Position numbers and translations under genes: made by a program
Notes under the pieces: model-generated
What the model was told of the DNA's origin: nothing
Database searches by the model: none
Seen by the model: the letters and a program-made list of their open reading frames with translations, nothing else
Source of the DNA: Candidatus Rokuibacteriota bacterium
GTDB lineage: Bacteria > Methylomirabilota > Methylomirabilia > Rokubacteriales > CSP1-6
Direction of reading: 5' to 3'
Length of the DNA: 37,362 bases
Assembly (NCBI GenBank): GCA_003221615.1
Contig: QHSQ01000114.1
Span: forward strand, 1 to 37,362
Shown here: positions 1 to 37,362 of the stretch, in pieces
Numbering within the stretch: position 1 is the first letter of the stretch
Layout of the letters: the number at the start of each line of letters is the position of its first letter

Positions 1-69
1 GAGGCCGAACTCGATCCTGACGAAGACGATGAGGAAGACGGCCAGCGCGGCGGCCAGAACAAAGGGTGA
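1..69 (+). CDS. 3' end of an unidentified gene (partial)
   Basis: An open frame enters from the window edge and stops at TGA 67-69, giving 22 residues. They form a strongly acidic tail (runs of Asp and Glu) that ends in Gly, Gln, Arg, Asn and Lys. Such charged, low-complexity tails occur on many nucleic-acid-binding proteins and chaperones, so no product can be named. The gene converges on the polysaccharide kinase gene, with only ten bases between the two stop codons. Confidence 0.45.
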   Translation, partial: EAELDPDEDDEEDGQRGGQNKG

Positions 70-79
70 ATCCACGCGG

Positions 80-3000
80 CTACTTCACTCGCACGACCTG
101 GTTGCCCAGGCCGAGGCGCATCAGCTCCTGACCTTTCGCCTCCGCTTCCCCTGACGTGGCGAAGTTCCCGTGACGGAGCGCGAACATGACCGCCTCGCCC
201 GGCTGGGCGGCGACGCGCACCTGATGACCGCTCGCGCGCAGCCGCTCGGCCGTCTGGACGGCGCCGCGCAGCGGAAGGGGCAGTCCCACCTGCACGCTCA
301 AGGGCTCGCGCTCGCCGACCACGAATGCGTCGGCGAATCCCTGCTGGCGCAGCGCCGCGACGAGCGCCTGCGCGTCGCGGGCGCTCGGAATCTTCTCGAT
401 CAGCACCGCATAGAGCGCGGCGCCGGTCTGCTGACGGAAGCGCACGGTCGGGTAGCCGGCCTCGCTCAGCTGCCGCTCGACGCGCTCGGCCTCGGGCGCG
501 GTCATGAACGGGCCGAACTCGATCGCGTAACGCGCGCCGGCCGCCGGGGCGCCGCTGGGTTGGGCCGCGGGCTTGGGCGACGCAGGCGGAGTCGCCGGCG
601 CAGCGGCGGGTCGCTCGACGGCAGCCGGCGGCGCTGCGATCGGCCCCAAGCTCATCGCCGGTACGGGTGACTGCGGAACGGCTGATGGCGGCGCCGACGA
701 TTGCGGCGCCGGCGACACCGCCGGAGCCGGTGAGGGCGTGGCGGGTCGCGGCGTCGGGACCACCGTGGTCGGCTTCGACGGCGGCGCCTCGAGGCGCTGA
801 CGCAGGAGCTCCTTGGGCTTCTGGCCGCCGCCGAGCCAGCCCAGCCGCCATCCGGCGAGGCCCCCCAACGCCGCCAGGAGCGCGACGACGACGACACCCA
901 CGAAGAGACGCTTGGATTTCATCGAACGCAGCCTGGGCATCTCGAACGCGTCCGGCTCGACTGCCGGCGCGCTCGCGAAGACGTCGGCCGCGGTGGTCTC
1001 GGCACCACCGTCCGTCTCGACGACCGCCGCCTCGGCGCGGGAGCCGCGGTTCAGGAGGCCGCGCACGAATCCGCGCGCGCGCTGCAGGCGCTCCTTGCGC
1101 GCGTCGACGACGGTCTCCTCGCCGTAGTAGTGCGTGTAGTACTGCGTGTAGGCGTAGCCCGCGATCTCGGTCTTGACGTCGTTCAGCACGACGCCCCAGA
1201 CCTTGCCGCCGACGTTCTCGACGTGCACCTTGGCCCGCTTGAGCACGAGCCGGCCGACCTTGCCCGCCTGGTAGACGATGACGACACCATCGGCCTGCGA
1301 GGCGACGATCGCCGAGTCCGTGACCGGGAGGATCGGCGGCGTGTCCACGAGGATCACGTCGTACACATCGCGCACCGAGTGGAGAAAACCGGTCATCGCC
1401 GGCGTCGACAGGAGCTCCGACGGGTTGGCCGGCACCGGACCGGCCTCGATGATGTGCAGGTTGTCGAGGCCGGGCGCGGCCATGATGTCTTCCATCTCGA
1501 ACCGACCCATCAGGATATCCGCGACGGTCCGGATGCAGTCGCGCCATTGCGCGCTGCCGACGAGGATGTTCGAGAGCCCCGGCTCGCGCTCGATCCCGAA
1601 GAACCGGTGGATGCTCGGGCGCCGCATGTTCGCGCCGATGAGCAGGGTCTTCTGGCCGCTCTGCGCCATCGTCAGGGCGAGGTTGACGATCGTGGTGGTC
1701 TTGCCCTCTTGCAGGGTCGGGCTCGACACGACGAGGACCTTGCCCGAGCGCTCCATGCGCGCAAACTGGATGTTGGTGCGGAGCGTGCGGTAGGCCTCGG
1801 CCACCGGCGACTTCGGATCGAAGTGCGTGATCAGCAGCGAGTGGCTCAGCAACGCCTCGGGATCGATCTGGGCCAGCGCCGGTCGTCGCTCGAGGATTCG
1901 CTGCACGGTCTCGCGCGAATCGATGTGCGGCACGACGCCGAGCACGGGGACGCCGAGGTAGGTCTCGACGTCCTCGATGGTCCCGATCGAGGTGTCGAGG
2001 TTCTCGCGCACAAAAGCGAGCACGAGCCCGATCGCCAGCCCCAGCACGGCGCCGACCATCATCGTGTTCGTCGCGTCGCCGCCGATCGGCGCGTCCGGCT
2101 CGGTGGCCGGGCGGACGATCGAGACCTCCTCGATCTGCTCGGCCTCCTTGATGAGCGCTTCCTGGTGCTTCGTCTTCAGGAGCGCCAGGAGGTCATCGTT
2201 GGTCTTCGCCTCACGCTGCAGGCGCTGCAGGGACAGCTCCAGGGTCGGCAGCTCACGGTTTTTCTGCTGCAGCTCGCCGATCTGCCGATTCAAGAACTCC
2301 TCGCGGTTGCGGAGCATCGCGATCTGCGCCGCGACCTCCCGGCGCATCTCGGCGCGGACCTCGCGGATCCGGTCGTCGAAAGCCTGCAGGCGCGGATGGC
2401 GGTCGGTGACCTCGACCGCGAGGTTGTTGCGCTCGAGCTGGAGCTCCGAGAGCGTCCCCTGCAGCTTCTGCATCGCCGGATTCGAGGTCTCGATGAAGAC
2501 CCGGTCGGTGGGCGACGCCGCGTCGAGCGCCGCCAGGCGCTGCTGGATCGACTCGAGCTCGGTCCGCTGCTGGCGCGTCTTCTCGATATCGCCGCGGACC
2601 TGGGTGAAGACCGACATCAGCACCGACGACTCGGCGCCCGGCGCGACGATCCGGTTCGCCTCGCGGAACGCCCAGATCTCGGCTTCCGTGCGGCGCGAGC
2701 GCGCCTCGACATCCTTGAGCTGGTTCTCGATGAAGCGTCGCGCCTCGGTGACGCGCGAGTTGCGCAGCGACTTGTTGTAGTCACGGTACGCTTCGGCGGT
2801 CGTGTTGGCGAGGTCCTGGGCCTCGCGCGGCTTCGTGGAAGTCGCCGTGATCTCGAGGATGCTCGTGTTCGGCACCCGGGCCACTTTCAGCTTGCCGTTG
2901 AGCGAATCCAGCGTGCCCCAGTAGCCTTTCGCCTCGCGCGAGGCCGCCCCGGTCGGTACTTCCTTCAGGTATCCCAGGCGCTTGGCGACGTCCTCGAGGA

Positions 3001-3256
3001 TCGGATAGCTCTTGATGATGGTGACCTGGGTCTCGATCGAGTCGGCGCTCGAGTAGGAAAGGACCTCCACCAGGAGCCCCGAGAGCTGGGTCGACTGCTC
3101 GAACTTGACGGCGGCGGTCGCCTGGTAAAACGGAACCTTTCGTTGCGCGAGGCCGAAGCTCAGGAGCGCAACGAGCACCGTGCAGGCGATAATGATCATA
3201 CGCCGACGGCGCACGATCAGCCAGTAGTCGCGGAGGTTCATCTCGTACTGCGCCAC
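80..3256 (-). CDS. Wzz/tyrosine autokinase (BY-kinase) of exopolysaccharide export with C-terminal SPOR domain
   Basis: A 1058-residue polysaccharide co-polymerase fused to a bacterial tyrosine kinase. TM1 is at about 20-37, the Wzz periplasmic domain at 40-395 with a long coiled coil (170-370), and TM2 at about 398-416. The cytoplasmic kinase has Walker A SSPTLQEGKT (511-520) and Walker B ending DTPP (638-641). Its Walker A' reads LLIGANMRRP (538-547), where most BY-kinases have Asp-x-Asp. A Tyr cluster lies at 701-711. Unusually the protein continues: a third TM (about 784-802), a Pro/Ala-rich linker (822-906), and a SPOR-like domain (909-982) with a second SPOR-like copy (985-1058). Predicted topology puts the SPOR part in the periplasm, where this fold binds glycan strands of peptidoglycan. 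It is the last gene of the operon. Kinase and Wzz assignments are firm; SPOR is judged by pattern. Confidence 0.9.
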   Translation of the reverse strand: MAQYEMNLRDYWLIVRRRRMIIIACTVLVALLSFGLAQRKVPFYQATAAVKFEQSTQLSGLLVEVLSYSSADSIETQVTIIKSYPILEDVAKRLGYLKEVPTGAASREAKGYWGTLDSLNGKLKVARVPNTSILEITATSTKPREAQDLANTTAEAYRDYNKSLRNSRVTEARRFIENQLKDVEARSRRTEAEIWAFREANRIVAPGAESSVLMSVFTQVRGDIEKTRQQRTELESIQQRLAALDAASPTDRVFIETSNPAMQKLQGTLSELQLERNNLAVEVTDRHPRLQAFDDRIREVRAEMRREVAAQIAMLRNREEFLNRQIGELQQKNRELPTLELSLQRLQREAKTNDDLLALLKTKHQEALIKEAEQIEEVSIVRPATEPDAPIGGDATNTMMVGAVLGLAIGLVLAFVRENLDTSIGTIEDVETYLGVPVLGVVPHIDSRETVQRILERRPALAQIDPEALLSHSLLITHFDPKSPVAEAYRTLRTNIQFARMERSGKVLVVSSPTLQEGKTTTIVNLALTMAQSGQKTLLIGANMRRPSIHRFFGIEREPGLSNILVGSAQWRDCIRTVADILMGRFEMEDIMAAPGLDNLHIIEAGPVPANPSELLSTPAMTGFLHSVRDVYDVILVDTPPILPVTDSAIVASQADGVVIVYQAGKVGRLVLKRAKVHVENVGGKVWGVVLNDVKTEIAGYAYTQYYTHYYGEETVVDARKERLQRARGFVRGLLNRGSRAEAAVVETDGGAETTAADVFASAPAVEPDAFEMPRLRSMKSKRLFVGVVVVALLAALGGLAGWRLGWLGGGQKPKELLRQRLEAPPSKPTTVVPTPRPATPSPAPAVSPAPQSSAPPSAVPQSPVPAMSLGPIAAPPAAVERPAAAPATPPASPKPAAQPSGAPAAGARYAIEFGPFMTAPEAERVERQLSEAGYPTVRFRQQTGAALYAVLIEKIPSARDAQALVAALRQQGFADAFVVGEREPLSVQVGLPLPLRGAVQTAERLRASGHQVRVAAQPGEAVMFALRHGNFATSGEAEAKGQELMRLGLGNQVVRVK

Positions 3257-3266
3257 TAGCGGCTCC

Positions 3267-4394
3267 TCATCGCCCGCCCTCCGCGACGGCGCCGGTGATG
3301 TAGAGGAACGGCGCCTCCGCGAGGTCGGTGGATTTGGGCGACCCGAGCCGCTGGCCCTTGCCGTCGGCGACGATCTCGACGCGCGGGCGCAGCGGGTGAT
3401 GACGGTTCACCGCGGTCACACGGCCGACCTCGCCGGTGTTCAGGCGCACGAGCGTGCCGGGCGGAAACACGGAGATCTCGGAGAGCAGCGCCTTGACGAG
3501 CTGAGACGGAAACGCCTCGTGCTTGGAGCGCACGATCTCGCGGATCGCCTCGTGCGGCCGAAGCCGCGGCCGCGGCGCCGGCGGCATCGTGAGGCCGGTG
3601 TAGGTATCGACCAGCCCCAGGATCTTGGCGTCCTGGCTCACCGCGGCGCCGGGCAGGCCCTGCGGGAAGCCCTGGCCCTGCTCGCGCTCGTGGTGCTGCA
3701 GGATGGCCTCGACGAGCCCCTCGCGCGGCGACGACCAGCGGCGGATCAGCTCGACCGACAGCCGGGGGTGCGAGCGGTACTGCGCCTGCTCGTCCGTCGA
3801 CAGCGAGTCGAGGCGGCGCAGCAGGCTCTCGGGCAGCTGCCAGAGCCCGACGTCGATGAGGCTTCCCGCCATGCCGAGCTGCACCCGCCGCGGGCGGTCG
3901 TAGCCGACGCTCGCGCCGATCGTCATCGCGAGCACGCCGACACGCGCCTGGTGGAACGCGAGGTAGTCGACGCCTGCGACCGCCACCGTGTTGTTGGCGA
4001 GCCAGAAGAGATCGATCGATGCTTCCAGCGACGCCGCGCATCGCTCGATGATCTGCTCGAGCTCTGACCACGGGAATTCGTCGCCCGTGCGGATCAGCTC
4101 GCGGACGCGGGCCAGGAACAGCTGGAGCTCGGCGAAGAGCGGCTCCGCGCTCTCGGACAGTGTTGCGGGCTCGATCGGCAGCGCGTCGAGGCTCGGACCT
4201 GGCTCGACGGCGCGCGGCTCGTCGACGGCGGGCGGCGGCGTGGGCCCAGGCGCGTCCTCGACCGGCCGCGGGCGTGGCGGAGGCGGCGGCGGTGGTGGCG
4301 GGGGCGGCGACGCGCCGGGCGTCGGCGCCACCTTCGCAGCCTCCGCGGGTTTGTCGCGGGCGATGCCGCGCACGACGTCGCTCATGCGCACCAT
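3267..4394 (-). CDS. HD-GYP-like protein with degenerate HD motif and N-terminal polyproline tract
   Basis: A 375-residue protein. Residues 30-40 are eleven consecutive prolines in a disordered, Pro-rich N-terminus (about 20-75). The rest resembles an HD-GYP cyclic-di-GMP phosphodiesterase: His148 in the first helix, the HHER...GFP stretch at 234-243, and an Asp-x-Tyr-x-x-Leu-Thr segment at 263-269. The defining HDIGK position reads SLIDVGLW (178-185), so the metal-binding His is replaced by Ile. Catalysis is therefore doubtful, and a c-di-GMP-responsive or scaffold role is possible. The start overlaps the stop of the upstream ATPase gene by one base (TGATG), and a second Met lies at codon 4. 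The position inside the export operon suggests control of polysaccharide output. Confidence 0.75.
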   Translation of the reverse strand: MVRMSDVVRGIARDKPAEAAKVAPTPGASPPPPPPPPPPPRPRPVEDAPGPTPPPAVDEPRAVEPGPSLDALPIEPATLSESAEPLFAELQLFLARVRELIRTGDEFPWSELEQIIERCAASLEASIDLFWLANNTVAVAGVDYLAFHQARVGVLAMTIGASVGYDRPRRVQLGMAGSLIDVGLWQLPESLLRRLDSLSTDEQAQYRSHPRLSVELIRRWSSPREGLVEAILQHHEREQGQGFPQGLPGAAVSQDAKILGLVDTYTGLTMPPAPRPRLRPHEAIREIVRSKHEAFPSQLVKALLSEISVFPPGTLVRLNTGEVGRVTAVNRHHPLRPRVEIVADGKGQRLGSPKSTDLAEAPFLYITGAVAEGGR

Positions 4395-5200
4395 CAGGAA
4401 ACCCCGACCATGTCCTTGATCACCTCGGCGATGATCTTTTCTCCGATCTCCTTCGCGCGCTTGGAGTACCCGACCAGCAGGGCGACGTCGCAGAGGTTGT
4501 TGATCTCGCGCGGGGTGCCCCGCGTGAAATCGAAGATGAGCTTCACCGCTTCCTCGGTGAAGAGCTGGTTCGGCTGTCCGGCCATCCGCAACCGGTGGCC
4601 GATGTAGCTCGCGGTGTGCGTGTAGTCGAGCGTGTTGAGGTGATACCGGAGGCTGATCCGCTGGTCGAGATGCTTGAGACGGCGGACCTTCACGCCGAGC
4701 TCGGTCGAGCCGATGAGGAGCAACGTCACCAGGAACCGGTCGTCGGTCTGGAAGTTCATCAAGAGCCGCAGCTCCTCGAAGACCGAGTCGTCCTCGATGA
4801 GCTGGGCTTCGTCGACGATGACGACGCTGTCCCGCCCGGCCTGATAGTTCCGGAAGAACAGATCGTTCAGGAGATGCAGCAGCTCGGGCTTGCGCGTCTC
4901 CTGGGTCTCGACGCCCAGCTGGTAGAGCACCTCACGCAGGAAATCGACGGGGGTCCAGCTCGGATTCGTGAGCAGCCCGATCTCGTAGCGCTCGGCCTCG
5001 AGACGCTGGATGAGCGCGCGCGACAGCGTGGTCTTTCCGCAGCCGTACTCGCCGGTGAGCATCCCGCAGCCCTTACGGTGGCGCACCGTGTAGACCAGCC
5101 GGACCAGCGCCTCCTCGTGCTCGGGCGACAGGTAGAAGAATTTCGGGTTCGGCGAGTTGTCGAACGGCGGTTCGCTGAGCTCCCAGTACGATTCGTACAT
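4394..5200 (-). CDS. GspA/ExeA-like AAA ATPase of the exopolysaccharide operon
   Basis: A 268-residue AAA ATPase of the type found in general-secretion (GspA/ExeA) and exosortase-associated polysaccharide loci. It starts with the family-typical Tyr-x-x-Phe...Pro-Phe segment. Walker A is GEYGCGKTT, Walker B is VVIVDEAQ, a sensor 1-like segment reads LLLIGSTEL, and a sensor 2-like region is GTPREINNL near the C-terminus. Length and motif order match the family. The start lies three bases after the stop of the SLBB gene, so the genes are co-transcribed. In related loci the ATPase is thought to energise assembly or secretion; its exact target is unknown. No exosortase gene is present in this window. 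Confidence 0.88.
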   Translation of the reverse strand: MYESYWELSEPPFDNSPNPKFFYLSPEHEEALVRLVYTVRHRKGCGMLTGEYGCGKTTLSRALIQRLEAERYEIGLLTNPSWTPVDFLREVLYQLGVETQETRKPELLHLLNDLFFRNYQAGRDSVVIVDEAQLIEDDSVFEELRLLMNFQTDDRFLVTLLLIGSTELGVKVRRLKHLDQRISLRYHLNTLDYTHTASYIGHRLRMAGQPNQLFTEEAVKLIFDFTRGTPREINNLCDVALLVGYSKRAKEIGEKIIAEVIKDMVGVS

Positions 5201-5203
5201 GGG

Positions 5204-6757
5204 TCAGTTGCCGGGCGCGCGGCCGTTGAAGATGAAGTAGAGGCCCGTGTAGGCCGTGACCAGCGACGCGACCGCCGTCAGGATCGTGACGTAGTCCTGC
5301 CACCACTTGACCGCGACCTCGGGCACCGTCACCACGGCGCCGGGCTCGAGCGGCGGCGCGTCGGCCATCGCGTAGGTCCGGCCGTTTCGGAAGGTCACCA
5401 GGGTGTGGACCAGCCTGGCGCGGTTCGTGGGACCGCCCGCCAGCGCCACGTACTCGCGCGGCGTCAGGTCCGGCCGGAAGTCGTGGGCGCCCGGCGTCTT
5501 GACCTCGCCGAGGATGAAGATCCTGTCCTCGACGACCGGCAGCATGAAGACGTCGCCGTTCTGCAGCACGATGTTCGGCGCATCGTCCTTCTCGACCAGC
5601 ATGCGATAAAGATCGATCGGGATCCGTTGCTTGGGGCCGGTCGCCCCGGTCCGGTCGACCAGCGCCAGACGGAGATCCGCGTACGAGGCGGCGCCGCCCG
5701 CCCGGTCGAGGACGTCGCGCACGCGCTCGCCCTGCGCCAGCTCGAAGCGCTGGAGGATCGTCGATTTGCCGGCGACCGTCGTCTTCGTGCTCTCGGCGGT
5801 GCCGTTGAACGCGCCGCGGACCTCGACCAGGTCCTGCAGCGAGGAGATCGCCGGGACGTAGATCGCGTCGCCCGGTCGCAGGATGACGTCGGCCGGCGGC
5901 GTGAGCGCCGAGCGCAGATCGAGCGCCACTGCTTCCTTGCGGTCGCCGGAGCCCACGCGCGTGAGCCGAGCATCGCCGAGCGCCGCGGCGTCGCTCAGGC
6001 CGCCAACCATGTCGAGCAGCTCGCGCAAGGACGGCGTCGATCCGATCTCGTACTGGCCGGGCCGGCGCACCGCGCCCGCGAGCGTGACGGAGCCCGAGCG
6101 CGGCGGCACGTGGATCCGCAGACCCTCCTCGACGAACGGGTTCTGCGCGAGATCCCCGCGCAGCTGAAAGGCGAGCAGGTCGACCTGACGCTCGCCGCTG
6201 CGTCGCGCGAGCGTGATGTTGCGCATGCTACCGCGCGGGGTGATGCCGCCGGCCTCGAGGATGACGTCGTACACGCGGCGGGTCGCGGCGGTCTGCACGG
6301 TGCCCGGGCGGTCGACTTCCCCCGACACGGTCACCTCGAACGTGCGCGGCGCCACGACGGTGAGGGTCGCGTCGGCGAATCGAAACACGTCGCGCGCGCG
6401 CGCGGCCACCTTGCGATGCGCCTCGAGCAACGTCAGCCCGGCGACCGGAATGGCGCCGAGCGGTGGCACATTGATCGCGCCCTCGAGGTCGACGACCGCT
6501 TGCTGGCGGATCACTTCGAGACGGCCGGCGATCTGAACGTCCAGAAGGTCTCCGGGGGCGAGGCGATAGTCCGGCCCAGGGGTCACTCCCCGCGGTCCCG
6601 AGGGTGCCGGCGGCGGGATCGGGGTCGACCGCATAGCGGGCGCAGGCGGTTGTGGTTGCTGAGGAGTGGTCGGAATTTGAGCAAACCCCGGTCCGGGCGC
6701 CAGTAGTGACACCACCAGAAGCAGGCTGACCAACCTGCGCAGACTACCGGCCTTCAT
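5204..6757 (-). CDS. SLBB-domain polysaccharide export outer-membrane protein (Wza-like)
   Basis: A 517-residue exported protein. A signal peptide covers residues 1-26 (basic start, hydrophobic core, then Gly-Phe-Ala-Gln), followed by a Pro-rich linker. A Poly_export domain at about 64-150 begins with YRLAPGDLLDVQI. It is followed by several SLBB-type beta-grasp repeats whose motifs read like VSGEVDRPG, LAGAVRRPG and LGEVKTPG. A hydrophobic C-terminal helix (about 489-510) resembles the helix by which Wza spans the outer membrane. It would form the outer-membrane channel for the polymer handled by the kinase encoded downstream. It is the first gene of the minus-strand operon, with a promoter at 6793-6822. 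The family call is very secure; the polymer is unknown. Confidence 0.92.
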   Translation of the reverse strand: MKAGSLRRLVSLLLVVSLLAPGPGFAQIPTTPQQPQPPAPAMRSTPIPPPAPSGPRGVTPGPDYRLAPGDLLDVQIAGRLEVIRQQAVVDLEGAINVPPLGAIPVAGLTLLEAHRKVAARARDVFRFADATLTVVAPRTFEVTVSGEVDRPGTVQTAATRRVYDVILEAGGITPRGSMRNITLARRSGERQVDLLAFQLRGDLAQNPFVEEGLRIHVPPRSGSVTLAGAVRRPGQYEIGSTPSLRELLDMVGGLSDAAALGDARLTRVGSGDRKEAVALDLRSALTPPADVILRPGDAIYVPAISSLQDLVEVRGAFNGTAESTKTTVAGKSTILQRFELAQGERVRDVLDRAGGAASYADLRLALVDRTGATGPKQRIPIDLYRMLVEKDDAPNIVLQNGDVFMLPVVEDRIFILGEVKTPGAHDFRPDLTPREYVALAGGPTNRARLVHTLVTFRNGRTYAMADAPPLEPGAVVTVPEVAVKWWQDYVTILTAVASLVTAYTGLYFIFNGRAPGN

Positions 6758-6792
6758 CGGTCGTCCACGACACCAAATAGAAATTAGAAAAC

Positions 6793-6822
6793 ATTGTCTC
6801 TTTTCAGAATTCGCGAGGTCAA
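6793..6822 (-). promoter_or_regulatory. Predicted sigma-70 promoter of the exopolysaccharide operon
   Basis: Read on the minus strand, TTGACC (6822-6817) is followed after 18 bases by GACAAT (6798-6793). Transcription would start near 6786, about 29 bases before the SLBB gene. The -35 box lies inside one arm of an inverted repeat shared with the oppositely directed protease promoter. Confidence 0.55.
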
Positions 6823-6856
6823 GGAAAATGCATAGTATTGCAATAGTTTCCTTGAC
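6818..6856. repeat. 10-bp inverted repeat spanning the -35 boxes of two divergent promoters
   Basis: GTCAAGGAAA (6818-6827) and TTTCCTTGAC (6847-6856) are perfect reverse complements 19 bases apart. The AT-rich spacer contains the palindrome TATTGCAATA (6836-6845). Each arm reads TTTCCTTGAC outward and so supplies most of a -35 box, so one dimeric regulator could cover both promoters. The arrangement is directly visible; a regulator is inferred. Confidence 0.6.
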
Positions 6857-6880
6857 ACTGTAGAGCGCGACGGGTACGAT
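6852..6880 (+). promoter_or_regulatory. Predicted sigma-70 promoter of the HtrA-type protease
   Basis: A consensus TTGACA (6852-6857) is followed after exactly 17 bases by TACGAT (6875-6880). This gives a leader of about 45 bases before the ATG at 6931. Good boxes and optimal spacing in an AT-rich gap make this one of the clearest promoters in the window. Confidence 0.65.
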
Positions 6881-6930
6881 CCGCTACGCTATTCGGCCAG
6901 AGTGGCGATCACAGTCCCGAGGCGTCCCTG

Positions 6931-8124
6931 ATGGTGCCTAGAGCCGTCCGCATCGCCCTTGCGGCCTGTGCGCTTTTCGCCTTTCTCGGCGCGGGCTTCT
7001 GGATTCATGCGCTCTTCTTTTCGCGCTCCGCCGCGGCCCCAGCGACACCGGCACCGGCGCCGAGCGCGGCCGAGGCGCTCCAGTCAGCCTTCGTGAGCGT
7101 CGCCGAGCACGTCCGGCCCGCCGTCGTCCACATCAGCCCCGTGCAAATGGCGAGGCGTCGTCGGCCTCCGGTGGCGCCCGGTCCCTTCGCCGAAGACCCG
7201 CTACTCAAGGACTTCTTCGACCAGTTCTTCGGGCCGCGGGGCCCTGGACGGCGTGAAGAGTTCCACCAGCCCGGCCTCGGCTCCGGCGTCATCATCGACA
7301 AGCGCGGCTACGTCCTGACCAACAATCACGTGGTCCGCGGTGCTGACGGCGTCTTGCTGCGTCTGGCCTCGAAGCGCGAATATCAGGGCCGGATCGTCGG
7401 CGCCGACGTGACGACCGATCTGGCGGTGATCCAGTTCGAGCCGGACGTTCCGGTGGCGGTGGCGACGCTCGGCAACTCCGACACCTTACGGGTCGGTGAA
7501 TGGGCGATCGCGATCGGCAATCCGTTCGGGCTCGACCAGACCGTCACGGTCGGCGTCGTCAGCGCGACCGGGCGGGCCGACGTCGGCATCGCCACGTACG
7601 AGAACTTCATCCAGACCGACGCGTCGATCAATCCGGGCAACTCCGGTGGGCCGCTCGTGAATCTGCGCGGCGAGGTGATCGGGATCAACACCGCCATCGT
7701 GGCCACCGGTCAGGGCATCGGCTTCGCGATTCCCGCCAACATGGTCAAGCGCGTCACGGCGCAGTTGATGGACCGCGGCAAGGTGACCCGCGGATGGATC
7801 GGCATCGCGATGGAGCCCTTGACGAACGAGCTGGCGCAGTCGTTCGGCTTGCGCGAGGCGCGCGGCGCAGTCGTGGCGCGGGTCTATCCAGGAGGTCCCG
7901 CGGCGGCGGCCGGCATCGAGAAGAACGACGTGGTCCTGACGTTCGAGGGCGTTCCGGTCGAAGACTACCGTCAGCTGCAGCGGCTCTCGGCTGACGCCGA
8001 GGTCGGCAAAACCGTCAAGCTCGAGATCGTCCGCAACCGCGAGCGACGCACGGTTGAGCTCCGCGTCGCCGAGGCTCCCGACCGCGTCTCCCCCGACCGC
8101 CCCCCCGCTCCCCGCGAGCGCTGA
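6931..8124 (+). CDS. HtrA/DegP-family trypsin-like serine protease with one PDZ domain
   Basis: A 397-residue envelope protease. An N-terminal hydrophobic segment (about 7-28) is a signal anchor. The catalytic triad is complete: His133 in LTNNHVV, Asp163 in TTDLAV, and Ser238 in NPGNSGGPL. A single PDZ domain follows (about 285-380), ending in a Pro/Arg-rich tail. One PDZ and a retained anchor make it DegS/HhoA-like rather than the two-PDZ DegP form. It would degrade or sense misfolded periplasmic proteins. It is transcribed from its own promoter, divergent from the polysaccharide operon and sharing an inverted repeat with it, which hints at co-control by envelope stress. No symbol is given because several paralogues fit equally well. 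Confidence 0.93.
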   Translation: MVPRAVRIALAACALFAFLGAGFWIHALFFSRSAAAPATPAPAPSAAEALQSAFVSVAEHVRPAVVHISPVQMARRRRPPVAPGPFAEDPLLKDFFDQFFGPRGPGRREEFHQPGLGSGVIIDKRGYVLTNNHVVRGADGVLLRLASKREYQGRIVGADVTTDLAVIQFEPDVPVAVATLGNSDTLRVGEWAIAIGNPFGLDQTVTVGVVSATGRADVGIATYENFIQTDASINPGNSGGPLVNLRGEVIGINTAIVATGQGIGFAIPANMVKRVTAQLMDRGKVTRGWIGIAMEPLTNELAQSFGLREARGAVVARVYPGGPAAAAGIEKNDVVLTFEGVPVEDYRQLQRLSADAEVGKTVKLEIVRNRERRTVELRVAEAPDRVSPDRPPAPRER

Positions 8125-8251
8125 GTCGAAGCAACAGGCGCGATCGGACCGAACGAGCCCGCAAGCAGCAAACTGGCCAAGTCATCAGCAAATCTAGCTG
8201 AGCCCCAAAACAAAAATCAGGACTCGCGAGTCTCCATCGCCAGACGGCAGA

Positions 8252-8395
8252 CTGGGCCGGGTCGATCCGGGTCCGGGGAGTCTCGCGCGACCTGTGTAGG
8301 CAGCGTAGCTACGACGAAACGCACGAGGCCGGTCGTCCGCAATGAGTGCAGTCAGGTCGCGCGAGACTCCCCGGACCCGGATCGACCCGGCCCAG
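8252..8395. repeat. Perfect 43-bp inverted repeat with 58-bp spacer between convergent genes
   Basis: Bases 8252-8294 and 8353-8395 are exact reverse complements over all 43 positions. The spacer (8295-8352) holds a further small palindrome, CGTAGCTACG (8304-8313). The unit sits between the 3' ends of the protease gene (stop 8124) and the kinase-like gene (stop 8404), where a bidirectional terminator would be expected. The arms are far longer than in ordinary terminators and no T-run follows. A small non-autonomous mobile element or REP-like repeat is an alternative. The remaining bases 8125-8251 show no gene. Confidence 0.85.
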
Positions 8396-8403
8396 CCCCC
8401 GAG

Positions 8404-9231
8404 CTAAGCGACGAAAGGAGGAATCGGCGGAATCTCGACTTGTTGAGTTTTGACCTCGCGCACCCCGGGCACGGAGCGAGCGACCTCGACGGCGCGCTCG
8501 AGCGCCGCCGTACCCTCGAGCGTGACGACGCCGCCATGAGCCTCGACCGTGATCCGGTAGCGCCGTGTCTCCGGATGCGTCGCCAGCGCGACCTGCACCC
8601 GCGAGGCCAGCGCGCGGGAGGCGACCATCTGACGGCCCGCCTCGGTCGTCGCCATGTCGGGACGGCGCACGAGCGCCTCGAGGATCGCGACCACCGCGTC
8701 GTATTTCATCTTCTCGGTGTTCACGACCAGCTCGTAGAGCGTGGGATCGGCGATGTCGACCTCGTAGAGATAGCGCATTCTGCCGGACTTCTCGAGGTCG
8801 TCGCGGCGCACGAGCTCGGCGGCCGCGCGATAGTTGGGCGTCTCACCGGTCATCTCGGCGGTGCGCTTGACCCACTGCTTCACCCGGTGCTCGAACGGAC
8901 CGATGACCCGGGCGCGGAGCACGTGCGGGACGCCGCGGAGCAGCCACTGGCCACCGCCGCGCATCAAGACGCAGTTGTCGTCTTCGGCGAACTCGAGGCA
9001 GGTCGTCTGGAGCACGGTGATGTGATGGCGCGTCTCGGTGTCGAAGCGCTCGAACAGAGTCGGCTTCGACTCATCGAGATGTGAGAGCTTGTCCTCCGCG
9101 AGCCCGTAACGGCGAGCCGCGTCGAGCAACAGCTCCTGGTTCACATAGCGATACCCGAGTCGCTGCGCCAGCGACATGCCGATCTCGGGGCCGCCCGCTC
9201 CCATCTGATGCGAGACAACGATGATGGCCAT
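8404..9231 (-). CDS. Cytidylate-kinase-like protein fused to a C-terminal BON domain
   Basis: A 275-residue protein. Residues 1-190 match the cytidylate kinase-like family: a P-loop-like start SHQMGAGGPEIG, then the sequence features of an NMP-kinase fold including an Arg-rich lid (about 115-150). Residues 205-270 look like a BON domain, with alternating strand and helix and the pattern GVVTLEGT...VPGVREV. BON domains usually bind phospholipid or other hydrophobic ligands in the envelope, yet no signal peptide is present, so this protein should be cytoplasmic. Substrate and role are unknown. The upstream 65-codon gene ends three bases before its start, so the two are probably co-translated. 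Confidence 0.75.
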   Translation of the reverse strand: MAIIVVSHQMGAGGPEIGMSLAQRLGYRYVNQELLLDAARRYGLAEDKLSHLDESKPTLFERFDTETRHHITVLQTTCLEFAEDDNCVLMRGGGQWLLRGVPHVLRARVIGPFEHRVKQWVKRTAEMTGETPNYRAAAELVRRDDLEKSGRMRYLYEVDIADPTLYELVVNTEKMKYDAVVAILEALVRRPDMATTEAGRQMVASRALASRVQVALATHPETRRYRITVEAHGGVVTLEGTAALERAVEVARSVPGVREVKTQQVEIPPIPPFVA

Positions 9232-9234
9232 GGA

Positions 9235-9432
9235 TCACCCCCGCCGATACTTGTCTTTGAGCGTGGTCGGAGCGATCGCGATGCGCTTGCCGGCGACGTC
9301 GTCCAGGATGTAGACCTCGTCCGTGAGCGAGCCGCTGACGAAGACCTCGAAGACCTCGAGCGCGGCTTCCAGCGTCGTGTCCGGGCGCCCGGCCATCAGC
9401 TCCTCGACTGCGGCGCGCTGGAGTCGCTGCAT
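9235..9432 (-). CDS. Small conserved-looking hypothetical protein
   Basis: A 65-residue protein with a strong ribosome site (GAGGAGG, five bases from the ATG). It is acidic in the middle and basic at the end. I recognise no family. It lies three bases upstream of the kinase-like/BON gene in the same direction, so the two probably form an operon. A mixed helix-then-strand pattern (helix about 3-30, strands about 38-55) is consistent with a small folded domain. No membrane segment or signal peptide is visible. Confidence 0.6.
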   Translation of the reverse strand: MQRLQRAAVEELMAGRPDTTLEAALEVFEVFVSGSLTDEVYILDDVAGKRIAIAPTTLKDKYRRG

Positions 9433-9518
9433 CAGTCCTCCTCGAAGGTGGCGGTAAGCCTATCCCACAGCCCTGGCGGGGGCAAGCGGGTGAACGCCCG
9501 CGTCCGGAAAATGCCGAA

Positions 9519-10211
9519 TCAGGCCCGCCGGCCGATCTTTCGCTCGGGTTCTCCCAGCCGGGCCAGCGGGAAGCGGTCGAAGCTTGGAACGAACGAGTAC
9601 GGCGGCCACGGCCCGGTCGGAACGACCGCGATGCCGGCGGCGCGCGAGGCGATCGGCGCGATCCGCGCGAGAAATCCGTCGACTTCAGCGCGCGCGACGA
9701 GGAAGGCGACGGAGCCCGCGACATTGCTCCCACCCCCGGGCGACCGGTAGCGCCAGCGCTCGATACCGGCTTGCGTAACGAGCCGCTCGGCCAGCTCCCG
9801 GAGCTGGACCACGCCGGGCGCGCCGTCGGCGCACTCGCGGCAGGTCCTGTCGATCGAGTGCCCACAGTGAAGGCGCAGAAGCTTGACGTTCATCTCGACG
9901 TAGCCTCGGAGCTGGGCCAGCGTCGTGTTGACGAGCGGCGCGTGGGCGGCGAGCCACGCATCGAGGTCGACCGCCGCCACGACCACCCCGAATCTGAACG
10001 GCACCGTTCCGGAGGCGTCCAGGGTGGAGGCGACGACGTCGTGGTGCAGGGCCAAGGTCCGCGCGTTGGCCTCGGGCAGTCGATCGAGCTGGCTCACGAG
10101 GACCACGAGATCGCCCAGGCGCCGAAGCTCGACGGGGCCCCCGACGCTCGCGCCCGGCGGACGCCACGCCGCCGGGAGCCGGTCGGCGATCGCGTAGAGG
10201 TACTGGTACAT
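9519..10211 (-). CDS. GvpL/GvpF-family gas vesicle protein (orphan)
   Basis: A 230-residue protein. It begins MYQYLYAI, has HHDVVASTLD...TVPFRFG in the middle, VEMNVKL after it, and the family's typical ending GPWPPYSFV near residue 210. These are the hallmarks of GvpL/GvpF, accessory proteins of gas vesicle assembly. The start at 10211 was chosen because a G-rich ribosome site precedes it and the N-terminus then matches the family; an upstream in-frame Met would overlap the divergent gene. No GvpA shell gene or other gvp gene is in the window, so buoyancy is not implied. Isolated GvpL/F homologues are known in bacteria without vesicles, and their role is unclear. Confidence 0.85.
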   Translation of the reverse strand: MYQYLYAIADRLPAAWRPPGASVGGPVELRRLGDLVVLVSQLDRLPEANARTLALHHDVVASTLDASGTVPFRFGVVVAAVDLDAWLAAHAPLVNTTLAQLRGYVEMNVKLLRLHCGHSIDRTCRECADGAPGVVQLRELAERLVTQAGIERWRYRSPGGGSNVAGSVAFLVARAEVDGFLARIAPIASRAAGIAVVPTGPWPPYSFVPSFDRFPLARLGEPERKIGRRA

Positions 10212-10277
10212 GCTGCCCCCCGCGCCCCGGACGGGGCGCCGCAAGCTCGGGGCGGATTCGATTGGTAGGTGCGAGGG

Positions 10278-10283
10278 TATAAT
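10278..10283 (+). promoter_or_regulatory. TATAAT -10 box placed for a leaderless transcript
   Basis: A perfect TATAAT lies nine bases upstream of the GTG at 10293, so transcription should begin at or next to the start codon. No convincing -35 box is seen. The same geometry recurs at 25843 and 26682. Confidence 0.6.
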
Positions 10284-10292
10284 GGCCCGGTC

Positions 10293-11024
10293 GTGTTGTC
10301 CAGGCACCGCCGCCGCTCGACGTGCGCCGTCGCCGGTTTCGCGGTCGTTCTGCTCGTCTCGGGCGCCTTCGCGGCCAAGCCCTCGCCCACGCTACCGGCT
10401 CAGATGCCTGCCGGCGAGCGCGCCCGGCTTCAGGAGGTCGCCGAAGCGGCCTCGGTGAGCGCGCGGGCAGCCGGCGAGCCTTTCATCGCTCGGCCGGACG
10501 TCTTCGAGTTCCTCCTCGATCACCCGGAGTTCGCGACCCACGTCACTCGGGCGCTGAAGCTGGCCCGCTACCGGATCTGGCGCGGCCCCGAAGGCGGCCT
10601 CTGGCTCGACGACGGCTGGGGCGTCGTGGGCCAGTTCTCGGTCGTCTATGCGACCAGCGGCACGCGCGTGGCGTACGCGCACGGTCAGTACCAGTCGGGG
10701 CTACTCCCGAGCATCAAGGGCCAGGCGGTCGTGCTCATCGAGTACGGGCTGAGCCCGACCGCCGACCACAAGAGCCTGATCTCGCCGGCCGTGACGGGCT
10801 TCGTGAAGCTCGAAAGCCGCATCATGGCGCTGGCCGGAATGCTCGCCGGCTCGGTCGCGACGGCCAAGGCGGAGAAGGAAGCCAAGCGACTGGTCAAGCT
10901 CTTCGCCAAGGCCAGTCGCGCGATCGAGGACAACCCCGCTCACGTCCACGAGGCCGTGCGGCAGCGCGCCGATGTCCCGCCGCGCGATCTCGAAGAGTTT
11001 CGTCGGCTACTCGACCTTCGATAG
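10293..11024 (+). CDS. Secreted protein of unknown function
   Basis: From GTG 10293 the product is 243 residues. An Arg-rich start and hydrophobic core end in an Ala-Phe-Ala-Ala signal-peptidase site (about residue 28). The mature part is mostly helical. Its central strand-rich region (about 85-150) contains YRIWRGPEGGLWLDDGWG, which suggests a compact lipocalin- or barrel-like core, but I do not recognise the family. The C-terminal 80 residues are Lys/Glu-rich helices. The start was chosen from the TATAAT at 10278; TTG 10296 is also possible. The 3' end overlaps the convergent TPR gene by 18 bases. Confidence 0.7.
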   Translation: MLSRHRRRSTCAVAGFAVVLLVSGAFAAKPSPTLPAQMPAGERARLQEVAEAASVSARAAGEPFIARPDVFEFLLDHPEFATHVTRALKLARYRIWRGPEGGLWLDDGWGVVGQFSVVYATSGTRVAYAHGQYQSGLLPSIKGQAVVLIEYGLSPTADHKSLISPAVTGFVKLESRIMALAGMLAGSVATAKAEKEAKRLVKLFAKASRAIEDNPAHVHEAVRQRADVPPRDLEEFRRLLDLR

Positions 11025-12899
11025 CACCGCCGCGAGCCCGTCGCGGAAGCGCCCGACCTCGGGATGCAGGCCGACCGCCGTACGATAGGCGTCCGCGGCT
11101 TCGACGTGGCGTCCCCGCGCGAACAGCGCGCGCCCGAGCCGCGCGTGGGCGTCGGCGTGGTCGGGCCTGCGTTCGATGACCGCGCGCGCCGCGGTCTCCA
11201 GCTCGTCGTAGCTCCCCAGGAGCTCGAGGGAATCCCAGAGGTTGATATGGGCCCGCGGCTCGTCGAAGTTGAGCCGGATCGCCTCGCGGCACTCGGTCGC
11301 GGCGTCGGCATACCGGCGCTGCGCCAATAACACCCCGGCCAGCGCGGTGTGCGGGGACGGGGCGTCAGGAGTGATCCGGATGACCGCCCGATAGGCTGCT
11401 TCCGACTCGCGATAGCGGTGCTGCTCGGCCAGCATCTCGCCGAGGTCGCCGTGCGCGCGCGCGTACTCGGGCTTGATGCGAACCGCGTCACGAAACGCGG
11501 CCTCGGCCTCCGCGTAACGGCCCTGCCAGTAGAGCGCGACGCCGAGGCCACGCCTGAGCGTGGCGTGGTGCGGCCGCAACGCGAGCGCCTCGCGGTACGC
11601 CGACTCGGCCTCGAGGTGCTTACCCTGGCGGCCGAGACCGAGCGCCAGGTTCGCGCGAGCCTTCACCAGGTCGGGCCGCAGCCTGATCGCCGAGCGCAAC
11701 GCCACCTCGGCCTCCGCGTGGCGGCCCTGCCGTCCGAGCGCGACCCCGAGCTCGTAGTGCAGGTCGGCGTCGTCCGGTCGGAGCGCCAGAGCGCGCCGGA
11801 ACGAGGCCGCAGCCTCGGCGTAGTCACCGAGCGCGCCGAGCGCCAGACCTCGACCGCTATGGAGATCGGCGTCGTCGGGACTGACGGCCAGGGCGTCCGC
11901 GTACGCCGTCGCCTCCTCCGCCCATCGTCCCTGACGGCGAAGGGTCGCGGCCAGGCCGAGATGCGCATGCAAATAGCTCGGGCGCAGGCGGATCGCCTCG
12001 CGGAACGCCGCCGCGGCGTCGTCGTAGCGACCGAGACGCTCGAGAGTGACCGCGAGGTGATGGTGCGCACGCGCGGCGTCGGGGCGCAGGCGCAGCGATT
12101 CGCGGAACGCGGCCGCGGCCTCGACGTCGCGGTGGCGGCGCCGCAGCACGGCGCCGAGCCGCTCGCGCAGATCGGCGTCCTCGGGCCGAAGCCGGATCGC
12201 GTCACGATAGGCGCTGGTCGCCTCGGCCAGCCGGCCTTGACGCTCGAGCGACAGCGCGAGGCCCCGCCACGTCTTCACGTCGCTCGGCGTGAGCACGAGC
12301 GCCTCGCGGTAGGCCGTCGCGGCCTCGGCGTATCGCGCCTGCTCGTAGAGCGTATCGGCCAGATCGCGTCGTGCCGTCGTGGGCGCCGTGTCGCGCGCGA
12401 GCGCCTCGCGGTGGACGACCTCGGCGGCCGTGACCTTACGCTGGCGGCGCAGCACCGTCGCCAGGTTGGCCCGTGCGGTCGCGTCGTTGGGCTTCAGGGT
12501 GAGCGCCTCACGGAACGCGGACTCCGCGCCGGCGTAGTCGCCCCGACGGCTGAGCGCCAGACCGAGGCTCACGTACGCCTGCGGCGAGTCGGGTCGGAGC
12601 CGGATCGCCTCGCGGAACGCCGAGGCCGCTTCGGCGTACCGCGTCTGCTCGAAGAGCGCGCCACCGAGCTCGAGATGCGCCGAGACCCCATCGGGCTTGA
12701 GGAGGATCGCCTGCTTGAAGACCGCCTCGGCCTCGACCGACCGGCGCTGGCGGCGCAAGACCAACCCGAGCCCGAGGTAGGCCCTCAGGCGTCCCGGGTC
12801 GGTGCGGACCGCTTCACGGTATGCCGCCTCGGCCTCGCGGTACCGGCCCTGCCTGGCCCACACGTGGGCACGCTCGCACAGGGACTCCGCTTCGGCCAC
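11007..12899 (-). CDS. Large tetratricopeptide-repeat (TPR) protein
   Basis: A 630-residue protein made almost wholly of about 18 consecutive 34-residue TPR units. Each follows the Trp/Leu-Gly-Tyr-Ala-Pro spacing, for example GRYREAEAAYREAVR and RPDSPQAYVSLGLAL. There is no signal peptide or membrane span, so it is probably a cytoplasmic scaffold. The DNA shows a corresponding 102-bp periodicity. The partner is unknown. The RidA gene ends three bases upstream of its start, so the two are co-transcribed. Its stop overlaps the convergent secreted-protein gene. Confidence 0.88.
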   Translation of the reverse strand: MAEAESLCERAHVWARQGRYREAEAAYREAVRTDPGRLRAYLGLGLVLRRQRRSVEAEAVFKQAILLKPDGVSAHLELGGALFEQTRYAEAASAFREAIRLRPDSPQAYVSLGLALSRRGDYAGAESAFREALTLKPNDATARANLATVLRRQRKVTAAEVVHREALARDTAPTTARRDLADTLYEQARYAEAATAYREALVLTPSDVKTWRGLALSLERQGRLAEATSAYRDAIRLRPEDADLRERLGAVLRRRHRDVEAAAAFRESLRLRPDAARAHHHLAVTLERLGRYDDAAAAFREAIRLRPSYLHAHLGLAATLRRQGRWAEEATAYADALAVSPDDADLHSGRGLALGALGDYAEAAASFRRALALRPDDADLHYELGVALGRQGRHAEAEVALRSAIRLRPDLVKARANLALGLGRQGKHLEAESAYREALALRPHHATLRRGLGVALYWQGRYAEAEAAFRDAVRIKPEYARAHGDLGEMLAEQHRYRESEAAYRAVIRITPDAPSPHTALAGVLLAQRRYADAATECREAIRLNFDEPRAHINLWDSLELLGSYDELETAARAVIERRPDHADAHARLGRALFARGRHVEAADAYRTAVGLHPEVGRFRDGLAAVLSKVE

Positions 12900-12902
12900 C
12901 GT

Positions 12903-13304
12903 CTACTCGGGCAAGACCGCGATCGCCTCGATCTCCACGAGCAGGTCGTCTCGGACCAGACGTGAGATCTCGACGAGCGTGCTGGCGGGACGGTGAGGCC
13001 CGAAATACTCCTTGCGGGCGACATTGACCTTCTCGCGATCGGCGATGTTCTTGAGGAACACGGTGACCTTGCACACGTCGGCGAACGTCGCGCCGGCGGC
13101 CGCGAGACACTTCTTGAGATTTTCGTGGACCTGCCGGGCCTGAGCGGTCGCGTCGTTCCCCCCGATCGTGCGTCCCTGCGCGTCGGAGGCGACGCACCCG
13201 GAGACGAACACGAGGCGGCCGGCGCGCACGACGTTGGTGAAGTGGCTGATCGGCTCGGGCATCCCGGGAACTCGAATCTCTTCGCGGCGACCAATTCCGT
13301 CCAT
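12903..13304 (-). CDS. RidA-family enamine/imine deaminase
   Basis: A 133-residue YjgF/YER057c/UK114-family protein. RidA enzymes hydrolyse reactive enamines and imines released by PLP enzymes. The key Arg is at residue 105 in the motif RPASTLVE, the same number as the catalytic Arg of classical RidA, and Glu124 in LLVEIEA matches the conserved acidic position. Length is normal. It is the upstream member of a pair with the TPR gene, three bases apart. No PLP enzyme lies next to it, so the source of its substrate is not indicated. The gap 13305-13506 shows no gene. Confidence 0.9.
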   Translation of the reverse strand: MDGIGRREEIRVPGMPEPISHFTNVVRAGRLVFVSGCVASDAQGRTIGGNDATAQARQVHENLKKCLAAAGATFADVCKVTVFLKNIADREKVNVARKEYFGPHRPASTLVEISRLVRDDLLVEIEAIAVLPE

Positions 13305-13506
13305 GGCTCCTCGCCTCGCAGTTCGACGCGTCCGTTCGGAGAGACGAGGCTCGACTCGACCTCACTTCGCTACTCAGCTCTCCCGATCCCGCCGTCGACG
13401 CCGTAACTGTATATCAAGACGCGCGGTGCCCGGTAGACAAGAGCGCATCGAAGCGCGGGACCGAATGGCGTGTGGTAACTCCTGTGGGCGAGTGGGGTGG
13501 TCGCAC

Positions 13507-15228
13507 TCAGGAGCGCGGAAGGAGGACGGTGAAGCAGCTACCCTCGCCTTCGCGCGACTCCGCGGTCACGCGACCTCGATGGGCCTTCGCGACGCCCTGG
13601 ACGATCGCCAGCCCCAGGCCGGTACCGCCCCGATCTCGGTGTGCCTGCCGGTAGGGGTCGAAGATATTGGGCAGCGCCTCAGCGGGAATGCCCACGCCAG
13701 TATCCTCGACCTGGAGCTCGAGCTCGGGGCTCGCGTCGGTGAGCCGCACGAAAACACGCCCGCCGCGCGGGGTAAACCGGATCGCGTTGGCGCCAAGGTT
13801 GACGACGAGCTGATAGAGACGCTCCTCGTCGCCGAGGTACATGAAGTGAGACCCGTAGAGCTCGCGCTCCAGGGCGACTCCTGCCTCCTCGGCCTGCGGG
13901 TGAAGCTCTTCGACGACGCGGTCCACAAGTCCGGCAAGATCGAGTGGCTTCCGTTCCAGCTCCATGAGCCCGGCGCGAAGGCGCGACATTTCGAGAATCT
14001 GATTGGCCAGCCGAAGCAGGCGCTCGGAACTCTGCCCGATGATGTCGGTGAGACGCGCCTGTCTCTCCGTGAGCGGACCGGGATCGCTGGTGTGAAGAAG
14101 GTCGACGGCGCCGCGGATCGACGTGAGCGGCGACCGGAGCTCATGTGAGACGGTCTCGAAGAACTCCCGCTTGGCTTCCTCGACCTGACGCAGCTCACTC
14201 GCCATCAAATTGAACGCACGCGCAAGCGCTCCAATCTCGTCCCGGCTTTCGATCACGATGGGCTCTGAGAACGCGTTCGCGGCGACCTCTGCCGTGGCCG
14301 AGGAGAGGAGCTCGAGCGAGCGTGTCATCCGTCGAGCGATGATGGCCGTCCCGAACAAGGCCAGACCGACGGCGGTGCCCAACGCGATCAGCACGGCGGT
14401 CCAGGTGCGGCGTTCCAGGCGCGCGGCCTCGGCCTGCGCCGCGACGACCCGCACGCGGGTGGCAGACATCATCGCGTCCAGGCTCTTTTGGACTTGCTCA
14501 GCGAGCACTCGAGCGGTGTTGTCGGTGAGACGTAGGGCGCCGGTGCGATCGCCTTGCTGGAGCAGCCTCTGCTCTTCTGTCACAATACGGCGGTACTCCG
14601 CGAACTCGGCGCTGGCCTCACGGTGGTGCAGCATCTCCTGCTCGCTGAGCGGATACTCGGCGAGATGCGCGAGGTCCTCGGCGACCCGCGTCGCCAGCTC
14701 TGCCCATGCGGTCGCGTACCGACGATCACGCAGCACCAGAGCGCGTGTCTCGAGCGCCACGAGTCTCGGCATCGCTTCGCGGGCGGACGCCGTGACGGTC
14801 AGCGCGGGAATCGTGCTGACCGTGATCTCCCGATTCACGGACACGAGACGGCCCACCGCACCCAGGCTCAAGGCACTGACGCCGGCGAACACGAGGATCA
14901 CGAGCGCTGACGCGAGGAAAATCTTGGAACTGAGCCGGCTACCTAACCCGGTGCAGCCGCACAGGCTGCTCCAGCGTATCGCGCGCCAGTGAAGCAGCGG
15001 CTGGATACTCGCGGCACACGACTTTGCGAGCTTCGAGGTCTTTTCGCGTATCTGGCCTCCGAACCAGGACGCGTACTGAGCCCTTGGAATCCCGAAAGCC
15101 CGACCGGAGCCTTCCATGGCGGGATGTAGGGGCAAATCTGATACCGGAATCGACATTCCAGGAATATCAATAGCTTCCGCCGGTTCCGGGCACCTGAGCT
15201 GGTAAGTCTTTGGGCGGCTAACGATCAT
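13507..15228 (-). CDS. Membrane sensor histidine kinase (HAMP, HisKA, HATPase) without a partner regulator nearby
   Basis: A frame of 573 residues. TM1 lies at about 102-122, a mostly helical periplasmic sensor at 123-273, TM2 at about 275-297, and HAMP at about 298-350. The phospho-acceptor is His362 in SHELRSPL. The ATP-binding part has the N box (Asn480), G1 DTGVGIP (508-514), the F box FDPYRQ and G2 GGTGLGLAI. All catalytic motifs are intact. The first about 95 residues have no family resemblance and include Cys-rich low-quality sequence, so the true start may be at codon 25 or 38, or a non-ATG codon. They lie next to a decayed transposase and could be a hybrid upstream segment. No response regulator is adjacent, so it is an orphan. 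Confidence 0.85.
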
Positions 15229-15326
15229 TCCCGAGCCAAACGCTGGCTGAATCTCAACCCGACGCCCTCAACCTCGAACGCTTCATCGAGCTCAGCGAAC
15301 GCGGCGCGGTCTCGCGTTCGCGTTCC

Positions 15327-15601
15327 TCGGCGGCGTCACCACCGCGCTCGTCTGCGATCAGCTCAAGAGCGGGGTCGTCATCCCGTGCCGCTATGAGCCC
15401 GGGCTCCAGCGCACCTACGAGGAATCTCGCTCAGCACTACGGGACGGTGATTCTGCCTGCGCGGCCGGCGAAAGCGCGCGACAAGGCGAAGGTCGAAGTG
15501 GCCGTCCAGATCGTGGAGCGGTGGATCCTCGCTCGCCTCCGCCACGAGGTCTTCTCCTCGCTCGCCGCGCTCAACGGGCGCATCGCCGAGCTGCTCGCGG
15601 G
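15327..15601 (+). pseudogene. IS21-family transposase (IstA) remnant, frameshifted and truncated
   Basis: Two adjoining frames read like the C-terminal half of IstA. The first gives a segment with [16 protein letters not shown], then after a one-base shift near 15426 a second continues with [20 protein letters not shown] and [10 protein letters not shown]. These are diagnostic of IS21 transposases. Both ends are missing and no IstB partner follows. Bases 15229-15326 hold no recognisable gene. The remnant marks the left edge of the carbamoyltransferase cassette and suggests that past transposition shaped this junction. Confidence 0.85.
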
Positions 15602-15727
15602 TGTTGCTGACCTGTGCGGACCGCGGTCTCGAGCAGCGGTACGTCCTTGCGACTCATCGTGAGCGTCTCCGATCGGCTCATGGGATGTGCCTGCATGGTA
15701 CGATCCGCGATGCGAGGTGAGCACGCG

Positions 15728-15900
15728 ATGAAGGTCGTCAGGCCGTCGCCATCCGGAAGGTCATTCGCTTCCGCGCGCACGGGGGCGCATCGCATATCCC
15801 GTTGATCAAGACCCGGGACATCGCCGAGATCCTCGCCGAGCGTCGACCGATCGCTCCCTCGCCCGAGTTTCTCCCACAGGCTCCCAGCGGGACGCGATGA
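15728..15900 (+). pseudogene. Small gene upstream of the carbamoyltransferase, apparently with a one-base deletion
   Basis: ATG 15728 has a ribosome-site-like GAGGTGA before it. The coding-looking frame is reached by a shift of one base near 15737 and then runs about 50 codons (IRKVIRFRAHGG ... IKTRDIAEILAERRP) to TGA 15898-15900. The last four bases, ATGA, overlap the carbamoyltransferase start, a typical coupling arrangement. The roughly 57-residue product is basic and not recognised. Either the gene is broken or the sequence has a one-base error. It could also be chance; the ATGA overlap is the main support. Confidence 0.35.
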
Positions 15901-17633
15901 TCGTTCTCGGCTACAGCGGGCTTGACGCGTCGGTTCGTTACGCGAGGCGCGACCCCGACTTGCTCCCCGGCGAGGAGCGCATCGTCCAGGGCCTGGACAG
16001 CGCCGCGGCGATTCTCGCCGATGGGCGCATCGTCGCCGCCGCCGCCGAGGAGCGCTTCGGCACCGAGAAGCACACCAACGCGTTCCCGCAGGAAGCCATC
16101 CAGTACTGCCTGAACGAGGCCGGCATCAGCATGGGGGACGTCGACATGGTCGCGCACGGCTTCGACTACGGCCGCCATGCGACGACGATCGGCGTGGTCA
16201 GCCCCGCGCTCTACGCGGAGGTGTACAGCCCGATCCGGCAAGTCGAGCTCTGGCGTGACCGCTTCGACCTGCCTCGGGGAAAATTCGTCAGCGTCCAGCA
16301 CCATCTCGCCCACGCGGCCAGCGCGTATTTCACCTCGCCGTTCGCCGACGCGCTCTGCGTCGTGTGCGACGGCATGGGCGAGATCGACGCGATGACCATC
16401 TATGCGGTGCGAGACGGTCGGTTCGAGGTCCTCGACACCCACCCGATCAGGCACTCGATCGGCATCCTCTACGGGCTCGTCACCAGGCATCTCGGTTTCA
16501 AGTTCAACGCCGACGAGTACAAGGTGATGGGCCTGGCGCCTTACGGGAACCCCGAGGTGTACCGGGGGTTCTTCGAGAGCCTCGTCGACCTGCATCCGGA
16601 CGGCCAGTACGCGCTCCACCTGGAGCGGCTCTCGCCCGAGCGGGCGCCCTATTACCGCCAGGTCCTCGCCGCTTTCGAGAAGCTGCTGCCGCGGCCCGAA
16701 GGGACCGAGATGCTCCCCCAGGCGCATTGCGACTTCGCCGCCGCTGCGCAGGAGTGCCTGGAACGGGTCCTGTTCCATGTCGTCACGCACTGGCGCCAGA
16801 CGACCGGGCTCCGGACGCTCTGCATGGCAGGCGGCGTCGCGCTGAACTGCACCTTCAACGGCAAGCTCGCCCGGCACGGGATCTTCGACGAGATCTACGT
16901 GCAGCCCGCCGCCGCCGATGACGGCACGGCCGTCGGGGCGGCGCTGGCCATCCTCCACCAGAGGGGCGAGGATCGGTCCCCGGAGATCGTCCAGGCGCTC
17001 CCCTTCTACGGGCCGGCCTATTCGAAGGAGCAGATGCTGGCGGCCCTGCGCGGCCAGGATGACCTCGACCGGACCGACCTCGGCAGCGCGGAGAACGCCG
17101 CGGAGGACGCGGCGGGCGCGCTGGCTGCGGACCAGATCATCGCGTGGTTCCAAGGCCGGATGGAGTACGGGCCGCGGGCGCTCGGCAACCGCTCGATCCT
17201 CGCCAATCCGCTCGTCCCCGACATCAAGGAGCGGCTCAACCGGGTCATCAAGCTGCGCGAGGGCTTCCGGCCGTTCGCGCCGGCCGTCGCCGCCGAGCGT
17301 GCGCCCGAGTACTTCGATTTCACCCCGTCGTCGATGTTCGAGTTCATGCTGGCGACTTGCCCGGTGCGCGAGGAGTGGCGGCATCGACTCCCCGGCATCA
17401 CCCATGTCGACGGCTCGGCTCGCATGCAGACGGTCGACCCTTCGCGCAATGGGCTGTTCCACCGGCTCATCACCGCGTTCGGCCGGCGGACCGGCGTCTA
17501 CTCGGTCGTCAACACGTCGTTCAACCTGCGCGGCCAGCCGATGATCGTCTCACCCGCGATTGCCATCGAGACGTTCCGCAAGGTGGCGATCGACCGCCTC
17601 TACCTGGGCTCGGTGCGGGTGTGCAAGCGGTGA
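15897..17633 (+). CDS. O-carbamoyltransferase (NodU/CmcH/TobZ family)
   Basis: A 578-residue protein of normal family length. These enzymes use carbamoyl phosphate and ATP to make carbamoyl-adenylate and then transfer the carbamoyl group to a hydroxyl of a sugar or natural product. Seen here are the N-terminal ASKHA-type fold with Glu51-Glu52, the metal-binding HHLAHAASAY (135-144), the AGGVALNC motif in the middle, and the C-terminal Carbam_trans_C signature GRMEYGPRALGNRSILA. All key residues look intact. It opens a plus-strand cassette with an LLM oxygenase, adenylation enzyme, ACP and GNAT protein, which points to tailoring of a small molecule or glycan. The acceptor is unknown. Confidence 0.93.
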   Translation: MIVLGYSGLDASVRYARRDPDLLPGEERIVQGLDSAAAILADGRIVAAAAEERFGTEKHTNAFPQEAIQYCLNEAGISMGDVDMVAHGFDYGRHATTIGVVSPALYAEVYSPIRQVELWRDRFDLPRGKFVSVQHHLAHAASAYFTSPFADALCVVCDGMGEIDAMTIYAVRDGRFEVLDTHPIRHSIGILYGLVTRHLGFKFNADEYKVMGLAPYGNPEVYRGFFESLVDLHPDGQYALHLERLSPERAPYYRQVLAAFEKLLPRPEGTEMLPQAHCDFAAAAQECLERVLFHVVTHWRQTTGLRTLCMAGGVALNCTFNGKLARHGIFDEIYVQPAAADDGTAVGAALAILHQRGEDRSPEIVQALPFYGPAYSKEQMLAALRGQDDLDRTDLGSAENAAEDAAGALAADQIIAWFQGRMEYGPRALGNRSILANPLVPDIKERLNRVIKLREGFRPFAPAVAAERAPEYFDFTPSSMFEFMLATCPVREEWRHRLPGITHVDGSARMQTVDPSRNGLFHRLITAFGRRTGVYSVVNTSFNLRGQPMIVSPAIAIETFRKVAIDRLYLGSVRVCKR

Positions 17634-17906
17634 GCAAGAACGGGAACCGCTTTCCTGGCCAGGTGACAGCGCTCCCGTAGAAAACCGGAAGGGGTGTCCG
17701 CCCCACCTTTCAGAGCTCCGGGGATCGTTTGCGCTGCGACCAACCCCGGGTCTCCCCACCCTGAGGCATACTCCTCACCACGATCAGGCACCTACCTGAT
17801 TGTTTGGTCTCGCCAAGGGTACTACCCCTAGATCAAGGGGCCACGAGTACCGCCCACGCCTGGCGTTGCACCATGCCGTGACGGCGACGAGGTCGAGGAG
17901 GCCGTG
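17634..17906 (+). other. Intergenic stretch with a small inverted repeat
   Basis: No gene is visible. CCCCT (17825-17829) and AGGGG (17836-17840) form a short inverted repeat just downstream of GGGTACTA (17817-17824), about 70 bases upstream of the LLM gene. It could be an operator, but nothing else supports this. The gap separates the carbamoyltransferase from the rest of the cassette, so the latter may have its own promoter. Confidence 0.25.
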
Positions 17907-18938
17907 ATGGTCGAGGACATGCTTGGCGGACCAGTCGAGGTCTTCTCCACCTGCCCGCCGATCCGCGGCGAGGGCGGGGCGTACCTGGAAAAGGTCGCAG
18001 ATGCGGCCCGTTGGAGCGAGCAAGCCGGTTGCAGGGGGATGCTCGTCTATGCGGACAATTCGCAGCTGGACGCGTGGCTGGTGTCCCAGACCATCGTCGA
18101 GAACACGCAGGCCCTCTCTCCGCTCGTCGCCGTCCAGCCCGCCTACATGCACCCATACGCGGTGGCCAAGATGGTGACATCCCTCGGGTATCTCTACCGG
18201 AGGCGAGTCTACCTGAACATGGTTGCGGGAGGATTCAAGAACGACTTGGCGGCCTTGAACGACACGACCCCCCACGACAAGCGCTATCAGCGCCTGGTCG
18301 AGTACACCACGATCATCAAGCGGCTCCTGGCGGGCGCGTCGGCGGTCACCCGCCGGGGGGAATTCTACGCGGTCGACAAGCTGCGGTTGACACCGCCGCT
18401 GGCCGCGGATCTCTACCCCGGCATCTTCGTGTCCGGGTCCTCTGACGCCGGGCTGGCGGCGGCGCGCGCGATCGGCGCCACCGCCATTCATTACCCGAAG
18501 CCGGCGGAGGCGTACCAGGCTGCGCCTCTCGTCGGGGCCGGCGAGTCCGGCGTCCGGGTGGGGATCATCGCGCGCGAGCGGGAGGAGGACGCCTGGCGCA
18601 CGGCCCACGCGCGGTTCCCGGAGGACCGAGGCGGCCAACTCACTCATCAGCTCGCCATGAAGGTGTCGGATTCGGTCTGGCACGGGCAGCTGTCCGCGCT
18701 CGGCGAGGCGAGCGGACCATACTGGCTCGTCCCCTTCCAGAACTACAAGACCATGTGCCCGTACCTGGTCGGGAGCTACGAGCAGGTCGCGGCCGAGCTC
18801 GCGGGATACCTCGCGGCCGGCCATCGCACGTTCATCCTGGACGTGCCGCCGGACCGGGAGGAACTGAGGCACGTCGGGATGGCCTTCGCACAGGTCCGGA
18901 AGGAGGCGAGATGCCAGAACTACTCCAGGAGTGGGTGA
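17907..18938 (+). CDS. LLM-class flavin-dependent monooxygenase (SsuD-like)
   Basis: A luciferase-like TIM-barrel protein of 343 residues that uses reduced flavin and oxygen. Family features include VFSTCPP near the N-terminus, the central GYLYRRRVYLNMVAGGFK typical of alkanesulfonate monooxygenase relatives, and PGIFVSGSSDAGLAAARAIG near the middle. The ATG at 17907 is preferred because GAGGAGG (17895-17901) sits five bases before it; GTG 17904 is the alternative. The last 28 bases overlap the adenylation gene. Luciferase-like monooxygenases of this type occur in nonribosomal-peptide clusters, where they hydroxylate carrier-bound substrates. Such a role fits the context but is inferred. Confidence 0.88.
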   Translation: MVEDMLGGPVEVFSTCPPIRGEGGAYLEKVADAARWSEQAGCRGMLVYADNSQLDAWLVSQTIVENTQALSPLVAVQPAYMHPYAVAKMVTSLGYLYRRRVYLNMVAGGFKNDLAALNDTTPHDKRYQRLVEYTTIIKRLLAGASAVTRRGEFYAVDKLRLTPPLAADLYPGIFVSGSSDAGLAAARAIGATAIHYPKPAEAYQAAPLVGAGESGVRVGIIAREREEDAWRTAHARFPEDRGGQLTHQLAMKVSDSVWHGQLSALGEASGPYWLVPFQNYKTMCPYLVGSYEQVAAELAGYLAAGHRTFILDVPPDREELRHVGMAFAQVRKEARCQNYSRSG

Positions 18939-20521
18939 CGCTCCAGGCGGAGAGACAGCCGGGGGTGGCGGTCGTCGGGAACAACGAGCGGCTGACCTAT
19001 GCGCGGCTGGAGGAGCGGTCGAATCAACTCGCGCGACTCCTGAAAGAGGCGGGGTGCAAGTCGGGGGACCGGGTCTGCCTCTTGATGCCCAAGTCGCCGA
19101 CGGCGATCGTCAGCCTCCTCGGCATCTACAAGGCGGATTGCCTCTACGTTCCCCTCGATCCGGCCGGCCCGGCGGCCCGCCTGGCGCAGATCATCCAGTC
19201 TTGTGGTTCCAGATGGATCCTGGCGGCCGGCCCGGTGAGCGGCGTCCTCGGTGCGCTCGTGGACGACGAGCGATTCCGCGGGTCCATCTCCGTGGGCTGG
19301 ATGGGCGACGGGGCGGCGCACGGCAAGTTCAGAACCGACTTCACGCGCGATGACGTGGAGAGCTATCCGAGCGCGGTGCTTCACTACGACCATGGCGGCG
19401 GCGACCCGGCGCACCTCCTGTTCACCTCGGGATCGACCGGCACCCCCAAAGGGGTGACCATCACGCACGCCAGCGTGATCCGGTTCGTGCAGTGGTCCAC
19501 GAAGTACTTCGGGATGGCGGCGAGCGACCGGGTGTCGGGGCATTCTCCCCTGCACTTCGACCTGTCCATCTTCGACATCTTCGGCGCCTTCGCGGTCGGG
19601 GCCGAGCTGCATCTGGTGCCGCCGGAGCTGAACGTGCTGCCGCACAAGCTCGCGGAGTTCATCCGAAGCGCGGAGTTGACGCAGTGGTTCTCGGTGCCCT
19701 CCGTGCTCACGTACATGGCGAAGTTCGACGTCGTGCGCGTCGACGATTTCCCGTCCTTGAAGCGCCTCCTGTGGTGCGGCGAGGTCTTCTCGACGCCGGC
19801 GCTCATCCACTGGATGCGCCGGCTGCCCCACGTGACGTTCACGAACCTGTACGGGCCCACGGAGGCCACCATCGCGAGCAGCTACTACACGGTCGCGCGC
19901 TGTCCGGAGGACGAGCGGGCCCCGGTCCCCATCGGGCGGGCGTGCGACGGCGAGGAGCTGCTCGTGCTCGATGAAGGGCTGCGCCCGGTCCGGCCGGGCG
20001 AGGCCGGGGAGCTGCACATCGCCGGGGCGGGCCTGAGCCCGGGGTACTGGGGTGATCCGGAGAAGACGCGCGCGGCGTTTCCCCGCCGTCCGGGCAGCGC
20101 TGACCCGGGGGACCGGCTCTACAAGACGGGCGACGCAGCGAAGGTCGGGGCTGACGGGCTCGTGTATTTCCTCGGGCGGGCTGACTCCCAGATCAAAAGC
20201 CGCGGCTATCGGATCGAGCTGGAGGAGATCGAGGCCGCGCTGAACGCGCTCCCGGACGTGGGGGAGTGCGCGGTGGTGGCGGTCCAGACCGATGGCTTCG
20301 AGGGCGCGGTGGTCTGTTGCGCGTACGTGCCGGCCTCAGGCGCCGACGGCAGTCCGCTGGCGGTGAGGCAGGCGTTGAGCGCCGCGCTGCCGACCTACAT
20401 GCTGCCGGCGCGCTGGCGGGTCCTGGACCGGCTTCCGCGGAACGCCAACGGCAAGATCGACCGGCGCCACGTGACGGAGGCGTTCGCTAGCCATGGAGGT
20501 CCAGCCGGTGGCGTGGGGTAG
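18911..20521 (+). CDS. Stand-alone amino-acid adenylation enzyme (NRPS A-domain)
   Basis: A 536-residue ANL-superfamily enzyme that activates an acid as an adenylate and loads it on a carrier protein. Core motifs are clear: A3 FTSGSTGTPKG (171-181), A4 FDLSIFD (216-222), A5 NLYGPTEAT (312-320), A7 YKTGDAA (404-410), A8 GRADSQIKSRGYRIELEE (422-439) and A10 NGKIDRR (513-519) with catalytic Lys515. Asp217 at the amine-binding position favours an amino-acid substrate; which one cannot be read by eye. The start at 18911 has AGGAGG four bases upstream. The free-standing form followed by a free carrier protein is typical of aminoacyl-ACP pathways rather than large synthetases. Confidence 0.93.
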   Translation: MPELLQEWVTLQAERQPGVAVVGNNERLTYARLEERSNQLARLLKEAGCKSGDRVCLLMPKSPTAIVSLLGIYKADCLYVPLDPAGPAARLAQIIQSCGSRWILAAGPVSGVLGALVDDERFRGSISVGWMGDGAAHGKFRTDFTRDDVESYPSAVLHYDHGGGDPAHLLFTSGSTGTPKGVTITHASVIRFVQWSTKYFGMAASDRVSGHSPLHFDLSIFDIFGAFAVGAELHLVPPELNVLPHKLAEFIRSAELTQWFSVPSVLTYMAKFDVVRVDDFPSLKRLLWCGEVFSTPALIHWMRRLPHVTFTNLYGPTEATIASSYYTVARCPEDERAPVPIGRACDGEELLVLDEGLRPVRPGEAGELHIAGAGLSPGYWGDPEKTRAAFPRRPGSADPGDRLYKTGDAAKVGADGLVYFLGRADSQIKSRGYRIELEEIEAALNALPDVGECAVVAVQTDGFEGAVVCCAYVPASGADGSPLAVRQALSAALPTYMLPARWRVLDRLPRNANGKIDRRHVTEAFASHGGPAGGVG

Positions 20522-20658
20522 CACCACCCGACACTCGATTCGGAGCGGCTCGGCTTCGGGGCGATCGACCGGCGCGGAGGACGTCGCGCCATGGATGGCC
20601 ACCCGTACGATCGCCTCCGGTCCGGCCTCTCGGCGTTGGAGCGCAAAGGACATCCGCG

Positions 20659-20967
20659 ATGGCCGAACCTAGCGCGTTGGAAGCCCGGATCCGTCAGGTC
20701 TTCCGGGACAAGCTGAAGCTGGACGTGCCGTCCGTGGACACGGATCTGTTCGAGACCGCCGCGCTCGATTCGATGGTGTTCGTCGATCTCCTGTTGCACC
20801 TGGAGCGCGAGTTCGGGGTCACGGCGGCGCTCGAAGACATCGAGTTCGACCATTTCAGGTCCATCGAGCGGATCGCGGAGTTCGTGGCCAACCGCGTCGC
20901 CAGGGCCGAGGACACGGCCCCCCGGCGCGGTCGCAACCAGTCCATCGCGGACGCCCCGAGGGAGTGA
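20659..20967 (+). CDS. Acyl/peptidyl carrier protein
   Basis: A 102-residue carrier protein. The phosphopantetheine attachment site is Ser38 in AALDSMVFVDLL. The surrounding four-helix pattern, the acidic helix II and an N-terminal helix starting at residue 5 are typical. The tail after about residue 85 is an Arg/Pro-rich extension. It is the likely acceptor for the adenylated amino acid produced by the preceding gene. No phosphopantetheinyl transferase is nearby, so a genomic one must modify it. The 137-base gap before it holds no other gene. Confidence 0.9.
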   Translation: MAEPSALEARIRQVFRDKLKLDVPSVDTDLFETAALDSMVFVDLLLHLEREFGVTAALEDIEFDHFRSIERIAEFVANRVARAEDTAPRRGRNQSIADAPRE

Positions 20968-21007
20968 CCTGATACGCCTTCGGGCGGCGGATGGAGACGA
21001 GCCGGGC

Positions 21008-22138
21008 ATGAGGACAGCCGGACGGATCACGAGACGCGGCGGTTACGTGCGGCCCTTCGTCGAGGCGGACATCCCGCAGGTCGCGGAGCTGCATCGGCGG
21101 GTGTTTCAGACCGGCGAAGCGCCTTCGGCGGAGCTCGAGCGGCGGTATCGCGCGTACTTCCGGGGAATTTTCCTGGACAATCCTTGGTACGACGAGGAGG
21201 TATCGCCGCTCGTGTACGAGGACGCCGACGGGTCGATCGCCGGGTTCCTTGGCGTCATGCCGCGGCGGATGTCGATCCGCGGCCGGCCGATCCAGGCTGC
21301 AGTGAGCTCGCAGTTCATCGTGGAGCCGGGCCGTCGGTCCACGATGGCGGCGGTCCATCTGATGAAGACGTTCATGTCTGGACCGCAAGACGTGTCGATC
21401 GCGGACGAGGCGAACGGCCTGTCACGCAAGCTGTGGGAGAGCCTCGGGGGCGCCACGGCGTTGCTCCACAGCATCCACTGGGCGCGCCTTCTGCGGCCCG
21501 CCCAGTTCGGGCTCCTGAGGATGGGGAGGGGGACACGCCTCGGGACCGCATCCGTGCTCAGGCCGGTGTGCCGCCTGGTGGACGGCGTCGCCGCCCATCT
21601 GCCCCGGAGCCCGTTCCGGCACTCGGTTACATCGTCCAGTGAGGACCTGGACGTGGAGACGCTCCTCGCCTGCTTGTCGGAGTCTTCGGGTCGGCCGGCC
21701 CTCAGACCGGAGTACGACGCGCGCTCGTTGCGGTGGCTTCTGGGGTTTCTGGTCCCTGCCAGAGGCGAGGGATCGCTGCACAAGGCGCTCGTGCGGGACG
21801 CTGCCGGGCAGGTGCTGGGGTGGTACCTGTACTATGCCGGTCCAGCGGGCCTCGGGGAAGCGGTCCACATCGGGGCACGGCACGAGTCGATGAAGGCGGT
21901 GCTGGAGCACCTGTTCCAGGACGCCTGGCGCCGGGACGTCGTCGCGCTCTCGGGGCGACTGGAGCCGCGGTTCACAGCGGGTTTCGCGCAGACCTACTGC
22001 CTGTTCCATCCTCGCCTCTGCTGGATGCTGGTCCATTCCCGCGACGCGGAGGTGCTGCAGGCTATCCATAGTGGGGACGCCATGCTCACGCGTCTGGAAG
22101 GCGAGTGGTGCATGCGATTTCAGATGGAGTCCCGGTGA
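21008..22138 (+). CDS. GNAT-like acyltransferase ending the ACP cassette
   Basis: A 376-residue protein. The N-terminal part (about 14-130) follows the GNAT N-acetyltransferase pattern: an initial strand VRPFVEADIPQVAELHRRVF, a substrate strand region ending in GFLGVMPRR, and a pyrophosphate-loop-like VEPGRRSTMAAVHLM. The C-terminal half has a second domain with a strand-rich segment (about 255-320) that could be another degenerate GNAT fold, as in two-domain GNAT proteins. No FemAB signature is seen. In this cassette it may move an acyl or aminoacyl group from the ACP to an acceptor. Acyl donor and acceptor are unknown. Confidence 0.75.
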   Translation: MRTAGRITRRGGYVRPFVEADIPQVAELHRRVFQTGEAPSAELERRYRAYFRGIFLDNPWYDEEVSPLVYEDADGSIAGFLGVMPRRMSIRGRPIQAAVSSQFIVEPGRRSTMAAVHLMKTFMSGPQDVSIADEANGLSRKLWESLGGATALLHSIHWARLLRPAQFGLLRMGRGTRLGTASVLRPVCRLVDGVAAHLPRSPFRHSVTSSSEDLDVETLLACLSESSGRPALRPEYDARSLRWLLGFLVPARGEGSLHKALVRDAAGQVLGWYLYYAGPAGLGEAVHIGARHESMKAVLEHLFQDAWRRDVVALSGRLEPRFTAGFAQTYCLFHPRLCWMLVHSRDAEVLQAIHSGDAMLTRLEGEWCMRFQMESR

Positions 22139-22320
22139 GCGCGCCCACTCGGCCACGGAATCCGTACGGAGATCTGCGTCGGATACAGGGCCGATTCACC
22201 GGCGGCCGCGACGACGGCGAATCCGTCGATGAACGCGATCGAGCTCGTCCAGCCTCAGCGTCCCCGACTTCCTAGAAGTCCTCGTCCTTCTTACAACTCC
22301 CGCCCCGTCACGGTGGCTCC

Positions 22321-22603
22321 TTATGTCGGATCGAGAATGTTGTTCTCCGTCCGGGGCGACGCCACGTGGAAGGCGAGGCAAGCGTGGATGCCGCCCATGG
22401 GCCACGCCAGTGCCGTCCCTCTTCACGATGCGACCAACCACGAGGATCGCCAGCGGGTTGCTCGCGGAATTCTTGTACGTCTGGTAGCAGGCGTCGAGAT
22501 GGCGGACGGCGGGTAAAGTGAGTTGTCCGTTTTTGATACTTGCCAGACCCCGATACCCGTACGCTTTGATGAAATCGCTTTCGAATTGAGGTTTGCTGTA
22601 CAT
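22321..22603 (-). pseudogene. Small gene of unknown function with a one-base frameshift
   Basis: ATG 22603 has a good ribosome site (GGGAGGG about eight bases before). The frame gives MYSKPQFESDFIKAYGYRG... and then ...LAILVVGRIVKRDGT. Near 22400, in a GGG/CCC-rich stretch, the coding pattern jumps frame to GIHACLAFHVASPRTENNI and stops at TAA 22321. The restored protein would be about 94 residues. I recognise no family. The single extra base may be a sequencing error in a homopolymer or true decay. Bases 22139-22320 show no gene. Confidence 0.4.
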
Positions 22604-22631
22604 GAGTCTGCCCTCCCTTGGGTGGCGCAAA

Positions 22632-22786
22632 CTATTCGATCACCTGATCCGCCCACAGCAGCAGCGCCTGCGGGATCGGCAGCCCGAGCGCCTTCGCAGT
22701 TTTGAGGTTGATGACCAGCTCGAACTTGGTGGGCTGCTCGACGGGAAGATCGGCGGGCCGCCGCCGCAAGAAATACGGACGCTGAC
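22632..22786 (-). pseudogene. C-terminal remnant of a PF04392 ABC transporter substrate-binding protein
   Basis: About 45 codons encode [20 protein letters not shown] followed by [20 protein letters not shown] and Val-Ile-Glu-stop. This is the characteristic last segment of PF04392-type (TrpX/YtrE-like) substrate-binding proteins. The upstream 250 or so residues are absent; the sequence immediately before belongs to the glycosidase gene stop. It is therefore a truncated copy left by recombination at the downstream side of the GH5 gene. Confidence 0.8.
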
Positions 22787-23947
22787 TCACCGGGTCGCGT
22801 CCGAACCGAGCCCGAGCGCCGAGACGATGGGCTGGTCCACGACGATCTGCCCCGACTGCTTGGTCACTAGACCAAAGTCGCCAGCGTAGTCCCACATGGT
22901 CCACCCGATCCCATGCATCTCAAGCGCGGTGCGGACATCGGCAATCCAGCGCACCCGGTCGCCGGCAGGCGCCACACGCCGATAGACGCCGAACTCATTA
23001 CATGTTACGCGAACATTCCGCTTCTTCGCCCACACGGCAACCTGCTGAATCTCAGCCCGAATGCGCGCTCCGCTCCACTGCTCATACCCGTAACGGGTCA
23101 CGAGCAGCCTGGACACGTCATCGGACAGCGCATCGGCCACGGGTGCGACGTTGTCTGAGCTGGAGGGATAAGGGACAGCGGCGAGGTGGCGCCAGAACGG
23201 CCTGCCCCAAGCGGCGCCCTGATGCGTGAATATCTGAGGCAGGTAGAAGTGGAAGTTGTAGATGACGTTGGCGTCGCGGACCGGCTCGAGACTTAGCAGT
23301 TCTTCAATGCTCGCCGACCGGTGCCCACTGACGATCGCCGTGTGCCGTGGTGCCGCTTGTCGGATGCCGGCGAGCAGTTTGGCCTGGACACCGCTCCATC
23401 GGTAGCGGTCCTCGAACTCCGGCTCGTTCAGGATCTCGAAAACGACCCGTGCGACAGGCAACCCGGCGAACCGACCGGCAAGGTCGCGCCAGAAGTCCGC
23501 GAAGCGCTCGACGTAGCTATCGTCTCGCGCCAGCGCCTTCTTGAAGTCCGGGGTCGGATGCATATCGATCACGACCGCCAGGTCGGCGTCGATGATCATC
23601 CGTATGGCTCGTTCGAGTTCCTGCAGCCGATCGCGTTGAACGATCTCGACATTCGCGGGCGTGAAGAGCAGCGCCGGGTCAACGCTGAGACGCACGTGAT
23701 CGAATCCCAGCCGGCGAATAAGTGCGACGTCGGAGGCGGTCGTGTACGTGGTCAGATGCTCCTGGTTATAACCGTGCGCGCTTCGAGCCTGAGCGAACCA
23801 ATGGCTGAGATTCAGGCCGCGCCGAAGCGTCGGAACGGGCGGGGCGTCGCCCCCTGGCGTGTGTTGTGCGCTCTGATTGCCAAACGCCGCGGCGGCGGTC
23901 AAACCGATGGCGAGCCCGAACGCGATGGACAGCATCCGCGCGCGCAT
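22787..23947 (-). CDS. Secreted GH5-family glycoside hydrolase (cellulase-like)
   Basis: A 386-residue protein with a signal peptide (1-21, or from Met5). It is followed by a GH5 TIM barrel: GLNLSHWF near the N-terminus, an Arg-x-Ser strand (86-88), the general acid in FEILNEPEF (Glu175) and the nucleophile in VTCNEFG (Glu318), with a Trp at the end of the barrel (MWDY). GH5 enzymes cleave beta-glucans, mannans and related polymers; the exact substrate is not predictable. It is the last intact gene of a run of small coupled minus-strand genes, 45 bases downstream of the last one. A polysaccharide-modifying role is possible. Confidence 0.9.
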
Positions 23948-23992
23948 GGGCTATCTTAGCCCCGACGACCGGCGAAAGGATTCGGGAATGGA

Positions 23993-24163
23993 TCAGTCGA
24001 CGGAGACGCGCGGCGTTCTGTCGACAATTCGCGCCGGATCCAGACCGCCTCGCGCGTCGTTGTTTCGGAGGTCGTAGGAGACGGAGATCGAGCCAATCAC
24101 CAGGCCGGCGACGACCAGGCACCAGGCGAAGACCCGCATCACGTCCCCGAGCTTGCGCATCAT
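23993..24163 (-). CDS. Short single-pass membrane protein
   Basis: A 56-residue frame starting ATGATG at 24163. The N-terminal half is a membrane helix (MRVFAWCLVVAGLVIGSISV), and the C-terminal half is polar. Its start overlaps the stop of the upstream gene (ATGA), so translation is coupled, which supports reality despite its size. No family is recognised. It precedes the secreted GH5 gene. Confidence 0.6.
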   Translation of the reverse strand: MMRKLGDVMRVFAWCLVVAGLVIGSISVSYDLRNNDARGGLDPARIVDRTPRVSVD

Positions 24164-24447
24164 AGGGCATCGCTCCAGGAGACCCGGACCTGCACGTCAT
24201 GACCGGAAAGATCGGCAGCACGTACGGAAACGCGTGTCCCAGACACGACGACTCGAGGGAACGGGAAGCTGCCGGCCGTCGAGACCTGGATCATCACTTG
24301 TTCCTGCCCAGCTTCACCGATGGCGAAGTCGAGAGACGGGATCCCGAAGGCGGCGAGAAGTTGTTTCATCGCATCCTCGGTGGCGTCGACGGTGACGATC
24401 GGTCGGGATGCTTTCGGTGCACGCCAGTCGCCGTGGAAAACGTCCAT
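24160..24447 (-). CDS. Hypothetical protein in the small-gene operon
   Basis: A 95-residue soluble protein with a clear ribosome site (AAAGGAG about eight bases before the ATG). The composition is normal for coding DNA: helix around 25-36, then strands around 38-90. There is no membrane segment or Cys motif, and I recognise no family. Its stop overlaps the start of the next gene by ATGA. Confidence 0.6.
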   Translation of the reverse strand: MDVFHGDWRAPKASRPIVTVDATEDAMKQLLAAFGIPSLDFAIGEAGQEQVMIQVSTAGSFPFPRVVVSGTRVSVRAADLSGHDVQVRVSWSDAL

Positions 24448-24463
24448 GTCAGCGTCTCCTTTC

Positions 24464-24543
24464 TCAGCCGACTTTCGGCATCAGGCGATCTTCGTATTGC
24501 TTGGTGGGGTCGGTCGGCCGCGGGAGTAGATAGTGGCGATCAT
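24464..24543 (-). pseudogene. Possible tiny gene with a one-base deletion
   Basis: ATG 24543 overlaps the stop of the upstream gene (ATGA). The zero frame ends after 20 codons. Adding one base after the ATG gives a protein-like frame, RHYLLPRPTDPTKQYEDRLM, ending at TGA 24466-24464, with the next gene's ribosome site just after. Restoring a G to make ATGGAT would repair it. Support is only positional. Confidence 0.25.
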
Positions 24544-24740
24544 GAGAGCAGCCCCTCGATCTGCTGATGGTGGGTCAGCGTTTCCTTCAGCGCGTCCACC
24601 CAAATCCGGTGCGGAACCTTCGGCACGTTGCCAGTCATCTCCTGCCACGGGATTCTCACGTCAGCCTTGAACGCATCGAAGGCCTGCAACAGGTGCGCCG
24701 TCGCGAGCTCGAATACGGCGTCGTACATCGGGTCCGCCAT
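24540..24740 (-). CDS. Hypothetical 66-residue protein
   Basis: The start MADPMYDAVF at 24740 was chosen because GGAGGAAAGAGG precedes it. The product is a soluble, mostly helical protein (ATAHLLQAFDAF; WVDALKETLTHHQQIEGLL) with a central IPWQEMTGNVPKVPHRIW loop. No family is recognised. It is coupled by ATGA to whatever follows. A longer frame to 24797 exists but lacks a good ribosome site. Confidence 0.6.
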   Translation of the reverse strand: MADPMYDAVFELATAHLLQAFDAFKADVRIPWQEMTGNVPKVPHRIWVDALKETLTHHQQIEGLLS

Positions 24741-24809
24741 CCCGCGCCCTCTTTCCTCCAAGGCCCCTCGAGCTGCCGGCAGATGCCATCGCCGCATCGG
24801 GGGGGGCCA

Positions 24810-25071
24810 TCACCGCATCCTTTCCAGGATGTATCCCGCCAATTGAAGCGCCGAACCCTACGATGAGCAAGTAAACGCCAGATGGCCAAAGACGTGGATA
24901 TCGCAAGATGACAAACGAATATTCGATGCGCCTTCCGCTTTTCTGTTCGACCGTTCCAATCGCAGCATCCCCCGAGGCGCTTTGTTGCGAGATGCCGAGG
25001 AACAGGGCGGCGAGGAAGCCGACAACAAGACCAGCGGGCTGGAGCAGGGGAGACACGAAGGTCTCCATCAC
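24810..25071 (-). pseudogene. Two-helix membrane protein with a one-base insertion
   Basis: From ATG 25071 (ATGA overlap with the upstream stop) the frame encodes a first membrane helix (GLVVGFLAALFLGI), a polar middle and a second helix (SGVYLLIVGF). Skipping one base near 24855 continues the second helix as SALQLAGYILERMR and stops at 24812-24810, a natural ending for a membrane protein of about 86 residues. Without the shift the frame runs into unrelated sequence over the next gene. It is either a sequence error or a recent mutation. Confidence 0.5.
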
Positions 25072-25292
25072 GCCGCTCCATGGGTGTCGATCCAGTTCTC
25101 CGCGTGCTTCTTGGCAAGCCCTAGAATCCCCTCCTTGCTAGAAGCCTTGGTGGCGAAGCCCAGCGGCATCGGGCTCTGCTCTCGTGACGGTCTTCCCGGT
25201 TCGTACACTTCGATGCGCGCGGACCACCGGCCGTCTTGCACGAGCGCCGTCAGTCCAAACCGCCAACCCTTGTAATCGTGCATTCGCCTCAT
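25068..25292 (-). CDS. Small hypothetical protein (DUF6566-like)
   Basis: A 74-residue protein with an AGGGAGAG ribosome site. The pattern YKGWRFGLTALVQDGRWSAR, then EVYEPG, a middle Phe-Ala-Thr-Lys and a final helix KKHAENWIDTH resembles small alpha/beta domains of the DUF6566 kind, often found as stand-alone proteins; I hold this loosely. The start overlaps the previous stop by one base (TGATG) and its stop overlaps the next start (ATGA). It is therefore a central gene of the coupled series. Confidence 0.6.
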   Translation of the reverse strand: MRRMHDYKGWRFGLTALVQDGRWSARIEVYEPGRPSREQSPMPLGFATKASSKEGILGLAKKHAENWIDTHGAA

Positions 25293-25492
25293 CAGCGTCT
25301 CTCCCTCCCCGCCAGCAGGCTCGACATCCGCCGCTGATAGCGCGCCCGGCGCTTGGTGCTGATGCCGGCGTCGGCCAACGTCTGCTCCGGGGTGGTGGTC
25401 TGAGCGGCGCGGATCTCCGCGAGGTTGACCTTGGTGCGAGCGATCTGCGCGGCCAGACGCCGGAGATGACGTCCCGCTGTAGCCACTCCCAC
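25292..25492 (-). CDS. Small basic hypothetical protein
   Basis: A 66-residue, strongly basic, helical protein (AAQIARTKVNLAEIRAAQ) with an Arg-rich end. The start is a GTG at 25492; an in-frame stop lies about 36 bases upstream. A strong coding signal follows in the next, coupled gene. No family is recognised; nucleic-acid binding is only a guess from charge. Confidence 0.45.
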   Translation of the reverse strand: MGVATAGRHLRRLAAQIARTKVNLAEIRAAQTTTPEQTLADAGISTKRRARYQRRMSSLLAGRERR

Positions 25493-25549
25493 GCCCGCGT
25501 CGACGGCCTGGCCGAAGCGGACGACGGCCTAAATCCATGACTCGCCAAA

Positions 25550-25680
25550 TGGCCGGACGGCTTCGCAGCCCGGGTGACGCTGCTCGGGCAACTGCGCGCC
25601 GCCGGCTACAGCAAGGACACGGTGCGCCTGGCGCGCGCCACGCTCTCAGTCATGCTCGGCGACGCCGTCGTGAGAGAGTC
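25550..25680 (+). pseudogene. Tyrosine-recombinase (integrase) N-terminal fragment
   Basis: About 40 codons read like the SAM-like core-binding domain of phage and island integrases: LRAAGYSKDTVRLARATLSV followed by Met-Leu-Gly-Asp-Ala-Val. The catalytic domain is absent. The fragment ends about 20 bases short of the 3' end of the tRNA-Thr gene, a usual integration target, so it looks like the remains of an island insertion. Confidence 0.6.
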
Positions 25681-25699
25681 GGAAGTGCGTGATTCTGAA

Positions 25700-25774
25700 T
25701 GGAGCCGGCGGCGGGACTTGAACCCGCGACCTGCTGATTACGAATCAGCTGCTCTGCCACTGAGCTACACCGGC
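25700..25774 (-). tRNA. tRNA-Thr (anticodon CGT)
   Basis: Read on the minus strand from 25774, the acceptor arm GCCGGTG pairs with CGCCGGC. A D-arm with TAGCTCAGTGGCAGAGC follows. The anticodon stem GCTGA/TCAGC holds the loop TTCGTAA, giving anticodon CGT, and the T-arm is GCGGG-TTCAAGT-CCCGC. The 3' CCA is encoded (25702-25700). It reads ACG codons. Confidence 0.95.
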
Positions 25775-25842
25775 GCCGGAGGATCACGCTAGCACAACTC
25801 GTCGTCACGAGCGAGCCTCCCACCTGGGCGCACGCGCAGTGA

Positions 25843-25848
25843 TAGAAT
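25843..25848 (+). promoter_or_regulatory. TAGAAT -10 box for a leaderless transcript
   Basis: TAGAAT ends nine bases before the ATG at 25858, so the RNA should start at or beside the start codon. There is no ribosome site and no clear -35 box. Confidence 0.5.
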
Positions 25849-25857
25849 GCCGGAACC

Positions 25858-26376
25858 ATGAAGTTTCTCTGTCTCGACTGCGACGAACCGATGAAGCTTC
25901 ACTCGACCGAGGGGCCCGACGAGGGCTCGCTGGCGGTCACGTTCCGCTGTCCGGAATGCGGATTCCGCGTCGCGATGCTCACCAACCCGTTCGAGACGCA
26001 GATGGTCCGAAGCCTCGGCGTCAAGGTCGGCGGCAGCGCGACCCCGCCGGCTCCGTTCGAGCACGTGCGCACGATGATGGCCAACCCACGCGCCGATGCC
26101 TTCGAAGGCGACGCTGCCAAGATCGGCGACGACCGCGGCGATGAGTCGGGCGCAGACTCTGGCGGCTGTCCCTTCGCGGCGATCGTCAACGAGGGCGCCA
26201 ATGTCACGCCGGCTACCGTGCCCTGGACCACCGAAGCCGAGGCGCGCGTGGAGCGGATCCCGTCGTTCATCCGGCCCATGGCGCGCCGCGCGATCGAGCG
26301 GTTCGCGGCCGAGCACGGCTACGCGACCATCGACGAGACCGTGATGGACGAAGCGCGGGGCGCGTTCGGAATGTAG
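25858..26376 (+). CDS. Zinc-ribbon protein with C-terminal PCP_red domain
   Basis: A 172-residue soluble protein. The N-terminus has two Cys pairs (CLDC at 5-8 and CPEC at about 31-34), forming a zinc ribbon. After a Gly/Asp-rich linker, the last about 50 residues (PWTTEAEARVERIPSFIRPM, then ARRAIERFAAEHGY) match the PCP_red domain. That domain is named from protochlorophyllide reductase but is common in non-photosynthetic bacteria as a small appended module. No pigment gene is nearby, so its role is unknown. The HU gene begins directly after its stop codon. Confidence 0.8.
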   Translation: MKFLCLDCDEPMKLHSTEGPDEGSLAVTFRCPECGFRVAMLTNPFETQMVRSLGVKVGGSATPPAPFEHVRTMMANPRADAFEGDAAKIGDDRGDESGADSGGCPFAAIVNEGANVTPATVPWTTEAEARVERIPSFIRPMARRAIERFAAEHGYATIDETVMDEARGAFGM

Positions 26377-26646
26377 ATGACGAAGGCCGACATCGTATCG
26401 CGGATGGCGGTGGCGGCCGGCTGGCCGAAGGCCGGTACCGAGCGCGCGCTCAGGGCAGCGCTCGGCGGCATCCGCGCCTCGCTCAAGCGGGGCGATGCGG
26501 TCACCCTCGTCGGATTCGGAACATTCTCAGTCGCGCGACGCAAGCCGCGCACCCTGAAGAACCCTCGGACCGGCCAGGCGGTGACGGTCGCCGGCCGCAT
26601 CCCACGCTTCAAGCCGTCGAAAGAGCTAAAGCAGGCCGTCCGCTGA
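26377..26646 (+). CDS. HU-family DNA-binding protein
   Basis: An 89-residue nucleoid protein of standard length. The pattern is typical: an N-terminal helix (TKADIVSRMAVAAG), VTLVGFGTFSV, the flexible arm with ARRKPRTLKNPRTGQAV, and the closing RIPRFKPSKELKQAV. It binds and bends DNA as a dimer. The start codon touches the stop of the preceding gene, so the two are translated as an operon. Confidence 0.95.
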   Translation: MTKADIVSRMAVAAGWPKAGTERALRAALGGIRASLKRGDAVTLVGFGTFSVARRKPRTLKNPRTGQAVTVAGRIPRFKPSKELKQAVR

Positions 26647-26657
26647 CCGGTTTTTCC

Positions 26658-26687
26658 TTGCCGCCTGCTTTGGGCGGTCGCTAGAAT
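26658..26687 (+). promoter_or_regulatory. Predicted promoter of the D,D-carboxypeptidase
   Basis: TTGCCG (26658-26663) and TAGAAT (26682-26687) are separated by 18 bases. The -10 box ends eight bases before the GTG at 26696, implying a leaderless message. Confidence 0.5.
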
Positions 26688-26695
26688 CGAACGCA

Positions 26696-27607
26696 GTGCA
26701 TCCAGGTCGTATGCTCGCCGCCCTGGCGGTGCTGGTTGCCGCCCTAGCTCCCCTCGCCGCGAACGCCCAGTCGGCGCGGGCCGCTGCCGACGGACGTCCG
26801 CTGGTGGTCACGGCTGAAGCCGTTCTGCTCCTCGACCCCGAGGGCCGGACGCTCTTCGCCAAGAATCCGGAGGAGGAGCGGGCGCCCGCCAGCCTCGTGA
26901 AGCTGATGACGCTCTACCTCGCGTTCGAGGACATCGAGGCCGGGCGCGCGGAGCTCGACGAGCTGGTGCCGGTGAGCCGCTACGCGTCGCTGACGCCGAA
27001 GGCCCGGATGGGGCTCCGGGCCGGCGAGCTCGTGCCGCTGCACGTCCTCCTCGAGGGCGTTGCGATCGCCTCGGCGAACGACGCGGCGACCGCGCTGGCC
27101 GAGCGCCTCTCCGGGGACGAGTGGAGCTTCGTCGGCCGGATGAACGCCAAGGCACAGGAGCTCGACCTGCACGCCACACGATTCGCGAACCCGCACGGTC
27201 TGCCCGACCCCTCGCAGCGGAGCAACGCTCGCGACCTGGCCCAGCTCATCGCCCGGCTGCTCCGCGATCATCCGGCGGCGCGTCCGATGCTGGGCGGGCA
27301 GACCTTCGTCTACCGCGGACGGGTCTACGCGCGCCACATTCCCCTCTTCAACGATCCCCTCGGCGTGCAGGCGCTCAAGACCGGATTCACCCTCGAGGCC
27401 GGCTACAACCTGGCCGTCTCGGCCTGGCGCGACGGGCAGCAGTTCATCATGATCGTGCTCGGCTCCCGCACGCGCACGTCCTCGTTCCTCGACGCGAAGA
27501 AGCTCCTGAAATACGGTTTCGTCGAGGCGGGTCTGGATGCGGCGCCCGAGCCGAGCCCGCCGCGGAAGCGGCCGGCGCGGACGCGACGCATGTCGTACTC
27601 CCGGTGA
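26696..27607 (+). CDS. D-alanyl-D-alanine carboxypeptidase (PBP5/6 family)
   Basis: A 303-residue peptidase S11 enzyme that trims the terminal D-Ala of peptidoglycan stem peptides. A signal peptide ends about residue 24 (AANAQ). Catalytic motifs are intact: Ser66-x-x-Lys69 in PASLVKLMT, Ser126-Ala-Asn128, and Lys228-Thr-Gly. The short basic tail (PRKRPARTRR) replaces the amphipathic anchor of classical PBP5. The start is GTG 26696 by promoter position; ATG 26711 is an alternative. The haloacid dehalogenase gene overlaps its end by GTGA. Confidence 0.93.
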   Translation: MHPGRMLAALAVLVAALAPLAANAQSARAAADGRPLVVTAEAVLLLDPEGRTLFAKNPEEERAPASLVKLMTLYLAFEDIEAGRAELDELVPVSRYASLTPKARMGLRAGELVPLHVLLEGVAIASANDAATALAERLSGDEWSFVGRMNAKAQELDLHATRFANPHGLPDPSQRSNARDLAQLIARLLRDHPAARPMLGGQTFVYRGRVYARHIPLFNDPLGVQALKTGFTLEAGYNLAVSAWRDGQQFIMIVLGSRTRTSSFLDAKKLLKYGFVEAGLDAAPEPSPPRKRPARTRRMSYSR

Positions 27608-28257
27608 GCCCGATCCGCGGCTACGTCTTCGACGCGTATGGCACGCTCTTCGACGTCCACTCGGTCGTCGAAGCCGGCCGCGTGATCACGGGCGATCCGG
27701 TGGCGCTGTCGACCATGTGGCGTCAGAAGCAGCTCGAGTACACGTGGCTCCGGGCGCTCATGGGCACTTACGCCGACTTCTGGGTCGTGACCGAGGCGGC
27801 GCTGCGCTACACGATCGGTCGGCTCGGGCTCACCGCGAGCGAGGCCCAGGTGCGGCAGCTGATGGAGGCGTACCTCTCGCTCGCCTGCTTTCCCGAGGTG
27901 AAGGCCGCCCTCAGGCAGCTCGCCGGGCGGCCGCGCGCGGTGCTCTCGAACGGCGCGCCGTCGATGCTGGCGGCGGCCGTCACCGCGAGCGGGCTCACCG
28001 CGCTACTCGAGCACGTCATCTCCGTGGACCGTGTGAAGACGTACAAGCCATCGCCGCTCGTGTACGCGCTCGGTCCTGAAACGCTGGGCGTGTCCGCCGG
28101 CGAGCTGCTCTTCGTGTCCTCGAACGGCTGGGACGTCGCCGGGGCGAAGGCGTTCGGCTACCAGGTCGTCTGGTGCAACCGGACGGGCGCGCCGGAGGAA
28201 GAGCTCGGCGTGCGCCCCGATCTCGTGATCGACTCGCTCGAGAAGATCCCGCGCTGA
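27604..28257 (+). CDS. Haloacid dehalogenase, type II (HAD superfamily)
   Basis: A 217-residue HAD enzyme starting at GTG 27604, overlapping the previous stop. The nucleophile Asp10 lies in VFDAYGTLFD. The Ser-Asn-Gly motif (LSNGAP), the Lys of KTYKPSP and the FVSSNGWD segment are the residues that define L-2-haloacid dehalogenases. The active site is complete for hydrolysis of the carbon-halogen bond in 2-haloacids. Physiological substrates may differ. It probably shares its message with the carboxypeptidase gene, an accidental rather than functional pairing. Confidence 0.92.
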   Translation: MSPIRGYVFDAYGTLFDVHSVVEAGRVITGDPVALSTMWRQKQLEYTWLRALMGTYADFWVVTEAALRYTIGRLGLTASEAQVRQLMEAYLSLACFPEVKAALRQLAGRPRAVLSNGAPSMLAAAVTASGLTALLEHVISVDRVKTYKPSPLVYALGPETLGVSAGELLFVSSNGWDVAGAKAFGYQVVWCNRTGAPEEELGVRPDLVIDSLEKIPR

Positions 28258-28260
28258 GCG

Positions 28261-28303
28261 CTCGAGCAAAACAAAAGGGCGGCTCGCCGAACGCAAGCCG
28301 CCC
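28261..28303 (-). terminator. Rho-independent terminator of the SWIB-like gene
   Basis: On the minus strand, GGGCGGCT (28303-28296) pairs with AGCCGCCC (28284-28277) around an 11-base loop. TTTTGTTTTG follows directly. It lies 24 bases beyond the stop of the small minus-strand gene and next to the convergent dehalogenase. Confidence 0.8.
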
Positions 28304-28327
28304 GCGACGGCAGAAGACGCGGGACTT

Positions 28328-28489
28328 CTACTTCTTGCCGGCCAGCTTCTTCCGCTTCACGTAGGCCCAGATCTTCTTCGTCATCTCGGACGGCCCGATC
28401 GGCGAGCCGCCGAAGATGGACTCGGCCGAGTCCTTGCAGCCCTTGAAGTTGATCGAGTAGCCCCCGAACGCCTTCTTCCCCTTCGCCAT
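28328..28489 (-). CDS. Tiny basic protein resembling the C-terminal part of a SWIB domain
   Basis: A 53-residue protein with a very strong ribosome site (AAGGAGG, five bases before the ATG) and its own terminator. It is Lys-rich (MAKGKKAFGG start, KRKKLAGKK end). The stretch EMTKKIWAYVKRKK is close to the TEVTKKLWAYIKKH signature of SWIB/MDM2-like proteins, found in chlamydial and other bacterial nucleoid-associated proteins. It is too short for a full SWIB fold. It could be an abundant DNA- or RNA-binding protein; that is inferred. Confidence 0.75.
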   Translation of the reverse strand: MAKGKKAFGGYSINFKGCKDSAESIFGGSPIGPSEMTKKIWAYVKRKKLAGKK

Positions 28490-28531
28490 AGTGCCTCCTT
28501 ACCTCGTAAATGGTGACCCGAGCCCTGATCT

Positions 28532-28629
28532 CCCTCGGGGGTATTCCTACCACAGGCACGAGGGCATGGAAAGTTAAAATACCATCCCTTGGGTGTTTCC
28601 CCCGAGGGGGGAATACCCCGCTGGGGTAT
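28532..28629. repeat. Cluster of inverted GGGGTAT/ATACCCC elements in a 160-bp gap
   Basis: CCCTCGGGGGTATTCC (28532-28547) and GGAATACCCC (28610-28619) form an inverted pair around a 62-base spacer. CCCCCGAGGGGG (about 28600-28610) and a further GGGGTAT (28623-28629) add to the cluster. It fills the gap between the LLM gene end and the start of the SWIB-like gene, where it would form part of the leader or an operator. No gene is seen in the gap. Confidence 0.5.
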
Positions 28630-28652
28630 AGCACCCGGTGGGTGGTGGGCGC

Positions 28653-29795
28653 TCAGCGCGGCTGGAACGCGGGCATCACGTCGCGCGCGAACCAGCGGAG
28701 CTGCTCCTTGAACTCCTTCGCCGGGAGGCCCTCGGCCCAATGGATCATGAAGTCCTCGAGCCCGGGATACTTGGCCGCGATCGACTTGATCCCGTCGATC
28801 ACGTGCGACGGCGGCCCGCAGAACCACGCCTTCTGCTGGATGCCGTCGGAGAGCGACGGCACGCGCGCGGGCGCGCCCGGCGTACCCCACGTGCGGCCGT
28901 GCTCGTCGGCGTAGCGCACGAAGCCGAAGGGCGCGAACCACTTGTAGCGCTCATCGTGCGACGGCTCGACACGGCGCTTGGCCTCCTCGGGCGTGTCGGC
29001 CAGATAGAGCCCGGCGCCCCAGATCATGTCCTCGCCGAGCTGCTTCTGACGCCCGTACTTCGCGCAGGCGTCGCGATAGGCCTTCACGACGTCGTCGAGG
29101 ATCTTCTCGCCGTTGAGCGTCACCATCGCCTTGAAGTTCTTGCTCGCCATGTAGTCGATCGATTTGCTGCTGGCGATCGGCATCCAGACCTCGACCGGCA
29201 CGTGCTTGGGACGCGGGACGCACGTGATGTCGCTGAGCTGATAGCCCCGATACTCGACGGGCGGCGGACACTCGTAGCGCTTGCCGTGGTGGCTGAACGA
29301 CTCCTCGTTGAAGCACTTCAGCAGGAGGTCGATCTGCTCCTCGAAGAGCTCGCGGTTCGCCGCCTGGTCGATGACCGGCGCCCCGAACGTCTCGACTTCG
29401 CGCGAGTGGTATCCCCTCCCGACGCCCATGATCACGCGGCCGTCGGTCACGACGTCGGCCATCGCGTAGTCCTCGGCCAGCCGGATCGGATGCCACATCG
29501 GGAGCACGTTGAAGGCGCATCCGAGCTTGAGCCGCCGCGTCTGGGTCGCGAGCCACAGCGAGAGCTGGACGAGGTTCGGAAACACCTCGTAGCCTTCGCG
29601 CTGGAAGTGATGCTCGGCCGTCCACAAGGCGTAGTAGCCGAGGTCGTCCATCAGCTGGGCGACGTCGCGCGCCGAGAAGAAAGGCTCGCTCAGCTTGTCG
29701 TTGGTGTAGCGACGGGAGTTGGCCGGCGTCCCGTGCAGTCCGATATTTTCCAGATCCACCTGGCCGACGTAGAGCACGTGGAATCGCTTGATCAT
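28653..29795 (-). CDS. LLM-class flavin-dependent oxidoreductase
   Basis: A 380-residue bacterial-luciferase-like protein. Features: the TAEHHF motif after the second strand (ALWTAEHHFQREG), LKLGCAFNVLPMWHPIRLAE, and GRVIMGVGRGYHSREVETFG, all typical of the F420/FMN luciferase-like fold. The C-terminal region shows the family's substrate-lid segment. It would oxidise an organic substrate with reduced flavin. The start is ATG 29795, which overlaps the SDR stop (ATGA); Met 29807 is an alternative with a badly spaced ribosome site. It is the last of four coupled genes. Confidence 0.9.
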   Translation of the reverse strand: MIKRFHVLYVGQVDLENIGLHGTPANSRRYTNDKLSEPFFSARDVAQLMDDLGYYALWTAEHHFQREGYEVFPNLVQLSLWLATQTRRLKLGCAFNVLPMWHPIRLAEDYAMADVVTDGRVIMGVGRGYHSREVETFGAPVIDQAANRELFEEQIDLLLKCFNEESFSHHGKRYECPPPVEYRGYQLSDITCVPRPKHVPVEVWMPIASSKSIDYMASKNFKAMVTLNGEKILDDVVKAYRDACAKYGRQKQLGEDMIWGAGLYLADTPEEAKRRVEPSHDERYKWFAPFGFVRYADEHGRTWGTPGAPARVPSLSDGIQQKAWFCGPPSHVIDGIKSIAAKYPGLEDFMIHWAEGLPAKEFKEQLRWFARDVMPAFQPR

Positions 29796-30577
29796 CTGGC
29801 TGTCCATCCTCCATCGACCACGAGCGTCGAGCCCGTGACGTAGTCCGCTTCCGCGCTGGCGAGGTAGCACGCGGCCGCCGCGATCTCGTCGAGGGTGCCG
29901 CGCCGGCCCGCCGGCGTGATCGCGCGCACCGCCGCCTCGTCGCCGCCGATTCCGCGCATCACCGGGGCGTCCGCGCCGAGGATCCGCGTCGAGTTGTCGC
30001 GAAGCCCGGTCTGGATCGCGCCGGGGCAGATCGCGTTCACCGTGATGCCCCGCCCGGCGTACGTGATCGCGAGCTGGCGCGTCAGGCCGACGACGCCGTG
30101 CTTGGACGCGGTGTACGCCGCGCCGCCGCCCGAGCCGACCAATCCGGCGACCGAGGCGATGTTGACGATGCGGCCTCGCCCGAGCGGAAGCATCTCGGCC
30201 AGCGCGCGCTTGGCGCCGTAGAACGTGCCGGTGAGATTGATGCCGAGGACGCGCTCCCACAGCGCGGAGCCGATCTCGTCGGCCGGCGCGTAGCCGTCGA
30301 GGACGCCGGCCGCGTTGACCATGATCCCGAGGGGGCCGAGCTCGCGCACCCCGGCCGCGATCGCCCGGTCGACGTCGTCCCACCGGCTCACGTCACCCTG
30401 CACGAATGTGGCGCGCCCGCCCTTCGTCGCGATGGCGCCCACGGTGTCCTTGCCGCCTTCGGGCAGGACATCCATCACCGCCACCGCCGCGCCCTGGGCA
30501 GCCAGAGCCTGAGCGATCGCGCGTCCGATTCCAGAGCCGCCGCCGGTGACGAACGCGCTGCCGACCAGAAGGGTCAC
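29792..30577 (-). CDS. Short-chain dehydrogenase/reductase (SDR)
   Basis: A 261-residue classical SDR: cofactor motif TGGGSGIGRA (11-20), Asn-Ala-Ala-Gly in the fourth strand (NAAGV), and the catalytic Ser-Tyr-Lys with YTASK after the Ser in VNIASVAG. The Asp following the second strand (VMDVL) favours NAD(H). It starts at GTG 30577 overlapping the hydrolase stop (GTGA). It probably oxidises or reduces an alcohol or keto intermediate of the pathway encoded by this operon. Confidence 0.93.
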   Translation of the reverse strand: MTLLVGSAFVTGGGSGIGRAIAQALAAQGAAVAVMDVLPEGGKDTVGAIATKGGRATFVQGDVSRWDDVDRAIAAGVRELGPLGIMVNAAGVLDGYAPADEIGSALWERVLGINLTGTFYGAKRALAEMLPLGRGRIVNIASVAGLVGSGGGAAYTASKHGVVGLTRQLAITYAGRGITVNAICPGAIQTGLRDNSTRILGADAPVMRGIGGDEAAVRAITPAGRRGTLDEIAAAACYLASAEADYVTGSTLVVDGGWTAR

Positions 30578-31359
30578 GGGCCGGCGAACTCGACGACGGC
30601 GCGCGCGGCCGCCTCCGGGGCCTCATGGAGGACCATGTGACCGCCCGGGAGCAACCGCAGCGCCGCGCCCTTGACCCGCCGCTGCCATTCCTCGGCGTAG
30701 ATCACCGGATTGGCGCGGTCGTCGTCACCCCACACGAGGAGCGTCGGGGCGGCGATGCGATGCAGACGCCGCTGCAGCCCTTTGTCGGGGATCGGCCACA
30801 CGAACTTGGCCATCGACGACCGGCGCTGGAGCGACTCGACCTGCGCGGCGATGTCGTCCGGGTCGCCGCCCGAGCCCACCGCCCAGTCCAGGGCGACGCG
30901 TGAGACCGGGTCGCGCCAGAGGGCGGCCGCAAGCTCGTCGGCGGGCAAGATCAGGATGTCGGCCGACGGCGCGTCGTCGCGCCAGAGGCCGAGGGGTGAG
31001 GCGAGCGTGAGGCTTTTCACGCGAGCGGGAAAGACCGCGGCGATCTCCGCGGCCACCATGCCGCCGAACGAGTGGCCGACCAGGTGCACGTGCTCGATCC
31101 CGAGCGCGCCGAGGAGCTCGTCGTAGACGAGCGTGAGATCGAGGAGATCCTCGAGCGTCTCGATGCCGGCCGAGCCAGCCACACCCGGGTGAGCCGGCGC
31201 GTACACGCTGAAGGACCGCGCCAGGAGGTCGAGGAACGGAGACCACGCGCTGCGCTCGTGGTACGAGTGGAAATAGAGTAGCGGAGCGCCGCGCCCGGCG
31301 GCGAGAACCTTGAAGGTCACGGCCCCGCCCCGGATCTCGATCCGTCGCTCGTCGGGCAT
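30574..31359 (-). CDS. Alpha/beta hydrolase
   Basis: A 261-residue alpha/beta hydrolase. The nucleophile elbow is GHSFGG, the acid is in VWGDDDRANP, and the catalytic His is in GGHMVLHE. The HSYHERSAW segment near the N-terminus carries the oxyanion region. Substrates may be esters or carbon-carbon bonds (ring-cleavage type). It starts at ATG 31359, overlapping the upstream LLM stop by one base, and overlaps the SDR start downstream, showing tight coupling. Confidence 0.92.
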   Translation of the reverse strand: MPDERRIEIRGGAVTFKVLAAGRGAPLLYFHSYHERSAWSPFLDLLARSFSVYAPAHPGVAGSAGIETLEDLLDLTLVYDELLGALGIEHVHLVGHSFGGMVAAEIAAVFPARVKSLTLASPLGLWRDDAPSADILILPADELAAALWRDPVSRVALDWAVGSGGDPDDIAAQVESLQRRSSMAKFVWPIPDKGLQRRLHRIAAPTLLVWGDDDRANPVIYAEEWQRRVKGAALRLLPGGHMVLHEAPEAAARAVVEFAGP

Positions 31360-32564
31360 CAGAACCCGTTCCGCGCGCCCGACGGCCACCAGCGGTCCTT
31401 GTAGCCGGGCCACAGGCCGCGCACGTGCGGCATGACTTCCTTCGCGAAGAGCTCCGTGTTCTTGAACGCGAGCTCCTTCGGCATGCTGCCGATCTGGAGC
31501 AGGACCATCAGGTGGCCCACCCGCAGGCTCTTGATGCATTCCGTGAGCTGCTCGCGAACCGTCTTGGGACTGCCCGCGATGATGTAGCCCTGATCCACGT
31601 ACTGACCCCAGTCGAGCGACTGGCGGGCCTTGCGCGCCGCGGCGCCCACCTGGGCGCGGCTGCCGCTCTGCACCGTCTTCACGGTGCGGTAGCCCGGCGC
31701 CTCCGCGAAGCCTTCCCAGACGTTCAAACATTTCTGATAGAAGTAGTGCACGTGCGGGAAATATTCGCGCTCGGCCTGCGCGTCGGTCTCCGAGACGCAC
31801 ACGAGCTGGAGGAATCCCGCGCGGAACGGATTGTCGTCGGCGCCGACCCGCGCGATCGCCTCCCAGAAGCCGTCCATCGTGGCCCGGCCCCGTTTGTAGC
31901 CGAAGTACGAGAGGTAGCAGTAGACGTAGTCGAGCTTCGCCGTCCACTCCCACGTCTCGACGCTCCCGCCGCCCGGGATCCACACGGGCGGGTGCGGCTT
32001 CTGGAGCGGCTGAGGCCAGATATTCGCGTAGCGGACCTGTGTGTACTTGCCGTTGAAGGCGAAGACGTCGGGCCGCGTCCACGCCTGCATGACCAGGTCG
32101 TGCGCCTCGTAATACCGGTCGCGCAAAGTGGCCGGGTTGATCCCGTACGCGAAGTTCATGTCCATCGAGGTGCCGACGGGGAACCCGGCGACGAGCCGGC
32201 CGCCCGAGAGCAGGTCGAGCATCGCGAATTCTTCGGCGACGCGGAGCGGCGGGTTGTACGCGGCGAGGCTGTTGCCGAGGACGACGAGCGCCGCCTGCGA
32301 AGTCCGCCGCGTCAAGGTTGCAGCCATGATGTTCGGCGACGGCATCAGGCCGTAGGCGTTGTTGTGGTGCTCGTTCACGCACAGGCCGTCGAAGCCCTGC
32401 TTCTCGGCGAACTCGAGCTCGTCCAGGAACTCCTGGTAGAGCCCCTGCGTCTTCTCGGCGTCGAAGAGGTGGTGCGGAACGTCCACCCAGACCGATCGGT
32501 ACTTCCGCTCGAAGTCTTCGGGCAAAAACCGGTACGGCATGAGGTGGAAGAAACAGATTTTCAT
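31359..32564 (-). CDS. LLM-class flavin-dependent oxidoreductase (first gene of the operon)
   Basis: A 401-residue luciferase-like protein. It has VNEHHNNAYGLMPSPN after an early strand, AALVVLGNSLAAYNPPLRVA and GRLVAGFPVGTSMDMNFAYG, all family signatures. It is not a close copy of the other LLM in this operon: lengths and loops differ. The start is ATG 32564; the frame runs open far upstream on the minus strand, but that part is antisense to the phosphodiesterase gene. A TATCAT box (32581-32576) lies 11 bases before the start, so the leader is very short. Confidence 0.9.
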   Translation of the reverse strand: MKICFFHLMPYRFLPEDFERKYRSVWVDVPHHLFDAEKTQGLYQEFLDELEFAEKQGFDGLCVNEHHNNAYGLMPSPNIMAATLTRRTSQAALVVLGNSLAAYNPPLRVAEEFAMLDLLSGGRLVAGFPVGTSMDMNFAYGINPATLRDRYYEAHDLVMQAWTRPDVFAFNGKYTQVRYANIWPQPLQKPHPPVWIPGGGSVETWEWTAKLDYVYCYLSYFGYKRGRATMDGFWEAIARVGADDNPFRAGFLQLVCVSETDAQAEREYFPHVHYFYQKCLNVWEGFAEAPGYRTVKTVQSGSRAQVGAAARKARQSLDWGQYVDQGYIIAGSPKTVREQLTECIKSLRVGHLMVLLQIGSMPKELAFKNTELFAKEVMPHVRGLWPGYKDRWWPSGARNGF

Positions 32565-32575
32565 GGTGATTCGGG

Positions 32576-32608
32576 ATGATACCAATCCTCCCCGCAGCGC
32601 GCTAGCAT
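32576..32608. promoter_or_regulatory. Divergent near-leaderless promoters
   Basis: Within 51 bases between two start codons lie TATCAT on the minus strand (32581-32576, 11 bases before ATG 32564) and TAGCAT on the plus strand (32603-32608, seven bases before ATG 32616). Both fit the TANNNT -10 form. -35 boxes are not evident. Confidence 0.4.
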
Positions 32609-32615
32609 AGCCCCC

Positions 32616-34118
32616 ATGCCGAAAGGCAGACGGTTCGTCATCGTGTTCGTCGTCGACGGGCTCAGGCCCGACGCCATCACTCACGAGCTCACGCCGACGC
32701 TGTTCCGGCTGCGGTCCGAGGGCGTGGATTTCACGAATAGCCATTCGGTCTTCCCGACGGTGACGCGCGTCAACGCGGCGGCGATCGGGACGGGCATGCA
32801 TCCGGGCTCGACCGGCATCCTGGGGAACCAGATGTACGCGGCCGTCGTCGATTCGCGCCGGGCACTGGACACCGGCAATCATCGGAAACTGCTCGAGCTC
32901 GACCAGGCCACCGGCGGACGCCTCGTGCTCACCGAGACGCTCGGCGAGCGCCTTCACGCGCGTGGGCTGCGGCTGGCCAGCGTCAGCTCGGGCTCGACCG
33001 GCAGCGCGTTGCTCACCAACCCCAGGGCGCCGCATGGGATCGGCGTGCTCGTCAACGGCGCCTTCGACCCGGGCAAATTGGTGGCGTGGCCGGCCGACGT
33101 GAGCGCGGCGATCCTCGCCAAGTTCGGCGCGGCACCCGCGCGGGGTGCGTTGCCCCGGTACGACGCGGTGGTGACCTGGACGCAGCAGGTGCTGCGCGAG
33201 TACGTGCTCCCTGAGCTGGCGCCCGACGTCGTGATCAACTGGCTCACCGAGCCGGATCACAGCCAGCATCACCTCGGCGTGGGCTCGGCGTCCGCGCTCG
33301 AGGCCCTCGCCAACGACGACCGCGAGATCGCCCGCGTGCTGAAGACGCTCGACGACCGCGGGCTGATGGCGTCGACCGACGTGCTGGTGGTCTCCGACCA
33401 CGGGTTCACGACCAACGTGAGCGGCGTCGACGTCGCCGGAGCGCTCATCGAAGCCGGGCTGAAAGCGGCGGCCGACTCCGGCGACGTGGTCCTGGCCAGC
33501 AGCGGACAGGCAGTTGCCGTTCACGTCGAGGGTCACGATCGTGACCGCATCGCGGCGATCGCGCGCCTGGTCCAGTCGCGCGAGTGGGGCGGCGTCGTCT
33601 TCACGAGAGGGCGGGCGGACGGCGACGCGCGAGGCGCCGTCGACGGAACGTTTTCGCTCGAGCTGATCCACGTGGCCAACGCCGCGCGCGGTCCCGATCT
33701 GCTCTTCACGTTCCCCTGGACGTCGCGCGCGAACGCGTTCGGGGTGCCGGGGACCGACCGGGCGAGCATCAGCGGCGGCGCGAAGCTCTACGCCAGCGAC
33801 CACGGAAGCATGAGCCCGTGGAACGTGCGCAACACGTTCGTGGGGTGGGGCGTCGACTTCAAGAAGCGCTCGACGGTCCGCACGCCCGTGGGCAATGTGG
33901 ACGTGGCGCCGACCATCCTGGCCCTCCTCGGCATCACTGAGGACGGCGCCCTCGACGGCCGCGTGCTCGCCGAGGCCCTCGAGGAGGGACCCGACGCCGA
34001 GCAGATCGCGGTCGACACGCGCGTCCACACCGTGGAGGTCGAGGGCTACCGCGCGGCGATCCAGATATCGGAGGTCGACGGGCGTCGCTACGTCGACAAG
34101 AGCTGGCGTATCCGTTGA
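32616..34118 (+). CDS. Alkaline-phosphatase-superfamily phosphodiesterase (nucleotide pyrophosphatase type)
   Basis: A 500-residue metal-dependent hydrolase. The two-zinc site is seen in VDGLRPD (Asp14), FPTVTRVN with the likely nucleophile Thr50, TEPDHSQHH, VSDHGF and a late DHGSMSPW. These are the family's metal ligands in the right order. It would cleave phosphodiester or pyrophosphate bonds. There is no signal peptide, so it is cytoplasmic, unusual for many relatives. It faces away from the LLM operon across a 51-base shared promoter region, so the two units may be co-regulated. Confidence 0.9.
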   Translation: MPKGRRFVIVFVVDGLRPDAITHELTPTLFRLRSEGVDFTNSHSVFPTVTRVNAAAIGTGMHPGSTGILGNQMYAAVVDSRRALDTGNHRKLLELDQATGGRLVLTETLGERLHARGLRLASVSSGSTGSALLTNPRAPHGIGVLVNGAFDPGKLVAWPADVSAAILAKFGAAPARGALPRYDAVVTWTQQVLREYVLPELAPDVVINWLTEPDHSQHHLGVGSASALEALANDDREIARVLKTLDDRGLMASTDVLVVSDHGFTTNVSGVDVAGALIEAGLKAAADSGDVVLASSGQAVAVHVEGHDRDRIAAIARLVQSREWGGVVFTRGRADGDARGAVDGTFSLELIHVANAARGPDLLFTFPWTSRANAFGVPGTDRASISGGAKLYASDHGSMSPWNVRNTFVGWGVDFKKRSTVRTPVGNVDVAPTILALLGITEDGALDGRVLAEALEEGPDAEQIAVDTRVHTVEVEGYRAAIQISEVDGRRYVDKSWRIR

Positions 34119-34162
34119 GTGCGGTGGTCAGACGATGCGAAACCGCCCCGGCGCTGACTTGA

Positions 34163-36040
<1,878 letters not shown>

Positions 36041-36107
36041 ACGCGCGTAGGCTTCTTTCGATTCTTTCGGTACTACAAAAGCCGCGCTCTCACTTGGCAA
36101 TCGTCGT

Positions 36108-36137
36108 CACGGCTATGCAAAGCTTTGCATAGCCGTG
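36108..36137. repeat. Perfect 30-bp palindrome
   Basis: CACGGCTATGCAAAG (36108-36122) is followed with no spacer by its exact reverse complement (36123-36137), centred on AAGCTT. It lies 67 bases after the thiC stop. As RNA it would fold into a stem of about 13 pairs with a tight loop, but no T-run follows, so it is not a standard terminator. A binding site for a dimeric protein or a recombination site is possible. Confidence 0.85.
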
Positions 36138-36197
36138 GACGCAACAATCGGTATTTTCCGGAATCGCGCAAGCACTTCTCGTTTTTCCTGGCACCTT

Positions 36198-36251
36198 GCG
36201 TTTTCCCTGTGCGTTTTCCCTGTTGACAACGCAATCTGTTGGACCGATATT
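36198..36251 (+). promoter_or_regulatory. Tandem 13-bp repeats abutting a sigma-70 promoter
   Basis: GCGTTTTCCCTGT occurs twice head-to-tail (36198-36210, 36211-36223). The last T of the second copy is the first T of TTGACA (36223-36228), followed after 17 bases by GATATT (36246-36251). An activator on the repeats would sit directly behind RNA polymerase. The predicted leader to ATG 36437 is about 180 bases and holds nothing I recognise. Confidence 0.6.
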
Positions 36252-36436
36252 GCGGCCGGTCGTAGGTTCACCGTTCGTCCTCGTCCTTTTCGAAACGCGG
36301 AGAAGGGCAGATTGTTCCGAACGCTTGAGCCCAGACGAATGACAACCGATTGCGTCCCAAGGTTCCGCGGTCGGGCGAACAACGCACGTCTTTCGCAGAA
36401 TGTTTGACGCCGCCGCATACACGAGGTCGGGAAGCG

Positions 36437-36646
36437 ATGCCTGAGAAGTTGAGAGCCGCTGCACAGCCTGCCTTGTCCGCGGAAGACAACAACGGCACAC
36501 AATTCATACTGGCGTTCTCGGGCAACGCGTCCAGCGCAGCGGAACTGACGCTGTTCATCACGGGCGACACGCTATCTCGGCCCCGTGACGTCGTAAAGAC
36601 GACGCCGGAACACATAGCTGCGCTAACCACCGAAGAGCAATGGTGA
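36437..36646 (+). CDS. Small hypothetical protein
   Basis: A 69-residue soluble protein starting MPEKLRAAAQ with a GGGAAG ribosome-site-like sequence before the ATG. The middle, GTQFILAFSGNASSAAELTL, could form strands. No family is recognised. Its end overlaps the next start (ATGGTGA), so the two are coupled. The base composition of this end of the window is lower in GC than the rest. Confidence 0.5.
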   Translation: MPEKLRAAAQPALSAEDNNGTQFILAFSGNASSAAELTLFITGDTLSRPRDVVKTTPEHIAALTTEEQW

Positions 36647-37047
36647 CAAAACTACGGGTTTACCGTCCGGTCGTGGCGCTGGTTGGTATCCCCGTCGCGG
36701 CCATCCTGCTGCTCGCGGTGCTATCGACGACCGCTCAGGTTCCGACGACAGTCGATTTTCTCGTACCGGCCGCGACGCCGATCACCACGGGTCTCGGCGG
36801 TGACGAGATCACCTTCGTCTCCGGGGCGACGTTGACATCAGTTGTAGGCGATTGTGGCATAGGGGGAGCTTTTCTCGTCCAGGGCGTGGTCGTCGTGAAG
36901 GCGGGCACTCCAACACCCGCGACAGCCATCGTGACGAGCAGTGTCGATGAGATCCGTCCCGGCACCCGACTGGGCGGCCTGTCGCTCCTCGGCAAGTGCA
37001 CACTGGGGACCGTCGCATACAATGGATATCGCGGCACCATTCGATAG
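36640..37047 (+). CDS. Small exported or anchored hypothetical protein
   Basis: A 135-residue protein with an N-terminal hydrophobic helix (VALVGIPVAAILLLAVLS) after a basic start and a mature part rich in Thr, Val and Gly. Two Cys residues (about 73 and 122) may form a disulphide. Strands predominate (ITFVSGATLTSVVGD). No family is recognised. It overlaps the upstream gene, and the downstream gene starts inside its last 26 bases. Confidence 0.6.
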   Translation: MVTKLRVYRPVVALVGIPVAAILLLAVLSTTAQVPTTVDFLVPAATPITTGLGGDEITFVSGATLTSVVGDCGIGGAFLVQGVVVVKAGTPTPATAIVTSSVDEIRPGTRLGGLSLLGKCTLGTVAYNGYRGTIR

Positions 37048-37362
37048 ACGCCTTGGGCTACGTGTTTCGTCCGGTCAGAGAGTCTCCACCGGGCGGGGCC
37101 TAGCGGTCGCCCTCGTCCTTTTCGGCGGCGCGGCGGTTTTCTCGCCGGCGCACGCGCAGCTTCGCGGCAGCCAGGCGGTCTTCACGAGTCAGTCGGGAAC
37201 GTGCGGCGTGGTCGACGCCGCGGACGGCACCGTGACCACATTCGCATGCGACGTTGGCGCAGAAGCCGTCGACGTCACCAGCACCGGAGCCAGGGCCGTC
37301 ATCGGCTCCTGCGCCACCAACACATTGGCCCTTGTTGACCTCACGTCCGGCCCACCGGCTGT
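37022..37362 (+). CDS. Secreted beta-propeller-like protein (partial, runs off the window)
   Basis: From ATG 37022 the frame is open to the end (113 codons). A signal peptide is clear: hydrophobic LAVALVLFGGAAVF, then an Ala-His-Ala site before Gln46. The mature region holds a YVTN-type propeller blade pattern, RAVIGSCATNTLALVDLTSG, so the full protein is probably a repeated beta-propeller. The preceding small exported protein overlaps it, hinting at a joint surface role. Confidence 0.65.
   Translation, partial: MDIAAPFDRRLGLRVSSGQRVSTGRGLAVALVLFGGAAVFSPAHAQLRGSQAVFTSQSGTCGVVDAADGTVTTFACDVGAEAVDVTSTGARAVIGSCATNTLALVDLTSGPPA

What the first reader, a model, noticed from the sequence alone, without database searches (positions are those of the whole stretch)
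15897..22138. Compact carbamoyltransferase - LLM oxygenase - adenylation enzyme - ACP - GNAT cassette
Five plus-strand genes combine a carbamoyltransferase with a free amino-acid adenylation enzyme, a free carrier protein, a flavin monooxygenase and a GNAT-like protein. There is no condensation, ketosynthase or thioesterase domain. A plausible scheme is: amino acid loaded on the ACP, oxidised while bound, moved to an acceptor by the GNAT protein, and carbamoylated. Motifs are seen directly; the scheme is inferred. I recall no described pathway with exactly this set.
Basis: partly seen in the sequence, partly recalled or inferred. Interest (0 to 1): 0.78.

Follow-up and report, generated by a model that had tools for sequence, protein, structure and literature searches.

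The report
Amino-acid loading and decorating gene cassette
Five neighbouring bacterial genes look like a small kit that loads an amino acid on a carrier protein, oxidises it, caps it and attaches it to something, probably a surface sugar chain in a good part of its relatives; versions of the kit occur in many bacterial phyla and I found no description of it.

Summary
Observation confirmed: carbamoyltransferase (CT), luciferase-like monooxygenase (LLM), free adenylation enzyme (A), carrier protein (ACP) and a large GNAT protein lie at 15897-22138 of a Rokubacteria-type MAG contig. The set recurs. An LLM scan confirmed 134 relatives; I analysed the best 80 plus 5 loci. LLM-A-ACP occurs in 60 of 64 with enough DNA, in ten named phyla. 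All five families co-occur in 14 of 85, eight of them Bradyrhizobium. Cassette CTs form one clade apart from 29 other CTs. 28 of 85 loci lie near exopolysaccharide genes. Relatives often carry a small GNAT, formyl- or methyltransferase, rarely two, frequently between A and ACP; the window keeps only a stump of that small GNAT. Best reading: an amino acid is loaded on ACP, oxidised by LLM, capped (acetyl, formyl, methyl or carbamoyl) and handed by the tandem-GNAT protein to an amine, often an amino sugar of a surface glycan. Substrate, oxidation site and acceptor are inferred. It works like lincosamide synthetase but is not a member: a new variant of a known kind.

The parts
15897..17633 (+). 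carbamoyltransferase (TobZ/GdmN/NovN superfamily), 578 aa
   Evidence: Pfam Carbam_trans_N and _C; nearest solved GdmN 2.2e-112, then a novobiocin carbamoyltransferase and TobZ; in a clade of 22 cassette CT rows, SH-aLRT 96.6
17904..18938 (+). luciferase-like FMNH2-type monooxygenase, 344 aa
   Evidence: Bac_luciferase; nearest solved SsuD; 56-68% identical to six relatives in the family
18911..20521 (+). free-standing amino-acid adenylation enzyme, 536 aa; pocket code read as DLFFLCLIAK
   Evidence: TIGR01733 over cut-off; same code in 36 of 77 aligned A rows, incomplete rows counted; ATG 18911 follows a GGAGG
20543..20656 (+). stump of the small GNAT (C-terminal ~38 aa) that lies between A and ACP in relatives
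   Evidence: tblastn of 23 cassette sGNATs against 20301-21100: best C-terminal match E 8.3e-6, 38 aa, residues 156-193 of 195; many other sGNATs hit the same place
20659..20967 (+). free acyl/peptidyl carrier protein, 102 aa
   Evidence: PP-binding; LDS motif in the translation
21008..22138 (+). large tandem-GNAT protein, 376 aa, proposed acyltransferase
   Evidence: Acetyltransf_9; model pLDDT 89.8, pTM 0.87; fold like N-myristoyltransferases and Eis-like tandem GNATs

Best explanation
The cassette is a small carrier-protein pathway. A adenylates a small, rather hydrophobic alpha-amino acid and loads it on the ACP. The LLM, with reduced flavin from a flavin reductase elsewhere in the genome, oxygenates the amino-acyl-ACP. 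A cap is then put on the amine or on the new N-OH or C-OH: in relatives acetyl (small GNAT), formyl or methyl, here carbamoyl by the CT. The tandem-GNAT protein moves the finished acyl group from the ACP to an amine acceptor; in the relatives inside exopolysaccharide clusters most likely an amino sugar of the surface glycan; in the window and in Bradyrhizobium, where no glycan genes directly adjoin, a glycan made elsewhere or a small molecule. Shown here: the families, gene order, conservation, recurrent association, predicted tandem-GNAT fold, the sGNAT stump. Inferred: every chemical step, the substrate, the acceptor, and that CT replaces the lost sGNAT.
For: LLM-A-ACP core in 60 of 64 loci with at least 5 kb downstream; A directly after LLM in 74 of 79. 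Core loci come from ten named phyla: Acidobacteriota, Pseudomonadota, Gemmatimonadota, Planctomycetota, Nitrospirota, Myxococcota, Rokuibacteriota, Verrucomicrobiota, Latescibacterota, Actinomycetota. Tandem GNAT or its distant kin c10 in 42 of 85; their profiles match at prob 95, E 3.9e-8. Flavin reductase (one member tested: PF01613, 5.9e-31) within 6.5 kb in 6 of 85 loci; two PF01613 genes elsewhere in the own genome. sGNAT, FT and MT: one double in 64 loci against 5.7 expected, 27 of 10,000 shuffles as low, relatedness not controlled. Genes between A and ACP are of these cap families in 28 of 70 loci. Cassette CT clade. Wzz, Wza, BY-kinase, NusG, Wzy or Ugd within 9.5 kb in 28 of 85 loci (one member of each checked with Pfam), an undercount since glycosyltransferases were not counted (e.g. 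L070).
Against: No chemistry tested. In the window the export genes (80-6757) are 9 kb away with unrelated genes between; the Bradyrhizobium cassettes adjoin no glycan genes in what I read; 57 of 85 loci have no export marker, so a glycan acceptor is not general. CT co-occurs with sGNAT in three Gemmatimonadota loci (L078, L085, L087), against a simple one-cap rule; 36 of 70 loci have no gene between A and ACP and 11 of 63 show no cap enzyme at all. The only locus with CT between A and ACP (L038) has both A and CT truncated. Small GNAT, FT and MT could act on the sugar rather than on the amino acid. GNAT against its near-copy in G005: 10 nonsynonymous, 7 synonymous changes, ratio 0.50, so constraint on the window's lineage is not strongly shown.
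Confidence: 0.5

Rival explanations
1. The cassette makes a small diffusible molecule (a carbamoylated, oxidised amino-acid amide), not a glycan decoration. The GNAT joins the aminoacyl group to a free amine and the product is secreted or used as signal, antibiotic or metal ligand.
For: In eight Bradyrhizobium loci CT, LLM, A, ACP and c10 stand together beside transporter and other unrelated genes, without glycan genes in what I read; L110, read in full, also has a methyltransferase. LLM relatives at 43-52% on plasmids (7 records, 4 looked at) lie beside free A and PPTase genes, in two with a free carrier, or beside NRPS genes, the make-up of small natural-product clusters.
Against: 28 of 85 loci have export, polymerase or sugar-dehydrogenase genes of exopolysaccharide type within 9.5 kb; no exporter of its own in the window cassette.
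Confidence: 0.3
2. CT and GNAT act on the sugar alone (carbamoylated and acetylated sugar), and LLM-A-ACP is a separate branch that merely lies in the same hot spot for surface genes.
For: CTs are common in this family: 50 of 57 genomes have one at E<=1e-40, and close LLMs are in only 7 of these 57; big GNATs occur in exopolysaccharide-type stretches without LLM (L015, L019).
Against: Cassette CTs of six phyla form one clade apart from 29 non-cassette CTs; CT and GNAT also accompany the core where no glycan genes adjoin (Bradyrhizobium, window); in G018 the other big GNAT also lies beside an ACP-like ORF and an acyl ligase (L012).
Confidence: 0.12
3. The window copy is a decaying fragment of an exopolysaccharide locus, moved by a transposon and no longer functional.
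For: sGNAT reduced to a stump; an IstA-like ORF at 15393-15662 just upstream (recalled likeness, no Pfam hit); GNAT pN/pS 0.50 on 17 changes.
Against: All five ORFs are full length against their families with high third-position GC and RBS-like stretches before LLM and A; the same five-gene order occurs in Solirubrobacteraceae L096.
Confidence: 0.08

Closest known systems
Lincosamide synthetase (LmbC, LmbN-CP and LmbD, E, F, V; PMC4351081, abstract and passages read)
   Same: Free A domain and a carrier protein activate an amino acid that dedicated non-NRPS enzymes join to an amino sugar by an amide bond.
   Different: The further subunits are LmbD/E/F/V, not a tandem GNAT; no LLM or carbamoyltransferase among the synthetase subunits named there; makes an antibiotic, not linked to polysaccharide.
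Dlt system (D-alanylation of teichoic acid; recalled)
   Same: A enzyme and ACP resemble DltA and DltC: free ligase plus free carrier for decorating a surface polymer.
   Different: A scores 283.3 and 294 bits against DltA cut-offs of 559.85 and 476; no DltB or DltD seen in the window; adds LLM, CT, GNAT.
Palmerolide PKS-NRPS (PMC8739492, passages read)
   Same: An LLM predicted to alpha-hydroxylate a carrier-bound chain, and a carbamoyltransferase that caps a hydroxyl, in one pathway.
   Different: LLM is a domain of a PKS module; large PKS-NRPS; no free A-ACP-GNAT set.
SsuD alkanesulfonate monooxygenase
   Same: Nearest solved relative of the LLM; two-component FMNH2 logic.
   Different: NCBIfam score 104 and 102 bits against cut-offs 510 and 518; of the recalled sulfonate-site residues only R226 is kept, C54, H228 and R297 are not.
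GdmN / NovN / TobZ carbamoyltransferases
   Same: Same two-domain enzyme, full-length match.
   Different: Those act on antibiotics (recalled); here a distinct clade travels with LLM-A-ACP.

Membership tests
Lincosamide synthetase | free A domain plus carrier protein | tested here: met
Lincosamide synthetase | LmbD, LmbE, LmbF and LmbV subunits | tested here: not met
   the other three genes are CT, LLM and GNAT by Pfam; subunit list from PMC4351081; no sequence search with the Lmb proteins was made
Dlt system | DltA equivalog score | tested here: not met
   283.3 against 559.85, and 294 against 476 bits
Dlt system | DltB and DltD partners | tested here: not met
   not among the 27 window ORFs scanned with Pfam; the rest of the genome was not searched
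Modular NRPS/PKS | condensation or ketosynthase and thioesterase domains, large cluster | tested here: not met
   none among the 27 window ORFs scanned; KASIII in 4 of 85 relatives
Alkanesulfonate monooxygenase SsuD | equivalog score and sulfonate-site residues | tested here: not met
   102.3 of 518.2 bits; C54, H228, R297 replaced (residue roles recalled)
Bacterial luciferase-like monooxygenases | Pfam Bac_luciferase above cut-off | tested here: met
   98.7 against 27.9 bits
Carbam_trans carbamoyltransferases | both Pfam domains above cut-off | tested here: met
   211.5 against 27 and 201.3 against 24 bits
Tandem-GNAT N-acyltransferases (NMT, Eis-like) | two GNAT folds in one chain | tested here: met
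   predicted model and Foldseek, E 1.1e-13 to 2e-12, TM 0.48-0.55, rmsd 5-8 A: a likeness of fold, about 10% identity
Tandem-GNAT N-acyltransferases (NMT, Eis-like) | acyl donor is a CoA thioester | not testable with these tools
   loop reads RRSTMA here and RGLTG in some kin, not the recalled R-x-x-G-x-G/A

The most novel reading that the evidence does not exclude
A widespread, undescribed decoration system: amino-acyl-ACP is N-hydroxylated by a dedicated LLM and then N- or O-capped by a swappable acetyl-, formyl-, methyl- or carbamoyltransferase, as in hydroxamate siderophores but on a carrier-bound alpha-amine; the tandem GNAT attaches the unit to amino sugars, giving surface polysaccharides (and in Bradyrhizobium small molecules) that carry oxidised, possibly metal-binding, aminoacyl groups. 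The cap slot evolves by gene exchange on a constant core.
Probability: 0.12. Interest if true: 0.85.

Novelty: new variant of a known kind. Interest (0 to 1): 0.6.

Why it matters
If true, it would be a general way in which soil and groundwater bacteria, most of them known only from MAGs, make surface glycans or small molecules with modified amino acids, using a one-module NRPS logic with exchangeable caps. It gives a monooxygenase clade that may act on carrier-bound amino acids, and a concrete, testable set of five small enzymes. It also warns that such A-ACP pairs in genome mining need not mean a peptide product.

Tried and rejected
Carrier-bound proline oxidation (pyrrole type) was considered because two plasmid relatives of the LLM lie beside acyl-CoA dehydrogenases that match prolyl-PCP dehydrogenase RedW weakly (161 and 174 bits, cut-off 650); the A codes there differ from the cassette's, so the substrate stays open. 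Sulfonate chemistry was set aside (SsuD residues not kept). A natural LLM-A fusion suspected from long ORFs was rejected: no ORF holds both domains at over 100 bits. The model of the Bradyrhizobium GNAT-like protein was too poor to use (pLDDT 50.1); its kinship rests on the profile comparison, and it has no Pfam hit. The scan of viral contigs with the GNAT found nothing. Ten paper searches (one search listed 15 of 42 papers) listed no paper that, by title and start of abstract, deals with this gene set; the library lacks most subscription journals, so this is weak evidence of novelty.

Limits: relatives were chosen by LLM similarity (best 80 of 134 kept), so the fraction with a core says nothing of LLMs at large. 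Genes were called by a simple script, so partner counts are lower bounds. Names of genes in relatives (Wzz, Wza, Wzy, BY-kinase, Ugd, KASIII and the like) were given by eye and carried over by similarity; one member of each was checked with Pfam (the Wzz example falls just under its cut-off). The pocket-code positions were read against recalled GrsA positions. Trees are quick ones with SH-aLRT only. The CT tree has non-cassette CTs only from the window's own family. The 60 core loci include damaged ones (L013, stops in LLM; L038, A truncated).
Full report
What is there. The window is one whole contig of a 7.24 Mb MAG (96.5% complete, 8.6% contamination). Five plus-strand genes lie at 15897-22138: CT, LLM, A, ACP, GNAT. 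A begins at ATG 18911 and overlaps LLM; the gaps are 270 bp (CT-LLM), 137 bp (A-ACP) and 40 bp (ACP-GNAT). To the left lies a polysaccharide export set (Wzz/kinase 80-3256, AAA 4394-5200, Wza-like 5204-6757), then unrelated genes; to the right a GH5 enzyme.

Conservation in the family. The GNAT is found in 7 of 58 other genomes (8 of 59 with the own) and a close LLM in 6 of 56 others (7 of 57 with the own). Reading those stretches: G002 and G003 have LLM-A-small GNAT-ACP-KASIII-3-hydroxyacyl-CoA dehydrogenase, with big GNAT, acyl ligase and aminotransferase, beside Wzz and a polymerase-like protein, in G003 with further export genes (Pfam of the G002 genes); G018 has LLM-A-small GNAT-ACP-big GNAT in such a cluster, with two in-frame stops in its LLM; G010 has LLM-A-methyltransferase-ACP among glycan genes; G032 has LLM at a contig end after export genes; G003's second copy and G067 have LLM-A-ACP with a formyltransferase, outside glycan clusters. 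G005 has a 96% identical partial GNAT at a contig end, and no LLM at E<=1e-60.

Wider distribution. A scan with an LLM alignment confirmed 134 relatives and kept 80. With five further loci (window, G010, G003 second copy, G067, G018) 85 were analysed. A follows LLM directly in 74 of 79 with at least 2.3 kb; exceptions L041, L042, L052, L068, L114, of which L068 and L114 have A upstream. ACP is found in 60 of 64 with at least 5 kb; missing in L041, L052, L084, L105. Partner counts in 85: GNAT 32, c10 10, sGNAT 25, FT 15, MT 7, CT 23, KASIII 4, flavin reductase 6. Export, polymerase or Ugd markers within 9.5 kb: 28. All five families: 15, or 14 without L043, whose CT falls outside the cassette clade; eight of the 14 are Bradyrhizobium, three Acidobacteriota, one Nitrospirota, one Actinomycetota, and the window. 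L096 (Solirubrobacteraceae) has the window's exact order CT-LLM-A-ACP-GNAT. L038 (Nitrospirota), the nearest by LLM (69%), has truncated A and CT, so it is a damaged copy.

Is CT part of it? CTs are common in the family (50 of 57 genomes). In a tree of 24 cassette CT rows and 29 CTs of the family that lie on other contigs than the LLMs, 22 cassette rows (21 loci) from six phyla (Rokubacteria, Acidobacteriota, Nitrospirota, Gemmatimonadota, Actinomycetota, Pseudomonadota) form one side of a branch (SH-aLRT 96.6); L043 and L084 fall outside. On the LLM tree presence of clade CT needs at least 8 changes. So CT has joined or left repeatedly, yet is nearly always of one kind: a functional partner.

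The cap slot. Small GNAT, formyltransferase and methyltransferase are nearly exclusive: one double (L043) in 64, 5.7 expected, 27 of 10,000 shuffles as low; related loci inflate this. Of 70 loci with A and ACP placed, the gene between them is sGNAT alone in 17 and with others in four, FT in 4, MT in 2, CT in 1 (L038); 36 have no room for a gene and 6 a gap without a labelled gene. In the window this gap holds a stump of the sGNAT C-terminus (20543-20656, best E 8.3e-6 of 23 queries), and no intact relative of it was found in the own genome (an empty answer without a positive control). The simplest story is that the window's cassette descends from an LLM-A-sGNAT-ACP-GNAT form and that CT now supplies the cap. 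Against a strict rule: three Gemmatimonadota loci have CT and sGNAT, and 11 of 63 loci have no cap gene seen.

The enzymes. A: pocket code DLFFLCLIAK in 36 of 77 aligned rows, incomplete ones counted; variants mostly at the third position. Among NCBIfam models DltA ligases are high on its list but below their cut-offs; the amino acid cannot be named. LLM: SsuD-like, sulfonate residues replaced except R226 (roles recalled). Of seven plasmid relatives at 43-52% identity four were looked at: two lie near a free A, carrier and PPTase, one near a free A and PPTase, one beside an NRPS, which supports action on carrier-bound substrates. GNAT: confident model, tandem GNAT fold like N-myristoyltransferase and Eis-type proteins, from an alignment with 25 relatives. 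Its CoA loop is not canonical, which leaves room for an ACP donor; inference.

Mechanism and novelty. The scheme in Best explanation follows. It resembles lincosamide synthetase in logic, Dlt in parts, and palmerolide in pairing LLM with CT, but does not meet the membership tests made. Ten searches of the held library listed no paper on it by title or start of abstract. I rate it a new variant of a known kind.

Noticed in passing
window 80-6757, minus strand: Polysaccharide export set: Wzz-BY-kinase-SPOR protein, HD-domain protein, AAA ATPase, Wza-like SLBB protein, running towards the contig end.
   Followed up: partly
window 15393-15662: Short ORF that looks to me like the end of an IS21 IstA transposase (recalled; no Pfam hit), just upstream of the cassette.
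   Followed up: no
L013:15432-16445 (G018): LLM of an otherwise complete cassette has two in-frame stops: pseudogene or assembly error.
   Followed up: partly
L016 and L020/L021 (G002, G003): Cassette version with KASIII, 3-hydroxyacyl-CoA dehydrogenase, acyl ligase and aminotransferase: perhaps the aminoacyl-ACP is extended.
   Followed up: partly
L145, L146, L147 (Tritonibacter, Rhizobium, Gemmobacter plasmids): Small unexplained clusters: LLM relative with free A and PPTase, in part with carrier, P450, acyl-CoA dehydrogenase, FAD enzyme and an ABC exporter.
   Followed up: partly
L034:1956-4511 (G067): One open frame seems to join an ECF-sigma-like protein (by eye) to the LLM; fusion or sequence error not resolved.
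   Followed up: no
L084:2979-7052 in the script's stretch coordinates: A 1357-aa ORF with an A domain upstream of the LLM of an acidobacterial locus: possibly NRPS-like, not examined.
   Followed up: no
L012, L015, L019: Big GNATs also occur in exopolysaccharide-type stretches apart from an LLM, beside an ACP-like ORF and acyl ligase (L012) or asparagine-synthase-like genes (L015, L019; by eye).
   Followed up: partly
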